From Olsenella uli (GTDB lineage Bacteria > Actinomycetota > Coriobacteriia > Coriobacteriales > Atopobiaceae): 64,000 nt of DNA. Below are positions 1 through 64,000 of this stretch, piece by piece; positions within the stretch are counted from its first letter, which is position 1, and every line of letters starts with the position of its first letter. A program made the position numbers and the translations under genes. Location: contig NZ_JACJJK010000007.1 of the NCBI RefSeq assembly GCF_016899935.1, forward strand, positions 1 through 64,000, written 5' to 3'. Below the pieces are notes generated by a model. That model searched no databases. It was not told the origin of the DNA and saw only the letters and a program-made list of their open reading frames with translations.

Positions 1-150
1 CTCACTTGCGAGCGTGGCGATAAGGTCCATGTGTCTGTGGCTCCAAACGGTTGCGTGCAAGAGCCACCTAGCATAGCCGAACCGCGTGGGAGACGTGACT
101 TTTGGGAATAAGTAGCCTCGGCAACGCACGCCGCCGACAGGGAGCGCCGC
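1..150. other. Upstream region of the tyrosine phosphatase gene
   Basis: No gene is supported here. A purine-rich ribosome binding site (AGGGAG) sits about 6 bases before the ATG at 151. No clear promoter hexamers or hairpin were found, and the upstream neighbour lies outside the window. Confidence 0.4.
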
Positions 151-927
151 ATGACGGACACGATCGAGCCGAGCCTCACCAACCACGGAAAGATTGTCCT
201 CGAGGGTCTGCACAACACCCGCGACCTGGGAGGGCTTTTCGCTGGCAGCGGACACGTCAAGCCTCGGCGCCTCCTGCGCTCCGGGATGCTCGCCCCGGCG
301 ACCGCCGGGGACCTGGCGACCCTGCGGAACGCCTACGACGTGCGCCTGGTCATAGACCTCCGCACCGACGAGGAGGCGGCGCACTGGCCCGATCCTATGG
401 GGCTCCTTCCGGAGGCGCGCCTCGTCCGCCTGCCCGTGTTCCGGGCGCCGAGCGGCGGGGACGCGCAGGAGGCGATAAGGACGCTGGGCGAGAAGCTCAA
501 GAGCGGCGAGTTGGACATCACCGACCTGTTCGCTGGCCTCTACCCGCGCTTCGTGCTCGGCGAGGACGGAATCGCCGCCTACCGCGGCCTCTTCCGTGAG
601 CTTCTCTCCCTCGAGGAGGGCGCCGCGCTCTGGCACTGCTCCGCCGGCAAGGACCGCTGCGGGATGGCCTCTATGCTGGTGGAGACGGCGCTTGGCATCC
701 CTTGGGACCTTGTCGAGAAGGACTATCTCGCCACGAACGAGCTGATCGAGGCGAAGGGCTCCGCACAGAACATGTTCGACGTCGGCGGCGTGGACGCGCG
801 CTACCTCCACGCGGCGCTCGATGCGGTCAACGAGGCGTACGGCTCGCTCGACGCATATCTCGCCGACGCACTCGGCGTCGACGACGACGCGCGCGAAGAG
901 CTGCGGCGCAAGTTCGTCGCGGCATAG
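151..927 (+). CDS. Tyrosine-protein phosphatase (Y_phosphatase3-like)
   Basis: A soluble 258-residue protein with the PTP/DSP signature H-C-S-A-G-K-D-R-C-G near residues 161-170, where the Cys is the expected nucleophile and the Arg binds phosphate. The N-terminal block HNTRDLGGL followed by RSGML is typical of the bacterial tyrosine phosphatase family that includes LipA-like and Y_phosphatase3 enzymes. No signal peptide or membrane segment is seen. The ATG at 151 has an AGGGAG site in front. It appears monocistronic: a small GC hairpin follows the stop and the next gene starts about 160 bases later. The physiological substrate, phosphoprotein or phosphoinositide, cannot be told from sequence. 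Confidence 0.85.
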   Translation: MTDTIEPSLTNHGKIVLEGLHNTRDLGGLFAGSGHVKPRRLLRSGMLAPATAGDLATLRNAYDVRLVIDLRTDEEAAHWPDPMGLLPEARLVRLPVFRAPSGGDAQEAIRTLGEKLKSGELDITDLFAGLYPRFVLGEDGIAAYRGLFRELLSLEEGAALWHCSAGKDRCGMASMLVETALGIPWDLVEKDYLATNELIEAKGSAQNMFDVGGVDARYLHAALDAVNEAYGSLDAYLADALGVDDDAREELRRKFVAA

Positions 928-951
928 GCCCGGTGAGGCCCCGGGCCTTGC
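927..951 (+). terminator. Possible terminator after the phosphatase
   Basis: GGCCCGG and CCGGGCC form a short hairpin immediately overlapping the stop codon, but the T-tract is weak (TTG), so termination efficiency is doubtful. Confidence 0.35.
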
Positions 952-1089
952 CACGCAAGCCCATGAGCTCGCGGCCGTGGGTGACGCACATCCGCCGTCG
1001 CCGCGCCTGTTCTCGCACCCGTCGCCGTTGTCCGCAAGCCCCTCCGGCACGCAAGGGTATACGGAGAGAAACGACCACTGGGAGGGCCC

Positions 1090-1704
1090 ATGCCAAGCCA
1101 GCTCACCAAGCGCGCGCTCGAGGAGTCGCTCAAGCGCCTCCTGCTCGAAAAGCCCCTGGGCAAGATCACCATCGCAGACATCACCGACGACTGCGGCATC
1201 AGCCGCATGACGTTCTACTATCACTTCCAGGACATCTACGACCTGGTCGAGTGGTCGTGCGAGGAGGACGCCGCGCAGGCCATCGCCGGCAACAAGACCG
1301 CCGACACCTGGCAGACCGGCCTCCTCGACACGTTTCTCTCCCTGCGCGAGAACAAGCCCTTCATCACGAGCATATACCATGACATGAGCCGCGAGCAGGT
1401 GGAGCGGTTTCTCGTCCCCGTGGTGAGCGACCTGGTGAAGGACGTGGTTGACGAGCACGCAGCGCGTAGGTGCGTGCGCGAACAGGACAGGGACTTCATC
1501 GCGCGCTTCTTCGCCCACGCCCTCATCGGAACGGTCCTGGACTGGATCGCCCGAGACATGCGCGACGACCCGCGGCAGCTGGTGCAGCGGGTGGCCACCG
1601 TCGCAGACGGCGCCATCGAGACCGCGCTCGACCGACTCGAGATCCCCGGCGGCTACGTCGCCGGGAGCGAGGGCAGCGTGCCGGAGGGACCCGCCGCGTC
1701 ATAA
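1090..1704 (+). CDS. TetR/AcrR-family transcriptional regulator
   Basis: A 204-residue protein. Residues about 8-50 form the TetR-type helix-turn-helix (ITIADITDDCGISRMTFYYHF core), and the rest is the helical ligand-binding domain. The layout (very short N-terminus, TFYYHF, C-terminal segment with FFAHALIGTVLDW) resembles the DhaS-like TetR subgroup. The gene lies directly upstream of oleate hydratase in the same direction with about 170 bases between them. An inverted repeat in that gap is a candidate operator, so the likely role is control of ohyA in response to fatty acids. That role is inference from context. A GGGAGG ribosome site precedes the ATG. Confidence 0.85.
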   Translation: MPSQLTKRALEESLKRLLLEKPLGKITIADITDDCGISRMTFYYHFQDIYDLVEWSCEEDAAQAIAGNKTADTWQTGLLDTFLSLRENKPFITSIYHDMSREQVERFLVPVVSDLVKDVVDEHAARRCVREQDRDFIARFFAHALIGTVLDWIARDMRDDPRQLVQRVATVADGAIETALDRLEIPGGYVAGSEGSVPEGPAAS

Positions 1705-1709
1705 GGGGA

Positions 1710-1727
1710 CGCGGGCCTTGCCCGTTC
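1710..1727 (+). terminator. Weak hairpin after the TetR gene
   Basis: CGGGC-CTT-GCCCG is followed by TTCTTCTC. The stem is short but the T-rich tail is acceptable; it may terminate or attenuate the regulator transcript. Confidence 0.4.
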
Positions 1728-1737
1728 TTCTCCCCCG

Positions 1738-1776
1738 TCTGTACAATCCTGCCGCATTGATAAGAAACCGTACAGA
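1738..1776 (+). promoter_or_regulatory. Candidate TetR operator upstream of ohyA
   Basis: TCTGTAC (1738-1744) is perfectly mirrored by GTACAGA (1770-1776) with 25 bases between. It lies between the TetR gene and ohyA, where autoregulation or repression of ohyA would be expected. A TTGATA hexamer lies inside the spacer. Binding by the neighbouring TetR protein is inference. Confidence 0.45.
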
Positions 1777-1872
1777 AGCACCGTTCTGCCCATGGTGCGC
1801 CGCCCTCCGCGAACCCACCATGGAACCAGACGCATCGGACACGCCCGGTGCGCACGTAAGAAAGGTGCGATC

Positions 1873-3768
1873 ATGTACTATTCAAGCGGCAACTACGAGG
1901 CCTTCGCTCGTCCCAAGAAACCCGCGAGCATCGAGCACAAGAGCGCCTACATCGTGGGCACGGGCTTGGCGGCGCTCTCCGCCGCGTGCTATCTCGTCCG
2001 CGACGCCCAGATGCCGGGCAAGAACATCCACATCTTCGAGAAAGACAGCGTGCCCGGCGGCGCATGCGACGGTCTCGACATTCCCGGCCTCGGCTACGTC
2101 ATGCGCGGAGGGCGCGAGATGGACAACCACTTCGAGGTGATGTGGGACCTCTTCCGCTCCATCCCCTCCATCGAGACCCCCGGCGTTTCCGTTTTGGACG
2201 AGTATTACTGGCTCAACAAGGAAGACCCCAACTACTCGCTCTGCCGCGCAACGAAGAACCGCGGGCAAGACGCGGGATGCGCCGGGAAGTTCGGCCTCTC
2301 GGACAAGGCGGCTATGGAGATCATGGAGCTCTTCTTCACACCCGACGAGAAGCTCTACGACCGTCCCATCACCGACTTCTTTGACGACGAGGTGCTCTCC
2401 TCCAACTTCTGGATGTACTGGCGCACCATGTTCGCGTTCGAGAACTGGCACTCCGCACTCGAGATGAAGCTCTACATCAAGCGCTACATCCACCATATCG
2501 CCGGGCTGCCGGACTTCTCGGCCCTGCGCTTCACCAGGTACAACCAGTACGAGTCGATGATCTTGCCCCTCGTCGAATACCTCAAGGCAGCGGGCGTGCA
2601 GTTCCACTTCAACACGAAGGTCGAGGACATAAGGTTCTCCATCGGAGGCGGCGCGGGCCCGATGCGCCCGCACACAGGCACCGGCCAGGACACCATCCAG
2701 CGCATCCAGCAAGCAGCCTTCCCGCGCAACCCCTACAGCTCGCCCGCGAAGAAGGTGGCGACGCGCATCGTGCTGAGCCAGACCGCCGTGAGTGGCGAAG
2801 CCGAACCCGGCGCGACCACGGTCGTTGACCTCACCGAGGACGACCTTGTCTTCATCACCAACGGCGGCTGCGTCGAGAACTCAACCATGGGGGCGCAAGA
2901 CAGACCCGCCGCATGGAGGCCCGAGCTCGCCCCCGGCGGCGGCTGGGACATGTGGCGCCGCATCGCGGCACAGGACCCCAGCTTCGGCCATCCCGACACC
3001 TTCTGCGGCGACCCCGAGAAGACCAAGTGGATGAGCGCCACGGTGACGACCCTCGACGGCGAGATTCCACCCTACATCCAGGCGATCTGCAAGCGCGACC
3101 CCTTCAGCGGCCACGTGGTCACCGGCGGCATTGTGACCTGCACCGACTCCAACTGGCTCATGAGCTGGACGCTCAACCGCCAACAGCAGTTCCGCGACCA
3201 GCCCAAGAACGAGCTGTGCGTCTGGGTGTACGGTCTCTTCCCCGACAAGCCCGGCAACTACGTGAGAAAGCCCATGCGCGACTGCACCGGCGAGGAGATC
3301 TGCCAGGAGTGGCTCTACCACATGGGCGTTCCCGAGGACCGCATCGCCGAGCTCGCCGCGCGACACGCCAACACGGTGCCGGTCATGATGCCCTACATCA
3401 CGGCGTTCTTCATGCCGCGGGCCGCGGGAGACCGCCCCGACGTGGTGCCCGACGGCGCGGTCAACTTTGCCTTCATCGGCCAGTTTGCCGAGACGCCGCG
3501 CGACACCATCTTCACCACCGAGTACTCCATGCGCACGGGCATGGAGGCCGTCTACACGCTCTGCGACGTCGACCGCGGCGTGCCCGAGGTGTGGGGCAGC
3601 GTCTTTGACGTGCGCGACCTGCTCATGGCGAGCGTGAAGCTGCGCGACGGCAAGCCGGTCACCGACATGAAGCTTGGCCTGGTCGAGCGGTTTGCGCTCA
3701 AGGAGGCGCTCAAGAAGATCAGGGGGACGGACATCGAGAAGGTCCTGAGGGAGTTCGAGGCGATCTAG
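1873..3768 (+). CDS. ohyA: Oleate hydratase (myosin-cross-reactive antigen family)
   Basis: A flavoenzyme that adds water to the cis-9 double bond of unsaturated fatty acids, giving 10-hydroxy acids, usually as detoxification. About 631 residues, the normal family length. The FAD-binding fold begins near residue 26 (YIVGTGLAALSAACY), with VPGGACDG further on. The R-E-M-D-N-H motif near residue 80 holds the conserved catalytic glutamate. The C-terminal block with PYITAFFMPRAAGDRP and FIGQFAETPRDTIFTTEYS is diagnostic. The frame is open further upstream, but ATG 1873 is preferred because AAGAAAGGTG precedes it and family proteins start with MYYSSGNYEAF. A TetR regulator precedes it. Confidence 0.96.
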   Translation: MYYSSGNYEAFARPKKPASIEHKSAYIVGTGLAALSAACYLVRDAQMPGKNIHIFEKDSVPGGACDGLDIPGLGYVMRGGREMDNHFEVMWDLFRSIPSIETPGVSVLDEYYWLNKEDPNYSLCRATKNRGQDAGCAGKFGLSDKAAMEIMELFFTPDEKLYDRPITDFFDDEVLSSNFWMYWRTMFAFENWHSALEMKLYIKRYIHHIAGLPDFSALRFTRYNQYESMILPLVEYLKAAGVQFHFNTKVEDIRFSIGGGAGPMRPHTGTGQDTIQRIQQAAFPRNPYSSPAKKVATRIVLSQTAVSGEAEPGATTVVDLTEDDLVFITNGGCVENSTMGAQDRPAAWRPELAPGGGWDMWRRIAAQDPSFGHPDTFCGDPEKTKWMSATVTTLDGEIPPYIQAICKRDPFSGHVVTGGIVTCTDSNWLMSWTLNRQQQFRDQPKNELCVWVYGLFPDKPGNYVRKPMRDCTGEEICQEWLYHMGVPEDRIAELAARHANTVPVMMPYITAFFMPRAAGDRPDVVPDGAVNFAFIGQFAETPRDTIFTTEYSMRTGMEAVYTLCDVDRGVPEVWGSVFDVRDLLMASVKLRDGKPVTDMKLGLVERFALKEALKKIRGTDIEKVLREFEAI

Positions 3769-3990
3769 CGGAGACGTGCGCGGCGCGTTCAACCAGTCGT
3801 TTTGAATCTGGCCAGACAATCACGATGGCCATGGTCTTCGTAGCAGGAGACTCAGGAACAAGGCAATCAATGCACGGATTGGGGCGCTCCGGTACGGGGC
3901 GCCCCTTTTCTCATGCCGCCCACGGGCCATTCGGCGCGCTCGTAAATGTTGACACAACAAAAAGGACGACTTCCCCTGCTAGAAAAGTAG
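3769..3990. other. Intergenic region after ohyA
   Basis: Holds the ohyA terminator and then AT-richer sequence. A TTGACA hexamer near 3949 lies too far from TAGAAA near 3980 (about 25 bases) to be a convincing promoter. No gene is supported here. Confidence 0.4.
3881..3911 (+). terminator. Intrinsic terminator of ohyA
   Basis: GGGGCGC pairs with GCGCCCC around a roughly 10-base loop, followed directly by TTTTCT. It lies 113 bases after the ohyA stop. Confidence 0.75.
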
Positions 3991-4152
3991 GTGTCACATG
4001 GCAGCAGGGGCGGAAACCCGCTCACCACATGCATTGAACTGACCGAGGAGGAACTTGCGAGCCTTTTCAAAGAACAAGAGCTTCCGACGTGCGGGAAGTT
4101 CCAGTGCGTGCAAGTTGAACCACGTCTCATAGATGCCTTTGTCGTTGAGTAG
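3991..4152 (+). CDS. Possible 53-residue protein upstream of the lipoprotein
   Basis: A GTG-started frame of 54 codons ends 9 bases before the lipoprotein ATG. The predicted product ends with a charged stretch (ELTEEELASLF, then an ELPTCGKFQC segment and a tail PRLIDAFVVE) that looks protein-like rather than random. GAAAAG lies upstream as a weak ribosome site. It could be a genuine small gene co-transcribed with the lipoprotein or the remnant of a longer gene whose 5' part was lost. No family is recognised. Confidence 0.3.
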   Translation: MSHGSRGGNPLTTCIELTEEELASLFKEQELPTCGKFQCVQVEPRLIDAFVVE

Positions 4153-4161
4153 GTGATGTAA

Positions 4162-4746
4162 ATGAAGAAGATTGCCGCTCTACTCGCTACCGCGTTGATT
4201 GCCATCGGGCTTGTCGGTTGCTCCAATACAGTCACTTGGTATCAACTTGACAAGCTGCTCTCTATGGAACCTTCGGCGATAGTCAATCAGCTTGAAGAGG
4301 GTCAAGGATTCGAGTATGAGCTTGAGGCCGGAGAGCTCGGCGAAGAAGACGATAGATACGAGTGGCGGGGAGTTCCGAAAGACATAATTGTCGAAGACAC
4401 TGATTATTCGCTGTATTTCCTCGGAACTGATAATGAGGTGTTGAGTAGAGACGCGCTGCTAAATGGTGAGCAGATTGAAGGCGTTCGAGTCCACTTCATT
4501 TGCGATGCCTATGACACGAAAAGCGCCCAGAGTGTGACCAGCGAAATTGTCGAGAAGTGCGGGTTCTCAAATTTAGAAGTCGAGGGAGATGATGGAGTCA
4601 GCTATCTTGCCGCTGGAAGGTGCTCAATAAACGGGCAGGATGCATATTGGATGACTATTCTTTGGACTGAGGTGGATATGGGCAGAATTGAAGTCCATCT
4701 TGATAATGATGATTTGCTTAAATGGGCGATAGAGAACTACGGATAA
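4162..4746 (+). CDS. Predicted lipoprotein of unknown function
   Basis: 194 residues with a textbook lipoprotein signal: MKK, a hydrophobic stretch, then L-V-G-C with the lipidated Cys at residue 20. The mature part is acidic and hydrophilic, with no motif I can assign. Codon use and base composition are clearly AT-richer than ohyA or guaA, suggesting horizontal acquisition. It lies directly after a possible 53-codon gene and before an intrinsic terminator. Extracytoplasmic anchoring is a firm prediction; the function is unknown. Confidence 0.75.
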   Translation: MKKIAALLATALIAIGLVGCSNTVTWYQLDKLLSMEPSAIVNQLEEGQGFEYELEAGELGEEDDRYEWRGVPKDIIVEDTDYSLYFLGTDNEVLSRDALLNGEQIEGVRVHFICDAYDTKSAQSVTSEIVEKCGFSNLEVEGDDGVSYLAAGRCSINGQDAYWMTILWTEVDMGRIEVHLDNDDLLKWAIENYG

Positions 4747-4778
4747 GCTCGACAGAAAACAATGTGACGAGCGGAAAA

Positions 4779-4815
4779 CGGGCGCCCTCCGCAAAAGCAG
4801 GTGCCCGTCTCGTTT
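4779..4815 (+). terminator. Intrinsic terminator after the lipoprotein gene
   Basis: An 8-bp stem CGGGCGCC / GGTGCCCG (one G-T pair) with a CCGC-AAAAGCA type loop, followed by TCTCGTTT. Its sequence closely resembles the terminator at 7365-7398 inside the prophage. Confidence 0.65.
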
Positions 4816-5045
4816 AAAGACTGTCAGCATCAAGGCTCGCACCGTGGGGCGAGCTCAGGAGCGGCAGTAGCAGGGTTTCAGCACTCATTACTCCCTGCTC
4901 AATAGGTGAAAAGTGGGCTCTCGCGCACTCATGTCTGAATGGCGTACGCAGCCCCTCGCTGAAACCGCTACGATTATTAATCCCGAGGCTGAACCTTGAT
5001 CGAGTTCAGCTCTTCAAAAGAGGATGATTCAACGCCAACGAATTC

Positions 5046-5324
5046 TTAAAGCCCCAACAACTCGCTGTGACTTCCCGTACGCGTAGCGACAAGGACGAGA
5101 CCCTCCTCATCAATCCGATAGATGAGGAGCCAATCAGGCTCGATATGGCACTCGCGGTGCCCACGGTACGTTCCGCCCAGCGAGTGGTCGCGCATTGCCT
5201 CTGGCAGGTCCTGCCCACGCACGAGCGCCTCGAGGGTCACCTCGAGCTTTGATAGGTCCTTACCTTGCCTCTTGATGCGTTTGTAGTCCTTCTTGAACTT
5301 GGTCGTGAACCTCAGTTCCATCAT
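5046..5324 (-). CDS. Type II toxin, YafQ/RelE family mRNA interferase
   Basis: 92 residues with the compact RelE/YafQ fold signature: basic N-terminus (FTTKFKKDYKRIKRQGKDL), central DHSLGGTYRGHRECHIEPDWLLIYRI and a C-terminal VLVATRTGSHSELLG. In this family the protein cleaves mRNA at the ribosome, and the conserved His of the last motif is part of the active site. The gene starts about 3 bases after the antitoxin stop, so the pair is an operon. It may start at either of two consecutive ATGs (5324 or 5321). It lies on the host side of the prophage end. Confidence 0.88.
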   Translation of the reverse strand: MMELRFTTKFKKDYKRIKRQGKDLSKLEVTLEALVRGQDLPEAMRDHSLGGTYRGHRECHIEPDWLLIYRIDEEGLVLVATRTGSHSELLGL

Positions 5325-5327
5325 GGC

Positions 5328-5612
5328 CTACTCCTCGTCGAGCGCGGCCATGGCCTCCCTCACCGTGCGATAGGGACCGGAGAGGTTCCTTCCCGCCGCC
5401 GCGTCGTCCATCGCGGCGAGCGTCTCCGGGCTGAACCCACAGGGGTTCGACGGGTCGAACGGGAATCCGCCCCGACGGTTGAACGCGGAGACGAACATGC
5501 GGATGGCCTTGCTCGGGGAGGTGCCAATCTCCTCGCAGACGGCGGTGAAACGGTCCTTCTCGTCCTTGCGGAGCTTGGCGGAAATGGATTCGGATGCAAC
5601 AGCCGTAGCCAT
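5328..5612 (-). CDS. Antitoxin, RelB/DinJ family
   Basis: 94 residues from ATG 5612 (AAAGG upstream); the frame is open to 5651 but the extension lacks a better site. The N-terminus ATAVASESISAKLRKDEKDRF is the ribbon-helix-helix dimerisation and DNA-binding part. The middle (EEIGTSPSKAIRMFVSAF) is typical of DinJ. The C-terminus should wrap and inhibit the toxin encoded next. Such antitoxins usually repress their own operon. The region upstream to 5700 contains no clear operator palindrome that I can name. Confidence 0.85.
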   Translation of the reverse strand: MATAVASESISAKLRKDEKDRFTAVCEEIGTSPSKAIRMFVSAFNRRGGFPFDPSNPCGFSPETLAAMDDAAAGRNLSGPYRTVREAMAALDEE

Positions 5613-5714
5613 AGCGGACCTTTCTTTATAATCTCCTACTTTGTCTGACATTGTATACCCATTGCTCTAACTCGCACAGCGCAGTACGAAGCACCCGTCA
5701 CCGTCAACACAAAT

Positions 5715-5753
5715 ACGCACTGGCTCCAACCTCATAGATTGAAGCCAGTGCGT
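5715..5753 (-). terminator. Strong hairpin, probably the original guaA terminator
   Basis: ACGCACTGGCT (5715-5725) is perfectly complementary to AGCCAGTGCGT (5743-5753). Read on the minus strand it is followed by ATTTGTGTT. It lies 70 bases beyond the far attachment repeat, exactly where the terminator of guaA would be in the unoccupied chromosome. Confidence 0.6.
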
Positions 5754-5823
5754 CAAATCGTTCGCTTATTGGGGTATTATTCGTGGGCTTGTCGTCTTAT
5801 ACCCCCATAACTACCGAATTTCC

Positions 5824-5837
5824 TACTCCCACTCGAT
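5824..5837. repeat. Attachment repeat, distal end
   Basis: TACTCCCACTCGAT, identical to 28985-28998. On the minus strand it encodes I-E-W-E and then TA; with the next base it would make TAG. It is the displaced copy of the guaA 3' end. Confidence 0.9.
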
Positions 5838-5853
5838 AAACACTCTACCTCTG

Positions 5854-5863
5854 CTACCTGCGG
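5854..5863 (+). promoter_or_regulatory. Putative integrase arm site, left
   Basis: CTACCTGCGG, 16 bases inside the left core. It is an exact inverted copy of 28950-28959 on the other end, and a partial copy CTACCT starts at 5845. Symmetric placement about the core suggests an arm-type site. Confidence 0.5.
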
Positions 5864-5877
5864 TTTTTCTATCAGAT

Positions 5878-5909
5878 GGAATGAGTACATCACTTGAGTA
5901 CATCATTCC
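5878..5909 (+). promoter_or_regulatory. Inverted plus direct repeat before the first left-end gene
   Basis: GGAATGA (5878-5884) mirrors TCATTCC (5903-5909). Within it GTACATCA occurs twice in direct orientation (5885-5892, 5898-5905). The same 8-mer occurs three times near the integrase, so this may be a regulator or recombination-factor site. Confidence 0.5.
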
Positions 5910-5930
5910 AAGAGAGAAAGGGAAACCGCT

Positions 5931-6212
5931 ATGGGTGCCAACGATTTCGGACGGTTCAATCATACCCTCCAAGAGTGCCGAGAGGGGTTGGCAAGAGACA
6001 TTGCGGAGTTCGGTAGCCGCTACTCACTTGTCCGCAAGGCTCTCACGCTCTTGGATACGTCTCAAGAGAACCGAGAGTTGGTTCGCTCTTGGTACGACTT
6101 GTATACCCAAGTGATTGACGAGACTTCCTATCTGAGGGTGTGCGGCGAAATGGAAAGTCTCGAAATCAAGATTCTTGAATCTTGGTACGAACTCACGCAC
6201 TCCCAAAAGTGA
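5931..6212 (+). CDS. Hypothetical phage protein (93 aa)
   Basis: A helical, hydrophilic 93-residue protein without signal or membrane segment. The ATG is preceded by AGAGAAAGGG. It is the first of three rightward genes at the end of the element farthest from the integrase, opposite to the late operon. Such positions commonly hold lysogenic-conversion or accessory genes. I recognise no family. Confidence 0.65.
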   Translation: MGANDFGRFNHTLQECREGLARDIAEFGSRYSLVRKALTLLDTSQENRELVRSWYDLYTQVIDETSYLRVCGEMESLEIKILESWYELTHSQK

Positions 6213-6278
6213 CTTCTCGTGTAACAGTGATAGACTTGCGTCAACGTAGTTTCTCAACTCTATGGAAGGGGTTCCAAA

Positions 6279-6776
6279 ATGGCAATCAAGTATCAGCAGA
6301 CTATTCACAAGGCTTTCGCCAAGACTCTTAGCGACGGTGCTCAGAAGTCCTATGACGATGCTATCTCCCAGCACCCGCTTCTTGCGAAGAAGGTTTCCGT
6401 CAGCGACTTTATGAACGAGGACGCCGCCGCCATCTCTGAGGACAACGTTGCAATCTGCGAGTATTTCGCGGTTTGCGGCGAGGACCCGGAAGCCTTTGAG
6501 TTCGACACGCCGCACCTCAACAGCGTCAAGAAGACTGTCAAGACAAACGCCGCCTACTATCGCAACCTCCTTCAGTTCATCAACGACGAGACGGACGAGG
6601 AGTATGTGAAGCTCTACAAGGGCATTCTCGCCAAGTTCGATGCCTACTTCGCTCAGGCGGCGGAGGACATTCTCGCGGACGTGTACGGCGAGCAGTACAC
6701 CGCGTTCTTTGACGCGAAGAGCAAGGAGCTTGCCGAACAGAAGAAGAGGAACAGCCCCAAGAAGGACGAGGAGTAG
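6279..6776 (+). CDS. Hypothetical phage protein (165 aa)
   Basis: 165 residues, soluble and acidic, with a Lys/Glu-rich C-terminus (ELAEQKKRN, then KKDEE). GGAAGGGG precedes the ATG. It is followed by a strong intrinsic terminator at 6815-6842, so it ends a short rightward unit with the preceding gene. No motif was recognised. The codon use (more C and G at third positions) is closer to the host than that of the late genes. Confidence 0.65.
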   Translation: MAIKYQQTIHKAFAKTLSDGAQKSYDDAISQHPLLAKKVSVSDFMNEDAAAISEDNVAICEYFAVCGEDPEAFEFDTPHLNSVKKTVKTNAAYYRNLLQFINDETDEEYVKLYKGILAKFDAYFAQAAEDILADVYGEQYTAFFDAKSKELAEQKKRNSPKKDEE

Positions 6777-6814
6777 GCTGAGGAATAACTTTCTCCAATA
6801 GAGCAGATAAAGTA

Positions 6815-6842
6815 GGGCGTTCCCTTGCGGAACGCCCTTTTT
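6815..6842 (+). terminator. Intrinsic terminator
   Basis: GGGCGTTC pairs with GAACGCCC around a 7-base loop, followed by TTTTT. It lies 39 bases after the 165-residue gene. Confidence 0.85.
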
Positions 6843-7001
6843 CTTAGCTGTTGGCTAAGTGTAAATTATCCCGAACTTTGCTAGAATCCAAGTTACCACA
6901 CTGCCGCCCTAACGGGTGGTGTTCACAACCTAGGTAAGCAGTTAGTCAGGGGGAGTCTTCTCCCACAGTCTCTATTGGGCTGCTTTTGGAAGGAGCAAGC
7001 T
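6843..7001 (+). promoter_or_regulatory. Leader region of the SHOCT gene
   Basis: About 160 bases without an ORF. A TAGAAT hexamer near 6880 could be a -10 element. Short hairpins follow (ACCAC with GTGGT near 6900-6925, GGGAG with CTCCC near 6952-6964). The ribosome site GGAAGGAG lies 6 bases before ATG 7002. Promoter assignment is tentative. Confidence 0.35.
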
Positions 7002-7277
7002 ATGTTCAGAGTTTCTTTCGAGATAGTGGTGTTCATCGTCATATGGATTATCTGTGCCTTTGCATCTGGGAATATGGCAAGTAAAAAGGGCTATAGCTAT
7101 AACGCCTTCGCCCTACTCGGACTTGTCACAGGAATCATCGGCGTAATAGTTGCCGCCGTGCTGCCTGATAAGAGAGGCGGTAATCCTGATGCTCTTCTGA
7201 AATACAAGGAGCTTCTTGATAAGGGAGTCATTACCCAAGAAGAGTTTGACAAGAAAAAAGAGGAGCTAATGAAGTAG
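7002..7277 (+). CDS. Small membrane protein with C-terminal SHOCT domain
   Basis: 91 residues from ATG 7002, chosen over an upstream ATG because GGAAGGAG sits at the right distance. The N-terminus has two hydrophobic segments (about residues 6-23 and 33-52). The C-terminus LLKYKELLDKGVITQEEFDKKKEELM is the SHOCT (short C-terminal oligomerisation) helix pair, seen at the ends of many membrane and phage proteins. It is likely inserted in the cytoplasmic membrane with the SHOCT domain inside. It ends in front of a bidirectional terminator. A superinfection or conversion role is possible but unproven. Confidence 0.75.
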   Translation: MFRVSFEIVVFIVIWIICAFASGNMASKKGYSYNAFALLGLVTGIIGVIVAAVLPDKRGGNPDALLKYKELLDKGVITQEEFDKKKEELMK

Positions 7278-7364
7278 ATTCCCTTTTCTAATACGACAAA
7301 CCTAGTCCGCAGGGACTTTCTCTTAGTCTCATTGAAGAGTAGCCAAACCCAATAGGTAACAAAA

Positions 7365-7398
7365 AAACGGGCACCCGCCGCAAGGTAGGTGCCCGTTT
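7365..7398. terminator. Bidirectional terminator between the SHOCT gene and the late operon
   Basis: AAACGGGCACC pairs with GGTGCCCGTTT; A-rich sequence lies on the left and TTTCGTTT on the right, so it can stop both convergent transcripts. Confidence 0.85.
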
Positions 7399-7401
7399 CG
7401 T

Positions 7402-8256
7402 TTATGGAATGTCCGTATCAATGGAAGCGTCATACGGACGGGTGTTTATGTATATGTTGCCGTTCTTGATTACATTGTCGTACTTTCTCTCTTGGTTCAG
7501 CTTGTTCTGTAGCTCAGTGCTCTTAGTCTGTAGAGCCGAAACCTGAGAGTTCAGAGAAGTCACTTGGGTATTGAGTGACGTGATTGTGGCGTTGAGACTT
7601 TGAACGTCCTGAGAGTGCTTCGAATTGATTAAAGCCACGTCCTCATTGTGCTTAGTCTCAAGGGCGTCTATCTCCCCTTGTAGCTGTGCCGCTACGTCCT
7701 CGTCCAAGAGTTCCCTAACGCTGTCGTACCAAGATTGAAAACTCGAAGTGATAGCGTCCAAGTCGAAGCGTAGGTTTATCCAAGGGCAATCACTCGTTCC
7801 ACGCAAGTCCTCAACCATCTCGTCCGTGAGGTATTGGGCGTTGGCGGGAATGGTAATCTTCGCCAATAGTAAGTCGAAGAGTGCGGCTGAGCGGGCGTAC
7901 AGCGGGTTGCCCTCCCCTTCCGCACCCTCCAAGTATTTCAAATAGACGCTACGCTTCTCTGAGTCGAAGCGTAGTGCTATGTAATCAACTCTCTCTTGTG
8001 CGTTGCCGTTGGCAAGCGTGAATTGCTTGTCCTCGGTGTTCTGGTAGAAGCGTCCCTTGATGAAAGCATCGCCCGGATTCACGACTACCGCGAAGGAGTT
8101 CTCGATTGGTTCAACCAAGAGTGCGGTTGAGACGTTGGGGATGATACCATCACCCCAGAACCCTAAGAACATCGCGGCGAAATCGTCTGAGTTGTAAACC
8201 CTGTCTAAGGTTCCGTCCTGATTCTCTTGGGCGTCCCAGAAAAGGCTTGTCTCCAT
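7402..8256 (-). CDS. Phage tail fibre/baseplate protein with coiled coil
   Basis: 284 residues. The first ~165 residues (FWDAQENQDGTLDRVYNSDDF, later LLVEPIENSFAVVVNPGDAFIKG) are clearly related to the N-terminus of the protein at 9377-10276, so the two are paralogous structural proteins built on the same virion-attachment domain. Residues ~175-260 form a long heptad-rich coiled coil (SLNATITSLNTQVTSLNSQ). It lacks the receptor-type C-terminus of its paralogue and ends with a short IYINTRPYD tail. It is the last gene of the late operon, ending just before a terminator. Confidence 0.75.
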   Translation of the reverse strand: METSLFWDAQENQDGTLDRVYNSDDFAAMFLGFWGDGIIPNVSTALLVEPIENSFAVVVNPGDAFIKGRFYQNTEDKQFTLANGNAQERVDYIALRFDSEKRSVYLKYLEGAEGEGNPLYARSAALFDLLLAKITIPANAQYLTDEMVEDLRGTSDCPWINLRFDLDAITSSFQSWYDSVRELLDEDVAAQLQGEIDALETKHNEDVALINSKHSQDVQSLNATITSLNTQVTSLNSQVSALQTKSTELQNKLNQERKYDNVIKNGNIYINTRPYDASIDTDIP

Positions 8257-8267
8257 AGGCTCACCCC

Positions 8268-9362
8268 CTAAACCACGCTGTGCTTGTTTCCGCTTGAGTC
8301 GTAGGCGGAGATAAGCACGTAGTGGGAGTTGCCGCTTGAGTCGTAGGCGGTTACGAGTCCCGTGTGCTTGTTGCCGCTCGCGTCATAGACGCTAACCACG
8401 CCGCTTCTAACCGTGATGGAGCAGGTTGTCTGAGTTGTCGGGTAGGCACCGTACCACTCGTGAATCTCCTTGAGCGTGTAGGTTGCCGTGCCGCCCCTCG
8501 CACCCGTCGCGTCTGATGGTTTGACGCTCTTGGATACGGCACTGCCGGAGTAGAGCTTGTTGCTACCCTGCCAAAGCTCGAAGCGGACAAACGGGGCGTT
8601 GCCCTGCGTCGCGGACTTCGCCCACGAGAGGTTCACGCTCTCGCCGTAGTTGGCGGTTGTCTTCGAAGCACTAATCGTCGGGTTGCCGTGCATCCCGTGT
8701 ACCGCGATTGACTTGCTCGCGGAGGTAGTCTTCTCGGAGCTGTACCAAGTGTGAATCTCCTTGACTGTGTAGCTCACGCTACCGCCCTTAGCCCCCGTAA
8801 CTGAGGAGGGAGTGACTTTGTAGGAGGTTCCTGTGCCACTGTAAAGCTTGTTGCTCCCCTGCCACAGTTCGAAGCGTGTGAAGGAAGCGTTGCCCTGAGT
8901 GCCGCTCTTCGCCCAAGAGACTGTGACTTGTTGCCCTTGGGTGCAGCTTGTCGCAAGCGTGACTGAGGGGTTGCCGTGGGCGTGGTAGGTTCTCGCCTTC
9001 ACCGTCACTGTACCGCTCGCGGAGGAGGTTCCGTTCTCGTAGCCGCCCGTGATTTGAATCGAGCCGCTTACCGGGATGCTCTGCGAGGAGCCGTTCTTGG
9101 TAATCGTGACTTTCTTGGTAATCATCGTGGTATCGACTGTCTGCCCGTTCGCGGAGTAGTGAGTGACAGTCTGTTGAGAAGCTGTCTGCCCGTTTACGGT
9201 TGCCTTGTCGGTACCGAAAACGTCGAAGCCCCAAGCATTAGTGTTGAATCGGGTCTGACAGTAGACTACGGCGGAAGTCTCAGTCTCGCTCTCTATGCCG
9301 TAGTGGATGTGGCAACGCCACTTCTTCTTCGGACCCGCCCAACTTCCGTATGCGTCTGCCAT
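8268..9362 (-). CDS. Phage tail-tip protein with two Ig-like repeats
   Basis: 364 residues. After a unique N-terminal ~125 residues come two tandem ~88-residue beta-sandwich repeats that share the sequence FELWQGSNKLYSG, each starting HGNP. Then come three short C-terminal repeats of the type YD(A/S)SGN(K/S)H. Such Ig/fibronectin-like modules in siphovirus tails contact surface carbohydrate. It sits between the two paralogous fibre genes, probably forming one host-recognition unit. It has no catalytic motif and no signal peptide. The DNA repeats could allow domain loss by recombination. Confidence 0.72.
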   Translation of the reverse strand: MADAYGSWAGPKKKWRCHIHYGIESETETSAVVYCQTRFNTNAWGFDVFGTDKATVNGQTASQQTVTHYSANGQTVDTTMITKKVTITKNGSSQSIPVSGSIQITGGYENGTSSASGTVTVKARTYHAHGNPSVTLATSCTQGQQVTVSWAKSGTQGNASFTRFELWQGSNKLYSGTGTSYKVTPSSVTGAKGGSVSYTVKEIHTWYSSEKTTSASKSIAVHGMHGNPTISASKTTANYGESVNLSWAKSATQGNAPFVRFELWQGSNKLYSGSAVSKSVKPSDATGARGGTATYTLKEIHEWYGAYPTTQTTCSITVRSGVVSVYDASGNKHTGLVTAYDSSGNSHYVLISAYDSSGNKHSVV

Positions 9363-9376
9363 CTAGCAACCACCCC

Positions 9377-10276
9377 CTAGAGAAGTTGGATGTAGATGGA
9401 GTTGGCGGTTCCCTTGGCGGGTGCGGCTGAGGTTCCCATAGTCACGCCAAGAGCCTGTAGTGCGGCGTAGCGTGAGGTTGCACCCGTGCCGCCACGGGAG
9501 ATTGGGAGTGTCCCGCTCGTGATTTCGGCGGCTGAGTGGTTGTGGGTAGCAGCTGCCGCTCCTAGGTTGGTACGTGCCTGTTCGGCGGTTGTCGCACCCG
9601 TGCCGCCCTTCTCGACTGCGAGAGTCTGAGCAAGCTGCTCTTGGATAGCCGTAATCTCGCCGTAGATGTTTCCCGCTGTGTCACCGTCGAGAGTTTCCTT
9701 CACGCCATCGAACCAAGTGTTGAACTCGGCGTCGTACTGAGAGAAGAGTCCGGTTGTGTCGATTTGCTCGACTACGCCCGTCACGAAGCCGCAAACGGTG
9801 TTGTCGGGTCGCTTGTCGGTAATGTCCTCCTCAGAGAGTTCCACCGCACCCGAAGCGACGCGAACCTCGGCGAGAACCAAGTCGAAGAGTTCGTCCTCGC
9901 GTGAGTGTGCGGGTGCTTGCGGGTTGGCGGAAGCCGCACCCTGAATAACTTTCAGTTCGATAAGTCGCTGTGAGAGGTTGAGCGAACAAACAACCTTGTC
10001 GATTCGTGGGTTGTTGGCGTCACCCGTAGCGATTGCAAGTTCCTTTGCGGAGTCGCTTAGCTCGTAGAAGTAGCCGTTAATCCAAGCCTTGCCCGGTGCG
10101 ACGCTAACCGCCATCTTGCCGTTGGCGGGAGAAACCTTTAGCTGGTTCGCGGGGCTTGCGTAGACTCCGTTGCCGATGAATGAAGCGAAGTAAGAAGCCA
10201 AGTCGGCACTTGAGTAAGTCCTATCATAACTTCCTTCCGCCCCCTGAGCGTCAAAGAAAGAGTAGTGTTCAGCCAT
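9377..10276 (-). CDS. Phage tail fibre/receptor-binding protein
   Basis: 299 residues. The N-terminal domain (FFDAQGAEGSYDRTYSS) is shared with the protein at 7402-8256. The C-terminal ~90 residues hold the tail-fibre signature VEKGGTGATTAEQARTNLG and again ISRGGTGATS, with NHSAAEI between, characteristic of trimeric fibre shafts near the receptor-binding tip. The gene starts about 18 bases after the Tal stop. Predicted role: host attachment. Divergence at the C-terminus would determine host range. Confidence 0.8.
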   Translation of the reverse strand: MAEHYSFFDAQGAEGSYDRTYSSADLASYFASFIGNGVYASPANQLKVSPANGKMAVSVAPGKAWINGYFYELSDSAKELAIATGDANNPRIDKVVCSLNLSQRLIELKVIQGAASANPQAPAHSREDELFDLVLAEVRVASGAVELSEEDITDKRPDNTVCGFVTGVVEQIDTTGLFSQYDAEFNTWFDGVKETLDGDTAGNIYGEITAIQEQLAQTLAVEKGGTGATTAEQARTNLGAAAATHNHSAAEITSGTLPISRGGTGATSRYAALQALGVTMGTSAAPAKGTANSIYIQLL

Positions 10277-10294
10277 ATTCAGTTGTCCTTTCGT

Positions 10295-11380
10295 TTATAG
10301 GATTAGTCGCTGTGCCGTCAGCCCCTCGCCGATGGTGAGCGTTACCAACATCCCGTCCCCCTCGTCAATCACGTTGACTTCCGAGACGTAATCGGTTGTC
10401 TGTACGTTGAAAGCCCTGTCGCGTAGCGTGACTCTCGCCCCAAGAGCGTCTAGGGCTTGCTGGACGGTGACAACGGACTCCGCGTCAACCGATAGCGTTG
10501 CGGGCTTTAGAGAAGTCTTAGCTTCCTCTTGGAGCATCGCCAGATAGTCCTGTGAGCTGATAGTCTGCTCGTCACCGTTAGCGTCTCGGTAGGTTGACTG
10601 TAGGTCGCGGCAGTCCGCGAACGTCTCACGCCTAGCAAGCCCGCTCTTCGTCTCGTCACCGACTACGGTTAGCACACGCTCGGCACCCTCGCCCTCACCG
10701 CCAGCCTTCACGACGTTGACTAGCTCCTTGTCAGACTCGGAGTAGTTGAGGGTGGAGACGTTGTTCAGGTCGCGTGAGAAGAGAAGCGGCTCGTCGCTCG
10801 TGATTGTCCTGTCCTCGCCCTCCAAGAGAGTGAAGACGAACCGTTCCGCGTTCTCGCAGTACACGTCGAAGCCTATCGGGTTGCCGCTCGTGGAGTTAGC
10901 AGTCTCAACGACTTCCTCAAGCGTCTCCAAGAGGTTAGAGTAGGAAACCTGCTTGTCGATTGTCGGGGTTGAGATTTGCGGCTTGTCCATACGTGAGAAG
11001 AGTGCTCGGTTGCCCTGAGTGTTCCTCTCAACCAAGTCGTTCACGTAGTCTCTGAGGTTCACTTTGCGGCTGTAGGTGTCCCACACGATGCGGTAGGCGA
11101 GAATCCCCTTTAGCTCGTTGCCGTATGCGGTGTAGGTTGTCGTGCCGTCCTCGTCCGTGCTGTACTCGATTGAGTAGCAGATGCCGCAAATCTTGGGGCT
11201 GATGTAGATGAAGCGTCCAACCTTCAACATCTGCCCTATCTCTTGGGTGAAGTTGCCCTTGATTGTCCAAGTGCCGCACCCCTTGAAGGACTTAGTGAAG
11301 TTGAGCGAAGCGTAGGAGTCGAGGACGCCGACGCACTCTGTAGGCGTGACGCCCTCGACTTTGTAAACGTATATGTTCAT
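10295..11380 (-). CDS. Tail-associated protein (Tal / Gp37-like)
   Basis: 361 residues beginning MNIYVYKVEG and containing the block WTIKGNFTQEIGQMLKVGRFIYI, which matches siphovirus ReqiPepy6 Gp37-like / tail hub (gp27-fold) proteins. It occupies the canonical place after Dit and before fibres. There is no appended peptidase or muramidase domain, so wall degradation at entry would need another protein. It starts only 3 bases after the Dit stop, indicating translational coupling. Confidence 0.8.
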   Translation of the reverse strand: MNIYVYKVEGVTPTECVGVLDSYASLNFTKSFKGCGTWTIKGNFTQEIGQMLKVGRFIYISPKICGICYSIEYSTDEDGTTTYTAYGNELKGILAYRIVWDTYSRKVNLRDYVNDLVERNTQGNRALFSRMDKPQISTPTIDKQVSYSNLLETLEEVVETANSTSGNPIGFDVYCENAERFVFTLLEGEDRTITSDEPLLFSRDLNNVSTLNYSESDKELVNVVKAGGEGEGAERVLTVVGDETKSGLARRETFADCRDLQSTYRDANGDEQTISSQDYLAMLQEEAKTSLKPATLSVDAESVVTVQQALDALGARVTLRDRAFNVQTTDYVSEVNVIDEGDGMLVTLTIGEGLTAQRLIL

Positions 11381-11383
11381 CCG

Positions 11384-12259
11384 CTACACCTCGATTAGCT
11401 GAGGTGTGTAGTAGACGTTGCACTCAAGCGTTCCGGTTGACTCTTCGTCGTAGTCGTATCGGAAACTTGAGATACCAACCGGCATTTGTAGCCAAGTGGA
11501 CTCTAGCGACACGTGCTGTAGCCAGTTCTCGTCAAGCGTGGTGTTGCGGCAACTCTTGGTGCCGTAACCCGTGTTGACGATTACCTCCTCGCCGCTCTCA
11601 AGAGTCGCTTCGATGGTTAGTTCCTCGCCGGTGTTCACGTTCATAAGGGACGGGTTGACGATTGTTCCGGCTACCGCCTTGAAGGTGATAATCATTCCGG
11701 TTTCGACTTCGGACTCGTTGCGTAAGTCAACAATCTTGGAAGTGCTTCTGTGCCCGATGGTGAACTTCTGCCCTACCGGGTTGCAGTAGGGAAAGTGGAA
11801 GTCCTTTATCCAACCCGTGATGCTTGCTTGCTGCTCTTGGATAGTCTCGAAGAACGGGTTCGAGCAAGTCCCCTCTATCGTGAACTTCGTAAGCATCTCG
11901 CAGTTGAGATACCAGTCAGTCTCATATTGAAGAGTAGAGGTTGCCGTGATGCGGAGACGATACTTGTTGTCAATGACTAGGTAGAAGTCCGTAGTGGGGA
12001 CGATTACCTTCTGTAGAGTCGCTTTTCGACTCTTCATCTCCTCTTCGGTGTCGGCGAGTACGTACCCCTCGATAACGACTTCTCGCGTGCCGTACTGTCG
12101 TGCGGTTATCGTCTGTCCCGCCTGTCCCGCACCCACGTAGGATGAAAGGTTCGCTTCGATTGAACCCAAGTCCAATAGGCTCTTGGTGTACGTCTTGTTG
12201 TCGAAGTTGATAGCCACTGTGCCATCAAGGTTCGTGATGGTGTACTTGCGTTTTCTCAT
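11384..12259 (-). CDS. Distal tail protein (Dit)
   Basis: 291 residues of the siphovirus Dit family: N-terminal beta-rich ring domain with QTITARQYGTREVVIEGYV, then a second galectin-like part, and the typical CEMLTKFTIEGTCSNPFF middle. It forms the hexameric ring joining tail tube and tip. It lies directly downstream of the tape measure and upstream of Tal, the standard order. Confidence 0.85.
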   Translation of the reverse strand: MRKRKYTITNLDGTVAINFDNKTYTKSLLDLGSIEANLSSYVGAGQAGQTITARQYGTREVVIEGYVLADTEEEMKSRKATLQKVIVPTTDFYLVIDNKYRLRITATSTLQYETDWYLNCEMLTKFTIEGTCSNPFFETIQEQQASITGWIKDFHFPYCNPVGQKFTIGHRSTSKIVDLRNESEVETGMIITFKAVAGTIVNPSLMNVNTGEELTIEATLESGEEVIVNTGYGTKSCRNTTLDENWLQHVSLESTWLQMPVGISSFRYDYDEESTGTLECNVYYTPQLIEV

Positions 12260-12270
12260 ATCCCTCCAAT

Positions 12271-14253
12271 CTAGGCGAGTGCGAGTTGACGGACTGAGCG
12301 TTTGAACTCTCGTGCTGAGTCCTTCTCGTTCAGCGTCTTGGGCGAGTAATTGTTCACGACAACAGTTGTCGTGGAAGTGCTGTTGTTGGTTGTGGTGCCT
12401 TGCGTGCCTGTGCCAGCTCCCCCAAGGCGTGCGTTGCTGTAGGCTCGGTAGTTTGCTTCAACGTCCGGCATATCTACCGCGAAGGCGTCAGTTACGCTCG
12501 TGGCGGCATTCTTGACTGTCTTTAGTACGCCCTTGAGTCCGCCCTCGATTCCCTCTTCCATACCAGCCATAGTGAAGTCACCGATTTCGGCGAATACCTT
12601 TGAGGGCGAGTGGATGCCGAGAAGGCTCTTCGCCCACCCGATAGCGTCGTTCACGACGCCGCCAATTGCGTTGATTACGCTCTGGGCACCGCTCGTGATT
12701 CCGTTCACGAGTCCTTGGATGATGTTCGAGCCAATCTGAACCACTCGGCTCGGTAGGCTCGTGATTCCGTTGATTAGGTTCGAAGCGAACTGAGACGCGG
12801 CTCTGGTTGCGTTCGAAGCCATCTGCCCCACCCAAGAGCCGACGTTCGAGATGATGTTGGAGAGGAACGAGGCTATGCGTCCGGGTAGCTGAGTGATGAA
12901 GTTGATTACGTTGTTTAGGAACTGAGAACCGGCTCGCGTAGCGTTGCTCGCCATATTGCTCACCCAAGAGACAACGTTGGAAAGGATTTGGGAGAAGAAG
13001 CTCGCAATCCGTCCGGGGAGTTGGCTGAACCAGTCAACCATACTCTGAATTGCGTTCGGTACCTGTACCGTGAAGAAGTTGATTACCGCACCCCACACTT
13101 GGCTAGCGGTTGCACTAATCGCGTTCCAAGCGTTAATAACGGCGTTGCGGAAGTCCTCGTTGGTAGTCCATAGCGTAACGAGTGCCGCCACGAGTGCGGC
13201 GATTAGGGTTGCGACTAAGACGAACGGGTTTGCATTCATAACCGCGTTGAGTGCCGCCTGAGCAATCGTTGTCGCTTCGGTAGCAGTCTTGAACGCCGTG
13301 ATAGCGGCTTGGATTCCGGTGATGATTCCGATTACCGCCTGTGCGGCTTGGAATCCCATTATTCCGCCCACGACGGCGGCGATAGCGGGTGCCCACTGTA
13401 CGAAGGTGTCCTTGATAGCGGGCAAGTTGTCCTTGAACCATTGGATAGCAGGTTGGCAGTTGGTGAGAAGCGTTGTGCCGAAGTTGGTTAAGTCCGTGAC
13501 GATTGGCATTAACGCCATACCCAAGTCCGAAAGTGCTTGGTTCATTGCGTCCTGTGCTTCACGGTATGCGATTAAGTCCGCGTTGTTGTCGCGGTAAGCC
13601 TGTCCAGTCTCGCTGTAGAGTCCGTTCAGCGTGTCGGTAATGAGTTGGCTTCGCTCGGCTTCCGAGTTGCACGCGGCGAGCTTGGCGTTGAACTCGTCCT
13701 CCGATACGCCAGCCCAGTTGAGGGCGTCGGCAAGCGAGCCGACAACGGTTCCGGTTTTCGCGGTTTCGTTGGCTGCTTCTGTAAGGGATTCAAGCGGCAG
13801 GGAGTCACCGAACGTCGCGAACACGCCAGCCGCGATGTTAGTCCATTGGCTTAGTTCCTCTTCGCTCGTGCAGAGTTGAGCCAAGTGGTTAGACGCTTCA
13901 ACGGCTGTGTCGGTTTCCCCCAAGAGTCCGACGAAGCCCTTGTAGGTGTTCCCGGCTTCCTCGGCACTCCAACCCGCTTGCTGGAATGCGGTATCGAGTT
14001 TGCCCATGTCCTCTTGAGTCTCGTTCGCGACGCTAACAAGGCTCGCCACGGCTGCTGTGATAGCCGCAAAGCCTACTGCGGCGGCTGTCTTAACGCTTGA
14101 GGAAAAGGAGTTCCAAGAGTCCGACATTGATTTCGTCGATTGCTCGGTTTGGCTCTCCGTGTCCTGAGTTGTCTTCTTGACGCCCTCAATCTCGGACTTA
14201 GCGGCTGTGGAGTCGGCTTCGATGCCGATTCGTAGTGTGCCTAAATCTAACAA
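12271..14253 (-). CDS. Tail tape-measure protein
   Basis: 660 residues, starting at TTG with GGCGGTG just upstream. N-terminal helical region, hydrophobic segments around the middle, then at least two near-identical repeats (QLPGRIASF, later SWV.MASNATRA) of about 46 residues, and a Ser/Thr/Asn-rich tail (TTTVVVNNYS). This is the usual architecture of tape-measure proteins that set tail length and enter the cell envelope. At roughly 1.5 angstrom per residue it predicts a tail near 100 nm. It follows the chaperone pair as expected. Confidence 0.88.
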   Translation of the reverse strand: MLDLGTLRIGIEADSTAAKSEIEGVKKTTQDTESQTEQSTKSMSDSWNSFSSSVKTAAAVGFAAITAAVASLVSVANETQEDMGKLDTAFQQAGWSAEEAGNTYKGFVGLLGETDTAVEASNHLAQLCTSEEELSQWTNIAAGVFATFGDSLPLESLTEAANETAKTGTVVGSLADALNWAGVSEDEFNAKLAACNSEAERSQLITDTLNGLYSETGQAYRDNNADLIAYREAQDAMNQALSDLGMALMPIVTDLTNFGTTLLTNCQPAIQWFKDNLPAIKDTFVQWAPAIAAVVGGIMGFQAAQAVIGIITGIQAAITAFKTATEATTIAQAALNAVMNANPFVLVATLIAALVAALVTLWTTNEDFRNAVINAWNAISATASQVWGAVINFFTVQVPNAIQSMVDWFSQLPGRIASFFSQILSNVVSWVSNMASNATRAGSQFLNNVINFITQLPGRIASFLSNIISNVGSWVGQMASNATRAASQFASNLINGITSLPSRVVQIGSNIIQGLVNGITSGAQSVINAIGGVVNDAIGWAKSLLGIHSPSKVFAEIGDFTMAGMEEGIEGGLKGVLKTVKNAATSVTDAFAVDMPDVEANYRAYSNARLGGAGTGTQGTTTNNSTSTTTVVVNNYSPKTLNEKDSAREFKRSVRQLALA

Positions 14254-14269
14254 GTGTTCACCGCCTTAG

Positions 14270-14530
14270 TTAGTCTTTGAACTGTTTTCTAAGTGCGGCT
14301 CTATCAGGTTCCTGTTGTGCGAAACGCCAACAGTTTTCGAGGTATTCCCTACCTTCGTCAGTCTCCTTGAGCCGCATAACGTATGAATCGCGTAGCAACT
14401 CGTTAAAAGTGAGAGTGTCCATTTCCATCTGCTCGGAAATGGACACTCCAAAGTAGTGAAATATGAGACTGTATCTCTCTAACCCAACAGCGAGGTAGGG
14501 TTCGTTATCTTCTTTTTGCTTGTCTGCTAT
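14270..14530 (-). CDS. Tail assembly chaperone, second half (gpT-like), -1 frame
   Basis: No start codon exists in this frame, but it is open for 87 codons after the G stop and reads as a convincing protein: ERYSLIFHYFGVSISEQM, TFNELLRDSYV, then EGREYLENCWRF and PDRAALRKQF. The REYLENCWR block is typical of the T half of siphovirus G/GT chaperones. It is expected to be made only as a -1 frameshift extension of the preceding gene, binding tape measure during tail assembly. No canonical slippery heptamer is visible in the overlap. Confidence 0.65.
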   Translation of the reverse strand: MADKQKEDNEPYLAVGLERYSLIFHYFGVSISEQMEMDTLTFNELLRDSYVMRLKETDEGREYLENCWRFAQQEPDRAALRKQFKD

Positions 14531-14862
14531 TGGGTAGTGCGGAAAGAGACTTTGGCGGCTACCTCTTTGGCGTAGAACTGTAGGTAATCGCCGATTACCA
14601 AGAGGGCAACCGAATAGTCGTAATCGTCCTCAAGCTGCTCTTGGGTGAAGGTGATTCCCTGAGTGTTGCGGTTGAGGACACGGCAGAAGATAGCCATAGT
14701 CTCCTTCATAATCTTGGAAGAGTTCTTGGCGTCGTTGCCCATCTCCTGAAGCCGCATAATGGACTCTTGAAGAGCCTGAGTCGGGCGGCTGAGGTTTAGT
14801 TCGGTGCCGTCGAATAGACGAACCTGATAGAGTTCGCTGAAAGCAGCAGTCAAATCAAGCAT
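14527..14862 (-). CDS. Tail assembly chaperone, first half (gpG-like)
   Basis: 111 residues, mostly helical, with the G-type features VRLFDGTELNLSRPTQALQESIM and LLVIGDYLQFYAKEVA. Located directly before the tape measure with a -1 frame continuation, it matches the lambda G/GT arrangement. It is expected to coat the tape measure in the cytoplasm. The -1 frame stays open across about the last 90 bases of this gene, which is where a frameshift must occur. Confidence 0.78.
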   Translation of the reverse strand: MLDLTAAFSELYQVRLFDGTELNLSRPTQALQESIMRLQEMGNDAKNSSKIMKETMAIFCRVLNRNTQGITFTQEQLEDDYDYSVALLVIGDYLQFYAKEVAAKVSFRTTQ

Positions 14863-14879
14863 TCTGTTTCTCCTTTTGT

Positions 14880-15080
14880 TTAGTCGTTTGCGAAAGTCGC
14901 TATTTCCTGAGCCACTTCTTGTTCAAGCGGCTCGGTAGTCTCGGTGTATCTGTACTCGAACTGCGGCAAGTCGATAGCGTCTGCGTACTTGGTGCCGTCA
15001 CGCTCGATGTAATAGCCCTTATCTGAGTAGTGATAGATGAAGGGCGTGCCGTTGATTACTTTGATAGTCTGAACAACCAT
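14880..15080 (-). CDS. Small hypothetical phage protein (66 aa)
   Basis: 66 residues: a short beta-rich N-terminus (VVQTIKVINGTPFIYHYSDKG) and an acidic C-terminus. Its start overlaps the stop of the LRR protein gene, so the two are translationally coupled. It belongs to a three-gene cassette inserted between the tail tube and chaperone genes. No family was recognised; a small virion decoration or chaperone for the LRR protein is possible. Confidence 0.6.
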   Translation of the reverse strand: MVVQTIKVINGTPFIYHYSDKGYYIERDGTKYADAIDLPQFEYRYTETTEPLEQEVAQEIATFAND

Positions 15081-15781
15081 TAGAGCACCTCCACGTTTGT
15101 ATCAGCAGCGGTATCGCCGCAAATCTCGGGGTAGTCCTCTATGGCTCGGAACTGGTTGGCGTAGGTAGCCCAGTTGGTAGCAACCTTATATTGTTCGATA
15201 AGTGCTTGCGGGACGTAGATGTAGCCGGTGCCTTCAGCTATTGGCGTTGAGTTGAAGGTTGTAGACGAACCGCACTTCGCTACCTGAGTTGCGTGCCGAA
15301 TAATTAGCGTTTCCAAGTTGCTTCTACGGAAACACGCGGTATTGAACGTTATTGGTTCATCTTCCCTATTTGGCGAACAGTCTAATCTCTCAAGTCCGCT
15401 ATCTTGAAAGGCACTGGTGTTTACAACCTCAATTTTCGGTGCCACGACATTCTTCAATGCGGAGCAATACATAAACGAGTAGGTTCCAAATTGGATGATA
15501 TTCGGAACGTCGATACTCTCAAGCCTATTACAGCCATAGAAACCATAGTTCCTTATGTAGTTCAAGCTTGGATTCGTCTGCTTGTAATGAGTGATTGCCG
15601 GTGAAATGTCTGTGTCAGTGGCAACAACATCATCATAGTCTTCTGTGCTAGCATCGCCGCCGCCGCCAGTCTGAATCGACTGTATCTCTTGCGGCATAGC
15701 GTCTAAGGTAAGTAGTTCAGATTTGCCAGTCTTAGAACGGATAGCGTTGGCGATTGCGGTTAGTTTGTCAGTAAGTGCCAT
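15080..15781 (-). CDS. Phage protein with BspA-type leucine-rich repeats
   Basis: 233 residues from ATG 15781, two codons inside the longest frame, because it overlaps the previous gene by 14 bases and lies at GGTGATTGAGA. The N-terminus (ALTDKLTAIANAIRSKTG, then LTLDAMPQEIQSI) is a phage virion-attachment motif seen before variable domains. The middle carries LRR_5/BspA-like repeats (YGFYGCNRLESIDVPN, YSFMYCSALKNVVAP, SAFQDSGLERLD), and the C-terminus has YIYVPQALIEQYK. Probably an appendage displayed on the particle that binds a surface ligand. Confidence 0.72.
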   Translation of the reverse strand: MALTDKLTAIANAIRSKTGKSELLTLDAMPQEIQSIQTGGGGDASTEDYDDVVATDTDISPAITHYKQTNPSLNYIRNYGFYGCNRLESIDVPNIIQFGTYSFMYCSALKNVVAPKIEVVNTSAFQDSGLERLDCSPNREDEPITFNTACFRRSNLETLIIRHATQVAKCGSSTTFNSTPIAEGTGYIYVPQALIEQYKVATNWATYANQFRAIEDYPEICGDTAADTNVEVL

Positions 15782-16442
15782 TCTCAATCACCCCAAGTTG
15801 CGTGTCTATGTAGGAGTGAATGGCGGCTACGTCTGAGTCAGTCCAGTAGTCAACGCCCCGTTGCGGTGTGTAGCCGTCTTGCCCGTCCTGTCCGTTTACT
15901 CCATCTGTTCCGGGTGCTCCATTCTGTCCGGGTTCGCCGGGTTCGCCTTTGTCCCCCTTGTCTCCCTTATCGCCCTTGTCTCCCTTCTCGCCCTTCTCGG
16001 CGTAGGGTGCTCCAAGAGTGCCGTCTGAGGAAATGGTTAGGTTCTCGCCAACCTTGATTCCCCCAAGAGAGTCGGTAGTGGCTATGGGGAGTTCATAAGG
16101 GTCAACGTCGATAGCGTCCACTTGCTCTTGGAGTTCTTCGAGCTGTGCGGCTAAGGCGTCGTAGTCCTTCACCTCAGTCTCGGTGTAAACGTAATCGTCC
16201 GGCTTCGCTCGGTAGATGATTGAGACTCGTTCGCTCTCTTCCCCTTGGTAGATGAATATGTCCTTAGCTTCTTGGAGCAGGACGTTGGGAATCGTTGCGA
16301 CGAACACTTCCCCGCTCGCTTGCGGCTCGACGTTCATAGTCTCGCTTGAACCAACCTGAGCGAACTGGACTGTTGAAGCGGAGTCAACGTAGACGGGTAC
16401 GTTCGTGCTCCACTGGTAAATCTTTTCTTGTGTTCTAATCAA
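15768..16442 (-). CDS. Baseplate/neck appendage protein, BppU-like with collagen repeats
   Basis: 224 residues. The N-terminus (QWSTNVPVYVDSASTVQFAQV) resembles upper-baseplate BppU domains. A short coiled coil follows near residue 95 (LAAQLEELQEQVDAI). Then a G-x-y collagen-like run (about residues 150-190, GDKGDKGDKGEPGEPG) and the phage C-terminal motif GYTPQRGVDYWT. Collagen-like segments in virion proteins form trimeric stalks. The gene follows a terminator after the tail-tube gene and overlaps the LRR gene. Its place upstream of the chaperones, not at the tail tip, is unusual. Confidence 0.75.
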   Translation of the reverse strand: MIRTQEKIYQWSTNVPVYVDSASTVQFAQVGSSETMNVEPQASGEVFVATIPNVLLQEAKDIFIYQGEESERVSIIYRAKPDDYVYTETEVKDYDALAAQLEELQEQVDAIDVDPYELPIATTDSLGGIKVGENLTISSDGTLGAPYAEKGEKGDKGDKGDKGDKGEPGEPGQNGAPGTDGVNGQDGQDGYTPQRGVDYWTDSDVAAIHSYIDTQLGVIENGTY

Positions 16443-16462
16443 AGTCCGCTCCTAAAAAAGAA

Positions 16463-16494
16463 AAAGGGGCAGGGGACTTTGCCCTTGCCCCTTA
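16463..16494 (-). terminator. Intrinsic terminator after the tail-tube gene
   Basis: A stem of GGGGCA-GGG against CCC-TTGCCCC with one bulge; on the minus strand it is followed by TTTTTCTTTTTT. It probably limits expression of the downstream appendage genes relative to tail tube. Confidence 0.75.
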
Positions 16495-16500
16495 TGGCTT

Positions 16501-17058
16501 CTACTCAACGGTGCCGGTTACGCTCTTGTCTTCCTCTTCGTAGATGATTAGGGTTCCTTCATCGTCAATCGGGAATGCGGTGAACTCGGCGTCGATAACG
16601 GTTTCCTCGTCCTTGGTGAAGGCGATTTCGAAACCGGCTTCGTTGGAGCCTACGATGGTGATGCGAATGTCACCCTCAACGGCGTCCTCGTGGACGAAGC
16701 GGAGGACGTACTTCTTGCCGTCGTAGTTGCCCACGCCGCCGATTTTCACGGTGCGTTTGCCTGTAACGGACTCGTCAACTCGTCCGGTGTTGACTAGCTT
16801 TTGAAGGGTTTTGCCGTTCCAAGTCATAATGCCGGACTGTAGGGTTACGTTCTCGTTGGTAATCATCTTCTTTACGGCGATGCCTAAATCGTCGCTAGCG
16901 GTGTAGAACTCAGGCTCGTAGGTGAGTGTTGCACCACCGCTGATAAGTCCGAGGATGTTGTCTTCAACCTCAAGGGCGGTGTCCTCGGGGATGGTGTCGG
17001 TGAACTCTGTTGCGTAGAGCTTGCCGCTACCGAGTACAATCTTCTTGTTGATAGCCAT
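16501..17058 (-). CDS. Major tail tube protein
   Basis: 185 residues beginning MAINKKIVLGSGKLY, followed by beta-rich sequence with a variable acidic C-terminus (EEEDKSVTGTVE). Size and position after head-completion and tail-completion genes and before the chaperone/tape measure fit a siphovirus major tail protein. A strong intrinsic terminator follows, consistent with a high-copy product. Confidence 0.8.
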   Translation of the reverse strand: MAINKKIVLGSGKLYATEFTDTIPEDTALEVEDNILGLISGGATLTYEPEFYTASDDLGIAVKKMITNENVTLQSGIMTWNGKTLQKLVNTGRVDESVTGKRTVKIGGVGNYDGKKYVLRFVHEDAVEGDIRITIVGSNEAGFEIAFTKDEETVIDAEFTAFPIDDEGTLIIYEEEDKSVTGTVE

Positions 17059-17101
17059 CTATTCAACTCCTTTGCGTTATTCAGTTTTGAAGTCGTGGAG
17101 C

Positions 17102-17443
17102 CTAGTGCTTGGCTACCACGTCGAAGTAGGTGAGGACTTGCGGGGTGTTCGTGTCGGCGTCAATCAACGCACCGCCCCCGTTCGAGGAAATGGAGCAGCC
17201 GAACTTGGTGGAGTCCCCAAGAGTCACCAAGGAGTCGGTTATCTTCTGCTCAACCTCTATTGCCTGCTCCTGAGTCTTTCCGAAAACCCGCGTTTGCAGA
17301 CGGTATGTGGCTACCGCACCGTTGTCCGTGGCACGGTAGAAGGAATATGTGATAGCGGGCTTTCCCGCCTTCTCTGTCATATATGCTTGCGGGGCTATTC
17401 CTGTAGCCTGTTGGATAGCCCCCAATAGGCTTTCAAGTATCAT
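17102..17443 (-). CDS. Tail completion / tail terminator protein
   Basis: 113 residues with alternating beta pattern (ITYSFYRATDNGAVATYRLQTRVFG, then AIEVEQKITDSL), typical of phage tail-terminator folds. The start adjoins the stop of the HK97-gp10-like gene, and the tail-tube gene follows. The assignment is from position, size and fold pattern. Confidence 0.65.
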   Translation of the reverse strand: MILESLLGAIQQATGIAPQAYMTEKAGKPAITYSFYRATDNGAVATYRLQTRVFGKTQEQAIEVEQKITDSLVTLGDSTKFGCSISSNGGGALIDADTNTPQVLTYFDVVAKH

Positions 17444-17845
17444 CTAAAACAACCCCTCGAACTTCTTTGTTATGTCTGATTGCTTCTCTCGTGCGGCTGG
17501 TTCCAAGAAGGGTTGCGGCTCGTTGCCGCTAGTCGTAACCCAGCCGTGCGAACCCTCGTATCTCCAAGGCGTCTTGCGTCCGTTGCCCTTGCTTGAGTGG
17601 ATGCCCGTACCGACTTCCACATACGGGGCGTACTCGACGTTCGAGAAGACAACTCCCTCTCGCCCATCGTCCTCAACCTCGAAGTCGATTGAGCGTCTGA
17701 GGTTGCCCGTGTCGGACGGACACTTCTCCCTCGCCGCACCCTGAACCTCCGCACACGCTTCCGCCATCGCCCGCTTGAGGTAGTTAGGTAAGTCTTTGTG
17801 TATGAACTCGCTAAGGTTCTGTGATACCTCGTGATTGCTAGGCAT
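17444..17845 (-). CDS. HK97 gp10-like head-tail joining protein
   Basis: 133 residues with the clear family hallmark: CPSDTGNLRRSIDFEVE followed by VFSNVEYAPYVEVGTG. It connects the tail to the head-completion ring. It overlaps the upstream gene by 8 bases and abuts the downstream gene, so it is co-translated in the connector block. Confidence 0.85.
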   Translation of the reverse strand: MPSNHEVSQNLSEFIHKDLPNYLKRAMAEACAEVQGAAREKCPSDTGNLRRSIDFEVEDDGREGVVFSNVEYAPYVEVGTGIHSSKGNGRKTPWRYEGSHGWVTTSGNEPQPFLEPAAREKQSDITKKFEGLF

Positions 17846-18149
17846 TGGCGTTCCCGATTCGCTTCAGTTCGAGAACCCATTCGAAGCCCTTGTGCGGCGT
17901 CGAAGTCTCGACGGTGAACTCCCCGTCTATAAGGGTGCCTTTCGACAAGTCCTCCAACGAGAAGCCAACCGCGTCATAGCGGGTGGTGTAGAGTTCGTTC
18001 TGGTTGAAGATGGATTGAGTTGGCGTGGTGATGTAGAGGGGAACGGCTCGGGATTCGTCGTAATCGTCGAAAGCGAACCCCAAGCCGTCTGTCTTCTTGA
18101 TTGGCTCTTGGATTTCGTGCTCAGTCATTCGTGAACGGAACATAGGCAC
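17838..18149 (-). CDS. Head closure (stopper) protein, putative
   Basis: 103 residues, no strong motif; beta-rich, with VPLYITTPTQSIFNQNELY and a C-terminal FEWVLELKRIG. Its position between the gp6-like connector and the gp10-like protein matches the head-closure protein in related genomes. The assignment is by synteny. Confidence 0.6.
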   Translation of the reverse strand: MPMFRSRMTEHEIQEPIKKTDGLGFAFDDYDESRAVPLYITTPTQSIFNQNELYTTRYDAVGFSLEDLSKGTLIDGEFTVETSTPHKGFEWVLELKRIGNANA

Positions 18150-18155
18150 TCACCC

Positions 18156-18440
18156 CTAAGCGGTGCGTATACGCTTGTGCTTGTTGAGGGATGCGTAGAT
18201 AGCGGGGCTGTAGTCGCTCGTGTAAGAGACGCTAACGCCGCCCGCCGATTCCGAACTCAAGCCCTGAGAGTCAATCTTGCTCAAGTCCTCTTGGATTATC
18301 TTGAAGAGCGTCGCGTTGAGCGATGAATCAATCTCGTCAATGTGGCAGTAGTCGCAAACGAAGGTGATTGCGTTCTCCAAGAGAAGGGATAGAAGTTCGT
18401 CAGAGAGTGCGGGGTATAGGATTTTGAGCTTGCTTAGCAT
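18156..18440 (-). CDS. Head-tail connector protein (Phage_connect-like)
   Basis: 94 residues, helical, beginning LSKLKILYPALSDELLSLLLENAI and later YTSDYSPAIYASLNK. These are features of the gp6/gp15-like adaptor that docks under the portal. It follows the major capsid gene directly. Confidence 0.75.
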   Translation of the reverse strand: MLSKLKILYPALSDELLSLLLENAITFVCDYCHIDEIDSSLNATLFKIIQEDLSKIDSQGLSSESAGGVSVSYTSDYSPAIYASLNKHKRIRTA

Positions 18441-18467
18441 CTGCTACCCCTCTCTATTCGGTTGTTA

Positions 18468-19256
18468 CTAAGCTTCTTGATTGAACTTGATGATGCAGGA
18501 CTCGGTATCGTCAACGAGTGCGATTAGTCCGTGACGTTCGTAGACTACGGTGTTGTCCTTGGTTTCGATATCTCTGTCTTGTTCGACGGTGCCCTCACGC
18601 TTGACGAAGAACTTAACGGCGTCACGCTTGGTTGCGTAGACGGTGTTGGCAGGTACGAGTTTGGAGAATACGCAAGGAACGCCGCAAATGGTGCCGAATT
18701 GACCTGTGTAGAGGATTTCGCCTTGGCGGGAGTTGATGAAGTCATCGTCCTTGCGGATAGCGGCTTTGCCGTCACCGCCCATAAGTAGGAAGAGGTTGTC
18801 TTCGTCTTCAACGCCAACCTGTTGTAGAGCGTCTACTACAGCGTCGTAGGTAAGAGCACCAGTAACGCTTGTGCTCTTGGAGATTTTGGCGAGTTCGGTG
18901 AAGTATTCGGTGCGGATTTCGTTAGCCATAGCCTTGGCGGCACCATCGGCGAAAACGTCCTGAATGGTTGGGTCAGTCATAACGTCAATGTCGTTGAACT
19001 TGTAGGCCTGCTGATAACGCTTGACTGTGTATTCGGATTCAGCCATAGCGATTTCGCCGTAGGTGGTGTTCTTGGCACCCTTGGCTAGTTGCTCGACGTG
19101 TCCGGTGTAGGTGTACTTGTGAACCTTCTTGGTGAGTCCGGCGTCGGTGGTGAGGGTGGTGTCGAGAGTCATTAGAGAGTTGACGTCAAGTAGAGAGTTG
19201 ACTGTCTCGGTGATTTTGTTTTCGACAACGAAGTTGTCATAGAGTTGGATAGCCAT
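18468..19256 (-). CDS. Major capsid protein (HK97 fold)
   Basis: 262 residues. An N-terminal helix with MAIQLYDNFVVENKI is followed by beta/alpha sequence with the P-loop and A-domain patterns of HK97-type coats (SEYTVKRYQQAYKFNDID; GQFGTICGVPCVFSKL; ALVDDTESCIIKF). It comes right after the scaffold gene and before connectors. No protease gene is present, in keeping with the separate scaffold. Confidence 0.85.
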   Translation of the reverse strand: MAIQLYDNFVVENKITETVNSLLDVNSLMTLDTTLTTDAGLTKKVHKYTYTGHVEQLAKGAKNTTYGEIAMAESEYTVKRYQQAYKFNDIDVMTDPTIQDVFADGAAKAMANEIRTEYFTELAKISKSTSVTGALTYDAVVDALQQVGVEDEDNLFLLMGGDGKAAIRKDDDFINSRQGEILYTGQFGTICGVPCVFSKLVPANTVYATKRDAVKFFVKREGTVEQDRDIETKDNTVVYERHGLIALVDDTESCIIKFNQEA

Positions 19257-19291
19257 ATTCGGTTTTCTCCTTATTCAGTTGTAGGTGCGGT

Positions 19292-19870
19292 TTATCGCCC
19301 CGATAGTTGCTTGTACAAGTCGGGATTCGTCTTGTAGAGTTCCGCTTGCTGCGATAGCGGCATTGCTCGGAACTGCTCTTGGGTGATGTGGGTGTCAAGA
19401 GGTAGGTTCTTCTTCGGTGTCTTTGTAGCAAGACGCTTCTCTACCTCTGCTTTGACGGAAGCCTTGAATGCGTTGTCCAGACGGTTGATGTTCTCCATCA
19501 TCTCGTCCGCGTCCTCCGCAACTACCATGTCCACGAGTTGAGCGGAGATTCCCCTGTCTGCGAGAATCTGAGAAGCGGTAGCCTTGTTCTCTGCGAGTGC
19601 GAGTTCCTTTTCCTTGGCTTCGATTGCCTTCTCGCGTTGCTCAAGTTCGTACTGGAACTTCTGCTCCTCGTTCATCTGTGCGAGCTTGGCAGCTTCCTTT
19701 ATCTTCGCTTGGCTCTTTCGCTCAGCCTTCTTCATCGCTTCTGAGACTCGCTTATCGCCCTCTTTTTGCAAGAGTTCGCGGACTTCCTCTTCCGTGTAGG
19801 TGCGGGGTGTGGATTCCTGAGTCTCGGTTGCCTGAGTCTCTTGGGACTGGTTCACGGCTTCGTTTTCCAT
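19292..19870 (-). CDS. Capsid scaffolding protein (DUF4355/GP20-like)
   Basis: 192 residues, highly charged and almost entirely coiled coil. A Q/T/E-rich start leads to TYTEEEVRELLQKEGDKRVSEAM, then KAIEAKEKELALAENK. The C-terminus LPLDTHITQEQF..MPLSQQAELYKTNPDLYKQL is the capsid-interacting tail common to this family. The gene is preceded by a leader with conserved box and terminator (see 19915-20004). Confidence 0.85.
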   Translation of the reverse strand: MENEAVNQSQETQATETQESTPRTYTEEEVRELLQKEGDKRVSEAMKKAERKSQAKIKEAAKLAQMNEEQKFQYELEQREKAIEAKEKELALAENKATASQILADRGISAQLVDMVVAEDADEMMENINRLDNAFKASVKAEVEKRLATKTPKKNLPLDTHITQEQFRAMPLSQQAELYKTNPDLYKQLSGR

Positions 19871-19914
19871 ATTCGTTTCCTTTCATTCGAGTTGCGGCGA
19901 TATACCGCCCCTGC

Positions 19915-20004
19915 CAAAAAAGAGAGTTGGAGCGTTCTGCTCCCCCTCTCGTTCGTTCATCTGTATTTGAAAAAAGCGGGCTGTCTTTTATCGGCTTTAG
20001 CCCT
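19915..20004 (-). promoter_or_regulatory. Leader module A: conserved box plus terminator
   Basis: On the minus strand: GGGC-N18-GCCC containing TAAAA, then TTTTTTCAAATA, about 30 bases, then the hairpin GGAGC/GCTCC extended by GAGAG/CTCTC and a TTTTTT tract (19915-19950). The scaffold ORF starts 45 bases later. The box overlaps the stop of the upstream gene. It is one of four related modules. Confidence 0.6.
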
Positions 20005-20419
20005 AATCCTTTAGAGGTAGCCCCTCCAAGTCCCGCATGAGTTCGTGGACGTATGAGTTGCCGCCCATCTTCTCGTAGGCTCTGAACTGTGCTTGGAGAT
20101 AATCGAGCGTGCGATAGTCGATGTATCCGAGTTCCATATACTCCTTGTGCCTATCGACTATCTTTCCCTTGATGCGGGATATGCTCGCTTCCTTGAGGAC
20201 TTGCGTATCGTCCTCGTTCTTCTCAACCTTCTCCAAGAGAGAGTCAAGCTTGGAGTTCAAGTTGTCCATCTTCGTCTTCTTCGTCTCTACGAAGTGGAAG
20301 TGCTCGTTGAGGTAGCTGAGGAACTTCACGATAGCGGCGATGCAACCCGCCAATATCGAGCAGAATCCTATGAACTCCCCAAGAGTGTAGGTAGATATGA
20401 GTTCGAGCACGCTAATCAC
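20003..20419 (-). CDS. Membrane-anchored phage protein, holin-like, putative
   Basis: 138 residues. One transmembrane segment (about residues 9-32) is followed by a coiled coil (LNSKLDSLLEKVEKN). The C-terminal motif RHKEYMELGYIDYRTLDYLQAQFRAYEKMGGNSYVHELM recalls small phage membrane proteins with the pattern Y..LGGNG...L. In other phages these are often annotated as holins or holin-associated, but here it lies between the minor head and scaffold genes and no endolysin is present. It overlaps the preceding gene by 8 bases. Function uncertain. Confidence 0.6.
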   Translation of the reverse strand: MISVLELISTYTLGEFIGFCSILAGCIAAIVKFLSYLNEHFHFVETKKTKMDNLNSKLDSLLEKVEKNEDDTQVLKEASISRIKGKIVDRHKEYMELGYIDYRTLDYLQAQFRAYEKMGGNSYVHELMRDLEGLPLKD

Positions 20420-21221
20420 CTACAAGCGTGTAAGTGCAGGTGCAACGCGGGTGTACTGGTAGAAGTTTCTCAAGTTCCTCTAACGTGTAAATCTCACCGT
20501 TGTACTCTTGGCACTCTTCGCAACAAGTCGGGGAAGCTAAGAACTTCCCCTTGGTGAAGCCGTACTCCTTGTAGCGTTGGGTTTGTGCGTATACCTGTGC
20601 GTGTGCGGTTTCGGTTCTCACGAGCCTAAAGGCGTTCTCACGGCTAACCTCAAGCTTGTCGCTCATAGCCTTGGCAATCTCCCAAGGGGACTTGCCCTGA
20701 ACGAGTGCGTCAGAGAGTGCCTTCTTGATTTGCGGGAGTAGCTTCTGCTTGTCCTGCCAAACCCTGTCAGAAAAGTTCTTGCCGTCCAAGCACCAAACCT
20801 GATTGACTATCTGCTTGCCGTCTATGGCGTGTGCGTTCATCAACGCGGTGTTCACGCCGGATGTTGTGGCTACGATGTTGGAGTCAACTATATCCAGCGT
20901 CTCTTGGTAGGCTTTCACAATCGCTGGTTCCGTGATTCTAATCTGCTCGCGTCCGAGTGCCTTTAGCCGCTCGTTTATCTCCTCCAAGAGTTGCCAATAT
21001 CTACGGTTGCGGTACAAGTCGTTCGCCTGTATCGGCTCGCCCGTACCCTTCTGCGACTCTATCTTTGCGAACACCTCTAGGATGCTGTTGCGGAGTGCGG
21101 TTGCTTGCTCTTGGTATATCGCGGCTAGTTCCCTTTCAGTGTCCTTGTTGAGTCGCTTGTAGGAGTTCTCTTGCTCTTCCTTGATTCTCTCTTGCCAGTA
21201 GCTATTCCGTCTCTTCGCCAT
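20412..21221 (-). CDS. Minor head protein (SPP1 gp7 / Mu F-like)
   Basis: 269 residues. The basic helical N-terminus includes YWQERIKEEQENSYKRLN. The conserved C-terminal MuF domain includes ENAFRLVRTETAHAQVYAQTQRYKEYGF, then CCEECQEYNGEIYTLEEL and HPRCTCTY. The Cys/His pairs are typical of the family. It associates with the portal and may be ejected with DNA. It overlaps the portal gene by 20 bases, which suggests translational coupling. Confidence 0.85.
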   Translation of the reverse strand: MAKRRNSYWQERIKEEQENSYKRLNKDTERELAAIYQEQATALRNSILEVFAKIESQKGTGEPIQANDLYRNRRYWQLLEEINERLKALGREQIRITEPAIVKAYQETLDIVDSNIVATTSGVNTALMNAHAIDGKQIVNQVWCLDGKNFSDRVWQDKQKLLPQIKKALSDALVQGKSPWEIAKAMSDKLEVSRENAFRLVRTETAHAQVYAQTQRYKEYGFTKGKFLASPTCCEECQEYNGEIYTLEELEKLLPVHPRCTCTYTLVGD

Positions 21222-22551
21222 TTGCTACCACCTGCTCAGCCGCATATGGGTCGAGGTACGGTTCGTTCTGTCGCTCGATACGCTCGACTTCGGCGGCTAC
21301 GTCCTTGATGAACGGGATTTGTGCGAGCAGGGTTTCGTCGCTTACAAGCCCGCGTAGGGAGTTCACCATGTTTACCGTGTCGAGGATTGAGGTAGGTAGA
21401 TTGTGCTTGAAGGAAACCTCCACGGGGCAAACGTCCGTGTCAACGAGTTCGAGGATTGTGTTGATAAGCGAGATACGCTTCTGTAGTGCCTTGCGGAACC
21501 TCGCTTCGATGTTGGATGCGATGTTGTTGAACCCAACGAGTTTGAACTGAAGTGCTATGCCGCTCGATACGCCGTTGTTGAACTCCTCTGAACTGAAGTC
21601 GGGCGAGTTGCTAACGGTGTGGATGCTCGTGTTGATGTTGTCCAAGAGGTTCTGAATCTGTGTGTCGGAGATGTTCTTGGTTAGATAGGAAACGTCGCTC
21701 TCGCCGTCGATGATGATTGTGCGGTTAGCCTTCATCTCTGCCAAGTCCTCCGCCGTGGCGTCTAGGTTCTTTAGAACCATGTAGGCGTCAACGAACGCCG
21801 CGAAGTCGTTCACCTCGTCGGAAAGGAGTGCGTTGTAGGCGTCCTGTAGGGAGACGATAGGCTCGAAGATGGGCGTGTTGGACTTGTTCAAATCGAAGAT
21901 AACGAAGGGTACCTCGTTGAAGTAATGCGGCTCTACTTCCAAGAGGGTGAAGTCGTTGAAGGTGTTGGTTGACTCGTAGTGGTAGATTTCCGACTCGGTG
22001 TAAACGTCAACGTCCCAGATTTCGGGTGCCGTCTCGTCCTGCCAGTTCTGGACGGGCGTGTAGTAGATTGCGTATAGAAGTTCCTCGTCCAAGTCGTTCG
22101 AGTAGACTGGTGCCACTGAGCGGGCGTCGATGTTCTTGAAACGCTTCTCGTTGTTCTCGTTCACGTAGCATAGTTCGAAGGCTATCCCGTTTACCAACGC
22201 TTCCTGTAGGAACTCGGAGTCCGTGTTTATAACGTCGTTGTCGTTGAGAATTTCCTGAATGGCGGAAACGTCCGCTTCGTCAATCCCCGAGTAGGACACG
22301 GGGTTGCCTGTTAGGTAGCCTTGGAAATTCTCTACGATGGTTTTGCAGTAGTTCTTTACGATTCGGTTGTTGGGGCGTGTCGGGTCTGGGTTGGTGCGGC
22401 TCATGATAGCCTGCCCGCGTCCCTCGTAGTATCCGTTGGCACGTTCGAGCATGGGGACAACCTTCTCTTGGTGCTTGCGGATAATCTTGCCGATGATTTG
22501 CGGGGTGAGTTCTTCACCCTTGTCGAATAGAATCTTGTAAATCGTTCTCAC
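21202..22551 (-). CDS. Portal protein (SPP1 gp6-like)
   Basis: 449 residues of the SPP1-type portal family. Recognisable blocks include HQEKVVPMLERANGYYEGRGQAI, IVKNYCKTIVENFQGYLTGNPVSY, EVPFVIFDLN, the central coiled stem, and LQFKLVGFNNIASNIEARFRKAL with a following VSFKHNLP. It forms the dodecameric channel through which DNA is packaged. It starts 4 bases after the terminase stop. Confidence 0.9.
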   Translation of the reverse strand: MRTIYKILFDKGEELTPQIIGKIIRKHQEKVVPMLERANGYYEGRGQAIMSRTNPDPTRPNNRIVKNYCKTIVENFQGYLTGNPVSYSGIDEADVSAIQEILNDNDVINTDSEFLQEALVNGIAFELCYVNENNEKRFKNIDARSVAPVYSNDLDEELLYAIYYTPVQNWQDETAPEIWDVDVYTESEIYHYESTNTFNDFTLLEVEPHYFNEVPFVIFDLNKSNTPIFEPIVSLQDAYNALLSDEVNDFAAFVDAYMVLKNLDATAEDLAEMKANRTIIIDGESDVSYLTKNISDTQIQNLLDNINTSIHTVSNSPDFSSEEFNNGVSSGIALQFKLVGFNNIASNIEARFRKALQKRISLINTILELVDTDVCPVEVSFKHNLPTSILDTVNMVNSLRGLVSDETLLAQIPFIKDVAAEVERIERQNEPYLDPYAAEQVVANGEETE

Positions 22552-22555
22552 CCCT

Positions 22556-23794
22556 CTATAACGTGTACTTGGGTAGTGTCTTAAGACGGTGCTTGTGCTC
22601 GCTGCATTGGAGCGAGTAGCGAAGTGCGTCTATGGCGTGGTTGTAGGCGTCTATCGGTTCGTTGACGTACTCACCCGTGGACTTGTCCTTCTTCCACGAG
22701 TAGTTCTCAAGTTCCTCCAAGAGGTTGAAGCAACTTGAATCGACAACTATCTCGTATTGCTGTAGTTTCTGGATGCCCTGTAGGACTGAGCCTTGTCCCT
22801 TGGCGGCGGGCTTGATGCGGGAAATGCCCGCACGCTTTATCTCCTCGATTGACTTCTGCTCGGCGGAGTCCGCGATTATCGTTGACTTCGATAGCCCCAT
22901 CAACTTCAGTTGTGCGGCTATCTCGTCGTTCAGAAGCCCAGTCTTGAAGAACTCTCGGATTACGTAGAGTTTGGATTCCTCTTCGTCCAACAGGCAATCG
23001 ACAATGGCTGTCGGGTCGTTGACGAAGCCGAAGTCCAACCCCACTAGATGCTGTAGGTCGCGGCTCCTGAGTTCGTCTATATCAAGCTCCTCTGAGCGGT
23101 AGTTGGTGAAAACCTGCTTTGACAGCGAACCCCACTCACCGAGAGTGTAGACGCGGTAGTAGTAAGGGTTGGTACGCTCGTAGTTCTCAAGCGTGTCCAC
23201 CGTCTCTTGGTTGAGGAACGGGTTGTCCTTGTACGTCGTGCGGCTGATGATGCAGTTAGGTTCCTTGCAACCGTCCTCGAAGAAGTGCTTGAAGAGCCAG
23301 TTAGCCTTGGATACGGGGTTGCTCATTAGTACCACTTGGTTGTGCAACGTACCCTTGCCGCGTGTACGCTGAAGCAACTGCGAGTAATCATCGAATGTAA
23401 TCTCAGACGCTTCCTCAATGAGAATGTCGTTAATGTCCGGTATCGACTTGACTTTCTCGAAATCGTCAAGCCCCATCAAAAGGAAACGGCTACCGTTCGA
23501 CAGCCGCACTTCCATAGTCGTTTGGTTGACTTGGCAGAGGTTCTTAACCTTGAACTGTCCAAGAGTCCTGAGCAAGTCTTCCCAACAGGAACGGCGAACG
23601 TCAACCGCACTCTTGCGGACAATCAATATCTTCCTGTTGGGTTCGGACAACGCACGGTACACGGCTCGCTGGAAAGAGAAGTAGGACTTCCCTGAGCCGC
23701 CACCGCCTAAAAGAAGTATCACCCTGTGCTCGTTGTCCAAGAGCAAGGGAAGAAACGCCGGTGCGAATATGCGGCGGGAAACCTTGATATTCAA
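22556..23794 (-). CDS. terL: Terminase large subunit
   Basis: 412 residues. Walker A LLGGGGSGKSYF near residue 30; Walker B-type acid cluster INDILIEEASEI near 127. The C-terminal RNase H-like nuclease has the first acid in VGLDFGFVNDPTA, and a late IDAYNHAIDALRY contributes further acids. It belongs to the PBSX/Terminase_6-type family typical of headful-packaging siphoviruses. It lies between terS and the portal gene. Confidence 0.92.
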   Translation of the reverse strand: MNIKVSRRIFAPAFLPLLLDNEHRVILLLGGGGSGKSYFSFQRAVYRALSEPNRKILIVRKSAVDVRRSCWEDLLRTLGQFKVKNLCQVNQTTMEVRLSNGSRFLLMGLDDFEKVKSIPDINDILIEEASEITFDDYSQLLQRTRGKGTLHNQVVLMSNPVSKANWLFKHFFEDGCKEPNCIISRTTYKDNPFLNQETVDTLENYERTNPYYYRVYTLGEWGSLSKQVFTNYRSEELDIDELRSRDLQHLVGLDFGFVNDPTAIVDCLLDEEESKLYVIREFFKTGLLNDEIAAQLKLMGLSKSTIIADSAEQKSIEEIKRAGISRIKPAAKGQGSVLQGIQKLQQYEIVVDSSCFNLLEELENYSWKKDKSTGEYVNEPIDAYNHAIDALRYSLQCSEHKHRLKTLPKYTL

Positions 23795-23808
23795 TTGTGT
23801 TCACCGCT

Positions 23809-24252
23809 TTAGTCAACAAGCGATACTTCTATGGTTGAGTTGGCGTCAACCTTGTAGTTCTCGGTGTAGAAGCCGCCCATCTTGTTCAATAAGTCGATAG
23901 CCTTGAGTCTGTCCGTGTTGGAGTTCTCTTCGTTAAATGCAATCTCTCGAAGGCTGAATATCGTCTCGTTGCGGCGAATGGCTTGAGACTCTTCAATCTT
24001 CTGCTCAATCTTCTCTATCTGCTTCTTGACGGCTTCCTTGTGTCGGTAGGCGTAAGCTTTAGTCCTGATTGTGTTCGGACAAGGCATTTCGGACTCGTCC
24101 TTGTCCGGGTTTATCTCGTGCCAAAGTCGGCGGTATGCGGCACTTGCGTTGTAGCCGCACTCGATTACGTAGAGTTCCGCAAACCGCTTGTTCTTCTTTG
24201 CGGTTGTCCAACCGTCTGTAGTGGCTTTCGCGGGCGTGTACAATCGCCGCAC
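23809..24252 (-). CDS. terS: Terminase small subunit
   Basis: 147 residues. An N-terminal helix-turn-helix (KNKRFAELYVIECGYNASAAYRRL, with TIRTKAYAYRHKEAVKKQI) is followed by a coiled coil, then a C-terminal segment AIDLLNKMGGFYTENYKV, the standard terS tail. It recognises the packaging site and loads terL. The gene lies immediately upstream of terL. Confidence 0.85.
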   Translation of the reverse strand: MRRLYTPAKATTDGWTTAKKNKRFAELYVIECGYNASAAYRRLWHEINPDKDESEMPCPNTIRTKAYAYRHKEAVKKQIEKIEQKIEESQAIRRNETIFSLREIAFNEENSNTDRLKAIDLLNKMGGFYTENYKVDANSTIEVSLVD

Positions 24253-24259
24253 CTCCTAA

Positions 24260-24712
24260 CTAATACTCATAAGTCTCGAAGCACTCTTGGTACTTCCAAT
24301 AGGGCAAGAGGTAGAGGGTTATGAACTTGTATTCATCGTCCTTCGTCACCCTGCGGAACGACTCGGTTCTAACCAAGTGCCGCAAATCCTCGGCTTTAAT
24401 AGCTACAAACTTGCTCTCTTGGTTCGGGTCAACGAAGCAGAAGTAGTCAGCCTTGGAAGTCCAAAGCCAACTCTTATGCTTGCCGTAGGCGTTCGTGATA
24501 GAGTCCTCCAAGGCGAGGTTTCCGGTTTCGCTGAACCTGTAATCAGTCTTAACCTCGTATGTAAGCCCGTCTGCGGCTATCAAATCTACGTCTTGGGCTT
24601 GGTACTCGGATTCCTCGGATAAGTCCCTTATATCGGCTCCTATGGCTTCGAAGTAGCCCTTCACGACTTTCTCGCCGACTTTGCCGCGTCTCTTGTCCTG
24701 TATAAAACCCAT
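24260..24712 (-). CDS. PD-(D/E)XK-type nuclease
   Basis: 150 residues. DVDLIAADGLTYEVKTDYRF gives the D...E-x-K catalytic triad of the restriction-endonuclease fold, after GEKVVKGYFEAIGADIRDLSE, the usual first helix with an acidic residue. Small nucleases of this kind near terS may resolve junctions or assist packaging; which one cannot be told. The start at 24712 is preceded by a GGAAAAGG-type site and the leader module at 24753-24857. Confidence 0.75.
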   Translation of the reverse strand: MGFIQDKRRGKVGEKVVKGYFEAIGADIRDLSEESEYQAQDVDLIAADGLTYEVKTDYRFSETGNLALEDSITNAYGKHKSWLWTSKADYFCFVDPNQESKFVAIKAEDLRHLVRTESFRRVTKDDEYKFITLYLLPYWKYQECFETYEY

Positions 24713-24752
24713 TTCAATGTTTCACCTTTTCCTTTCCTTGTTCCTGCTTATG

Positions 24753-24857
24753 AAAAAGGGCAGGGGTGTTAGCCCCTGCCCTCTTCCAAGAGAAACAGCA
24801 GATATGACTGCTTCTCTATTTGAAAAATCCCTGCTGTGTTTTATCGACTATCGCCCG
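24753..24857 (-). promoter_or_regulatory. Leader module B: conserved box plus terminator
   Basis: Minus strand: CGGGC, then ATAAAACACAGC, TTTTTCAAATA, about 30 bases, then GGGCAGGGG/CCCCTGCCC (24758-24781) and TTTTT. It lies between the RHH gene and the nuclease gene. The right half of the box is degenerate (AGGG instead of GCCC). Confidence 0.55.
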
Positions 24858-25249
24858 TTCAGGCAGTGAGCCACGCGGGCGGCGTAGGAGTGCTTTACGC
24901 TCGGGTTCTCACGCTTGCTCTTCTCGAAGTCGTTCTTGAGCTTTAGTTCCCGCTCCCCAAGAGCACGCCAGTAATCGGGTTCCTTTGCCAGCCCCTCGCG
25001 GTATGACTCGTAGAACTTGGCGGCGTCGTTCAACGTCTCAGGCTCGATTTCATCGAGTGCGTTGAAGCCGACTGATTGGAGGAACTTAACGAAGTCGCTT
25101 GCGGCGAAGACGGTTTCCTTGCGGTTGAGTTCCATGGAGATAAGGTTGCGGCACGCTTCGGACACGTTCATCTCGTGGGCTGCGGCGAAGGCGTCAATCT
25201 TCGCCTTCATAGAGTCGGATACGCGGACTTGGATTGTGTTGTTCATCAT
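24848..25249 (-). CDS. Ribbon-helix-helix protein (CopG/Arc-type)
   Basis: 133 residues starting at ATG 25249 or the next codon 25246 (AAAGGAAAG upstream); the longer frame lacks support. The N-terminus TIQVRVSDSMKAKIDAFAAAHEMNVSEACRNLISMEL is a classic RHH DNA-binding domain. The C-terminal ~90 residues are helical and unique (LKLKNDFEKSKREN). RHH proteins in phages act as repressors, Arc-like regulators or plasmid-type antitoxins; this one is a candidate regulator in the absence of a CI-like protein. Confidence 0.75.
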   Translation of the reverse strand: MMNNTIQVRVSDSMKAKIDAFAAAHEMNVSEACRNLISMELNRKETVFAASDFVKFLQSVGFNALDEIEPETLNDAAKFYESYREGLAKEPDYWRALGERELKLKNDFEKSKRENPSVKHSYAARVAHCLNGR

Positions 25250-25301
25250 TGTTTCTTTCCTTTCGTTGTAGTGATTTGTATTACCTCTTTCCCCCAAATA
25301 A

Positions 25302-25423
25302 AAAGGAAGGACGGCGGTGAAACCGTCCCTCCCCAATAGAAAGGAAAGAGTAAATAGCAATGGCACTCGCTATTCACTTATATATGAAAGTTGGGCTATG
25401 GTTTTTAGCCTGTTATGCCCAAC
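25302..25423 (-). promoter_or_regulatory. Leader module C: conserved box plus terminator
   Basis: Minus strand: GTTGGGC-N20-GCCCAAC (perfect 7-bp arms) with CTAAAAACCA inside, then TTTCATATATAAGTGAA, then GGAGGGACGG / CCGTCCTTCC hairpin (25304-25333) and TTTTTATTT. The RHH gene starts about 50 bases later. This is the best copy of the box. Confidence 0.6.
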
Positions 25424-25474
25424 TTTTCTAAAACTTTTTTTCCAAGAGACTCAAGATGTAGAAGTCTCGTGCGG

Positions 25475-25921
25475 CTAAGCCTTCTTCATGAGTTGGCGAG
25501 CCTTCAGAACGAGTTTCTGAGCGTCGGAAACCTTCTTGCGTCCAACCTCCAAAGCCCAGAGGAAGTCTTCGCCCTCTACGGTGATGAACTTGTTGCCGCC
25601 AGTCTTCTTCTTGGCGGCGAATGCGAACACGCCAAGCATGAGAAGGCGGGTAGCCGTCACGCGGGATTGAAGTTCCTCGCCGTCCTCAAGGGTGATGGAG
25701 TTGATTTCGCTCCAAAGTGCGATTCCAGACTCCTCCTCGTTGTTCGTCACCTTGTACTCGATGCCGTTCTCGCGGAGGAACAGGGTTGCCGTCATATCGT
25801 CGCTGAACATGAACTGGACAACCTTGCCGTATTTCTGAAGTTTCTCTTGCTCTGCTTGCTTCTTCGCCGCCTTGCGGGCTTGCTTTTCCTCGCGTGATTC
25901 CTTGCTTCCGAATAATCCCAT
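25475..25921 (-). CDS. Hypothetical phage protein with PH-like core
   Basis: 148 residues. A very basic/charged coiled N-terminus (KESREEKQARKAAKKQAEQEKLQ) is followed by a beta-rich middle (IALWSEINSITLEDGEELQSRVTATRLLMLGVFAFAAKKK) resembling bacterial PH-like domains, and a helical C-terminus. The short hydrophobic stretch LLMLGVFAFAA is not long enough for a convincing membrane anchor. It starts 18 bases after the upstream gene stop. Function unknown. Confidence 0.6.
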   Translation of the reverse strand: MGLFGSKESREEKQARKAAKKQAEQEKLQKYGKVVQFMFSDDMTATLFLRENGIEYKVTNNEEESGIALWSEINSITLEDGEELQSRVTATRLLMLGVFAFAAKKKTGGNKFITVEGEDFLWALEVGRKKVSDAQKLVLKARQLMKKA

Positions 25922-25939
25922 TATTCCTTCCCCTTCCTA

Positions 25940-26548
25940 TCAGTAGATATAGTTCTTAGAGACTCTTGGAGCGTTGCCGAAGGCAACGCCCGTTTTCGGC
26001 TTGTCCGAAAACGCAACTACATTCTCATTTTCATTCTCAATCTCATTCTCACTCTCAATTACATTCTCAGTCTCAATATCATTCTCATTATCATATTCAT
26101 AATCATACTCATACTCATAGGTTGGACAAGTTGGACAAGTTGGACAAAGTTCAGGATAGTCCGCTTCTATAATCCCGATTCGATAGGCAACGGTACTCTT
26201 CGGTATCCCAAGTTCCTCTTCAATCTCTCTCGTTGTCTTGCCCTCGTTCTTTAGTTCGGCTATCTCGTCAAGCCGCAAGTCTTTAATCTTTGCCGCTCTC
26301 TTGGAATCGCAGGTCTTCTTGTAGCGTTGATAGTTCTTGTCGGATGCTTGCTTCAACGGTGTCAGCATCGCGTTCACCATTCCATTGTCTGATTTAGATT
26401 CCCCGCATATAACCGTCTGTATCGCGGCGATAGCAAGCTCGCCCGCTAACGTCGGGTCGCTGTCGTAAACCATCTTCACTTGCTCAAGAACGGAACTGTA
26501 GATAACCGCACTGTCGCGGCAGGCTTCTAAGTTGAAGTCAGTAATCAT
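25940..26548 (-). CDS. HTH protein with acidic low-complexity tail (replication-type, putative)
   Basis: 202 residues. The N-terminal ~90 residues (VIYSSVLEQVKMVYDSD, then LAIAAIQTVICGES) resemble phage DUF6291-like proteins often found with replication genes. Residues ~95-130 form a resolvase-type helix-turn-helix (DEIAELKNEGKTTREIEEELGIPKSTVAYRI). The rest is low complexity: CPT three times, then EYEYDYEYDNEND and an E/N-rich run. It is the only candidate here for a replication or regulatory initiator; that role is inference. Confidence 0.6.
   Translation of the reverse strand: MITDFNLEACRDSAVIYSSVLEQVKMVYDSDPTLAGELAIAAIQTVICGESKSDNGMVNAMLTPLKQASDKNYQRYKKTCDSKRAAKIKDLRLDEIAELKNEGKTTREIEEELGIPKSTVAYRIGIIEADYPELCPTCPTCPTYEYEYDYEYDNENDIETENVIESENEIENENENVVAFSDKPKTGVAFGNAPRVSKNYIY
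26018..26152 (+). repeat. Simple-sequence tract within the HTH gene
   Basis: Runs of CATTCTCA-like units (26018-26120), and GGACAAGTT three times (26124-26152) on the plus strand. They encode the E/N-rich and CPT repeats of the overlapping minus-strand gene. Slippage here would change tail length. Confidence 0.7.
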
Positions 26549-26588
26549 TACTCTTTCCCTCCTATATTCAGTTGTCAGTAGTCGTTTG

Positions 26589-26759
26589 TTAGTCGGCTAG
26601 GCGTTCGCGGATAGCACGGCGGATGAACTCGCCGCTGCTGATTCCCTCTTGCTTGGCGGCGATTCGAAGTTCCTCTCTCAACTCTCTTGGAAGTTCGACT
26701 GAGAGACTGATTAGCTTCTCGTAACGCTTCGCCCAGTATTCCTTCTGCTTGTCGTTCAT
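26589..26759 (-). CDS. Small ribbon-helix-helix protein (56 aa)
   Basis: 56 residues from ATG 26759, chosen because AAAGGAG lies at the right distance; the longer frame runs through a terminator. The C-terminal half ISLSVELPRELREELRIAAKQEGISSGEFIRRAIRERL is a complete CopG-type RHH. A basic helix (KQKEYWAKRYEK) leads in. Probably a DNA-binding regulator or excisionase-like factor; the second RHH protein in the element. Confidence 0.75.
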   Translation of the reverse strand: MNDKQKEYWAKRYEKLISLSVELPRELREELRIAAKQEGISSGEFIRRAIRERLAD

Positions 26760-26800
26760 TGCTGTTTCTCCTTTCGGTATTTGCCCAAAGTTCCTTGCCT

Positions 26801-26911
26801 GAAAAAAGAGGAAGTCCCGTTTGGGACTCCCCCTTTCAGGAAGGAAAAGGCATATTTGGTTGTTCACTATGTATTGAAATTTGGGCGGTGGTTTTTATTA
26901 CTTCTTGCCCA
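26801..26911 (-). promoter_or_regulatory. Leader module D: conserved box plus terminator
   Basis: Minus strand: TGGGC-N20-GCCCA with TAATAAAAACCA inside, then AATTTCAATACATAGTGAA, about 40 bases, then GAGTCCC/GGGACTT hairpin (26812-26829) and a CTTTTTT tract. The 56-residue RHH gene starts about 50 bases later. Confidence 0.6.
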
Positions 26912-26995
26912 GAAATCCAAAACTTTTTTCTGTATCTATTCTACCCAGCGGGGCTTCAAGTCCCAACCGTGAAACGGGTGCCTACGATAAGAGAA

Positions 26996-27014
26996 GGGGG
27001 CGTTGCCGCCCCCT
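26996..27014 (-). terminator. GC-rich hairpin after the integrase-linked gene
   Basis: GGGGGC-GTTGCC-GCCCCC directly after the stop of the 197-residue gene; on the minus strand followed by TTCTCTT. Moderate terminator. Confidence 0.5.
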
Positions 27015-27017
27015 ACG

Positions 27018-27611
27018 TCAGTAAGTCAGATAGTCTTCTTTGGACTCCAAGAGCCTAACGAACTTCCTGAAGTCCTCCGGTATGTCCTCGCCGCACTCGT
27101 TCAACCTGTCAACGTAGTCCATGAGGTGAAAGTAAAGGTTCTCGAAGCCCTCGGACGTTGTGAGGTATTCCAACTCTTTCTCTATCGTCTCTTGGGGCAA
27201 GTCCCCCTTCTTCTCCTTGATGAACCTGAGCCGTTCGGGTAGCCCGTAGTTGAGGACTAACGAGAACATGGACTTGCCAATCTCGCTGTCGAGGTACGCG
27301 GGATAGTCCCCCTCTGTCGGCAGGAAGTAGCGAACCATAGCGGCTTGAACGTCCATAGTCGGGTTGTCCAGATAGTCCCTAACGTCCGCAACCTGTTGCT
27401 CGTCTACCTCTTGGCGTATGTCCGCGTCCTCCTTGAAGTATTCGTCGCTGTCCACTCTCTTCTTCCACGGCTTCACCAAGAGGTAGCAAAGCATCTCCCC
27501 GCTGAGAACGTAATTCATCTTGAACTTGCCGCCGTCGAACAAGGTGTCGTGGAGCGAGTTGTAGGAGTCGATAATCCATTGCGTGAAATCGTCTCGGCTC
27601 TCGCTAATCAT
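27018..27611 (-). CDS. Hypothetical protein coupled to the integrase
   Basis: 197 residues, acidic and soluble, with no recognisable motif. The start overlaps the integrase stop by 8 bases, so it is translated with the integrase; an accessory role in recombination control or immunity is possible. Segments such as LWKKR/DSDEYFKEDADIRQEVDEQQVADVRDYL are helical. Nothing in it resembles excisionase. Confidence 0.6.
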   Translation of the reverse strand: MISESRDDFTQWIIDSYNSLHDTLFDGGKFKMNYVLSGEMLCYLLVKPWKKRVDSDEYFKEDADIRQEVDEQQVADVRDYLDNPTMDVQAAMVRYFLPTEGDYPAYLDSEIGKSMFSLVLNYGLPERLRFIKEKKGDLPQETIEKELEYLTTSEGFENLYFHLMDYVDRLNECGEDIPEDFRKFVRLLESKEDYLTY

Positions 27612-28830
27612 CCCGTTCCACCCTCTCTTCGAACGCCTTGGCTATGAGTTCCATGCTCTGATACTTCAAGTCATCGTCGCCGACGCCCGCGTAGGTGTCC
27701 ATAACCATAGTGACGGTATCGCCGAGAATGGCGGCGAGAGTCTTTATATCTACTACCTTCTCTTGGACTGCCACGGTTGCGAACGTGTGGCGTAAGCCGT
27801 GCATAGTCAGATAGGTACCGTCGCTCGCCTTGACGTTGTTGCGTCGGCAGAACCTACCGAAGTTCTGAGTAACCCACTGCGGCTTGCGGAACTCTTCTTT
27901 GTCCCCGACTACGTACCAGTTCGGTTCTGGTTCGTCTACGCCCTCCATCCAACAGACTCTTCTCTTCCATTCAACCAACTTCTCCTTGAGACGCGGGGCT
28001 ATCGGGATGATGCGTTCGGAGTTCTTCGTCTTTGGACTCTTGGCGTAAGGCTCGTTGCCGTTGCGGGCTATGGCGTTGCGTATCGCCATCTTGTCTTGAG
28101 AGAGGTAAACGTCCCTCCAACGAAGCCCGCAAATCTCTTGCCCTCTCATACCCGTGTACAAGGCGAGGAAATAGCACATCGCGTGTACGTCCCCACGCTC
28201 CTTCTTCCATCTCCTCTCAAGGGCTTCCGTGAGCCTACGGAGTGATTCGTCCGTGGCGTAAGCCTTTTCACGCTTGCCCGCCTTGGGGGACTTGAGGAAG
28301 CGGAAGGGGGTGTCCTCAATCTTCTCTCTCTCCAAGTCGAAGTTATAGACTCGCCGCAAGAGAGAGTACGGGATTCCAAGAGTGCCAGTAGAGATTCCCT
28401 TGTCCTCAAGCATACGGGTTTCCCACTCTTCTATGTCGCTCTTGGAGAGTCTGGTATAGGACTTGTCGGCTATCGGGTCGGGGAAGATATAGAGGTTGGC
28501 AACCTGCCACTTGGCAGTTAGGGTTGACTGTTCGTAAGTACCCTTCGATACCTCGTGCTGTAGGTAGTTGAGGTATTCCCGCAACCTCTCGCCGACAGTC
28601 TTGCGGTTGGTGTCCTTGACTGTCTCAATCGGGTTTGTGGTGCGTGCCTTGCGGTTCAGCTCGTGCTTCCACTCCTCGAAGAGTGCTTGGGACTCACGCT
28701 TCTTGGCGGTGAAGAGCTTGCTCTTCTGGTGTCTCTTGCCGTCCTCGTCGTACCAGTAGAGGTTTCCTTGCCACTTGCCCTTGTTGTCTCGCCAGACAAG
28801 CCCTGTGCCCTTGTAGAAGTCCTCAGCCAT
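27604..28830 (-). CDS. int: Tyrosine-type site-specific integrase
   Basis: 408 residues from ATG 28830 (GAAAGGGG upstream), shorter than the open frame. The N-terminal arm-binding domain contains WRDNKGKWQGNLYWYDEDGKR. The SAM-like core-binding domain comes next. The catalytic domain has the first Arg in ALYTGMRGQEICGLRW, the H-x-L-R-H box MHGLRHTFATV, and the nucleophile Tyr in VMDTYAGV. It lies about 155 bases from the attachment core inside guaA. It should drive integration at the guaA 3' end. A near copy of the core lies in its upstream region. Confidence 0.94.
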   Translation of the reverse strand: MAEDFYKGTGLVWRDNKGKWQGNLYWYDEDGKRHQKSKLFTAKKRESQALFEEWKHELNRKARTTNPIETVKDTNRKTVGERLREYLNYLQHEVSKGTYEQSTLTAKWQVANLYIFPDPIADKSYTRLSKSDIEEWETRMLEDKGISTGTLGIPYSLLRRVYNFDLEREKIEDTPFRFLKSPKAGKREKAYATDESLRRLTEALERRWKKERGDVHAMCYFLALYTGMRGQEICGLRWRDVYLSQDKMAIRNAIARNGNEPYAKSPKTKNSERIIPIAPRLKEKLVEWKRRVCWMEGVDEPEPNWYVVGDKEEFRKPQWVTQNFGRFCRRNNVKASDGTYLTMHGLRHTFATVAVQEKVVDIKTLAAILGDTVTMVMDTYAGVGDDDLKYQSMELIAKAFEERVERDD

Positions 28831-28855
28831 AGGAAAAGCCCCTTTCAATGGCTCG

Positions 28856-28933
28856 TGATGTACTCCCACCCGATGTTCGGGATTGTACATCATCTGTCCA
28901 TCAAAAGGGGCTTGATATTTGCCGTTGATGTAC
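28856..28933 (-). promoter_or_regulatory. Integrase upstream region with three TGATGTAC copies
   Basis: TGATGTAC occurs at 28856-28863 and 28926-28933, and inverted at 28885-28892. The same 8-mer is found twice at the opposite end of the element. A 13/14 match to the att core sits at 28861-28874. Likely a control or recombination-protein binding region. Confidence 0.5.
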
Positions 28934-28949
28934 CTACACTGTTGCTAAG

Positions 28950-28959
28950 CCGCAGGTAG
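28950..28959 (-). promoter_or_regulatory. Putative integrase arm site, right
   Basis: CCGCAGGTAG, exact inverse of the left-end site at 5854-5863, 25 bases inside the right core. Confidence 0.5.
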
Positions 28960-28983
28960 AAGGTGGTGGAGTTCTGGTAACGT

Positions 28984-30573
28984 TTACTCCCACTCGATCG
29001 TCGCGGGCGGCTTGGGCGTCACGTCGTACACCACGCGGTTCACGCCAGGAACCTCCGCCACGATCCTGCTGGAGATCTTGCCCAGCACGTCGTACGGCAG
29101 CTTCGCCCAGTCCGCCGTCATCGCGTCGGAGCTCTCCACGGCGCGCACGATCACCGGGCGCGCGTAGGTGCGCTCGTCGCCCATGACGCCCACGGAGCGG
29201 ATGTCCGGCAGCACGGCAAAGTACTGCCAGCAGCTGTGCTCGGAGTTGCGCTCGCCCGTCTCCTCGAAGAGGCGCTCGTTGTAGGCGTCCAGCTCCTCGC
29301 GCACGATCGCGTCGGCGTTCTTCAGAATCTCCAGCTTCTCCGGCGTCACCTCGCCGATGATGCGGATCGCCAGGCCCGGGCCCGGGAACGGCTGACGGTA
29401 GACCATGCGGTCCGGCAGCCCCAGCGCCACGCCCAGCTCGCGCACCTCGTCCTTGAAGAAGTGGTCGAGCGGCTCGATCAGGTCAAAGTGCACGCCCTCG
29501 GGGAAGGGGATCAGGTTGTGGTGGCTCTTGATCGTGGACGCCTTGCCTCCCGTCTTGCGCGCGCCGGACTCGATGATGTCCGGGTAGATGGTGCCCTGAG
29601 CGAGCATCTCCACGTCGCCGATTTTCTGGGCCTCGTCGAAGAAGACCTTCCAGAACTCCGTGCCAATGCGACGGCGCTTCTCCTCCGGCTCGGTCACGCC
29701 GGCGAGCAGGCGCGCGTAGCGCTCCTCGGCGTGCACGTGCACGAGCGGCACCTGGAACTGGTCGCGGAAGACCTCCTCGACCATCTCCGGCTCGCCCTTG
29801 CGCAGCATCCCGTGGTTCACGAAGACGCAGGTCAGCTGGTCGCCGATCGCGCGGTGCACGAGCGCGGCCACCACGGAGGAGTCCACGCCGCCGGAGAGGC
29901 CCAGGATGACCTTGCGCCCTCCCACCTGCGCGCGGATCTCCGCGACCTTCTCGTCAATGATGTTGTCCATCGTCCAGCTGGCCGTGAGGCCGCAGATGCC
30001 AAAGAGGAAGTTCTCCAGGAGCTTGCGCCCGTGCTCGGTGTGGCGCACCTCCGGGTGGAACTGCGTCGAGAAGAACCGGCGCGCCGGGTCTTCCATCGAG
30101 GCCACGGGGCAGACGTCGGTCGACGACGTGACGACGAAGCCCTCGGGCACGCGGCTCACGGCGTCGCGGTGGCTCATCCACACGGTCTGCTCGTCGGGCG
30201 TCCCCGCGAACAGCGCGGACTCGCCGCTACGCGTGATCGCGGCGGGCCCGTACTCGCCCACCTCGGAGTGCGCCACCTCGCCGCCCAGCGTCACGGCCAT
30301 GATCTGGTGACCGTAGCAGAAGCCGAGCACCGGCACGCCAAGCGAGAAGATCGCCGGGTCCACGCTCGGCGCGTCCTCGGCGTACACGCTCGCCGGGCCG
30401 CCGGAGAGGATGAGCGCCGCAGGCCCCATGGCCGCGAGCTCGTCGGCCGGGATGTCGCACGGCACGATCTCGGAGTACACGTGCAGGTCTCGCACGCGGC
30501 GCGCGATGAGCTGCCCGTACTGGGCGCCAAAGTCGAGAACCGCGACAAACTGCCTCGGGCTAGCTTCGCTCAT
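28984..30573 (-). CDS. guaA: GMP synthase (glutamine-hydrolysing)
   Basis: 529 residues from ATG 30573 (GAGGAAAGAGG upstream). The class I glutamine amidotransferase comes first (VLGFCYGHQIM with the nucleophile Cys, later STQFHPEVRHT). Then the ATP-pyrophosphatase domain (LGLSGGVDSSVVAAL), and the C-terminal dimerisation domain ending KPPATIEWE. It converts XMP to GMP. The gene is intact although the prophage sits in its last codons: the element supplies bases that keep E-W-E and a stop. It is divergent from the LCP gene, with 161 bases between. Confidence 0.97.
   Translation of the reverse strand: MSEASPRQFVAVLDFGAQYGQLIARRVRDLHVYSEIVPCDIPADELAAMGPAALILSGGPASVYAEDAPSVDPAIFSLGVPVLGFCYGHQIMAVTLGGEVAHSEVGEYGPAAITRSGESALFAGTPDEQTVWMSHRDAVSRVPEGFVVTSSTDVCPVASMEDPARRFFSTQFHPEVRHTEHGRKLLENFLFGICGLTASWTMDNIIDEKVAEIRAQVGGRKVILGLSGGVDSSVVAALVHRAIGDQLTCVFVNHGMLRKGEPEMVEEVFRDQFQVPLVHVHAEERYARLLAGVTEPEEKRRRIGTEFWKVFFDEAQKIGDVEMLAQGTIYPDIIESGARKTGGKASTIKSHHNLIPFPEGVHFDLIEPLDHFFKDEVRELGVALGLPDRMVYRQPFPGPGLAIRIIGEVTPEKLEILKNADAIVREELDAYNERLFEETGERNSEHSCWQYFAVLPDIRSVGVMGDERTYARPVIVRAVESSDAMTADWAKLPYDVLGKISSRIVAEVPGVNRVVYDVTPKPPATIEWE
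28985..28998. repeat. Attachment repeat in the guaA 3' end
   Basis: TACTCCCACTCGAT; on the minus strand it encodes the last residues I-E-W-E of GuaA and the first two bases of the stop. Identical to 5824-5837. Confidence 0.9.
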
Positions 30574-30734
30574 GAATCCTCTTTCCTCTCGCGTCGTCAG
30601 ATAGTGACAGTTTATAGAGAATACCGCGTTTTTTGTGCCCCTACACGCGTCCCACATCTCGCTTGCCTATCATTTGTGCGTCTGAGCCGAAGCCGGCGGA
30701 GCAACCGCACCTCAAGACCGCAAGGAGGGCCCGC

Positions 30735-32270
30735 GTGGCCGACAGGAAAACCCACCGACGCATGACCGGCGCCGAGCAGGTTCGTCGCTCCCAGAGCAAC
30801 CACGGCGGGGGCCGCGCCGCCCGCGTCGCGGCCGACCAGACCCCCCGCACCACGCGCCGCGTCACCACCAGCCCGAGGCACATCGCCACGCGCGCCGAGG
30901 GCGCCGAGTCCTACGCCGCCCGCCGCAAGAAGAAGCGTCGCGGACGCGTGCTCCGCACAATCCTGGTTCTGCTCCTCGTCGCGTTCGTCGGCGTGGGCGC
31001 GGCTGCGGCGGCCTACATCGTCCGTATCAACAACTCCTTCCAGGAGGACGTCACCGACGAGATCCGTGCCCAGCTCACCGAGCCCGTCGAGATGCAGGAC
31101 CCGTTCTACATGCTGCTTCTGGGCGTCGACAAGAGCCAGGGCCGCGCCGAGGACTGGGGCGACGCCACCTCCAACTTCCGCTCCGACACGATCATCCTCG
31201 CCCGCATCGACGCGCCGTCGCAGAAGGTCACCCTCGTCTCCATCCCGCGTGACACCCTCGTCGACATGGGCGCCAACGGCGAGCGCAAGATCAACGACGC
31301 CTACTCGATCGGCGGCGGCGCCTACATGATGGAGGTCGTCGAGGAGTTCGCCGGGGTCGACATCACGGCCTACGCCGAGGTGGACTTCGAGCAGTTCACC
31401 TCCATCGTCGACACCATCGGCGGCGTGGAGGTCACCCTGCCCGTCGCCGTCAAGGACAGTTACGCCAACATCGACCTGCCCGAGGGCACCCAGACCCTCA
31501 ACGGCGAGCAGGCGCTCGGCCTGTGCCGCGCGCGCCACGCCTATGACGAGTACGGCGGCGGCGACTTCTACCGCGCCGCCAACCAGCGCATGGTCATCGG
31601 CGCCATCATCAAGAAGGTCCTCACGCTCGACCCCGTGGGCATGGTCAACGCCGTCTCCGCCATGGCGGAGAGCGTCACGGTCTACCCCCTCACGGTCACC
31701 GACATCGTGAGCCTCGCGGTGCAGTTCCAGAACTTCGACGTGGACTCCGGCTTCTACTCGGGCCAGACGCCCACCATCTCCGAGTACGTCAACGACGTCT
31801 GGTACGAGATGCCGGACGAGGTCGCCTGGGACGAGATGATGGAGCGCGTCAAGGCCGGCGAGACCCCCTACGCCGACGAGAGCCAGGACTTCACCCACGG
31901 CGTGGCCGGGTCCATCGGCGTCTCCTCGGGCAGCGGCTCAGACGGCGACGCCTCGGGCACGGGCTCCGGCTCCTCGACCGGCGACGCAACCTTCTCCGGC
32001 AGCGTCCTCGTCCTCAACGGCACGAACGTGAGAGGTCTCGCCGCGAGCACGTCCACCGAGCTCGAGGGCGCGGGCTTCTCACCCTACGCGGACAGCGCCG
32101 ACTCGATGGACCACGCCACCTCGACGGTCTACTACAACGGCAGCCACCGCTCCGCCGCCCTCGGCGTCGCGCAGACCCTCGGCATCGACAAGTCCAACGT
32201 CGCCGAGAACACCGTCGGCTACTCCACCGGCTACGACGTCATCGTGGTCCTGGGCGCCGATCAGGCGTAA
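30735..32270 (+). CDS. LytR-CpsA-Psr (LCP) family cell-wall glycopolymer ligase
   Basis: 511 residues from GTG 30735, chosen because AAGGAGG lies 7 bases upstream. A basic cytoplasmic N-terminus ends in RRKKKRRGR. One transmembrane helix spans about residues 75-96. The extracellular LCP domain contains MLLLGVDKS, a SDTIILARID block and VSIPRDTLVDM (the Arg/Asp that handle the pyrophosphate lipid). The C-terminal LytR_C domain contains VLVLNGTNVRGLAA. It transfers polymers from the lipid carrier to peptidoglycan. Nearby glycosyltransferases fit the same pathway. It ends at a shared convergent terminator. Confidence 0.93.
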   Translation: MADRKTHRRMTGAEQVRRSQSNHGGGRAARVAADQTPRTTRRVTTSPRHIATRAEGAESYAARRKKKRRGRVLRTILVLLLVAFVGVGAAAAAYIVRINNSFQEDVTDEIRAQLTEPVEMQDPFYMLLLGVDKSQGRAEDWGDATSNFRSDTIILARIDAPSQKVTLVSIPRDTLVDMGANGERKINDAYSIGGGAYMMEVVEEFAGVDITAYAEVDFEQFTSIVDTIGGVEVTLPVAVKDSYANIDLPEGTQTLNGEQALGLCRARHAYDEYGGGDFYRAANQRMVIGAIIKKVLTLDPVGMVNAVSAMAESVTVYPLTVTDIVSLAVQFQNFDVDSGFYSGQTPTISEYVNDVWYEMPDEVAWDEMMERVKAGETPYADESQDFTHGVAGSIGVSSGSGSDGDASGTGSGSSTGDATFSGSVLVLNGTNVRGLAASTSTELEGAGFSPYADSADSMDHATSTVYYNGSHRSAALGVAQTLGIDKSNVAENTVGYSTGYDVIVVLGADQA

Positions 32271-32275
32271 AACTT

Positions 32276-32303
32276 GCCTAAAAGGGGTCTGACCCCTTTT
32301 AGG
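32276..32303. terminator. Bidirectional terminator between the LCP gene and ychF
   Basis: GCCTAAAAGGGG pairs with CCCCTTTTAGGC around TCTGA, with a further TTGCCTAAAA/TTTTAGGCAA overlap; it serves both convergent genes. Confidence 0.85.
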
Positions 32304-32318
32304 CATTTTAGGCAAGTG

Positions 32319-33395
32319 CTAGACGTTGAAGCGGAAGTGCATGACGTCGCCGTCCTGGACGACGTAGTCCTTGCCCTCGATGCGGAGCTTACCGGCGTTC
32401 TTGCAGCCGGCCTCGCCGCCGAGCGCGACGTAGTCGGCGTAGCTGGCAACCTCGGCCTTGATGAAGCCGCGCTCGAAGTCCGAGTGGATCACGCCGGCGG
32501 CCTCCGGCGCCTTGGCGCCCACGCGCACGGTCCAGGCCTTGACCTCCATCTCGCCGGCCGTGAAGTAGCTCTGCAGCCCCAGCAGCCTATACGCCGCCTG
32601 AGCGAGCGTCTCCAGGCCGCTCTTCTCCAGGCCCAGGTCCGCCAGGTACTCGGCGGCCTCCTCGGGCTCGAGCTCGGAGAGCTCGGCCTCCACCTTGGCG
32701 CAGATGGGGATCGGCGTCACGCCGTCAATCGGGGCCAGCTCCTCGCCGAGCTGATCCTCGTCGACGTTGGCCACGTAGAGGATCGGCTTCATCGTGAGCA
32801 GGAAGAGCCCCTTGGTCTCGGCGCGCTCCTCGTCGGTCATCTCCATCGTGGCGGCGCGGTTGCCCTCGTTCAGCCACGCGAGCAGGCGGCGCGCCACGTC
32901 GGCCTTCACGGCGAGCTCCTTGTCGCGCTTGGCGTCCTTCTCGAGGCGAGGGAGCTGCTTCTCCAGGCTCTGGATGTCCGCGAGGATGAGCTCGGTCATG
33001 ATCGTGTCCGCGTCCCCGGCGGGGTCCACGAACTCGCCCACGCGCCCGACCTCGCGCATGACGTTGGGGTCGGTGAAGTAGCGCACGACCTCGCAGATCG
33101 CGTCCGTCTCGCGGATGTTGGCCAGGAACTGGTTGCCGAGGCCCTCGCCCTCGTTGGCGCCCTTGACCAGGCCCGCGATGTCCACGAACTCCACCGTGGC
33201 AGGCACGATGCGCCCGGGGTGCACGATCTCCGCGAGCTTGCCCAGCCGCTCGTCGGGCACGTCCACGATGCCCACGTTGGGGTCGATCGTGGCGAAGGGG
33301 TAGTTGGCCGCGAGGCCGCCCTTCTTGGTGAGCGCGGTGAAAAGCGTCGACTTGCCCACGTTGGGCAGGCCCACGATGCCAATGGAAAGCGACAC
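32319..33395 (-). CDS. ychF: Obg-like ATPase YchF
   Basis: 358 residues. G1 [12 protein letters not shown]3 in [18 protein letters not shown], the characteristic YchF NVDE in place of the Obg NKxD (hence ATP preference), and a C-terminal TGS-like domain ending MHFRFNV. A ribosome-associated ATPase involved in stress responses. It is co-directional with the ferredoxin-type gene immediately upstream (gap about 10 bases). Confidence 0.95.
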
Positions 33396-33405
33396 GTCCT
33401 TCTCC

Positions 33406-34728
33406 TTACTTCTTGCTCTTCTCGGCGGCGGGGGCGGCGGGACTCGCGGGAGCGGGGGCGGCGGAGTCGTCGAGTCTCTCCAGGGCGTCGGCGACCCGCC
33501 CGAGCTGCTTCTTGCCCTTGGCCACGTACTCGGAGGCCTTGGCCTTGGCCTCGGCCTTCTTGCGGGCGACCTCCTCGGCCACCTTGTCCGGCACCACGAG
33601 CTCGCGCACGTCCATGGGCTCCATCGAGAGCGCGCCCTCCTCGCACACGGTCGCGCAGGCGCCGCAGCTCACGCAGTAGGCGCTCTGAACCGTCACCATG
33701 CCGTCGCGCCCGAGGTCGAGCGCGTGCGTGGTGCAGACCTTGGCGCAGTCGCCGCACATCGTGCACAGCGCGTGGTCGCAGACGGGCACCTCGAGCCGCA
33801 CCAGCGCGGCGAGCGACTCGTCATGCTGCAGCGCGCCCATCATGAGCTTGCGGCCCTGGGTGAGCAGGCGCACGTGGTTGCCCGCCGTCTTGGAGCCCAC
33901 GGCGTTCTCGAGCTCCTTCTGCAGGCGGTTGAGGCGCTGCGAGTGGTCGGAGATCTTCTTGGCCACCGCCTTCGCGCCGGCGAGCGCCGGGGCGGTGCGC
34001 GTGACGAGGCGCTCGACCGAGGTCACGGCCCCGCTCACGAACTGGCTGCGCTTGTAGGCGCGCGTGAGCTCGTGCGTCATCGCCGACTCCTCGACCTCCA
34101 GGCCGAGCGGCGCGTCCGCCCACTCCTCCGCCGTGCCGATGGCGTCGACGTAGGTCTCTTCCCCGGTGGTGGTCCGGCAGCGGTCGCAGATGCCCACGGG
34201 CAGGTAGACGCTGATGTTGTCGTAGTCCGCGAGCAGCGAGAACCACAGGTCGCGCGGCACGGCGCCCACGCACGCGAGCACGACCTCGTTGCCGTGCGGC
34301 AGCCGCCCCAGCGCGCGGGTGCACGTCACGTAGCACTGCTCGTAGGACGACGCCACGCGCGCGATCTGGTCGTAGAGCTGACGCGGCATGTGACGGCGCG
34401 TGGAGAACGCCTCCGTCGGGCACACGGCGGCGCACAGGCCGCACTTGCGGCAGTCGTCCGCCACCGAGACGGACTTGTTGTGAATCGTGATCGAGTGCGT
34501 GGGGCACACGTCCAGGCAGCGCGAGCACACGTCGGTGCGCTGGCCCGCCACGCGCAGGCAGCGCCCGGAGTTGGCGAAGGGCTTCTCCTTGTAGTCGGCG
34601 GGGTTGTAGACCTTCTGCTCCCCGTCGTCCATAATCGAGCCCACCATCTGGTTGGGCATCTCCTTGAGGGAGCGCCAGTCGCTCTGCAGGTCTATGAGCT
34701 CATCGAGAAAGTCTCTCTTCTCGGCCAC
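33406..34728 (-). CDS. Polyferredoxin-like 4Fe-4S protein
   Basis: 440 residues from GTG 34728 (GAGGAAGGGG upstream). Two N-terminal cluster motifs (CSRCLDVCP and CRKCGLCAAVCP) and two C-terminal motifs (CTMCGDCAKVC and CVSCGACATVC) flank a ~220-residue middle that has ICDRCRTTTGEE, a possible extra metal site. The C-terminal tail is Lys/Ala/Pro-rich and unstructured. No membrane span or molybdopterin motif. Probably an electron carrier or a redox sensor in anaerobic metabolism. The partner enzyme is not in the window. Confidence 0.8.
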   Translation of the reverse strand: MAEKRDFLDELIDLQSDWRSLKEMPNQMVGSIMDDGEQKVYNPADYKEKPFANSGRCLRVAGQRTDVCSRCLDVCPTHSITIHNKSVSVADDCRKCGLCAAVCPTEAFSTRRHMPRQLYDQIARVASSYEQCYVTCTRALGRLPHGNEVVLACVGAVPRDLWFSLLADYDNISVYLPVGICDRCRTTTGEETYVDAIGTAEEWADAPLGLEVEESAMTHELTRAYKRSQFVSGAVTSVERLVTRTAPALAGAKAVAKKISDHSQRLNRLQKELENAVGSKTAGNHVRLLTQGRKLMMGALQHDESLAALVRLEVPVCDHALCTMCGDCAKVCTTHALDLGRDGMVTVQSAYCVSCGACATVCEEGALSMEPMDVRELVVPDKVAEEVARKKAEAKAKASEYVAKGKKQLGRVADALERLDDSAAPAPASPAAPAAEKSKK

Positions 34729-34779
34729 GGGTCCCCTTCCTCTCCCCCTCGCGTCACGGTCTCCCATTGTACGCCCGCG

Positions 34780-35772
34780 CTACGCGAGCGGCGGCATCGG
34801 CTCCCACGCGGGGTCGTGCAGGATCTTGCGGGCGTCGCGCTGGCCGGCCGCCAGGCGGCGCAGGCCCGAGCCGAGGTGCGCGCGGTCCACGACGAGCAGC
34901 CGCACGAGCTCCTTCGCAAAGGTGAGCAGCGTCCCCGTCGCAAAGCCGACCGCGCTGTAGTCCCCGTGGAGGCGGGCGTAGCGCGCCAGGTAGCCCCGGT
35001 TGCGCGTGATGTAGTAGCGAGTCATGTCGGAGGTGGAGTTGAGCTGGCGCACCGAGCCAATCCCCTGGTTGGCGACCTCGCGGCTGCGCGAGAGCACGTA
35101 GTCCGGCACGTAGTAGACGTCCGTCACCTTGCTCGCCAGGTAGCCGTAGAGGGCGTCGTCGAAGTAGATGAAGAAGCGGGCATCGGGCACGCCGATCTTC
35201 TCGACCACCCCGCGCGAGAAGAACCCGCCCTCGAAGCACAGCGCGTTGGCGAGCTTGTAGCGCTCGCCCGGGCGCCAGCGGTCGCGGGAGACGGGGTTGT
35301 AGATGCACAGGCGCGGCCAGAAGCGGTACTGCCAGTAGAAGTGGCCGCCGTCGAAGTCGCGGCGCTGGCCCATGACGGCCTGCGCCTCGGCGCTCCAGCG
35401 GCCCAGCGTCGCCAGGCCGTCCGGGTCCACGCGGACATCGTCGTCCATGACCCAGAACCACTCGGCGCCCAGCTCGAAGGCACGGCGGACTCCCTCGGAG
35501 AAGCCGCCCGAGCCGCCGGTGTTGGTCTTCATGCCCACGTAGAGCGCGCGCGAGATGCCGCCCGAGGCGTCCGGGTCGTCCGTCGTGGCGCCCCAGAGGG
35601 CGTCGGCGCGGGCCGCAAAGTCCGCCACGATGCGCGCGGTCTCGGCGGAGTCCTCGTTGTCCACCACCACCACGCGCCAGGGCGCCTCGCTCAGCGCGAG
35701 CACGGACTCGAGCAGGCCGGCGAGAAGTTCCTGGCGCTTGAAGGTCACGATCACGATCGCGGCTCGCCTCAT
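34780..35772 (-). CDS. Family-2 glycosyltransferase (GlfT2-like)
   Basis: 330 residues from ATG 35772, with the longer frame rejected because the GT-A fold begins RRAAIVIVTFKRQELL. It has VVVVDNEDS near residue 35 and the metal-binding acid triad in EWFWVMDDDVRVD. The later part (YYITRNRGYLARYA) is typical of galactofuranosyl/rhamnosyl transferases that use an aromatic and RNR motif. It probably adds sugar to a wall polymer. It is divergent from the glycosyltransferase at 35855. Confidence 0.85.
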   Translation of the reverse strand: MRRAAIVIVTFKRQELLAGLLESVLALSEAPWRVVVVDNEDSAETARIVADFAARADALWGATTDDPDASGGISRALYVGMKTNTGGSGGFSEGVRRAFELGAEWFWVMDDDVRVDPDGLATLGRWSAEAQAVMGQRRDFDGGHFYWQYRFWPRLCIYNPVSRDRWRPGERYKLANALCFEGGFFSRGVVEKIGVPDARFFIYFDDALYGYLASKVTDVYYVPDYVLSRSREVANQGIGSVRQLNSTSDMTRYYITRNRGYLARYARLHGDYSAVGFATGTLLTFAKELVRLLVVDRAHLGSGLRRLAAGQRDARKILHDPAWEPMPPLA

Positions 35773-35854
35773 GGCTTCCCCCGTCTCTCCCGGCCCGTCA
35801 TGCGCCCTAGTATTATAGGGTACGACGCAGGGAGCCCCCGACCCAGGGAGGAGC

Positions 35855-36970
35855 ATGGGCGCCATAAACCCATCCGAGAACCACGAGCTGGTCTCCGTGG
35901 TCATCCCGATCTACAACGCCGGGGCCACGCTCGACGAGTGCCTGGCCAGCGTCGAGTCGCAGACGCACCGCGAGCTCGAGATCATCTGCGTGAACGACGG
36001 CTCCACGGACGGGTCGGCGCGGATCGCGCGCGACCATGCCGCCCGCGACAGCCGCATCGTCCTCATCGACAAGCCCAACGAGGGCTACGGCGCCTCCTGC
36101 AACCGGGGCGTCGGCGCGGCGCGCGGCACCTGGGTCGCCATCCTCGAGCCGGACGACGTCCTGCCCCCGACGGCCTACGAGGACCTTCTCGCCCGGGCGG
36201 ACGAGCTGGGCGGCGCGGGCGCGGTCGACGTCGTGCGCGGCGCCTACTGGCGCGTCGTCGCGGACGGGCGCGGCGGCGAGGCGCGCGTGAGCTGCCCGTA
36301 CCGGGGCCGCGTCAGGCCGCGTCGTCAGCCCTTCGCGGTCGGGGACGGCGTTGAGCTGCTGCGTCACCACCCCGCGATCTGGGCCGGCGCCTACCGGCGC
36401 GCCTACCTCGTCGAGCAGGGAATCCGCTTCGTCGAGGTGCCCGGGGCCGGCTGGGCGGACAACCCGTTTCTGGTGGAGACGCTCTGCCGCACCAAAAAGA
36501 TCGCGTACACGGACCGCTGCGTCTACGTCTACCGCGAGCGCGACCTGCGCGAGGCCGAGTCGCTCGCCGCGCGCTCGCCGCTGACGCCGCTCGAGCGCTG
36601 GAACGACATGATGGACGCCGCCGAGCGCGCGGGGGTGAGCGACCGCCGGGTCCTCTCCGCCCTCGCGCTGCGCGGGGTGAACTACGCCCTGATCACGCTC
36701 GAGGGCGCCGGCGAGGACGCGCCCGGCGTGCGGGAGCTGCTGGAGCGGTCGATGGGACGGCTCGACCCCAAGGTGGTCTTCTCGGAGCCAGGGATATCGT
36801 CGGCGGGACGGGAGCTCTTCGCGCGGGTCCGCGGCGTCCGCGCGCCGCGCGGCGGTCGGGCGGCCCACCTGGCGTACCTCGCGCGCGAGGGGCTCTACCG
36901 CGTGCGCACCAACGGCCTCGCCTTCTCCGTGCGCACGGCGCTGAGCCGGCGCGGGGGCAGGCTGGGGTAG
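35855..36970 (+). CDS. Family-2 glycosyltransferase
   Basis: 371 residues; GGGAGGAGC precedes ATG 35855. A GT-A nucleotide-sugar domain (VVIPIYNAGATLDECLASV, ICVNDGSTDGS, ILEPDDVLPP with the DxD-like acids) makes up the first ~220 residues. A helical C-terminus follows. Cytoplasmic, without membrane helix. It is divergent from one GT and convergent with another, consistent with a small cell-surface polysaccharide cluster. Confidence 0.87.
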   Translation: MGAINPSENHELVSVVIPIYNAGATLDECLASVESQTHRELEIICVNDGSTDGSARIARDHAARDSRIVLIDKPNEGYGASCNRGVGAARGTWVAILEPDDVLPPTAYEDLLARADELGGAGAVDVVRGAYWRVVADGRGGEARVSCPYRGRVRPRRQPFAVGDGVELLRHHPAIWAGAYRRAYLVEQGIRFVEVPGAGWADNPFLVETLCRTKKIAYTDRCVYVYRERDLREAESLAARSPLTPLERWNDMMDAAERAGVSDRRVLSALALRGVNYALITLEGAGEDAPGVRELLERSMGRLDPKVVFSEPGISSAGRELFARVRGVRAPRGGRAAHLAYLAREGLYRVRTNGLAFSVRTALSRRGGRLG

Positions 36971-36984
36971 GCGCGGGCGCGCCC

Positions 36985-38052
36985 TCAGACGTAGGCGTCC
37001 GGCATGGCCCAGGCCGCGCTGCCGCGCCCGAGCAGCGAGAGGAGCCGCGCCTGCGCGCAGGCCAGGCGGACGTTGCCGCCGCGCACCGGGGCGAGCATCG
37101 AGCGCGCCGCGCTGCTCGCGGGCCGCGCCACGGAGGCCGCGAGGCGCGCCTGGTCGGTCCCGATCATCGCCGCCACCGCACGCCGCTGCTCGGCGGCGGG
37201 CAGCCCGCTCGCGCACGTCTCCTCCACGCAGGCCACGAGCTGCTCCATGTAGCGGCTCTGGAGCGCCTCCATGCTGGCGGCGTCCCCCTCGAGACCCCAG
37301 TGCCGGTAGAGGTCGAGAAGCGCCGCGTGCTCGCGCTCCAGCAGCTGGTAGCCCTCGGCCCGCCCGAGCCTGCGCTCCTGGGGCGCCACGGCGCGCTCGA
37401 CGCGGCAGCAGACGCCCCCGAGGACGCCCGCGCGCTCGACGTCCGCGAGGTAGCCGAGCACGAAGCGGTGGTCGTAAAGCCCGTCGGCGGCAAAGCCCAG
37501 GCCCAGCTCGCGCACGCGCGCCAGCGAGAAGAGCTTGCCCGCCGCCGGCAGGAGCTGGCCCGAGGAGAGGAGCTTCCAGGCGTTGGTCCGCAGGTCGTGC
37601 TGCGTGGGAAAGACGGTCGCCTCGGAGGCGAGCTCGACCTCCGTCGCGCGGCCGCCCGCGCCGACCAGGCAGAGCTCCAGCCCGCCGACCGCAAGCTCGA
37701 GCGAGCGCTCCCCGGCGAGGCCCACGAGGTCGGCGAGCATGTTCGGGCGGGCGTAGGCGTCGGCGTCCATGACGGTGAGGTAGGTGCCCGAGGCGCGCTC
37801 GAGGGCGAGGTCGAGGGCCGTCCCGCGCGAACAGGCGTCGGCGCGGACGACCTCCACGCGCAGGTCGCGCTCCGCGACGCCCTCCAGGATCCGGACGGTC
37901 CCGTCCTGCGAACCGGCGTCAACCACCACGAGCTCGAGCTCGCGCAGGGACTGGTTCTGGACGCTCTCCACGACGCGGCGCACGGACCCCTCGGCGTCAT
38001 GGACCGCCATGAGCACCGAGACGACAGGCCCTCTGGTTGTGCCGCGCGCCAT
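36985..38052 (-). CDS. Family-2 glycosyltransferase
   Basis: 355 residues, starting MARGTTRGPVVSVLMAVHDAE. GT-A motifs VVDAGSQDGT and LTVMDADAYARPNML are visible. The C-terminal half is helical. It ends 14 bases from the convergent glycosyltransferase. The donor and acceptor cannot be identified from sequence. Confidence 0.85.
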   Translation of the reverse strand: MARGTTRGPVVSVLMAVHDAEGSVRRVVESVQNQSLRELELVVVDAGSQDGTVRILEGVAERDLRVEVVRADACSRGTALDLALERASGTYLTVMDADAYARPNMLADLVGLAGERSLELAVGGLELCLVGAGGRATEVELASEATVFPTQHDLRTNAWKLLSSGQLLPAAGKLFSLARVRELGLGFAADGLYDHRFVLGYLADVERAGVLGGVCCRVERAVAPQERRLGRAEGYQLLEREHAALLDLYRHWGLEGDAASMEALQSRYMEQLVACVEETCASGLPAAEQRRAVAAMIGTDQARLAASVARPASSAARSMLAPVRGGNVRLACAQARLLSLLGRGSAAWAMPDAYV

Positions 38053-38170
38053 CTCCGCATCCTCTCGCCCGACCGGGGACGTCCCGGGGACACTCCCTCT
38101 AGGGTATCAGCGCCCGGCGGGCCCGCCGTCCCTGCAGAAAAACGACAGAGTTGTGGAAGGTGCGGGTAAG

Positions 38171-38950
38171 CTACGCCGCCGCAAAGCGGCCGATGGTGAC
38201 GCCGAGCTGCGTCTGGTCGAGCACCTGGCGCCCGGTCTCCGTCACGGTGCCGGCCTCGTCGGTCGTGGTCTCGGCCGTGAGCGGGGCGTCTGCGGGGACG
38301 AGGTTGGCGACCCCGATCGAGGACAGCGTCTCGGCAAAGGAGAGCAGCCCCGGCGCGTCCATGTTGGTCCTGATCCGGGAGAGGAACCCCGACGCCGAGC
38401 GCACGAGGTTCTCCGTCCCCGACCCCGCGAGCTGGGCGGCCTCCTCCAGGACGTCGCCGGTCGCCAGGACGACGTTGTCAAAGTCGATCCCCGCCGCGCT
38501 CCCGAGCGGGACGACGCAGGCGGCGTAGCCCTCGGACGAGAAGAGCTCGGCGAGCGTCGTCGGCTGGTCGTCGACCGTGAGGGCGAGGTCCGTCGGCAGG
38601 CTCACGAGGGTCGCGGTCCCCGCCGTGGCGTTGACGGAGAGGATGCGCGCGTCCGTGAGGGAGCCGCCCGCGTCGAGGCTGTCCGAGGTGAGCAGCAGCG
38701 TGCTGTGGATCTCGTTGCCGGTGTCCACGTAGCCCTCGGCGGGGCCCGCCGCGGCCCCCTGCGAGGAGAGCGCGCCGGAGAGTGAGGCGTCCCCCATGCG
38801 GCTCTCCAGGCTCGCGCGGTTCCAGGCGAGCATGACGATCACGGCCGTCGCCACGAGCGCCGCCGCGGCCACGATGCCGCCGACCAGGTTGCGCCGGGGA
38901 CTGGGCTCGGGAACGTCGGTCCGCTCGAACCTCTCGCGCTTTCTTGCCAT
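38171..38950 (-). CDS. Degenerate LCP-like membrane protein
   Basis: 259 residues. A cytoplasmic basic N-terminus, one membrane helix (about residues 22-43), then an extracellular domain resembling LCP proteins: RILSVNATAGTATLVSLPTDLALTVDD aligns with the LCP strand that normally ends SIPRD, but here Thr replaces the catalytic Arg. The rest (LAELFSSEGYAACVVPLG) also follows the fold. It probably lacks ligase activity and may bind polymer or partner LCP. No LytR_C domain is present. It follows the cluster of glycosyltransferases. Confidence 0.65.
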   Translation of the reverse strand: MARKRERFERTDVPEPSPRRNLVGGIVAAAALVATAVIVMLAWNRASLESRMGDASLSGALSSQGAAAGPAEGYVDTGNEIHSTLLLTSDSLDAGGSLTDARILSVNATAGTATLVSLPTDLALTVDDQPTTLAELFSSEGYAACVVPLGSAAGIDFDNVVLATGDVLEEAAQLAGSGTENLVRSASGFLSRIRTNMDAPGLLSFAETLSSIGVANLVPADAPLTAETTTDEAGTVTETGRQVLDQTQLGVTIGRFAAA

Positions 38951-38978
38951 GACGCACCGCCCTTCTCGCCAGACCGTC

Positions 38979-39875
38979 CTACACCAGCATACCCGACGCG
39001 CCCACGAGCAGCCCCGTCGCGACGGCGACGACGTACACGAACGCGGTCACGAGGGCGTTCTGCCGCGCGTCGGCGTTGGTGCGCCAGAGCACGAGCAGGC
39101 CCACGCCGCCGGAGGCGAGCAGCCCCGCGAGCATCGGGCCCGTAGCCAGCACGCCGTCGAGGTAGAGCTCCGTGATCGCGACGCTCGCGCCGCAGTTGGG
39201 GATCAGCCCCACGAGCGCCGCGAGGAAGGTCGCCCGGACCGGGTGGTTGGCGAGAAGGGCGCCGAGGGCGTCCTGGCCCACGTACTCGATCGCGAGGCCA
39301 AAGACGAAGGTCACCGCGAGGATGAACAGGGTCACCTGGACGGTGTGGACCAGCGCGGAGCGAACGATCGCCCAGCGGCCGTGGGCGTGGTCGTGGCCGT
39401 GGTCGTCGTCGCAGTGGCAGTGCTCGCGCTCGCACAGCTCGTGGATGTGCACGTGGCCGTCGCCGGCGCGGTGCCAGGCGCGCAGCAGCGCGTCCACGAC
39501 GAGGCCCACCGCGAGGCCCACGAGCACCTTGACCCCCATGATCGCGAAGAGGCGCCCCAGCGGCTCCTGGTGGGCCAGGAACACGGGCACCATCTCGTCC
39601 GAGGTGGAGAGCACCACCGCGACGAGCGTGCCGACCGTGACCACGCGCCCGGCGTAGAGGGTCGCCGCCATGGCGGAGAAGCCGCACTGGGGCAGCGCGC
39701 CCAGCAGGGCGCCCACGACCGGGCCGGCCGCGCCCGAGCGCTCCACGACCGCGCGCACGTGGGCGCTCGCGGTGTGCTCGATCGCCTCCATGGCGAGGTA
39801 GGTCACAAAGAGCAGCGGGACGAGCGGCAGCGTGTCGAGGACGCTGTGCTCGAGGACGTGCAGGAGAAAGTCCAC
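38979..39875 (-). CDS. Putative metal permease (ArsP_2 / 10-TM exporter family)
   Basis: 298 residues from GTG 39875 (GGGAGGC upstream). It has about eight to ten hydrophobic helices. The repeated motifs GALLGALPQCGFSAMAATLYAGRVVTVGTLVAVVLSTSDEM and LIPNCGASVAITELYLDGVL form the internal symmetry of the ArsP_2-type putative heavy-metal exporter family. Between the halves lies a soluble loop very rich in His, Cys and Asp (HVHIHELCEREHCHCDDDHGH), a likely metal sensor or buffer. Substrate unknown: Mn, Zn or arsenicals are all possible. Confidence 0.78.
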   Translation of the reverse strand: MDFLLHVLEHSVLDTLPLVPLLFVTYLAMEAIEHTASAHVRAVVERSGAAGPVVGALLGALPQCGFSAMAATLYAGRVVTVGTLVAVVLSTSDEMVPVFLAHQEPLGRLFAIMGVKVLVGLAVGLVVDALLRAWHRAGDGHVHIHELCEREHCHCDDDHGHDHAHGRWAIVRSALVHTVQVTLFILAVTFVFGLAIEYVGQDALGALLANHPVRATFLAALVGLIPNCGASVAITELYLDGVLATGPMLAGLLASGGVGLLVLWRTNADARQNALVTAFVYVVAVATGLLVGASGMLV

Positions 39876-39907
39876 GGTTTGCCTCCCAAGCGGGACCGCC
39901 GGGAGGG

Positions 39908-40702
39908 TCACTCCCAGGGCGAAAGAGTTAGCTCAGGGTATTCTACCCCGACGAAGGTGAGGCCTTTCGCGGGGGCGCAGGGCCCGGCCGCCCTCCGGTC
40001 CCGCGCGGCGAGGACGTCCGCGAGCCAGCCGACCGGGCGATGGCCCCGCCCCACCTCGACGAGCGACCCCACGATCGTGCGGACCATGTTGTGCAGGAAC
40101 GCGTTGCCCGTAACGTCCACGACCACGAGCTCCTCGCCCGCCTCCGTCACGCGCGCCACGTCGAGGGCCGCGACGAAGCGGCAGGTCGGCTTGCCCTCGG
40201 CGGAGCTCGCCTTGCAGAAGCTCTTGAAGTCGTGCTCGCCCAGGAGCGGGCGCGCCGCCTCGGCCATCGCGTCCGCGTCCAGCTCGCCGCGATACCACCA
40301 GCTGTGGCCCCACGTGAGCACGGGGCGCGCCTGGGACGCGGCGATGCGGTAGCGGTAGCTGCGGCTCAGCGCGTCAAAGCGCGCCGAGAAGCCCGCAGGC
40401 GCGCGAAGGAGCGCCTGGACGGAGAGGTCGTCGGGCGTGAGGGCGCAGAGACTGCGCATGAGCCGGCTCCCCGGGAGGGAGAGCTCGTCCTCGCCCACGG
40501 GCAGGCTCACGTACTGGGCGATCGCGTGCACGCCGGCGTCGGTGCGTCCGGCGCACGTGAGCTCGCAGGGCCGCCGCAGCGTGGTCTCCAGCGCGCGGCG
40601 CAGCTCGCCGGCCACGGTGCGCACGCCCGGCTGCTCGGCGAAGCCGGAAAAGCCCGCCCCCCGGTAGCCAAGGCGTATGACGAGCGTTCCGCCTTCGTCC
40701 AT
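39908..40702 (-). CDS. truA: tRNA pseudouridine synthase A
   Basis: 264 residues with the TruA signature CAGRTDAGVHAIAQYVS (catalytic Asp) and the family motifs SYRYRI and VTGNAFLHNMVRTIVGSLVEVG. It makes pseudouridine at positions 38-40 of tRNA. It is downstream of the ECF genes on the same strand, the common position after rplQ in Gram-positive superoperons. Confidence 0.95.
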   Translation of the reverse strand: MDEGGTLVIRLGYRGAGFSGFAEQPGVRTVAGELRRALETTLRRPCELTCAGRTDAGVHAIAQYVSLPVGEDELSLPGSRLMRSLCALTPDDLSVQALLRAPAGFSARFDALSRSYRYRIAASQARPVLTWGHSWWYRGELDADAMAEAARPLLGEHDFKSFCKASSAEGKPTCRFVAALDVARVTEAGEELVVVDVTGNAFLHNMVRTIVGSLVEVGRGHRPVGWLADVLAARDRRAAGPCAPAKGLTFVGVEYPELTLSPWE

Positions 40703-40763
40703 CTCTCTCCCTTCGACGCGCCTAGCGTATCACGTGACGGGGACGGGGCCGCACGCGACCGCG

Positions 40764-41522
40764 TCAGAGCACGACCGTCGCCGCGGCCCACAGCGCGCCG
40801 AGGGCGAGCGCGGCCCGGTCCCGCCCCGCGAGCGGGCCCAGGAGCGCGGTCTGCTCGCCGGTGTAGCAGCGGTCGACCATCGCCGAGGCCAGCTCGTCCG
40901 CGCGGCGCAGAAGGCTCGCCACGAGCGGCACCAGGACCTGCCCCCAGCCGCGCAGGCGCGCCAGGAGCCCTCCCTCGTCGAGGCGCGCTCCCCGAGCACG
41001 CTGGGCGCACCGGATGCGGTCCACCTCCTCGACGGCGAGCGGGATGAAGCGCAGGGCGATGGAGGAGGACATCGCCAGGGCGCCCACCGGGACCCCCAGG
41101 CGCCGCAGCGGCCCCATGAGGGAGGCCAGCGCGTCGGCAATCGCGGGCGGACGCGTGGTGGACGAGAAGGACAGCGCAAAGCCCACGACGAGCGCGATCC
41201 GGCACACCACGGCGGCGCTTCTCGCCAGGCCCTCAAGCGAGAAGCCCGGGCCGCCCGTCAGCACGAGCGCGTTGGAGAGCACAGAGACGCCCAGGATGAC
41301 GGCGGCGGGACGCAGGCCGAGCAGGACCGTTGCCGGCGAGGTCCGGCTCGCGACCAGGGCGACGACGAGCCCGGCCGCCGCGAGCGCCAGCCCCCAGGGC
41401 GCCCCCGCCGCGAAGGCGGCGACCGTGGCGACGAGGAGCAGCACGAGCTTGGCGCGGGGGTCGAGCCGGTGCGCCACGGTGTCGCCCGGCGCGTACGCGC
41501 CCGGCACGCATGCCCTACGCAT
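40764..41522 (-). CDS. ecfT: Energy-coupling factor transporter transmembrane protein
   Basis: 252 residues, about five membrane helices. The cytoplasmic coupling motif is visible around RLGVPVGALAMSSSIALRFIPLAVEEVDRIRCAQRARGARLD (the Ala-Arg-Gly type box that couples to the ATPases). It partners with the fused ATPase encoded just upstream, overlapping by 8 bases. Together with separate S components it takes up vitamins or metal ions. Confidence 0.9.
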   Translation of the reverse strand: MRRACVPGAYAPGDTVAHRLDPRAKLVLLLVATVAAFAAGAPWGLALAAAGLVVALVASRTSPATVLLGLRPAAVILGVSVLSNALVLTGGPGFSLEGLARSAAVVCRIALVVGFALSFSSTTRPPAIADALASLMGPLRRLGVPVGALAMSSSIALRFIPLAVEEVDRIRCAQRARGARLDEGGLLARLRGWGQVLVPLVASLLRRADELASAMVDRCYTGEQTALLGPLAGRDRAALALGALWAAATVVL

Positions 41523-42831
41523 GGGCGCCCGCCCCCTCGACCCGGCCGCCCTCGAGGCGGACGACCGCGTTCGCGCACGGGAGCCACTCCTCCGGGTCGT
41601 GCGTAATGATTACGACGCTCGCCCCATCGTTCGCGAGGTCGCAGACGAGCCTCCGCAGGTCGGCTATGCCGCGCGCGTCCAGCCCTGCCGTGGGCTCGTC
41701 GAGCACGTAGGCCCCCGGCCGCCCCGCGACCACGCCGGCGAGCGCCACGCGGCGCATCTGGCCGCCGGAGAGCTCGAAGGGAGACCGGTCGAGCAGGTCC
41801 TCGCCTATCCCCAGGCTCGCCGCCGCCTCGCGCGCGGCCGCGAGCGCCCCCTCCTCCGAGAGGCCCCGGGCGCGCGGGCCGTACGCGATGTCGTCGAGGA
41901 CCGTCTCGCAGAAGAGCTGGTCCTCGGAGCGCTGGAAGGCGAGCCCCACATCGCCGGCGCGGACAGGACGCCCCGAGAGCGTCGCCTCGCCGGCGTCGGG
42001 CGCGAGGACGCCCGTCAGCACGCGCGCGAGCGTGGTCTTGCCCGCGCCGGAGGGGCCCGTGAGCAGCGTCACGCCCCACGCCTCCAGCGAGACGTCCGTC
42101 AGGGCGGCGACGTCGCCATACGAAACCGTCAGTCCGGACCCGCTGAGCACGTTGCCGTCGACGGGCGTGCGCGGGCGCGGCGGACACGCCGGGACCTCGA
42201 GGCCGCTGGACGTCGCCACGAGGCGACCGCCCTCCAGCCTCACCGCGCGGTCGGGCGCGGCGAGCGGCCGATGCGTGATCTCCAGCACGCCGACCCCCCG
42301 GGCGGCCGCCTCCTCCACGATGCGCGCCACGCGCGCCCGCGTCTTGCGGTCGAGCATCGAGGTCGCCTCGTCGAGCACCAGGTAGCGCGGGTGCATCGCC
42401 AGGACGCCGGCGATCGCCACGAGCTGCTGCTGGCCGCCGGAGAGCTCGGAGGTCACCCGATCGCGCAGCCCCTCGATCCCGCAGGCCGAAAGCGCCTCGT
42501 CGACGCGATCGAGGACCTCCTCGCGCGGCAGGCCGAGGTTGCGCGGGCCAAAGGCCACCTCGTCGGAGACGACCGCGCTCACGATCTGGTTACGGGGGTC
42601 CTGTCGCACGTAGCCGACGAGGCGCGCCAGACCTTCGCGCTCCCCGTCCACGAGCACCTCGCCCGCGTCCGGGACGAGCGACCCGTTGGCCAGGCGCCCG
42701 AGCGTGGACTTCCCCGAGCCGTTGGGACCCAGGAGCGCCACGCGCTCGCCGGGCCCCACCGTCAGCGAGACGTGGTCGAGCGCGGGCGTCAAGCCGTCAT
42801 ACGAGAAGCTCACGTCCCTGAGCTCGATCAC
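41515..42831 (-). CDS. ecfA: Fused energy-coupling factor ATPase (EcfA1-EcfA2)
   Basis: 438 residues with two ABC ATPase domains in one chain. First: Walker A LLGPNGSGKST, signature SELSGGQQQLV, Walker B YLVLDEATSML. Second (from about residue 235): Walker A LLTGPSGAGKTT, signature FELSGGQMRRVA, Walker B YVLDEPTAGLD and switch His in VVIITHDPEEW. It replaces the usual separate ecfA and ecfA2 genes. It lies directly after the rplQ terminator and overlaps ecfT. Confidence 0.92.
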   Translation of the reverse strand: MIELRDVSFSYDGLTPALDHVSLTVGPGERVALLGPNGSGKSTLGRLANGSLVPDAGEVLVDGEREGLARLVGYVRQDPRNQIVSAVVSDEVAFGPRNLGLPREEVLDRVDEALSACGIEGLRDRVTSELSGGQQQLVAIAGVLAMHPRYLVLDEATSMLDRKTRARVARIVEEAAARGVGVLEITHRPLAAPDRAVRLEGGRLVATSSGLEVPACPPRPRTPVDGNVLSGSGLTVSYGDVAALTDVSLEAWGVTLLTGPSGAGKTTLARVLTGVLAPDAGEATLSGRPVRAGDVGLAFQRSEDQLFCETVLDDIAYGPRARGLSEEGALAAAREAAASLGIGEDLLDRSPFELSGGQMRRVALAGVVAGRPGAYVLDEPTAGLDARGIADLRRLVCDLANDGASVVIITHDPEEWLPCANAVVRLEGGRVEGAGAHA

Positions 42832-42850
42832 GTCTGCCTCCCCTCATACG

Positions 42851-42882
42851 AAAGGGGCCCCGGCACGCGGCCGGGGCCCCTG
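42851..42882 (-). terminator. Terminator of the ribosomal superoperon after rplQ
   Basis: AGGGGCCCCGGC pairs with GCCGGGGCCCCT around ACGCG, with TTTCG following on the minus strand. It separates rplQ from ecfA, allowing partial read-through. Confidence 0.75.
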
Positions 42883-42903
42883 CACACGCCGTTCCCGTCT
42901 GGG

Positions 42904-43395
42904 CTACTCGGCGCTCTCCTCGGTGGTCTCCTCGACGGCCTCGGTCTCCTCGGCCTTGGGCTCCTCGACGGGGGCCTCCTCGACCTTGGTCACCTTGGCG
43001 GCGGGGGCGGCCTTCTTGGCCTTGGCCTTCACGGGCTCGGTCACGAGCTCCATGATGACGATCTCGGCGCCGTCGCCCTTGCGGGGGCCGAGCTTCATGA
43101 TGCGGGTGTAGCCGCCGTTGCGGTCGGCCCACATGCCCTGGGCGGCCTTCTCGAAGACCTCGCGGACGAGGTCCTTGTCGCCCACGGCGGCGATGGCGTG
43201 ACGACGGCTCGCGATGTCGCCCTTCTTGGCCCACGTGATCACGCGGTCGACGTCGCCGCGGATGGCCTTGGCGCGCACGTCGATCGTCTTGATGCGGTCG
43301 TTCTCAAACAGGGCGCGGACCAGGCTCTTCTTGATGGCCTTGGTGTGGCTGGCGTCGGTGCCGAGCTTCATGCCCTTCTTCTTGTTGTGTCGCAT
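42904..43395 (-). CDS. rplQ: 50S ribosomal protein L17
   Basis: 163 residues. The first ~120 are standard L17 (RHNKKKGMKLGTDASHTKA, then HAIAAVGDKDLVREVFE). A ~40-residue C-terminal extension is Ala/Lys then Glu/Thr-rich (EEPKAEETEAVEETTEES), typical of actinobacterial L17. It follows rpoA with about 27 bases between. Confidence 0.95.
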   Translation of the reverse strand: MRHNKKKGMKLGTDASHTKAIKKSLVRALFENDRIKTIDVRAKAIRGDVDRVITWAKKGDIASRRHAIAAVGDKDLVREVFEKAAQGMWADRNGGYTRIMKLGPRKGDGAEIVIMELVTEPVKAKAKKAAPAAKVTKVEEAPVEEPKAEETEAVEETTEESAE

Positions 43396-43422
43396 TTGTC
43401 GCTTCTCCTAAATCCGGCGCGC

Positions 43423-44364
43423 CTAGGCCTTGAGAGACAGGCCCATGGTCTCGAGCTTGTCCTTGACTTCCTCGATGGACTTGACGCCAAAGTTTCTGAT
43501 GTTGAGAAGGTCGTTCTCGGAGAACTCCACGAGCTGGCGCACGGAGTGGATACCGGCGCGCTTGAGGCAGTTGTAGGAGCGGACGGAGAGGTCCAGGTCC
43601 TCGATCTGCTTGTCGAGCTCGACGTTGTCCTCGACGGCCCCGGTCGCGAAGATGGAGGCGTCCTCGACGGGCTCGTCCTCCTCGGCCAGGCACATGAACG
43701 CGGTCATGTGCTGGTTGATGATGTTGGCCGCCTCGACCACGGCGTCGCGCGGGGAGATGGAGCCGTTGGTCTCCACCTCGAGCACGAGACGGTCGTAGTC
43801 GGTGTGACGGCCGACGCGGCAGGCCTCGACGGCCTTGGCGCAGCGGCGCACGGGCGAGTAGAGCGAGTCGACGTGGATGATGCCGATCGGGTCGTTCTCG
43901 CGCTCGTTGTCCTCGCCGGAGACGTAGCCGCGGCCCACGCCGATGCGCATGCGCATGGTGAGGTGCGCGCCCGCGCCGAGGGTGCAGATGACGTGCTCGG
44001 GGTTGACGAGCTCGAACTCGGCGGGAACGTCGAAGTCGCCGCCGGTGACCGTGGCGGGACCGTCGATGGAGATGGAGGCCTCGGCCTCGTCGCCGGTGCC
44101 CATGGAGCGGAAGACCAGGCCCTTGACGTTCAGCACGATGTCGGTGACGTCCTCGTAGACGCCCTCGACGGTGGTGAACTCGTGCTGGATGCCATCGATC
44201 TGGATGGCCTCGACGGCAGCGCCGGAGAGCGACGACAGGAGCACGCGGCGCAGGGAGTTGCCGAGCGTGTCACCATAGCCACGCTCGAGCGGCTCGGCGC
44301 TCACGCGGGCGAGGTTCTCGTTGATCTCCTCGACCGACACCTGGGGTCGGATGAATTCGGACAT
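43423..44364 (-). CDS. rpoA: DNA-directed RNA polymerase subunit alpha
   Basis: 313 residues from ATG 44364 (GGAGGTAG upstream). The N-terminal assembly domain includes ERGYGDTLGNSLRRVLLSSLSGAA. The C-terminal domain ends with LSVRSYNCLKRAGIHSVRQLVEFSENDLLNIRNFGVKSIEEVKDKL, the promoter and activator contact part. Standard alpha-operon position between rpsD and rplQ. Confidence 0.97.
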   Translation of the reverse strand: MSEFIRPQVSVEEINENLARVSAEPLERGYGDTLGNSLRRVLLSSLSGAAVEAIQIDGIQHEFTTVEGVYEDVTDIVLNVKGLVFRSMGTGDEAEASISIDGPATVTGGDFDVPAEFELVNPEHVICTLGAGAHLTMRMRIGVGRGYVSGEDNERENDPIGIIHVDSLYSPVRRCAKAVEACRVGRHTDYDRLVLEVETNGSISPRDAVVEAANIINQHMTAFMCLAEEDEPVEDASIFATGAVEDNVELDKQIEDLDLSVRSYNCLKRAGIHSVRQLVEFSENDLLNIRNFGVKSIEEVKDKLETMGLSLKA

Positions 44365-44388
44365 TGCTACCTCCAAATCTGGTCGGGC

Positions 44389-44982
44389 CTACTTGGAGTA
44401 GAGCTCGACGATCAGCTGCGCGTCGATGTCGAGGTCGATCTGATCGCGCGTGGGGAGCTGGAGGACGGTGCCCTTGAGCTTCTCGATGTCAACCTCGAGC
44501 CAGGCGGGGACGGCCATGTGCTCGGAGGAGATGAGGGCCTCCTTGATGGGGAGCAGGTCGCGGGCCTTCTCGGCGACGGCGACGACGTCGCCGGCCTTGA
44601 CCTGGTAGGAGGGGATGTCGACGCGCTTGCCGTTCACGGTGATGTGGCCGTGACGGACGGTCTGACGGGCCTCCTTGCGGGTGCGGGCAAAGCCCAGACG
44701 GAAGACCACGTTGTCGAGGCGGCACTCGAGCAGGCTCATCAGGTTGTCACCGGTGATGCCCTCGCGCTTCATGGCGAGGACGTAGTAGTGACGGAACTGC
44801 TTCTCGAGCACGCCGTAGATGAACTTGGCCTTCTGCTTCTCGCGGAGCTGGATGCCGTACTCGCTCTCCTGGCGGCGACGGCGCTTGGGCTCGCGGTTGG
44901 AGGTCTTGTTGATGCCCATCACGACGGGGTCGATGCCGAGCTGACGGCACCTCTTGAGGACCGGGGTCCTATCGATAGCCAT
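44389..44982 (-). CDS. rpsD: 30S ribosomal protein S4
   Basis: 197 residues. The S4 RNA-binding domain is LMSLLECRLDNVVFRLGFARTRKEARQTVRHGHITVNGKRVDIPSY. The N-terminus (RCRQLGIDPVVMGINK) lacks the four-Cys zinc site of some S4 proteins, so it is a zinc-free variant. It is the usual autoregulator of the alpha operon in other bacteria. Confidence 0.97.
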   Translation of the reverse strand: MAIDRTPVLKRCRQLGIDPVVMGINKTSNREPKRRRRQESEYGIQLREKQKAKFIYGVLEKQFRHYYVLAMKREGITGDNLMSLLECRLDNVVFRLGFARTRKEARQTVRHGHITVNGKRVDIPSYQVKAGDVVAVAEKARDLLPIKEALISSEHMAVPAWLEVDIEKLKGTVLQLPTRDQIDLDIDAQLIVELYSK

Positions 44983-44997
44983 TGATATTCCTCCTAG

Positions 44998-45399
44998 CTA
45001 CACGCGGCGACGCTTGCTCAGACGGCAACCGTTGTGCGCGATGGGGGTCTTGTCCTGGATGCCCGACACCTCGAGGCCGGCGGCCTGCAGGGAGCGGATG
45101 GCGGTCTCGCGGCCGGAGCCGGGGCCCTTGACGAACACGGCGACCTTGTGCAGGCCGTGCTCCATGGCCGCCTTCGCGGCGGCCTCGGCGGCGAGCTGCG
45201 CGGCGAACGGCGTGGACTTACGGGAGCCCTTGAAGCCGACGGTGCCGCCGGACTGCCAGGAGATCACGTTGCCCTGGGGATCGGTGATCGAGACGATCGT
45301 GTTGTTGAACGTGCTCTTGATGTGGGCCTGGCCCACGGCGATGTTCTTGCGCTCGGAGCGGCGCACGCGGGTGGTGCGCTGGTTCTTCTTCTGCGGCAT
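44998..45399 (-). CDS. rpsK: 30S ribosomal protein S11
   Basis: 133 residues. Family motifs include [44 protein letters not shown] and the C-terminal [11 protein letters not shown]. It forms part of the 30S platform. Gaps to rpsD and rpsM are about 11-16 bases. Confidence 0.97.
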
Positions 45400-45409
45400 T
45401 GTCTACTCC

Positions 45410-45781
45410 CTAGCCCCTCTTCTTGGCACCGATCTGACGCTTCTTGCCCTTGCGGGTGCGAGCGTTGGTGTGGGTGCGCTGACCGTGGACAGGAAGGCCC
45501 TTGCGGTGACGGAGGCCGCGGTAGCAGCCGATCTCCATCAGACGGGCGGTGTTCTGACGAACCTCGCGGCGAAGGTCACCCTCGGTGGTGTAGTTGGCGT
45601 CGATGAAGTCACGGATCTTGGTGACCTCGTCCTCCGTCAGGTCCTTCACGCGGGTATCGGGGTTGACACCGGTCTCCGCGCAAATCTTGGTGGCGCGGGT
45701 CTGGCCGATGCCGAAGATGTAGGTGAGTCCGACCTCGACGCGCTTGTCACGCGGCAGGTCGACGCCGTTGATACGGGCCAA
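45410..45781 (-). CDS. rpsM: 30S ribosomal protein S13
   Basis: 123 residues. N-terminal [29 protein letters not shown], and the C-terminal [24 protein letters not shown] tail that reaches the tRNA sites. Standard position after rpmJ. Confidence 0.97.
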
Positions 45782-45796
45782 CTTGGAGCTCCTTCC

Positions 45797-45910
45797 TTAG
45801 CCCTGACGCTGCTTGTGGCGCGGGTTCTCGCAGATGACGTAAACCTTGCCATGGCGACGAATGACCTTGCACTTGTCGCACATCTTCTTGACCGAAGGAC
45901 GTACCTTCAT
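45797..45910 (-). CDS. rpmJ: 50S ribosomal protein L36
   Basis: 37 residues: start [14 protein letters not shown], then [19 protein letters not shown] and a short QRQG end. It is the Cys-containing (zinc ribbon) form. Between infA and rpsM, as expected. Confidence 0.95.
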
Positions 45911-45995
45911 GCGTCTTCCTTCCGGTAGTGCTGATACGAACTATCTCCTCGCCCAGCCGCTGGCGTGAATATCCACAGCTGAAGAGCGGGCGCGC

Positions 45996-46214
45996 CTACT
46001 TGTAGCGGTAGGTGATGCGCCCCCTCGTGAGGTCGTAGGGAGAGATCTCCACGACGACCCGGTCGCCCGGGAGGATGCGGATGTAGTTCATCCGAATCTT
46101 TCCCGAGATGGTGCAGAGAATGGTCTTACCGTTCTCGAGCTCAACGTTGAACATGGCGTTGGGCAGGGGCTCGACGACCTTGCCCTCCAGCTCGATTGCG
46201 TCCTGCTTGCTCAA
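45996..46214 (-). CDS. infA: Translation initiation factor IF-1
   Basis: 72 residues beginning at a TTG codon (GAGGGCGAGGA upstream), because family proteins start [14 protein letters not shown]. The frame is open upstream but that part is not conserved. An OB-fold with the motif [23 protein letters not shown]. The rare TTG start on infA is worth noting. Confidence 0.92.
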
Positions 46215-46334
46215 ATCCTCGCCCTCTCCACTCCGACAGCGACCTAACATCATACCTAAAATCCATGAGCGTTCCACACGGCGCCGTCGGCGCTGCATGA
46301 GACGCACACAAGAGACCCCGTTGCGGGACCCCCG

Positions 46335-47126
46335 TTACTCGTCCGTGCCGCCCTGCATGGGGCACCACGGGCCCTTCTCGTCCTGGGTGAGAATGACCGG
46401 GCCGTCCTCGGTGACGGCGACGGTGTTCTCGTAGTGCGCGGCGGGCAAGCCGTCGTCGGTTACGACCGTCCACGCGTTGGGCAGCGTGTGGCAGCGGTAG
46501 GTCCCGAGCGTGATCATCGGCTCGATGGCGATGACCATGCCAGCCTGCAGCTTGACGCCCCGGCCGCGCTTGCCGTAGTTGCGGACCTCGGGCTCCTCGT
46601 GCATCACGCGCCCGACGCCGTGACCCACGTAGTCACGGACCACGCCGTAGCCGTGGGACTCGGCGAGCTCCTGGACCGCCGCGCCGATGTCACCGAGGTG
46701 GTTGCCCGGCACGGCCTGCTCGATGGCCGCCTTCAGGCAGTCGCGGGTGACCTCGCACAGCGCGCGCCACTCCTCGCAGGGGGTGCCGACGTAGAAGGTC
46801 CAGGCGTTGTCGCCGACCCAGCCCTGGTAGGTGGCGCCGGTGTCGATGGAGACGATGTCGCCCTCCTGGAGGACGACACCCTTGGAGGGGATGCCGTGGA
46901 CGATCTGCTCGTTCACGGACGAGCAGACGCTGCCGGGGAAGCCGCCGTACCCCTTGAAGGTGGGAACGGCGCCGTGGAGCCTGATGAAGCCCTCCACCAC
47001 CTGGTCGATCTCCATGGTGGTGACGCCGGGCCTCACCAGGCTGCCGGCACGACGAAGGGCCGCCTTGGACAGAGCCCCGGCGGCCTTCATCTGCTCGATC
47101 TGCTCAGGTGTCTTGATCTTGATCAT
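46335..47126 (-). CDS. map: Methionine aminopeptidase type I
   Basis: 263 residues. Metal ligands: the Asp pair in VSIDTGATYQGWVGDNAW, His in YVGHGVGRVMHEEP, Glu in MVIAIEPMI, and Glu in HYENTVAVT. It removes the initiator Met. It overlaps adk by 4 bases, so it is translationally coupled. Confidence 0.96.
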   Translation of the reverse strand: MIKIKTPEQIEQMKAAGALSKAALRRAGSLVRPGVTTMEIDQVVEGFIRLHGAVPTFKGYGGFPGSVCSSVNEQIVHGIPSKGVVLQEGDIVSIDTGATYQGWVGDNAWTFYVGTPCEEWRALCEVTRDCLKAAIEQAVPGNHLGDIGAAVQELAESHGYGVVRDYVGHGVGRVMHEEPEVRNYGKRGRGVKLQAGMVIAIEPMITLGTYRCHTLPNAWTVVTDDGLPAAHYENTVAVTEDGPVILTQDEKGPWCPMQGGTDE

Positions 47127-47749
47127 AGACCGAGAAGGACCTTGACGTCGGCATAGACCTCGTCGACCGGACGGTCCCCGTCAACCTCCTTGAGAATCGA
47201 GTGGCCCCGGTAGTACTCGACGAGCGGGGCGGTCTGGGACTGGTAGACGTCGAGGCGGTGCTGGATCGTCTCGGGCTTGTCGTCGTCGCGCTGATACATC
47301 TCGCCGCCGCAGCGCGGGCAGACGTCCACGCCGGCAGGGGCGGTGTAGCCGCAGGAGCGGCAGGTGCGACGCGAGCTCAGGCGCTCGACGATGACGTCGG
47401 GCTCCACGGAGACGAGCAGCGCCGCGTCGAGGGTGCGGCCCATGGCGGCAAGCTCGGAGTCGAGCGTCACAGCCTGCGCGGTGTTGCGCGGGAAGCCGTC
47501 GAGGATGAAGCCCTTCTGGGCGTCGTCGGCCTCGAGGCGCTCCTTGACCAGGTCGATGACCAGGTCGTCGGGGACGAGCTTGCCCTCGTCCATGTAGCCC
47601 TTGGCCTTCTTGCCGAGCTTGGAGCCCTCCTTGATGGCGGCACGCAGGAGGTCGCCGGTGGAGATGTGGGCCAGGCCGTACTCAGCCACGAGCTTCTGTG
47701 CCTGGGTTCCCTTGCCCGCTCCGGGGGCGCCGAGAAGAACGATGTTCAT
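47123..47749 (-). CDS. adk: Adenylate kinase
   Basis: 208 residues. P-loop GAPGAGKGTQA, FILDGFPRNTAQA, and a long LID with zinc-binding cysteines (CRSCGYTAPAGVDVCPRCGG). It interconverts AMP, ADP and ATP. It lies between secY and map as in most Gram-positive spc operons. Confidence 0.97.
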   Translation of the reverse strand: MNIVLLGAPGAGKGTQAQKLVAEYGLAHISTGDLLRAAIKEGSKLGKKAKGYMDEGKLVPDDLVIDLVKERLEADDAQKGFILDGFPRNTAQAVTLDSELAAMGRTLDAALLVSVEPDVIVERLSSRRTCRSCGYTAPAGVDVCPRCGGEMYQRDDDKPETIQHRLDVYQSQTAPLVEYYRGHSILKEVDGDRPVDEVYADVKVLLGL

Positions 47750-47801
47750 GATGCGGACCGCCTTTCCTAGCTTGCTGACCTGACCGTGCCGACGACGGGC
47801 C

Positions 47802-49079
47802 CTACTTGAAGAACCCGTCGTAGTTGTGCATCTTGAGCTGGCTCTCGATGGAGGAGAGCGTGTCCATGGCGACGCCGACCATGATCAGGACCGACGTGCC
47901 GCCAAACGCCTGGATGAGCGAGTTGCCCGTGAACCAGAAGATGATCGTGGGGACCACGGCGAGGACGGCCATGAACAGCGCGCCCGGCAGCGTCACGTGG
48001 TCGATGGCGCTCTTGATGTAGGCGGCGGTGGCGGCGCCCGGACGGACGCCCGGGATGAAGCCGCCCTGCTTGCGCAGCTGGTCCGCCGTCTCGGTGGGGT
48101 TGAAGACCATCGATGAGTAGAAGTACGCAAAGGCGACGATCAGCACCACCGAGAGCACCCAGTTGATCCAGCCCGAGGAGAGCGCGTTGGCAAAGCCCTG
48201 GACCCAGTCAACGCCGGGGAAGAAGACCGCCAGCTGCGCCGGCAGGTACAGGATCGCCGAGGCGAAGATGATCGGGACGACGCCGGCCGTGTTGACCTTG
48301 ATCGGCAGGTAGGTGGCCTGGCCGCCCATCATGCGACGGCCCACGACGCGCTTGGCGTACTGGATGGGGATGCGGCGCTGGCCGCGCTCCACGAAGACGA
48401 TGATCGGGATGATCGCCAGGATGACCAGCAGGGTCACCACGGTGAGCACGACGTTTCCCGTCCCCGTGACCGAGGAGATGAGTGACGTGGGCAGGCCCGA
48501 CATGATGTTCGCGAAGATGATGAGCGACATGCCGTTGCCGACGCCGCGCTGCGTGATGATCTCGCCGAGCCACATGATGATCATCGCGCCGACGACCATC
48601 GTGAAGACGACCATGACGTCGAGAAGGGCCTCGGGGGCGCCGGCGTCAGCGAGGCTCACGCCGTAGCTGCGGAACAGGAACAGGTAGCCGATGGCGTTGA
48701 GCAGGGCGAGGCCGATCGTCAGGTAGCGCGTGTACTGCGTGATCCTGCGCTGGCCGGCCTCGCCCTCCTTGGCGAGCTCGCCGAGGGACGGAATCACGGC
48801 CTGCAGCAGCTGCAGAATGATCTGCGCCGTGATGTAGGGCATGATTCCGAGGCTGAACACCGACATGCGGGAGAGTGCTCCGCCCGAGAACAGGTTGAGC
48901 ACCGCCATGGCGCCGCTCGAGGAGAGGCCGGCCTGGTAGGCGCCGAGCAGATCCTGGAACGGCGCGCCCGGAACGGGCAGATAGGCACCGAAGCGATACA
49001 GCAGCAGAATGGCCGCCGTCAGGAGCAGCTTCTGCCTGAGTTCCGGAACGCGAAACGCGTTGGCGATTCCCTTTAGCAC
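47802..49079 (-). CDS. secY: Preprotein translocase subunit SecY
   Basis: 425 residues, ten membrane helices. Diagnostic blocks include [62 protein letters not shown] and [16 protein letters not shown]. It forms the Sec channel. It overlaps rplO by 7 bases. Confidence 0.97.
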
Positions 49080-49522
49080 GCCTGCTCGACCTTTCCTCCG
49101 GCCGCCTCGATCTTGGCCTGGGCAGAGGCGGAGACCTTGTCCACCTTGACGGTCAGCTTCTTGGTGAGCTCGCCGTCGCCGAGGACCTTCACGGGAACAT
49201 AGTTGTACTTGATGACGCCCTTGGCAACCAGGGAATCGGCGTCGACGGTCTCGCCGTCGGCGAACAGCGCGTCGAGACGGGCGACGTTCACCGGGGCGTA
49301 CTCCACGCGGTTGTGGTTCTTAAAGCCGGGGAGCTTGGGGAGGCGCATCGCGAGCGGCTGCTGGCCGCCCTCGAAGCCCTTGCCCTTGCCGCCGCCGGAG
49401 CGGGAGAGCTGGCCCTTGGTGCCTCGGCCGGCGGTGGTGCCGTGACCGGACGAGTTGCCGCGTCCGATGCGCTTGCGGTTCTTGCGCGAGCCCTCAGCGG
49501 GACGCAGATCGTTGAGCTGCAT
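49073..49522 (-). CDS. rplO: 50S ribosomal protein L15
   Basis: 149 residues. The basic Gly-rich N-terminus includes [23 protein letters not shown] and [19 protein letters not shown]. The C-terminus ends with [17 protein letters not shown]. In the spc operon between rpmD and secY. Confidence 0.96.
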
Positions 49523-49531
49523 GAGTGACTC

Positions 49532-49717
49532 CTAGTTCTCTTCCACGACGACAAGGTGCTTGACCTTGAAGATCATTCCACGGATGCTCGGGTTGTCCGG
49601 CTGCTCCACGACGTCGCCGATCTTGCGGAGACCGAGGGCGCGGCAGGTGGCCGTCTGATCCTTCTTGACGGAGGCCACGGCGCTGCGGACGAGCTTGATC
49701 TTGAGGGACTGAGCCAT
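49532..49717 (-). CDS. rpmD: 50S ribosomal protein L30
   Basis: 61 residues: [28 protein letters not shown], typical L30 motifs, then [16 protein letters not shown]. Between rpsE and rplO, with gaps of 2 and 9 bases. Confidence 0.96.
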
Positions 49718-49719
49718 CG

Positions 49720-50241
49720 TTAGTTCTCCTTCCCGGCGAACATCTCGCTGACCGTGATGCCGCGGCGCTCGGCGGTCTGAGCGGGGCTGGAGAGCTCCTT
49801 GAGGCCCTCGGCGGCGGCCTTGATGATGTTCATGGCGTTGTTGGTGCCGAGGGACTTAGAGAGCACGTTGGTGATGCCAGCGAGCTCGAAGAGCGGGCGG
49901 ACGGGGCCGCCGGCGATGACGCCGGTACCCTCGATGGCCGGCTTGATCAGCACGTGGCCGGCGCCGTAGTGGCCCTCGACCGTGTGCGGGATGGTGCCCG
50001 CCTCGGTGACGGGGACGTGGAACATGTTCTTCTTGGCGTCCTCGACGCCCTTGGAAATGGCCAGGGGCACCTCGGCGGACTTGCCCATGCCGAGGCCCAC
50101 GTTGCCCTTGCCGTCACCCACGACGACGAGCGCGACGAGGGACATGCGACGGCCGCCCTTGACGGTCTTGGAGACGCGGTGGATGAAGACGACGCGCTCC
50201 TGAAGATCCGTGTCCTGCTGGCGCTTGCGATCTCGTGCCAT
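49720..50241 (-). CDS. rpsE: 30S ribosomal protein S5
   Basis: 173 residues. N-terminal double-stranded RNA-binding part [29 protein letters not shown], followed by [17 protein letters not shown] and the C-terminal [16 protein letters not shown]. Between rplR and rpmD. Confidence 0.97.
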
Positions 50242-50250
50242 TGAATCCTC

Positions 50251-50619
50251 CTAGAACTTCAGGCCCGCGTTACGGGCACCGTCTGCCAGAGCCTTGACAC
50301 GGCCGTGATAGATGCGACCACCGCGGTCGAAGGTGACCTCGGTGACGCCCTTCTCGACGGCGCGCTTGCCCACGAGCTCGCCCACGAACTCGGCGGCCTC
50401 CTTGTTGGAGCCGATCTTGCCCGTGGCGCGGAACTCCGGGTCGAGGGTCGAGGCAGAGCAGATGGTCTTGCCGTCGGCGTCATCGATGACCTGAGCGTAG
50501 ATGTTTGCGTTGGTGCGGTGCACGCTGAGGCGCGGACGCTCAGCGGTGCCGAAGATCTTGGCGCGGACGCGGCGCTCGCGGCGCTTGAGACCGGCCTTCT
50601 TCGCCTGCTGCTTGTTCAT
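50251..50619 (-). CDS. rplR: 50S ribosomal protein L18
   Basis: 122 residues. [31 protein letters not shown] and [23 protein letters not shown] are L18 signatures. It binds 5S rRNA. Confidence 0.96.
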
Positions 50620-50678
50620 TCCTTCTCCTTAGACGTGCCGCCACCTGACGGGGTGACGGTCTTTTGTAAGCCTCGAGG

Positions 50679-51215
50679 CTACTTGGCGGCCTTGCCGAGC
50701 TTCCTGCGGATGTGCTCGCCCTCGTAGTGGATGCCCTTGCCCTTGTACGGCTCGGGCGGGCGCTTCATGCGGATCTCGGCCGCGACCTGGCCGACCTGCT
50801 CCTTGGAGATGCCCTTGACGGTGATGTGGGTGTTGTCGGGCACCTCGAAGGTGATGTTGTCGGGGGCCGGGTAGAGCACCGGGTGGGAGTAGCCGAGGGA
50901 GAGGTCGAGGTCCTTGCCCTTGAGCGCGGCACGGTAGCCGACGCCGGTGAGCTCGAGCTTCTTCTCGAAGCCCTCGGAGACGCCCACGACCATGTTGTGG
51001 AGCAGGGTGCGGGTGAGGCCCTGCTGGGCGTTGGAGGCGGTGGACTCGTCCACGCGGACGACGTGGAGCTCCTCGCCCTCCTCCTTGATCTCGACGAGCT
51101 CAGAGAAGGTGCGGGTGAGCTCGCCCTTGCCACCCTTGACGGTGACGGTGGAACCGTTGACTGTCACAGTGACTCCGGCCGGAACCTGGACAGGCTGCTT
51201 ACCAATACGAGACAC
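50679..51215 (-). CDS. rplF: 50S ribosomal protein L6
   Basis: 178 residues, two tandem L6 domains. Start SRIGKQPVQVPAGVTVTV and C-terminal EIRMKRPPEPYKGKGIHYEGEHIRRK, which contacts 23S rRNA. In order between rpsH and rplR. Confidence 0.97.
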   Translation of the reverse strand: MSRIGKQPVQVPAGVTVTVNGSTVTVKGGKGELTRTFSELVEIKEEGEELHVVRVDESTASNAQQGLTRTLLHNMVVGVSEGFEKKLELTGVGYRAALKGKDLDLSLGYSHPVLYPAPDNITFEVPDNTHITVKGISKEQVGQVAAEIRMKRPPEPYKGKGIHYEGEHIRRKLGKAAK

Positions 51216-51243
51216 GGCTGTCTCCTTTCATTCCTGCCGAGAG

Positions 51244-51642
51244 TTACCAGACGTAGGCGATGACCTCGCCGCCGATGCCCAGCTTGCGGGCGTCGCGGTC
51301 GCACATCATGCCCTTGGAGGTGGAGATGACGGCGGTGCCGAGGCCGCCGAGCACGCGCGGGAGCTTGTCCGCGGTGGCGTAGATGCGCAGGCCGGGCTTG
51401 GAGATGCGACGGATGCCGCGAATCACCTTGGCGTGGCGAGCGCCGTACTTGAGCGTGACGTGGAGGGTCTTCTGCGGGGTGGTGTCCTCGACCTCGTAGC
51501 CCGCGATGTAGCCCTCCTCGCAGATGACGCGCGCAACCTCGACGAGCACCTTGGTCGAGGGCATGGACACCTCGGCCTTGTTGGCTGCGTTCGCGTTGCG
51601 GATGCGCGTCAGCATGTCGGAAATGGGATCAGTGATCTTCAT
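51244..51642 (-). CDS. rpsH: 30S ribosomal protein S8
   Basis: 132 residues. Starts [23 protein letters not shown], and the C-terminal [21 protein letters not shown] carries the conserved RNA-binding STSKG motif. Between rpsN and rplF. S8 is a known spc-operon autoregulator in E. coli. Confidence 0.97.
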
Positions 51643-51730
51643 GGATCATTCTCCTTCGGTAATGATGAACCTGAGTGCCCGGTTCGCCCGCACCCGTGGC
51701 GCGTGCGCCTGGGCGCCAGAGCCCCGCGTC

Positions 51731-51916
51731 CTACCAGCTCGCCTTGCGGACGCCAGGAAGCTCGCCCTTGCTCGCAAGCTCGCGGAAGCACACGCGGCAG
51801 AGGCCGAACTTGCGATAGACGGAGTGGGGGCGCCCACAACGCTGGCAACGGTTCTGCTTGCGCGTCGAGAACTTCGGCTCGCGCTGAGCCTTGACGATCA
51901 TCGATGTCTTAGCCAC
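51731..51916 (-). CDS. rpsN: 30S ribosomal protein S14, type Z
   Basis: 61 residues with two CxxC zinc pairs in [21 protein letters not shown], the short zinc-binding form of S14 common in Gram-positive bacteria. The N-terminus [21 protein letters not shown] is basic. In its usual place between rplE and rpsH. Confidence 0.96.
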
Positions 51917-51981
51917 AAATCCTCCTTCAGTGCAATCCCGGGCACCCCGCCGGGGCGGGGCGTCCCTTGTTGGTATTCGAC

Positions 51982-52539
51982 CTACTCAGCCTTGAACGGG
52001 AAGTGGAAGGCGGACAGAAGCGCCTTGCCCTCCTCGTCAGTCTGGGCGGTGGTCACGATGGTGATGTCCATGCCGCGGGTGTGGTCGACCTTGTCGAAGT
52101 CGATCTCCGGGAAGATGAGCTGCTCGGTGACGCCCATCGAGAAGTTGCCGCGGCCGTCGAAGCTCTTCGGGGAGATGCCGCGGAAGTCGCGGATGCGCGG
52201 GATGGCGATGGAGATGAGGCGGTCGAAGAACTCCCACATGCGGTCGCCGCGCAGGGTGACCTTGGCGCCGATCGGCATGCCGGCGCGCAGGTGGAAGGTG
52301 GCAATGGACTTGCGGGCGTGGGTGATCAGCGGCTGCTGGCCGGTGATGGCGCGCAGGTCGGCGACCGCGCCGTCGATGGCCTTGGCGTCCGTGGCGGCCT
52401 CGCCGACGCCCATGTTCACCACGATCTTCTCGATCTTGGGGATCTGGTTGACGTTCTTGTAGCCAAACTGCTTCTGGAGCTCGTCACGCACGGTGGCGAA
52501 ATACTGCTCCTTGAGGCGCGGGACGTACTTGTCTGCCAT
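51982..52539 (-). CDS. rplE: 50S ribosomal protein L5
   Basis: 185 residues. [48 protein letters not shown] and [21 protein letters not shown] are L5 motifs. It binds 5S rRNA. It is separated from rplX by a long gap holding a terminator-like hairpin and a probable own promoter. Confidence 0.97.
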
Positions 52540-52649
52540 GTCTACTCCTTAGATCCTGGGGTTCTCAGCGCGGGGTTTCCAACCTCGCGCCTCCCTGCCT
52601 TGGCGGGGCCGGGAGCCTTGTCACGCGGCCGAGGCAGAATCCTCCCCAC

Positions 52650-52690
52650 CTACGGACGCAAGGAAACATATTACGCCCTTTCTCCACAAA
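52650..52690 (-). promoter_or_regulatory. Candidate promoter of the rplE part of the spc operon
   Basis: On the minus strand TAATAT (complement of 52668-52673) lies 17 bases after TTTCCT. The -10 is good and the -35 weak. It would restart transcription after the hairpin following rplX. Confidence 0.4.
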
Positions 52691-52733
52691 AGGAAACGAC
52701 GAACTGCTCGGCACCGTTCCTGCACAAACCGCA

Positions 52734-52852
52734 CGTTCTTCTCGCCCGCCGCCTCCGCTCGTTGGGGCGCCAGTGCCAGAATTCCGCTTCTCGAAGCTAA
52801 AATCCGGCACTCTCTCCCCAACGAGCCAAATGACAGGGCGGTGAGAAGAACG
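52734..52852. repeat. Long imperfect inverted repeat between rplX and rplE
   Basis: Nested arms: CGTTCTTCTC/GAGAAGAACG, GCTCGTTGGGG/CCCCAACGAGC, AGTGCC/GGCACT, and an apical GCTTC-TC-GAAGC. In RNA this would fold to one long hairpin with internal loops. It may be a MITE-like insertion or a structured regulator. No flanking target-site duplication is obvious. Confidence 0.7.
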
Positions 52853-52880
52853 AACCCGAGCGCGTGCGTCTATACGAAGA

Positions 52881-52943
52881 GGCCCCCGGTTCATCGGAGA
52901 GAAGTTCCGCGTTGCGCACTTCTCGGAGATGAACCGGGGGGCC
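52881..52943 (-). terminator. Terminator-like hairpin after rplX
   Basis: The outer stem GGCCCCC-GGTTCATC pairs with GATGAACC-GGGGGGCC. A further stem GAGAAG/CTTCTC lies inside. On the minus strand it ends CCTCTTCG, with no true T-tract, so it may be a processing or attenuation structure. Confidence 0.5.
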
Positions 52944-52969
52944 TCCCGGATGGCACTCAGGTCAGGCTC

Positions 52970-53287
52970 TTAGAACTGGGCGCCGCACTTCTTGCAGACG
53001 CGGACCTTGTCGCCCTTGTCGTTCACGTCATGGCCGACGCGGGTGGGCTTGCCGCACTTGGGGCAGACGAGCATGACGTTGGACACGTCGATCGCCGCCT
53101 CCTTCTCGACGAAGCCGCCCTGCTGGTTCTGGGCGTTGGGGCGGACGGCCTTCTTGACGACGGCGACGCCCTCGACGACGACCTTGCCCTCGGCGGGGAG
53201 GGCGCGGATGATCTGGCCCTCCTTGCCCTTGTCCTTGCCGGAGAGGACGACGACCTTGTCGCCCTTCTTCACGTTCATCTTCGCCAT
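52970..53287 (-). CDS. rplX: 50S ribosomal protein L24
   Basis: 105 residues from ATG 53287. KOW motif [20 protein letters not shown]. The C-terminal half has a zinc-ribbon-like CPKCGKP...CKKCG, seen in actinobacterial L24. Between rplN and the split in the operon. Confidence 0.96.
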
Positions 53288-53300
53288 ATTCACTCACTCC

Positions 53301-53669
53301 CTAGAGCGTCTCAGGCGCGAGCGAGACGATCTTCATGTACTTGTGGTCGCGGAGCTCACGAGCGACGGGCCCGAAGATACGGGTGCCCTTGGGCTCGCCC
53401 TCCTTGTCGACCAGCACGCAGGCGTTCTGGTCGAACTTGATGTAGCTGCCGTCCTTGCGACGGGTCTCCTTGGTGGTGCGCACGATGACGCAGCGGACGA
53501 TGTCGCCCTTCTTCACCGAGCCGCCCGGCGTGGCCTCCTGCACGGCGCCGATGATGACGTCGGCAAGACCCGCGTAGCGACGCTTGGAGCCACCGAGGAC
53601 CTTGACGCACTTGACGCGCTTCGCGCCGCTGTTGTCAGCGACGTTGAGCATGGTCTCCATCTGAATCAT
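53301..53669 (-). CDS. rplN: 50S ribosomal protein L14
   Basis: 122 residues from ATG 53669, the longer frame being unsupported. Motifs [27 protein letters not shown] and [24 protein letters not shown], ending with [18 protein letters not shown]. Opens the spc part of the block. Confidence 0.97.
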
Positions 53670-53745
53670 TGGTGTTCCTCCGAACGTGTGCCTCCCAGAG
53701 GTGCGCCCGGACGCGCGGCGCACATGGGGAGCTCGTCACTGATAC

Positions 53746-54012
53746 TTACTTGGCGCGCTCGACGATCTCCACGAGACGCCAGCGCTTGGTCTTGGAGAGC
53801 GGGCGGCACTCCATGACGGTCACGAGGTCGCCGATGCCGCACTCGTTCTTCTCGTCGTGGGCGTGGAGCTTCTTCGAGATGGTCATCATCTTGCCGTACT
53901 TGGGGTGACGCTTGCGATAGTCGATCTTCACCGTGATGGACTTGTCGCCAGAGATGGAGACGACCGTCCCGGTGACGACCTTGCGCGCGTTCCTCTTCTC
54001 GGTCTCAGCCAT
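53746..54012 (-). CDS. rpsQ: 30S ribosomal protein S17
   Basis: 88 residues from the second ATG (54012), placed 8 bases after AGGAG; the first ATG at 54018 is too close to it. [22 protein letters not shown] and [27 protein letters not shown] are S17 signatures. Confidence 0.95.
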
Positions 54013-54027
54013 AGTCATATCTCCTGG

Positions 54028-54243
54028 TTAGTTCTGGGCGGCGGACTTCTCCGCGGCGATCTGACGGGCGCGCTGCTCGGTGAGGACGCGCGCGATGTCC
54101 TTCTTCACGGTCTTGACGCGAGCCGTGTTGTCGAGCTGGCTGGTGGCCATCTGGAAGCGGAGGTTGAAGAGCTCCGCGCGGCCCTCCTCCAGCTTCTTGG
54201 CGAGCTCGTCGTCGCTCATGGCCTGGATGTCCTTGTACTTCAT
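54028..54243 (-). CDS. rpmC: 50S ribosomal protein L29
   Basis: 71 residues. [47 protein letters not shown] is a classic L29 helix pair. The tail of the protein has an Ala/Lys extension (AAEKSAAQN). Confidence 0.96.
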
Positions 54244-54246
54244 TGA

Positions 54247-55382
<1,136 letters not shown>

Positions 55383-55388
55383 GCTCGC

Positions 55389-55748
55389 TTACGCCTCCTT
55401 TCGCGGAGCGACGACGACGGTGATGTGGCTCATGCGCTTGTTGATGCGCGACGCGGAGCCCTTGGCGCGCGGACGGATGCGCTTGAGGGTGGGGCCCTCG
55501 TCAACGTAGGCGAGCTTGACGTAGAGGTTGTCGCCGCGCATGCCGTTGTTGTTCTCAGCGTTGGCGATCGCGGAGCGCAGGACCTTGGCCACGTCGACGG
55601 AGGCGGCGCGGGTCGAGAACTGCAGGACCTCGAGGGCCTTCTCGACGGGGAGGTTGCGGATCAGCGAGACGACGGCGCGGGCCTTGCGCGGCGCGATGCG
55701 CACGTACTTGGCCGTGGCGCGAACCTCGTTGGTGTTGTTCTGAGGCAT
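55389..55748 (-). CDS. rplV: 50S ribosomal protein L22
   Basis: 119 residues. VRATAKYVRIAPRKARAVVSLIRNLPVEKALEVLQF, and the loop that lines the exit tunnel, YVDEGPTLKRIRPRAKGSA. Between rpsS and rpsC. Confidence 0.97.
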   Translation of the reverse strand: MPQNNTNEVRATAKYVRIAPRKARAVVSLIRNLPVEKALEVLQFSTRAASVDVAKVLRSAIANAENNNGMRGDNLYVKLAYVDEGPTLKRIRPRAKGSASRINKRMSHITVVVAPRKEA

Positions 55749-55763
55749 CTAGCTCCTACCTCC

Positions 55764-56024
55764 CTAGTTGGCCTTGTGGCCACGGAACGTGCGGGTGGGG
55801 GCGAACTCGCCCAGCTTGTGCCCGACCATGGACTCGGTGACGTACACGGGCACGTGCTTGCGGCCGTCGTGGACGGCGATCGTGTGACCGACCATCTCGG
55901 GGAAGATGGTCGAGGAGCGCGACCAGGTCTTGATGACCTCCTTGGTGCCGGCCTCGTTCTGAGCGGCGACACGCGCGAGGAGGCGAGTCTCCACGAACGG
56001 GCCCTTCTTGAGACTTCTGCTCAT
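55764..56024 (-). CDS. rpsS: 30S ribosomal protein S19
   Basis: 86 residues. [15 protein letters not shown], then [31 protein letters not shown] and [16 protein letters not shown]. All are universal S19 motifs. Confidence 0.97.
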
Positions 56025-56054
56025 GCTTTCTATCTCCTACTACTCGTGTTCCGA

Positions 56055-56891
56055 CTACTTGGACTTGCGGCGACGGATGATCAGGCGGTTGGAGGCCTTC
56101 TTCGGGTCGCGCGTCTTGTAACCCTTCGTCGGCTTGCCCCACGGCGTCACGGACGGGCGACCGGAGGTGTGGTTCTTGCCCTCGCCGCCGCCATGCGGGT
56201 GGTCGACCGGGTTCATGACGGTACCACGGACGGTCGGGCGGACGCCGGCCCAGCGGCTGCGGCCGGCCTTGCCGACGACGATGTTGGAGTGCTCGGCGTT
56301 GCCGACCTCGCCGATGGTGGCGCGGCAGGTGAGCAGGACGCGGCGAAGCTCGGAGGAGGGCATGCGCAGGACGGCGTAGCCGTTGTCCTTGCCCATGAGC
56401 TGGACGGAGGTGCCGGCGGCGCGGGCCATAGCGGCGCCCTTGCCCGGCTGGAACTCGACGGCGTGGACGAGCGTGCCGACCGGAATCTCGGAGAGCGGCA
56501 TGCAGTTGCCCGGCTTGATGTCGATGTCCTTGGTGCCGGAGATGACGGTGTCGCCCACGTGCAGGCCCTCGGGGCACAGGATGTAGGCCTTGGCGCCGTC
56601 GACGTAGTGCAGCAGCGCGATGCGGGCGGAGCGGTTGGGGTCGTACTCGATCGTGGCGACCTTGGCAGGGACGTCGTCCTTGCGGCGCTTGAAGTCGATC
56701 TTGCGGTACTGGCGCTTGTGGCCGCCGCCCTGGTGGCGGGTCGTGATGCGGCCGTTGTTGTTGCGGCCGGCCTTCTTGGGCAGGGGCTCGAGAAGCGACT
56801 TCTCGGGCTTGGTGCAGGTGATCTCGGAGAAGTCCGAGACCGTCTGGAAACGCCTGCCGGCGCTCGTGGGCTTGAGGTGCTTGACTGCCAT
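56055..56891 (-). CDS. rplB: 50S ribosomal protein L2
   Basis: 278 residues. Signatures [27 protein letters not shown], and the peptidyl-transferase-near His in [26 protein letters not shown]. The ends [27 protein letters not shown] are complete. A 134-base gap separates it from rplW. Confidence 0.97.
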
Positions 56892-57025
56892 TGAAACCTT
56901 TCCCTTCTTTTCCGTTGGCCGTTCCGCTCAGGGAGTGGCGGACGACACCGGATTACCACGGTACCGCGCGTATCCATCATGCGCGGCATGCTGCCCGAGC
57001 CCCGTCCGAGGCCCGGGCGGAAGCG

Positions 57026-57328
57026 CTACTCGGCGGCCTGCTGGTTGCCGAAGATCTCGATCGTCTCGCCGGCGGCGAGGGTCACGACGGCCTTCTTCCA
57101 GGAGCGCGTGGTGCCGGGGGTCTGGTAGCGGACGCGCTTCTTCTTGCCGGAGACGTTCATGGTGTTGACCTTGAGCACGTGGACGCCAAAGAGCTTCTCC
57201 ACGGCGCTGGCGATCTCCTCCTTGGGGGCGGACTTGGCCACCTCGAAGGTGTACTTGCCCTGCTCGATGAGGTCGAAGGAACGCTCGGAGACGACCGGGC
57301 GAATGATGACGTCGTAGGCGGAGTTCAT
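57026..57328 (-). CDS. rplW: 50S ribosomal protein L23
   Basis: 100 residues: YDVIIRPVVSERSFDLIEQGKYTFEVAKSA, then EKLFGVHVLKVNTMNVSGKKKRVRY. It shapes the exit-tunnel rim and docks trigger factor and SRP. Its start touches the rplD stop. Confidence 0.96.
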   Translation of the reverse strand: MNSAYDVIIRPVVSERSFDLIEQGKYTFEVAKSAPKEEIASAVEKLFGVHVLKVNTMNVSGKKKRVRYQTPGTTRSWKKAVVTLAAGETIEIFGNQQAAE

Positions 57329-57954
57329 TATGCGAGCACCTCCTCGAACTGCTTCGCGATGTCGGCGGTCATGACGAGCGCGCCGTTGTCGATCAGGGAG
57401 CGCGTGGTGGCCTCGGAGGCGCCGATGACGCTGACGCCGACGAGGTTGCGGAACGAGAGGTAGGTGTTCACGTCATCGTCCGCGACGACGATGGTCACGC
57501 GCTTGTCGCCGATGCCGAGGCCGGCGAGAAGGGCCTTGGCCTGCTTGGTGGACGGCTTCTCGAAGGAGAGCGCGTCGACGAGCACGAGCTCCTGGTCGGC
57601 GACCTTGCCGGAGAGCACGGAGCGCATGGCGAGCTTGACCATCTTGTTGTTAATGCGCTTGTTGTGGGTGCGCGGGGTGGGGCCAAAGACGACGCCGCCG
57701 CCGGTCCACTGCGCGGCGCGCGTGGAACCCTGACGGGCGCGGCCGGTGCCCTTCTGGCGGTAGGGCTTGGCGCCGCCGCCGGACACGTCGTGGCGGTTCT
57801 TCACGGCGTGGGTGCCCTGGCGGGCGCAGCTGTCCTGGCAGGTCACGACCTGGTGGATGACGGGGATGTTCGGCTCGATGCCGAAGACGCCATCGGCGAG
57901 CTCGGCCTCGGCGACCTGAGCCCCCTCGGCGTTCTTGATTGCGTACTTGGACAT
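57328..57954 (-). CDS. rplD: 50S ribosomal protein L4
   Basis: 208 residues. The extended tunnel loop includes NRHDVSGGGAKPYRQKGTGRARQGSTRAAQWTGGGVVFGP, and RINNKMVKLAMRSVLSGK follows. L4 often autoregulates the S10 operon, although here rpsJ is not part of that unit. Confidence 0.97.
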   Translation of the reverse strand: MSKYAIKNAEGAQVAEAELADGVFGIEPNIPVIHQVVTCQDSCARQGTHAVKNRHDVSGGGAKPYRQKGTGRARQGSTRAAQWTGGGVVFGPTPRTHNKRINNKMVKLAMRSVLSGKVADQELVLVDALSFEKPSTKQAKALLAGLGIGDKRVTIVVADDDVNTYLSFRNLVGVSVIGASEATTRSLIDNGALVMTADIAKQFEEVLA

Positions 57955-57991
57955 TCTGTCCTCCTTGTTAGCCTAAGAGTTTTCCTGGCAC

Positions 57992-58612
57992 TTAGGCCAT
58001 GCGGATCTGGACGAGAGCGTTCTTGCCGCCGGGGACAGCGCCCTTGACGAGCATGAGGTTCTGCTCGGCGTCGATGCGGACGAGCTTGAGGTTCTTGACC
58101 GTCACGCGCTCGTCGCCCATGTGGCCGTACATGTGCAGGCCCTTGCGGACGCGCGCGGGGTAGGCGCACTGGCCGATGGAGCCGGGCTTGCGCTGGTTGC
58201 GGGAGCCGTGGGTCATGGGGCCGCGGGAGAAGTTCCAGCGCTTGATGGTGCCCTGGAAGCCCTTGCCCTTGGAGGTGCCGATGACGTCGACGGCCTTGAC
58301 CTCGGCGAAGTCGGCGACGGTGACGACGTCGCCCGTCTTGTGCTCCTCGCCGTTCTCGACGCGGACCTCGCGCAGGTAGCGCATCGGCTCGACGCCGGCG
58401 GCCTTGAAGTGGCCGGCCATGGGCTTGTTGACGTGCTTGGCGGAGATGTCTCCGAAGCCGATCTGGACGGCGTCGTAGCCGTCGGTCGCCTTCGTCTTGA
58501 CCTGCGAGACGGTGCAGGGGCCAGCCTGGATGACGGTGACGGGCACGACGTTGTCGTCCTCGTCCCAGATCTGCGTCATCCCAAGCTTGCGGCCAAGGAT
58601 CGTGCTGACCAT
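57992..58612 (-). CDS. rplC: 50S ribosomal protein L3
   Basis: 206 residues from ATG 58612 (TTAGGAAAGAGC upstream); a longer frame has no support. GRKLGMTQIWDEDDNVVPVTVIQAGPC start, GFQGTIKRWNFSRGPMTHGSRNQRKPGSIGQ core. It is the first gene of this ribosomal block, so the transcription start should lie between 58613 and 58860. Confidence 0.96.
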   Translation of the reverse strand: MVSTILGRKLGMTQIWDEDDNVVPVTVIQAGPCTVSQVKTKATDGYDAVQIGFGDISAKHVNKPMAGHFKAAGVEPMRYLREVRVENGEEHKTGDVVTVADFAEVKAVDVIGTSKGKGFQGTIKRWNFSRGPMTHGSRNQRKPGSIGQCAYPARVRKGLHMYGHMGDERVTVKNLKLVRIDAEQNLMLVKGAVPGGKNALVQIRMA

Positions 58613-58869
58613 GCTCTTTCCTAACCCTCGGTGGTCATGGGCTATGTCGGGCGCCCCTTGCGCCCGTCCCCAGCGGACCACGTCCTGTATCTGCGGCTCT
58701 TGGGGTCGAGACACAGCTCTCCCCTTTTGAGCAGCCTGTCTAGTCTACACGCGCGGGACTGGCTGCACAATGTCTCCACAGAAATTTTGAGGGCGCTGAG
58801 CTGCGGCTGCGCTTTCCGCGCCCCCGGGCGTATCCATGCAGGGCGGGCCGGGCGGACGGCCGCCGGCAG
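58613..58869. other. Promoter region of the rplC-rplQ block
   Basis: No gene. It must contain the promoter and leader of the superoperon. I see no clear -10/-35 pair and no large S10-type leader hairpin. Confidence 0.35.
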
Positions 58870-59472
58870 CTACTGGTTCACGATTCGCTCGCAGGCGAAG
58901 GTGCGGGCGGCGGGATCGTAGTCGTAGACCAGGACGCAGCAGTTGCCGAGATGCACGTCCTGCGGGCAGCGCGCCAGGGGCTCCCACGCCTTCTTGAACT
59001 GCAGCGTCGCCGAGCCGTGGCAGACCGCGAGCGCGCGCTCCACGCCGGGTGCGTCCATGATCTCGGTCATCGCCGCGACGACGCGCTCACGCAGGGCGGC
59101 GCTCCCCTCCCCGCCGTACGGAACGAGCGTCTCGCCGGGGTCCCAGAGCTCGGCCGGCACGTCGGCGGCCGGGCCGCCCTCGAAGGGGCCGTAGCTGCGC
59201 TCCATCAGCCCGTTCATCGGCTCTATCGGCGGCAGGTCGGTCTCGCCAGCCGCCTGCAGCTCCTCGCGCACCACCTCGAGCGTTGCGACGGCGCGCCCGA
59301 GCGGCGAGGTGCACATCCGGTCGAAGCGCACCCCCTGAGCCGCGATCCAGCGCGCCGCCGCGCGAGCCTGCTCCACGCCGAGCGGCGTGAGCGGCGAGTC
59401 GCAGCGGCCCTGAACGCGATGCTGCAGGTTGTACTCAGTCTGTCCGTGGCGGAGCACGTAGAGCGTGGGCAT
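58870..59472 (-). CDS. Histidine phosphatase (phosphoglycerate mutase-like)
   Basis: 200 residues. LYVLRHGQTEYNLQHRVQGR is the RHG catalytic motif with the phosphorylated His. A second His comes in LAVCHGSA near residue 150. The size and lack of 2,3-BPG loops favour a broad-specificity phosphatase over glycolytic mutase. It lies 1 base from the HAD gene, hence one operon. Confidence 0.88.
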   Translation of the reverse strand: MPTLYVLRHGQTEYNLQHRVQGRCDSPLTPLGVEQARAAARWIAAQGVRFDRMCTSPLGRAVATLEVVREELQAAGETDLPPIEPMNGLMERSYGPFEGGPAADVPAELWDPGETLVPYGGEGSAALRERVVAAMTEIMDAPGVERALAVCHGSATLQFKKAWEPLARCPQDVHLGNCCVLVYDYDPAARTFACERIVNQ

Positions 59473-59473
59473 G

Positions 59474-60073
59474 CTAGAGCGCCTCCGTGATGGCGTCGAG
59501 GAGGTCGGCGTACTCGGTGAACGCCGGGAGATCGGGGTTGTCAGCCTGGATGGCAGGCGTGCTGCGGAAGAGGAACCCCGCCTTGCTCGCGCGGATCATG
59601 GCGAGGTCGTTGAAGGAGTCCCCGGCGGCGATGGTCTCGAGGCCGCAGCTCTGGAGCGCACGGACGGTGGTGAGCTTGGAGTTCTCGCAGCGCATGCGGT
59701 GACGGAGGATGGTGCCGTCCGGCGCCACCTCAAGCGAGTTGCACAGCAGCGTGGGCCAGGCGAGCTTGGCCATGAGCGGACGCGCGAACTCCTCGAAGGT
59801 GTCGGAGAGAATCACGACCTGCGTGCGCTCGCGCAGCGCGTCCAGGAACTCGCGCGCACCGGGCAGCGGGTCGATGCGCGCGATGACGTCCTGGATCTGG
59901 GGCAGGCCCAGCCCGTGCTCGCGCAGCGTGGCGATGCGGAAGGCCATGAGCTTGTCGTAGTCCGGCTCGTCGCGCGTGGTGCGCGAGAGCTCGGGGATGC
60001 CGGACTCCTCGGAGAACGCAATCCAAATCTCCGGCACGAGCACGCCCTCGAGGTCGAGGCAGACGATGTTCAT
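59474..60073 (-). CDS. thrH: ThrH-like HAD phosphatase (phosphoserine phosphatase / homoserine phosphotransferase)
   Basis: 199 residues from ATG 60073; the open frame extends upstream without support. HAD motif I is CLDLEGVLVPEIW, with D-x-E in place of the usual D-x-D as in ThrH of Pseudomonas. Motif II is VVILSDTF and motif III/IV is AAGDSFNDLAMI. It may complete serine synthesis or salvage phosphate from homoserine. It precedes the histidine phosphatase with 1-base spacing. Upstream lies the four-repeat block. Confidence 0.82.
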   Translation of the reverse strand: MNIVCLDLEGVLVPEIWIAFSEESGIPELSRTTRDEPDYDKLMAFRIATLREHGLGLPQIQDVIARIDPLPGAREFLDALRERTQVVILSDTFEEFARPLMAKLAWPTLLCNSLEVAPDGTILRHRMRCENSKLTTVRALQSCGLETIAAGDSFNDLAMIRASKAGFLFRSTPAIQADNPDLPAFTEYADLLDAITEAL

Positions 60074-60397
60074 GGCACGTCCCTTCTTCGGCGCTGCGCT
60101 TTTACGCCCATCATACACGGCGATGATTTCCGCTTCGAAACATGCCGACGTTCTGCAAAACGACCGCTCGTGTGATGGTCGGGCGCTCCGGACGGCAAAA
60201 CCCTTCTTCGTGTGATAGGTTTTCCGGCCCCCGGCCGGAACCCCTCTGACAAAGCCCCAGTTGAGTCCATAGAGTATTGAACCTATTGTCCGTTTTGGGC
60301 GTTTTTTCTATCACACGAAGGAGGGTTTTGCATCTGCAACGGCCTCTCCATCACACGAGCGGCCGTTTTGCAGGATCGGACGCCGGAACGTCTGCTC
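60074..60397. other. Intergenic region with fourfold repeat, upstream of thrH
   Basis: 324 bases without a gene. It contains two ~25-bp units as direct copies followed by their two inverted copies (60153-60373) around an 89-base centre, and a GGCCGG palindrome in the centre. The promoter of the thrH operon must be here. Confidence 0.6.
60153..60373. repeat. Four-copy repeat array arranged head-head/tail-tail
   Basis: Unit 1 60153-60178 and unit 2 60195-60218 read forward; unit 2' 60308-60331 and unit 1' 60348-60373 are their reverse complements (23/24 and 25/26 identical). Common core TGTGAT preceded by GCAAAAC. Spacers of 16 bases on both sides, centre of 89. Confidence 0.85.
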
Positions 60398-61327
60398 TCA
60401 GTCGAGACGCACGATCGCATGGGCGCACCAGACGCCGTCCGCGCGGCTCACCGTGAGCTCGCCGTCTCGCGCACGCACCAGCGACTCCACGATTCGCATC
60501 CCCCAGCCGTGCTCCGGAAGCATCCCCCCCTGTCGCTTTTCCTCCGCGATGTCATCAGGGGCGTAGGAGTTCTCGACGCGCACGGAGAGGAACCCGTGGC
60601 TCACCCGGACGACCGAGCGCACGAAGGCGTCCGCGCACCCGCACGTGCGAGCCGCCTCGATCGCGTTGTCCAGCAGGTTCGAGAGCAGGGCGCAGAGCTC
60701 CTCGTTGGGGAGGCCGAGGCGCTCCGGCAGCTCGCAGCGGCAGCGCCAGGCGATGCCGAGCTCGTCGCAACGCGTCGCCTTGGCGGAGAGCAGGGCCGCG
60801 GCGACGGGGTTCGCGCAGGGCACCCGTACCGGGGCAGCGGCTGGCTCGCCCTCCCGCAGCAGCTCGAGCGCGCGCCCCCGCTCGCCCCGCTCCAGCGCGT
60901 CCGCCACGGTCGCGAACAGGCTCGCCGCGCGCTCTCGCAGCTCGGACGCCTCGTTCCGCGCCCGAGCCAACGTGCGCAGGTGCTCGCGCTGTGCCGCGAC
61001 CTGCTCCTCCGCCGCGCGAGCGCGCCGGCGCGCTGCGTCCGCCCCCTCAGCCTCGACGAACGCCCGCACGACCATGACGTCGAGCACGGCGCAGGCCAGC
61101 GCGAGGAAGGCCACGACCAGCGCGCTCCCGTCCGAGATCGACCCCGCGCGCACCGCCGCATGGGCCAGGGCCACGACGGCCACCTGGCTCGCCGGGCAGA
61201 GCAGGCTTGCCAGACGTCGCCGCATCGAGAGCGGGCGCGCCGCCACCCACAGCGGCACCGCAAAGCATACGAGACCGATGCCAGCCACGAGCGAGGCGCC
61301 GGCGGCGAGCTCATGCACCCCGGTCAC
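60398..61327 (-). CDS. Sensor kinase with GHKL ATPase, degenerate H-box
   Basis: 309 residues from GTG 61327 (GGGAGG upstream; an alternative GTG is at 61318). Several membrane helices in the first ~100 residues, then a coiled coil with RARNEASELRERAASLF where an AgrC-type H-box would be, but the phospho-accepting His is replaced by Ala. The C-terminal ATPase has the N box LLSNLLDNAIEAART and the G box HGWGMRIVESLV. It probably supplies ATP-binding to the neighbouring partner. It is last in the signalling operon. Confidence 0.75.
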   Translation of the reverse strand: MTGVHELAAGASLVAGIGLVCFAVPLWVAARPLSMRRRLASLLCPASQVAVVALAHAAVRAGSISDGSALVVAFLALACAVLDVMVVRAFVEAEGADAARRRARAAEEQVAAQREHLRTLARARNEASELRERAASLFATVADALERGERGRALELLREGEPAAAPVRVPCANPVAAALLSAKATRCDELGIAWRCRCELPERLGLPNEELCALLSNLLDNAIEAARTCGCADAFVRSVVRVSHGFLSVRVENSYAPDDIAEEKRQGGMLPEHGWGMRIVESLVRARDGELTVSRADGVWCAHAIVRLD

Positions 61328-62204
61328 CGTCGCCCCTCCCGCCAGGACCCCACGCCCGGACCAGCCCGCGCGCGTATCCGGTCGCCTCGGCCTCGTCCCC
61401 CCGCTCGACGAGCGTGCACAGGACCTGGAGATGGTTGCGCACGTCATGGCGGAGCATTGCGGCCTCGGACAGGGCCTCCATCTCACGCCGGGCGCGATCG
61501 GCAAGCTCGTTGACGGCCAAGCCGAGTTCGCGCGCCCGCGCCAGCTCCCCCTCGCGCACGCGCAGTCGTCCCATCATGCGAAACATCTCCACGTCGGCGA
61601 GGGCGCACAGCAGGCAGACAGCCGTCGCAGCGGCGATCAGGGAGACCTCGCCGGGCGCATCGCGCAGGATGGCGTTGCCCAGGACAAGAAGCGCCACCGC
61701 CTGCGTGCCAAGAAACCCGACGAGCGTCCTCGTGCGTCCGCCCAGGCCAGCGCGCACGGGGCCGAGCTGGCGCACGAACGCCCGAAGCAGGAGCGACATG
61801 ACCAGCGCGGCGAGAAGCGACGACGCAACATGCGCGGGATAGCTCGCCCAGGACGCCGCGACCGACTGGGCCGCCGCGCCGCCCGTGAGCAGCATCCATA
61901 CCGAGGTGCCCACCATCTCGGCCGCTCGCACCGAAATGAGCAACAGGGACGCGGCGAGCACGCGATCCCGCAGGTCATCCGCATAGAGAAGGACCGGAAG
62001 CGCCACGCTCGCAACGATCGAGGTGACCCTCGTGTGCGCCGCCCCCACGACCAGAACCATCTGGAGCACGAGCACCACCTGAACCACGCTCAGGACGCGC
62101 GGCCAGCGGGGCGTCAGGATGGTGTCGAGAAACGCGTACGCCACCAGCAGCATCGGGACGAGCACGCCGCACACGCAGACGCTCTGGAACATCGGGACGG
62201 ACAA
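61311..62204 (-). CDS. Membrane sensor with AgrC-type H-box, no ATPase
   Basis: 297 residues. About six membrane helices (residues 1-200) resemble peptide-sensing AgrC-type receptors. A helix with MLRHDVRNHLQVLCTLVERGDEAEATGYARGL carries the His-box L-R-H-D-x-x-N-H-L. The chain ends about 15 residues later (GGRGDGDRGA) without a GHKL ATPase domain. It overlaps the next gene, which has the ATPase but no His. A divided kinase is the simplest reading. Confidence 0.75.
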   Translation of the reverse strand: MSVPMFQSVCVCGVLVPMLLVAYAFLDTILTPRWPRVLSVVQVVLVLQMVLVVGAAHTRVTSIVASVALPVLLYADDLRDRVLAASLLLISVRAAEMVGTSVWMLLTGGAAAQSVAASWASYPAHVASSLLAALVMSLLLRAFVRQLGPVRAGLGGRTRTLVGFLGTQAVALLVLGNAILRDAPGEVSLIAAATAVCLLCALADVEMFRMMGRLRVREGELARARELGLAVNELADRARREMEALSEAAMLRHDVRNHLQVLCTLVERGDEAEATGYARGLVRAWGPGGRGDGDRGA

Positions 62205-62210
62205 GGGACG

Positions 62211-62918
62211 CTAGCACCCCTCGCGAATCCGGTCGAACAGCGCCTCGCGCACGGAGGAGCGCCAACGGCGGCTCACGGGGACGGTCTCCCCCGACGCGAG
62301 CGTGACCGAGTCCGTCCCCAGGCGAATCACGCAGTCCAGGTTGACGGCATAGCTCTGATGGCAACGCACGAAGTTGGGCGGGAGCTGCCCCAGGATGTCC
62401 GAGAGCTTGGCGTAGGCTCGATGCGAGGCCGTACGCGCGTGAACGATCACGTTGCGTCGGTCGCTCTCCACGTAGAGGATGTCCTCGGGGCGGACGATGT
62501 CCGTGACGCGGTCGTGGCGCAGCATGAGCGGGGGCGCCGCGAGCGCGCTCGCGCGTCGGAGCGCCTGAGCGAGCGCCAGGCTCACGTCCCCCTGGTCGAG
62601 GGGCTTCTTGAGAAAGCTGGCGTGCCTCGTCGCATAGGCGCGCGTATGGAACTGGTCGTACCCGCTCACGTAGACGACCTGGGTGCACACGTCGACCCCA
62701 AGCCTCTCCACGAGGTCTATCCCGTTCTCCCCATCCAGGACCACGTCAAGAAAGAGCACGTCGGGCGCAGGGCTGTCCCGCAGATGCGCCTCCAGGGCGT
62801 CCGCCGAGAAGAACGTGGAGATCTGCGCCTCCACGCCGTCCGGGGTCCGTCGGAGCAGTCGCTCGAGCTCGTGCGCCTCCGTCTCGACGTCGTCGACTAT
62901 GACAATGGTGCAGCCCAT
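62211..62918 (-). CDS. LytTR-family response regulator
   Basis: 235 residues from ATG 62918 (CAGGGGG upstream). The receiver domain carries VIVDDVETEA (acidic pair), VLFLDVVLDGENGID (phospho-acceptor Asp) and VVYVSGYD. The LytTR DNA-binding domain contains DILYVESDRRNVIVHA, then NFVRCHQSYAVNLDCV and PVSRRW. This is the AgrA type that binds direct repeats. The gene opens the operon with the two sensors. Confidence 0.92.
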   Translation of the reverse strand: MGCTIVIVDDVETEAHELERLLRRTPDGVEAQISTFFSADALEAHLRDSPAPDVLFLDVVLDGENGIDLVERLGVDVCTQVVYVSGYDQFHTRAYATRHASFLKKPLDQGDVSLALAQALRRASALAAPPLMLRHDRVTDIVRPEDILYVESDRRNVIVHARTASHRAYAKLSDILGQLPPNFVRCHQSYAVNLDCVIRLGTDSVTLASGETVPVSRRWRSSVREALFDRIREGC

Positions 62919-63070
62919 CTGACCCCCTGCCTGAAATCGCAGGTTCAGTTTAGCCAGAACAGGCGCCAAGCTTTTCAGGTGAACCGGCCTTCGAGGTCCT
63001 TCTCGTCATATCTGGCGCGGTTGACGTAATAATTGGCATCCACGGCATCACGAGCGGGAGTCGCGTCACA
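62919..63070 (-). promoter_or_regulatory. Upstream region of the signalling operon
   Basis: Carries the promoter of the LytTR operon. No convincing LytTR direct-repeat pair or -35/-10 was seen. A palindrome around CGCAGGTTCAG near 62939 is short. No autoinducer-peptide gene is visible. Confidence 0.3.
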
Positions 63071-63073
63071 CAA

Positions 63074-63110
63074 GGAGCCCCCGACCTCCCATCGGAAGGT
63101 CGGGGGCTCC
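63074..63110 (-). terminator. Strong terminator after rpsJ
   Basis: GGAGCCCCCGACCT is perfectly complementary to AGGTCGGGGGCTCC (14 bp) with a 9-base loop; on the minus strand it is followed by TTGTGTG. It ends the str transcript and so separates rpsJ from rplC. Confidence 0.85.
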
Positions 63111-63133
63111 CCTGTGCTCAAAACCCTGCGGAC

Positions 63134-63442
63134 TTAGAGCTTGATCTCGATGTCCACGCCGGCCGGGAGGTCAAGGCGCATAAGCGAATCAACCGTGGCG
63201 GCAGCCGGGTCGAGGATGTCGATGAGGCGCTTGTGGGTGCGCATCTCGAACTGCTCGCGGGAGTCCTTGTCCTTGTGCGGCGAGCGGATGACCGTGTAGA
63301 GATTGCGCTCGGTGGGCAGGGGGATGGGGCCGGACACGCGGGCACCGGTCTTCTGAGCGGTGTCGACGATGAGCTTCGCGGACTGGTCAACGACCTCGTG
63401 GTCGTAGCCCTTGAGGCGAATCCTGATCTTCTGGCTTGACAC
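63134..63442 (-). CDS. rpsJ: 30S ribosomal protein S10
   Basis: 102 residues. [68 protein letters not shown]. Complete. Instead of leading the S10 operon it follows fusA and ends at a strong terminator, 4.5 kb from rplC. Confidence 0.97.
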
Positions 63443-63481
63443 TGTGTACCTCCAAATGAGCTTGGGCTCGTGGTCGTTGAC

Positions 63482-64000
63482 TTAGGAAGCGCTTCCGCCG
63501 TTCTTGGCGACGATCTCGTCGCGAATGTTCTTCGGGACGGGCTCGTAGGAGTCGAACTGCATGGTGTAGCTCGCACGGCCCTGGGTCTGGGAGCGGAGGT
63601 CGGTGGCGTAGCCGAACATCTCGCCCAGCGGCACCTTGGCCTTGATGACCTTGGTGTCGCGACGGTCCTCCATGCCCTCGATCTTGCCGCGGCGGGAGGA
63701 GAGGTTGCCCATGACGTCGCCCATGTACTGCTCGGGCGTCTCGACCTCGACCTGCTCGACGGGCTCGAGGAGAATCGGGTCGGACTTCTTGAGGGCGTCC
63801 TTGATCGCCATGGAGCCGGCGATCTTGAAGGCGGCCTCGGAGGAGTCGACCTCGTGGTAGGAGCCGTCGATGAGCTTGACCTTGATGTCGACGACCGGGT
63901 AGCCGGCGATGACGCCACTCTCGAGCGCCTCCTGGATGCCCTTGTCGATGGAGGGGATGTACTCCTTCGGGATCACGCCGCCGACGATGGCGTTCTCGAA
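63482..64000 (-). CDS. fusA: Elongation factor G, C-terminal part (cut by window edge)
   Basis: The visible part is the last ~172 residues of [36 protein letters not shown], then [31 protein letters not shown] and [32 protein letters not shown], that is domains IV and V. The 5' part lies beyond 64000. No tuf gene lies between it and rpsJ. Confidence 0.96.

Follow-up and report, generated by a model that had tools for sequence, protein, structure and literature searches.

What does one leader arrangement, repeated before four separate genes on the minus strand of an Olsenella uli prophage, do for the phage? Within the window, that is, the whole 64,000-nucleotide stretch of DNA analysed here, a first-pass annotation had placed four such sites (A to D). 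All four are present, each in the order described: a box, a TTTCA/AT-rich segment, a leader hairpin, a ribosome-binding site and a gene. In the best reading, to which we assign a probability of roughly 55%, a promoter box is combined with a translational operator on the scaffold mRNA, which is perhaps autogenous.

Box A (19953..20003, on the minus strand like all window features given below; GGGC at 20003-20000, predicted start near 19959) is a promoter-like element conserved in two relatives, L086 and L087. It precedes the scaffold protein gene (19292..19870), assigned to DUF4355 (Gp46-like) by protein family search. Box B (24806..24856) lies before the gene of a 150-aa protein (24260..24712), box C (25370..25420) before that of a 133-aa RHH protein (24848..25249), and box D (26860..26910) before that of a 56-aa RHH protein (26589..26759); all four boxes were located by both the pattern and the box model. 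The earlier assignments of the scaffold and both RHH genes hold, the 56-aa protein matching RHH_1 in Pfam and the 133-aa protein matching an HMM that has this sequence among its seeds, and otherwise only an unnamed PHROG. For the 150-aa protein, previously called a nuclease, no supporting or named family was found.

The box had been described as enclosed by GGGC and GCCC arms. At site B the GCCC arm is lacking in the window and in both relatives, and L007 has none either, so that it does not define the box; given its absence at B, the four boxes do not look like an RNA stem. The pattern GGGC-N9-TAAAA-N2-CA is found with zero mismatches at each of the four sites, the other three window matches having two mismatches; at up to two mismatches there are 7 matches in the window against 8.9 expected by chance, so the count carries no weight as evidence on its own. 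One extra match to a looser exact pattern exists in the 2.1-Mb genome, outside the matches of the box model at E <=1. The conserved unit is longer and more general than first described, namely a 50-bp DNA element with the consensus GGRCAAA-N6-TAA-N14-TTTTYA-AT-rich-TGA, in which GG, C, TAA and TTTTYA are near-invariant and the spacing is fixed across 55 non-redundant sites. These derive from 73 PWM sites, reduced to 62 by removing 11 by hand, most of them within coding sequence (the exclusion of one, L023+4509, which adjoins a scaffold gene upstream, was too strict), and then to 55 by taking out near-duplicates; 54 entered the pairing tests, one site being 1 base out of register. Self-pairing of the box exceeds mismatched controls only in a subset of sites (8/54 at <=-8 kcal/mol, with 3.6 expected) and is absent at B and in L007+9482. 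A preQ1-like or other riboswitch was considered and rejected, there being no Rfam match and no conserved stem.

Conservation outside this genome, on which the first-pass annotation had made its proposal depend, is seen both in relatives and in untrained loci. The box is shared by loci with terminases at 42-70% identity to that of the window, in a single orientation and ahead of separate transcription units, in a siphophage group with many contigs of 19-27 kb. With a frozen weight matrix at score >=14, it is found ahead of the scaffold gene at 21 of 65 phage loci not used in training, several of which are mutual near-duplicates (e.g. L217/L218 and L242/L244), compared with 8 of 1114 other plus-strand windows (0.72%) and none of 1266 minus-strand windows; in the other 44 of these scaffold leaders no box reaches this score. 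Of 80 scaffold loci, 76 entered this test, the other four lacking upstream sequence; 11 of these 76 had been used in training and were kept apart. Box model A1 was built from 32 of the 54 sites. Model R1 scores the window sites at E 4e-10 to 2e-6, values that are not independent because it had been trained on window site B and on homologues of the other sites. Independent checks come from the untrained scaffold loci and from a box match (E 1.9e-6) in G273, a genome from a different family of the same order, where it lies near an integrase gene and an ORF weakly similar to g197 of the window. In the host genome the box model matches only at the four prophage sites, and a host regulon was rejected on this ground. 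Across 25 control loci (548 kb) there are four weak matches, the best at E 0.35. Among 391 genomes from the class of G427, four match at E <=5e-4, a count that allows no interpretation, with only 14 candidates scored per genome; weak matches in G288, G247 and G324 (E 0.007-0.016, 396 genomes) are at chance level. Terminase matches in INPHARED are all below 60% identity, the best among the matches listed being below 50%, and five named phages with related terminases lack both the box and the hairpin at their scaffold genes. An exact-pattern scan of viral contigs returned 13 stretches, of which 12 looked on reading like chance or unrelated sequence and one, L139, is the same contig as L006, a 93% terminase relative; a stricter motif scan returned 7 stretches and established no new group.

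Judged from its sequence, the box looks like a phage promoter with its start near the TGA. Its parts would be GG around -48, TAA around -35, an A- or T-tract with YA around -18 to -13, an AT-rich region that may melt, and a start at TGA(A)G. The sigma-A/sigma-70 hexamers TTGACA and TATAAT are not in the 55-site consensus, and none of nine promoter-like sites from a scan falls within a box, the nearest (26966-26938) lying upstream of D. Site-specific self-complementarity goes up at the predicted start across the 54 sites, with further peaks at -6 to +2 and about +70 to +78, in a test that pools AT-rich and GC-rich phages and can thereby inflate matched pairing. The first hairpin copy of the scaffold leaders, described below, begins 45-55 nt past the box GG in 16 of the 20 leaders having both. 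As a further promoter-like class, the box may be of use for phage-specific expression in gut Coriobacteriia and the other hosts of the group.

A covariance search for RNA structure, which the first-pass annotation had proposed, located a structured RNA in the scaffold leader but not in the box. The motif, N-AG-GG-stem-loop-stem-AA-CU-N', is apparently undescribed, and it lies ahead of the DUF4355 scaffold gene in 60 of 76 leaders (58 by a stricter rule), these being the same leaders in which it was first noticed; elsewhere there are 6 copies in 406,557 nt of plus strand and 1 in 433,917 nt of minus strand. When pairing was not required, the outer pair forms in 89 of 108 copies against 32.3 +/- 4.5 expected, and the successive inner pairs in 92, 86, 88, 78 and 53 against 29, 44, 32, 28 and 26, with no pairing beyond. 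GG/AA is the commonest 2x2 loop in the motif (48/102, the next reaching 5). Scaffold leaders carry one or two copies, of which the last usually ends just upstream of the Shine-Dalgarno sequence, at a median of 16.5 nt before the start codon; thus a conserved RNA structure adjoins the ribosome site of one gene, as expected of a translational operator. In the window, copy 1 (19924..19948; GAG-GG-GGAGC-AGAAC-GCUCC-AA-CUC), which is kept in L086 and L087, and copy 2 (19889..19913; CAG-GG-GCGG..CCGC-AA-CUC), whose outermost pair is a C.C mismatch and whose 3' end lies 18 nt before the start codon, are weak matches to the covariance model (19.1 bits, E 0.027, and 13.3 bits, E 0.83). The hairpin model A3/R2 was built from 11 copies; the covariance model found the motif at 11 of 20 scaffold genes from other, partly overlapping sources, and in the 391 genomes it gave five places in four genomes at E <=0.02, which is chance level. 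A search of Rfam with the window, ten scaffold loci and L217 gave no match at gathering score. The freshwater-2 motif (RF02980) is alike in ending at a Shine-Dalgarno sequence and ATG and overlaps weakly at 18.3 bits, but its gathering score is 49.9 and the helices that align with it differ from the AGGG/AACU pair.

Among the 16 leaders that lack the canonical motif, seven carry the module in circularly permuted form. Altogether 15 permuted copies lie upstream of scaffold genes, with 2 elsewhere and none on the minus strand. Of the 15, seven are the copies already counted in leaders that lack the canonical motif (with no third pair in L238 or L215), and two are in other leaders, L245 and L250. 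The other six are doubtful: two sit between canonical copies arranged in tandem (L217, L218), three fall at or within the coding sequence of the scaffold (the second copies of L243 and L238, and L240), and one, in L269, 264 nt upstream.

These hairpins probably let the phage control the amount of scaffold protein made. Under the promoter-and-operator reading, the box would act as a phage-specific promoter, in one orientation, before separate transcription units. Its transcripts would often begin with a hairpin. Some units have a terminator before the gene and would therefore yield a short leader RNA unless polymerase reads through; the scaffold leader instead carries the conserved hairpins round a GG/AA internal loop. 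A phage protein, most likely the scaffold itself, may bind this loop, and ribosome entry would then be blocked when free scaffold is in excess. More tentatively, the GG/AA two-helix module, read regardless of connectivity, may be a cis-operator through which the scaffold limits itself, on transcripts from new dispersed activator-dependent promoters. Small hairpins at the ribosome site serve the MS2 coat protein and T4 gp43 as translational operators; the hairpins described here likewise adjoin the ribosome site but have a GG/AA 2x2 loop, are often in tandem and also occur with permuted connectivity. Autoregulation of the scaffolding protein of phage P22 was reportedly described by Wyckoff and Casjens in 1985, and we know of no defined RNA operator or target for it. 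What we propose is likewise post-transcriptional control of a scaffold gene, in an unrelated phage where the RNA motif is defined and the control putative. Nearly confined to the scaffold leaders of an uncultured phage group, the covarying motif makes an RNA target for scaffold autoregulation testable. The hairpins could instead be mRNA-stability or ribosome-standby elements sensing no protein, which we hold to be possible though rather unlikely: often the first copy sits where the transcript is predicted to begin and the last immediately precedes the Shine-Dalgarno sequence, but a stabiliser would not need one loop to be kept through circular permutation and restricted nearly to one gene.

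The hairpins at B, C and D are terminator-like, as the first-pass annotation had it, whereas that at A is a copy of the scaffold-leader motif; the notion, from that annotation, of a phage-specific promoter followed by a terminator to be overcome fits B, C and D. Each of these three has the GC-rich hairpin and T-tract of an intrinsic terminator, B being the weakest. The terminator of B (terminator scan and folding) occupies 24753..24782, below a 5' hairpin at 24812-24797. Leader C (25303..25378, z -5.5) has a 5' hairpin at 25378-25349 leading directly into a rod with the terminator hairpin (25334-25303), and the terminator of D (26802..26834, z -5.0) lies within a longer rod. T-runs after the hairpin in the window, L086 and L087 are 6, 9 and 7 at D, 5, 4 and 5 at B, and 6, 4 and 4 at A, and at C in all three a run of 5 is followed by A and TTT. 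The site A motif rarely precedes T, 10 of 114 copies having 5 or more T among the 8 nt that follow.

It is possible, but in our judgement unlikely, that the terminators are themselves the regulated step, polymerase from the box being modified to pass them by Q-like or leader-RNA antitermination. Such terminators occur in 9 of 55 box leaders against 0.8 expected from shuffles (four of the nine from the close family of the window), C and D keep T-runs of at least 5 in three genomes, leaders are strongly folded (z -3.6 to -5.5), and a 5' hairpin directly adjoins the terminator rod in B, C and L007. Against this, 46 of the 55 box leaders are without a terminator within 110 nt, and no antiterminator gene was recognised among the proteins scanned. 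A regulon of conditional terminators gains no support as a general rule, given those 46 leaders and the site A hairpin, which belongs to a motif seldom followed by T. Phage lambda has a Q-dependent late promoter with a terminator downstream, and a promoter closely followed by a terminator recurs in some leaders here; however, the copies here are several and dispersed, the terminator is optional, and no Q was recognised.

We regard as quite unlikely that the box is an operator, overlying an ordinary promoter, for a phage repressor or activator such as the small RHH proteins. Stoperators are one-directional operator sites to which the box may be likened. RHH genes follow the box in the window (C, D), L009, L010, L012, L035 and L068, RHH HMM matches at E <1e-3 are confined to box-bearing loci (12 of 24 box-positive loci, 2 of them only with TGA read as Trp), and TTGACA-17-TATAAT lies upstream of an RHH-like gene in L007. 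However, the RHH seeds were mostly chosen beside boxes, which biases the association, some box-bearing contigs have no RHH match (G066 and G073 among them) and some of these carry DUF5659 genes instead, the box consensus has no dyad, and no single regulator common to the box phages was found. The RinA/Ltr proteins of S. aureus phi11 and phi13 are activators of late genes and are described, with their promoters, in PMC13123087. The phage prophage studied here would resemble that system in placing packaging and capsid genes near terS under control of the phage's own; there, a single late promoter carries 18-bp repeats (-107 to -42), whereas here one 50-bp box stands before each of several units; family annotation named no RinA/Ltr/ArpU-type regulator among the window proteins scanned.

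That the terminators are independent ordinary intergenic ones, with the box shared only through recent common ancestry, is very improbable: in L009, L010, L034, L038 and L011 the box itself is a strong hairpin before its T-tract and looks like the terminator of the upstream gene, but the box recurs on the gene strand at 42-70% terminase identity and in untrained loci, where the matrix test already disfavours this explanation.

The four boxes claimed in the first-pass annotation, all on the minus strand, were read directly in the sequence before the scaffold gene (DUF4355; site A) and the genes for a 150-aa protein (B), a 133-aa RHH protein (C), and a 56-aa RHH protein (D), and all fit one pattern with zero mismatches. 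The GGGC...GCCC pair described as enclosing each box stood in part: GGGC belongs to the pattern at all four sites, and the pair is absent at B. All four boxes were found again, with equal spacing, in prophages of Collinsella provencensis and of an Olsenella metagenome-assembled genome, and the phage locus L007, whose terminase is 70% identical to that of the window, has one box before terS. A weight matrix grown from the box sites converged on 73 distinct sites; its matches at a score above 18 comprise 75 on the gene strand vs 5 on the other, a count that is not independent because the matrix was grown iteratively. The consensus of 55 sites, left after removal by hand of 11, mostly inside coding sequence, and then of near-duplicates, begins with GG (98-100%), R, C (93%), and AAA; TAA comes 13 bp past the GG, TTTTYA occupies +30 to +35, and an AT-rich stretch separates it from TGA near +44. 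An A-tract replaces the T-tract in a few copies (L007+6533, L008+4971, L010+6177, and site A of L087, a close prophage relative). Judged from sequence, the box is a DNA-like, phage-specific element, and its conservation, orientation, and spacing were established computationally.

For an independent test, a scaffold-alignment search yielded 80 phage loci, and the frozen matrix was applied to leaders not used in its training. Scores of at least 14 were reached by 21 of the 65 untrained scaffold leaders, several of which are near-duplicates of each other, vs 0.72% of 1114 other plus-strand windows, and by 0 of 1266 minus-strand windows. A box model built from 32 sites matched only the four prophage sites in the whole host genome, and 25 control loci gave 4 weak matches (best E 0.35). 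Among 396 Coriobacteriia genomes, 7 had matches at E <= 0.02; the strong ones are in the host, the genomes of the close prophage relatives L087 (G001) and L086 (G222), and G273, and the other three were rejected as chance-level. In G273, from a different family of the same order, the box has as neighbours an integrase, an ORF with weak similarity to g197 of the window, and an RHH-looking ORF without a Pfam match. These three and the single box lie in L178 at 9900-13700, a stretch that is probably an integrated element and perhaps a remnant or a satellite.

Wherever a gene was found the box points toward it, though the simple gene finder found none for many sites; the genes that follow include scaffold, terS, HNH, GIY-YIG-like, and RHH genes, and a large L007 gene with a weak DEAD match. 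Site-matched self-complementarity, a test that can be inflated by base-composition differences between phages, shows no signal when the 5' arm lies within the box (+6 to +34) and picks up again with the 5' arm at +42 to +54, the pattern expected of an RNA that starts there with a hairpin; it also rises at -6 to +2, at about +70 to +78, and, upstream, at -30. We infer that the box probably starts transcription. L007 has a host-type TTGACA-17-TATAAT promoter before an RHH-like gene and boxes before the neighbouring genes, so the box is not simply a promoter of that kind. Six box copies themselves fold into a hairpin at or below -13 kcal/mol ahead of their T-tract and look as if they double as the terminator of the preceding gene. 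RHH proteins are candidate readers of the box: their matches at E < 1e-3 occur in 12 of 24 box-bearing loci and only in such loci; L007 has a weak one, and those of L011 and L038 appear only with TGA read as Trp. Other box-bearing contigs have no RHH match, and some carry DUF5659-type genes instead (L031:5329-5517, L034:4807-4995, L021:1667-1903, and L040:2998-3204), which in L031 and L034 directly follow a box.

The first-pass annotation had also placed an intrinsic terminator after each box. Leaders A to D fold far more stably than their shuffles (z = -3.6, -5.1, -5.5, and -5.0), and a terminator-like hairpin lies within 110 nt in 9 of the 55 box leaders vs 0.8 expected, 4 of the 9 coming from the window, L086, and L087. 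In these three, the T-runs measure 6, 9, and 7 at D, 5 throughout at C, 5, 4, and 5 at B, and 6, 4, and 4 at A. A putative conditional-termination layer is possible at B, C, and D. The hairpin read as a terminator at A is the first copy of a scaffold-leader RNA hairpin, as the geometry indicates: copy 1 begins 55 nt past the box GG, and 18 nt separate the end of copy 2 from the ATG.

This hairpin, N-AG-GG-stem-loop-stem-AA-CU-N', was noticed as a repeated motif on reading the newly found scaffold leaders. A search for AGGG and AACT with an inner stem retrieved 120 distinct copies, of which the gene strand carries 114. Watson-Crick pairing of the outer N-N' positions holds in 104 of the 120 vs 33.8 expected, with no signal in the next pair outward. 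Copies precede the scaffold gene in 58 of 76 leaders, the same leaders in which the motif was first noticed, and occur elsewhere 6 times per 406,557 nt on the same strand and once per 433,917 nt on the other. The pairing tests are independent of that choice: with no pairing required, AGGG...AACT segments upstream of scaffold genes form the outer pair in 89 of 108 vs 32.3 +/- 4.5 when permuted, and the successive inner pairs in 92, 86, 88, 78, and 53 vs 29, 44, 32, 28, and 26; further outward, the second pair (27) and the third (33) match their permuted values (30 and 32). In a model-fitted alignment, 97.5% of cells pair and the covariation score is 0.82 vs 0.197 shuffled, values that the fit itself biases toward the structure. 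With no loop assumed beforehand, GG/AA was the commonest 2x2 loop (48 of 102). Both the covariation and the position of the hairpin are computational observations.

A covariance model built from 11 copies gave only two matches at E < 5 across the 64-kb window, both in the scaffold leader and individually modest (19.1 and 13.3 bits). In 82 loci all 76 matches were on the gene strand, and a few fell within the scaffold gene itself. In 33 sources that were either terminase-anchored or whole contigs, and that share some contigs with the 82 loci, 12 of 15 matches lay just before the scaffold gene, and 11 of 20 scaffold genes were preceded by one; 25 control loci gave 4 matches at E < 1. Among 68 distinct leaders, one copy is present in 30, two in 22, and none in 16. 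The end of the last copy lies a median of 16.5 nt upstream of the start codon. Box and hairpin occur together in 20 leaders, and in 16 of them the first copy begins 45-55 nt after the box GG.

The canonical form is absent from 16 of the 76 scaffold leaders, and 7 of these (L257, L252, L256, L251, L243, L238, and L215) contain a circularly permuted form, stem-AA-CU-N-loop-N'-AG-GG-stem', which keeps both helices and the GG/AA loop and opens the chain at another point. Under a strict rule, permuted copies number 15 upstream of scaffold genes, 6 of them doubtful, vs 2 in the remaining 406,557 nt and none on the opposite strand; other tetranucleotide pairs give 0 to 3 under that rule. With no pairing required, stem pairs 1-2 form in 29 and 32 of 50 vs 14.5 and 15.2 permuted, pairs 3-4 in 20 and 20 vs 12, and the fifth in 14 vs 12. 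Because the loop is kept despite the changed connectivity, this computed permutation points to recognition of GG/AA by a protein. The hairpin would then be protein-bound, with the scaffold protein as the candidate binder. Autoregulation of the P22 scaffold is cited in the reference list of PMC5744158. A further stretch around (G)ACATTAAA recurs before some scaffold genes (those of L200, L211, L274, and L276, and in L193 before 23036). It also precedes one in Streptococcus phage Javan633, and might represent another version of the hairpin.

In the stretches scanned, no Rfam family attained its gathering score, and among the papers listed by literature searches no title or abstract opening described a box or a scaffold-leader motif of this kind. 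PMC8040213 tabulates, in a supplement, 28 candidate structured RNAs lying close to integrase, sortase, or phage domains, and the motif may be listed there without a name.

The prophage extends over about 4-29 kb of the window, where G+C is 50-58% vs mostly 63-76% around it, and its minus-strand genes encode an integrase, two RHH proteins, an HTH protein, terminase, and head and tail proteins. Of the prophage proteins scanned (3800-29000), none was recognised as a replication, lysis, or repressor protein, and many related phage contigs, which may be incomplete, measure 19-27 kb, so the prophage and its relatives may form a small-genome phage group. Two in-frame TAG codons in the scaffold match of L012 (G062) and in-frame TGA in the RHH ORFs L011:3612-3923 and L038:7964-8116 suggest, since these genes are conserved, that stop codons may be recoded in some related phages. 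Two proteins encoded at the end of the window's late operon (7402-8256 and 9377-10276) match phrog_1220 ('head protein'), one of them also matching tail-fibre families. Near the RHH gene, both the window (25940-26548) and L038 (the ORF after box 7918) encode an HTH-like protein with a low-complexity tail (YEYEYD... and NVNVND...).
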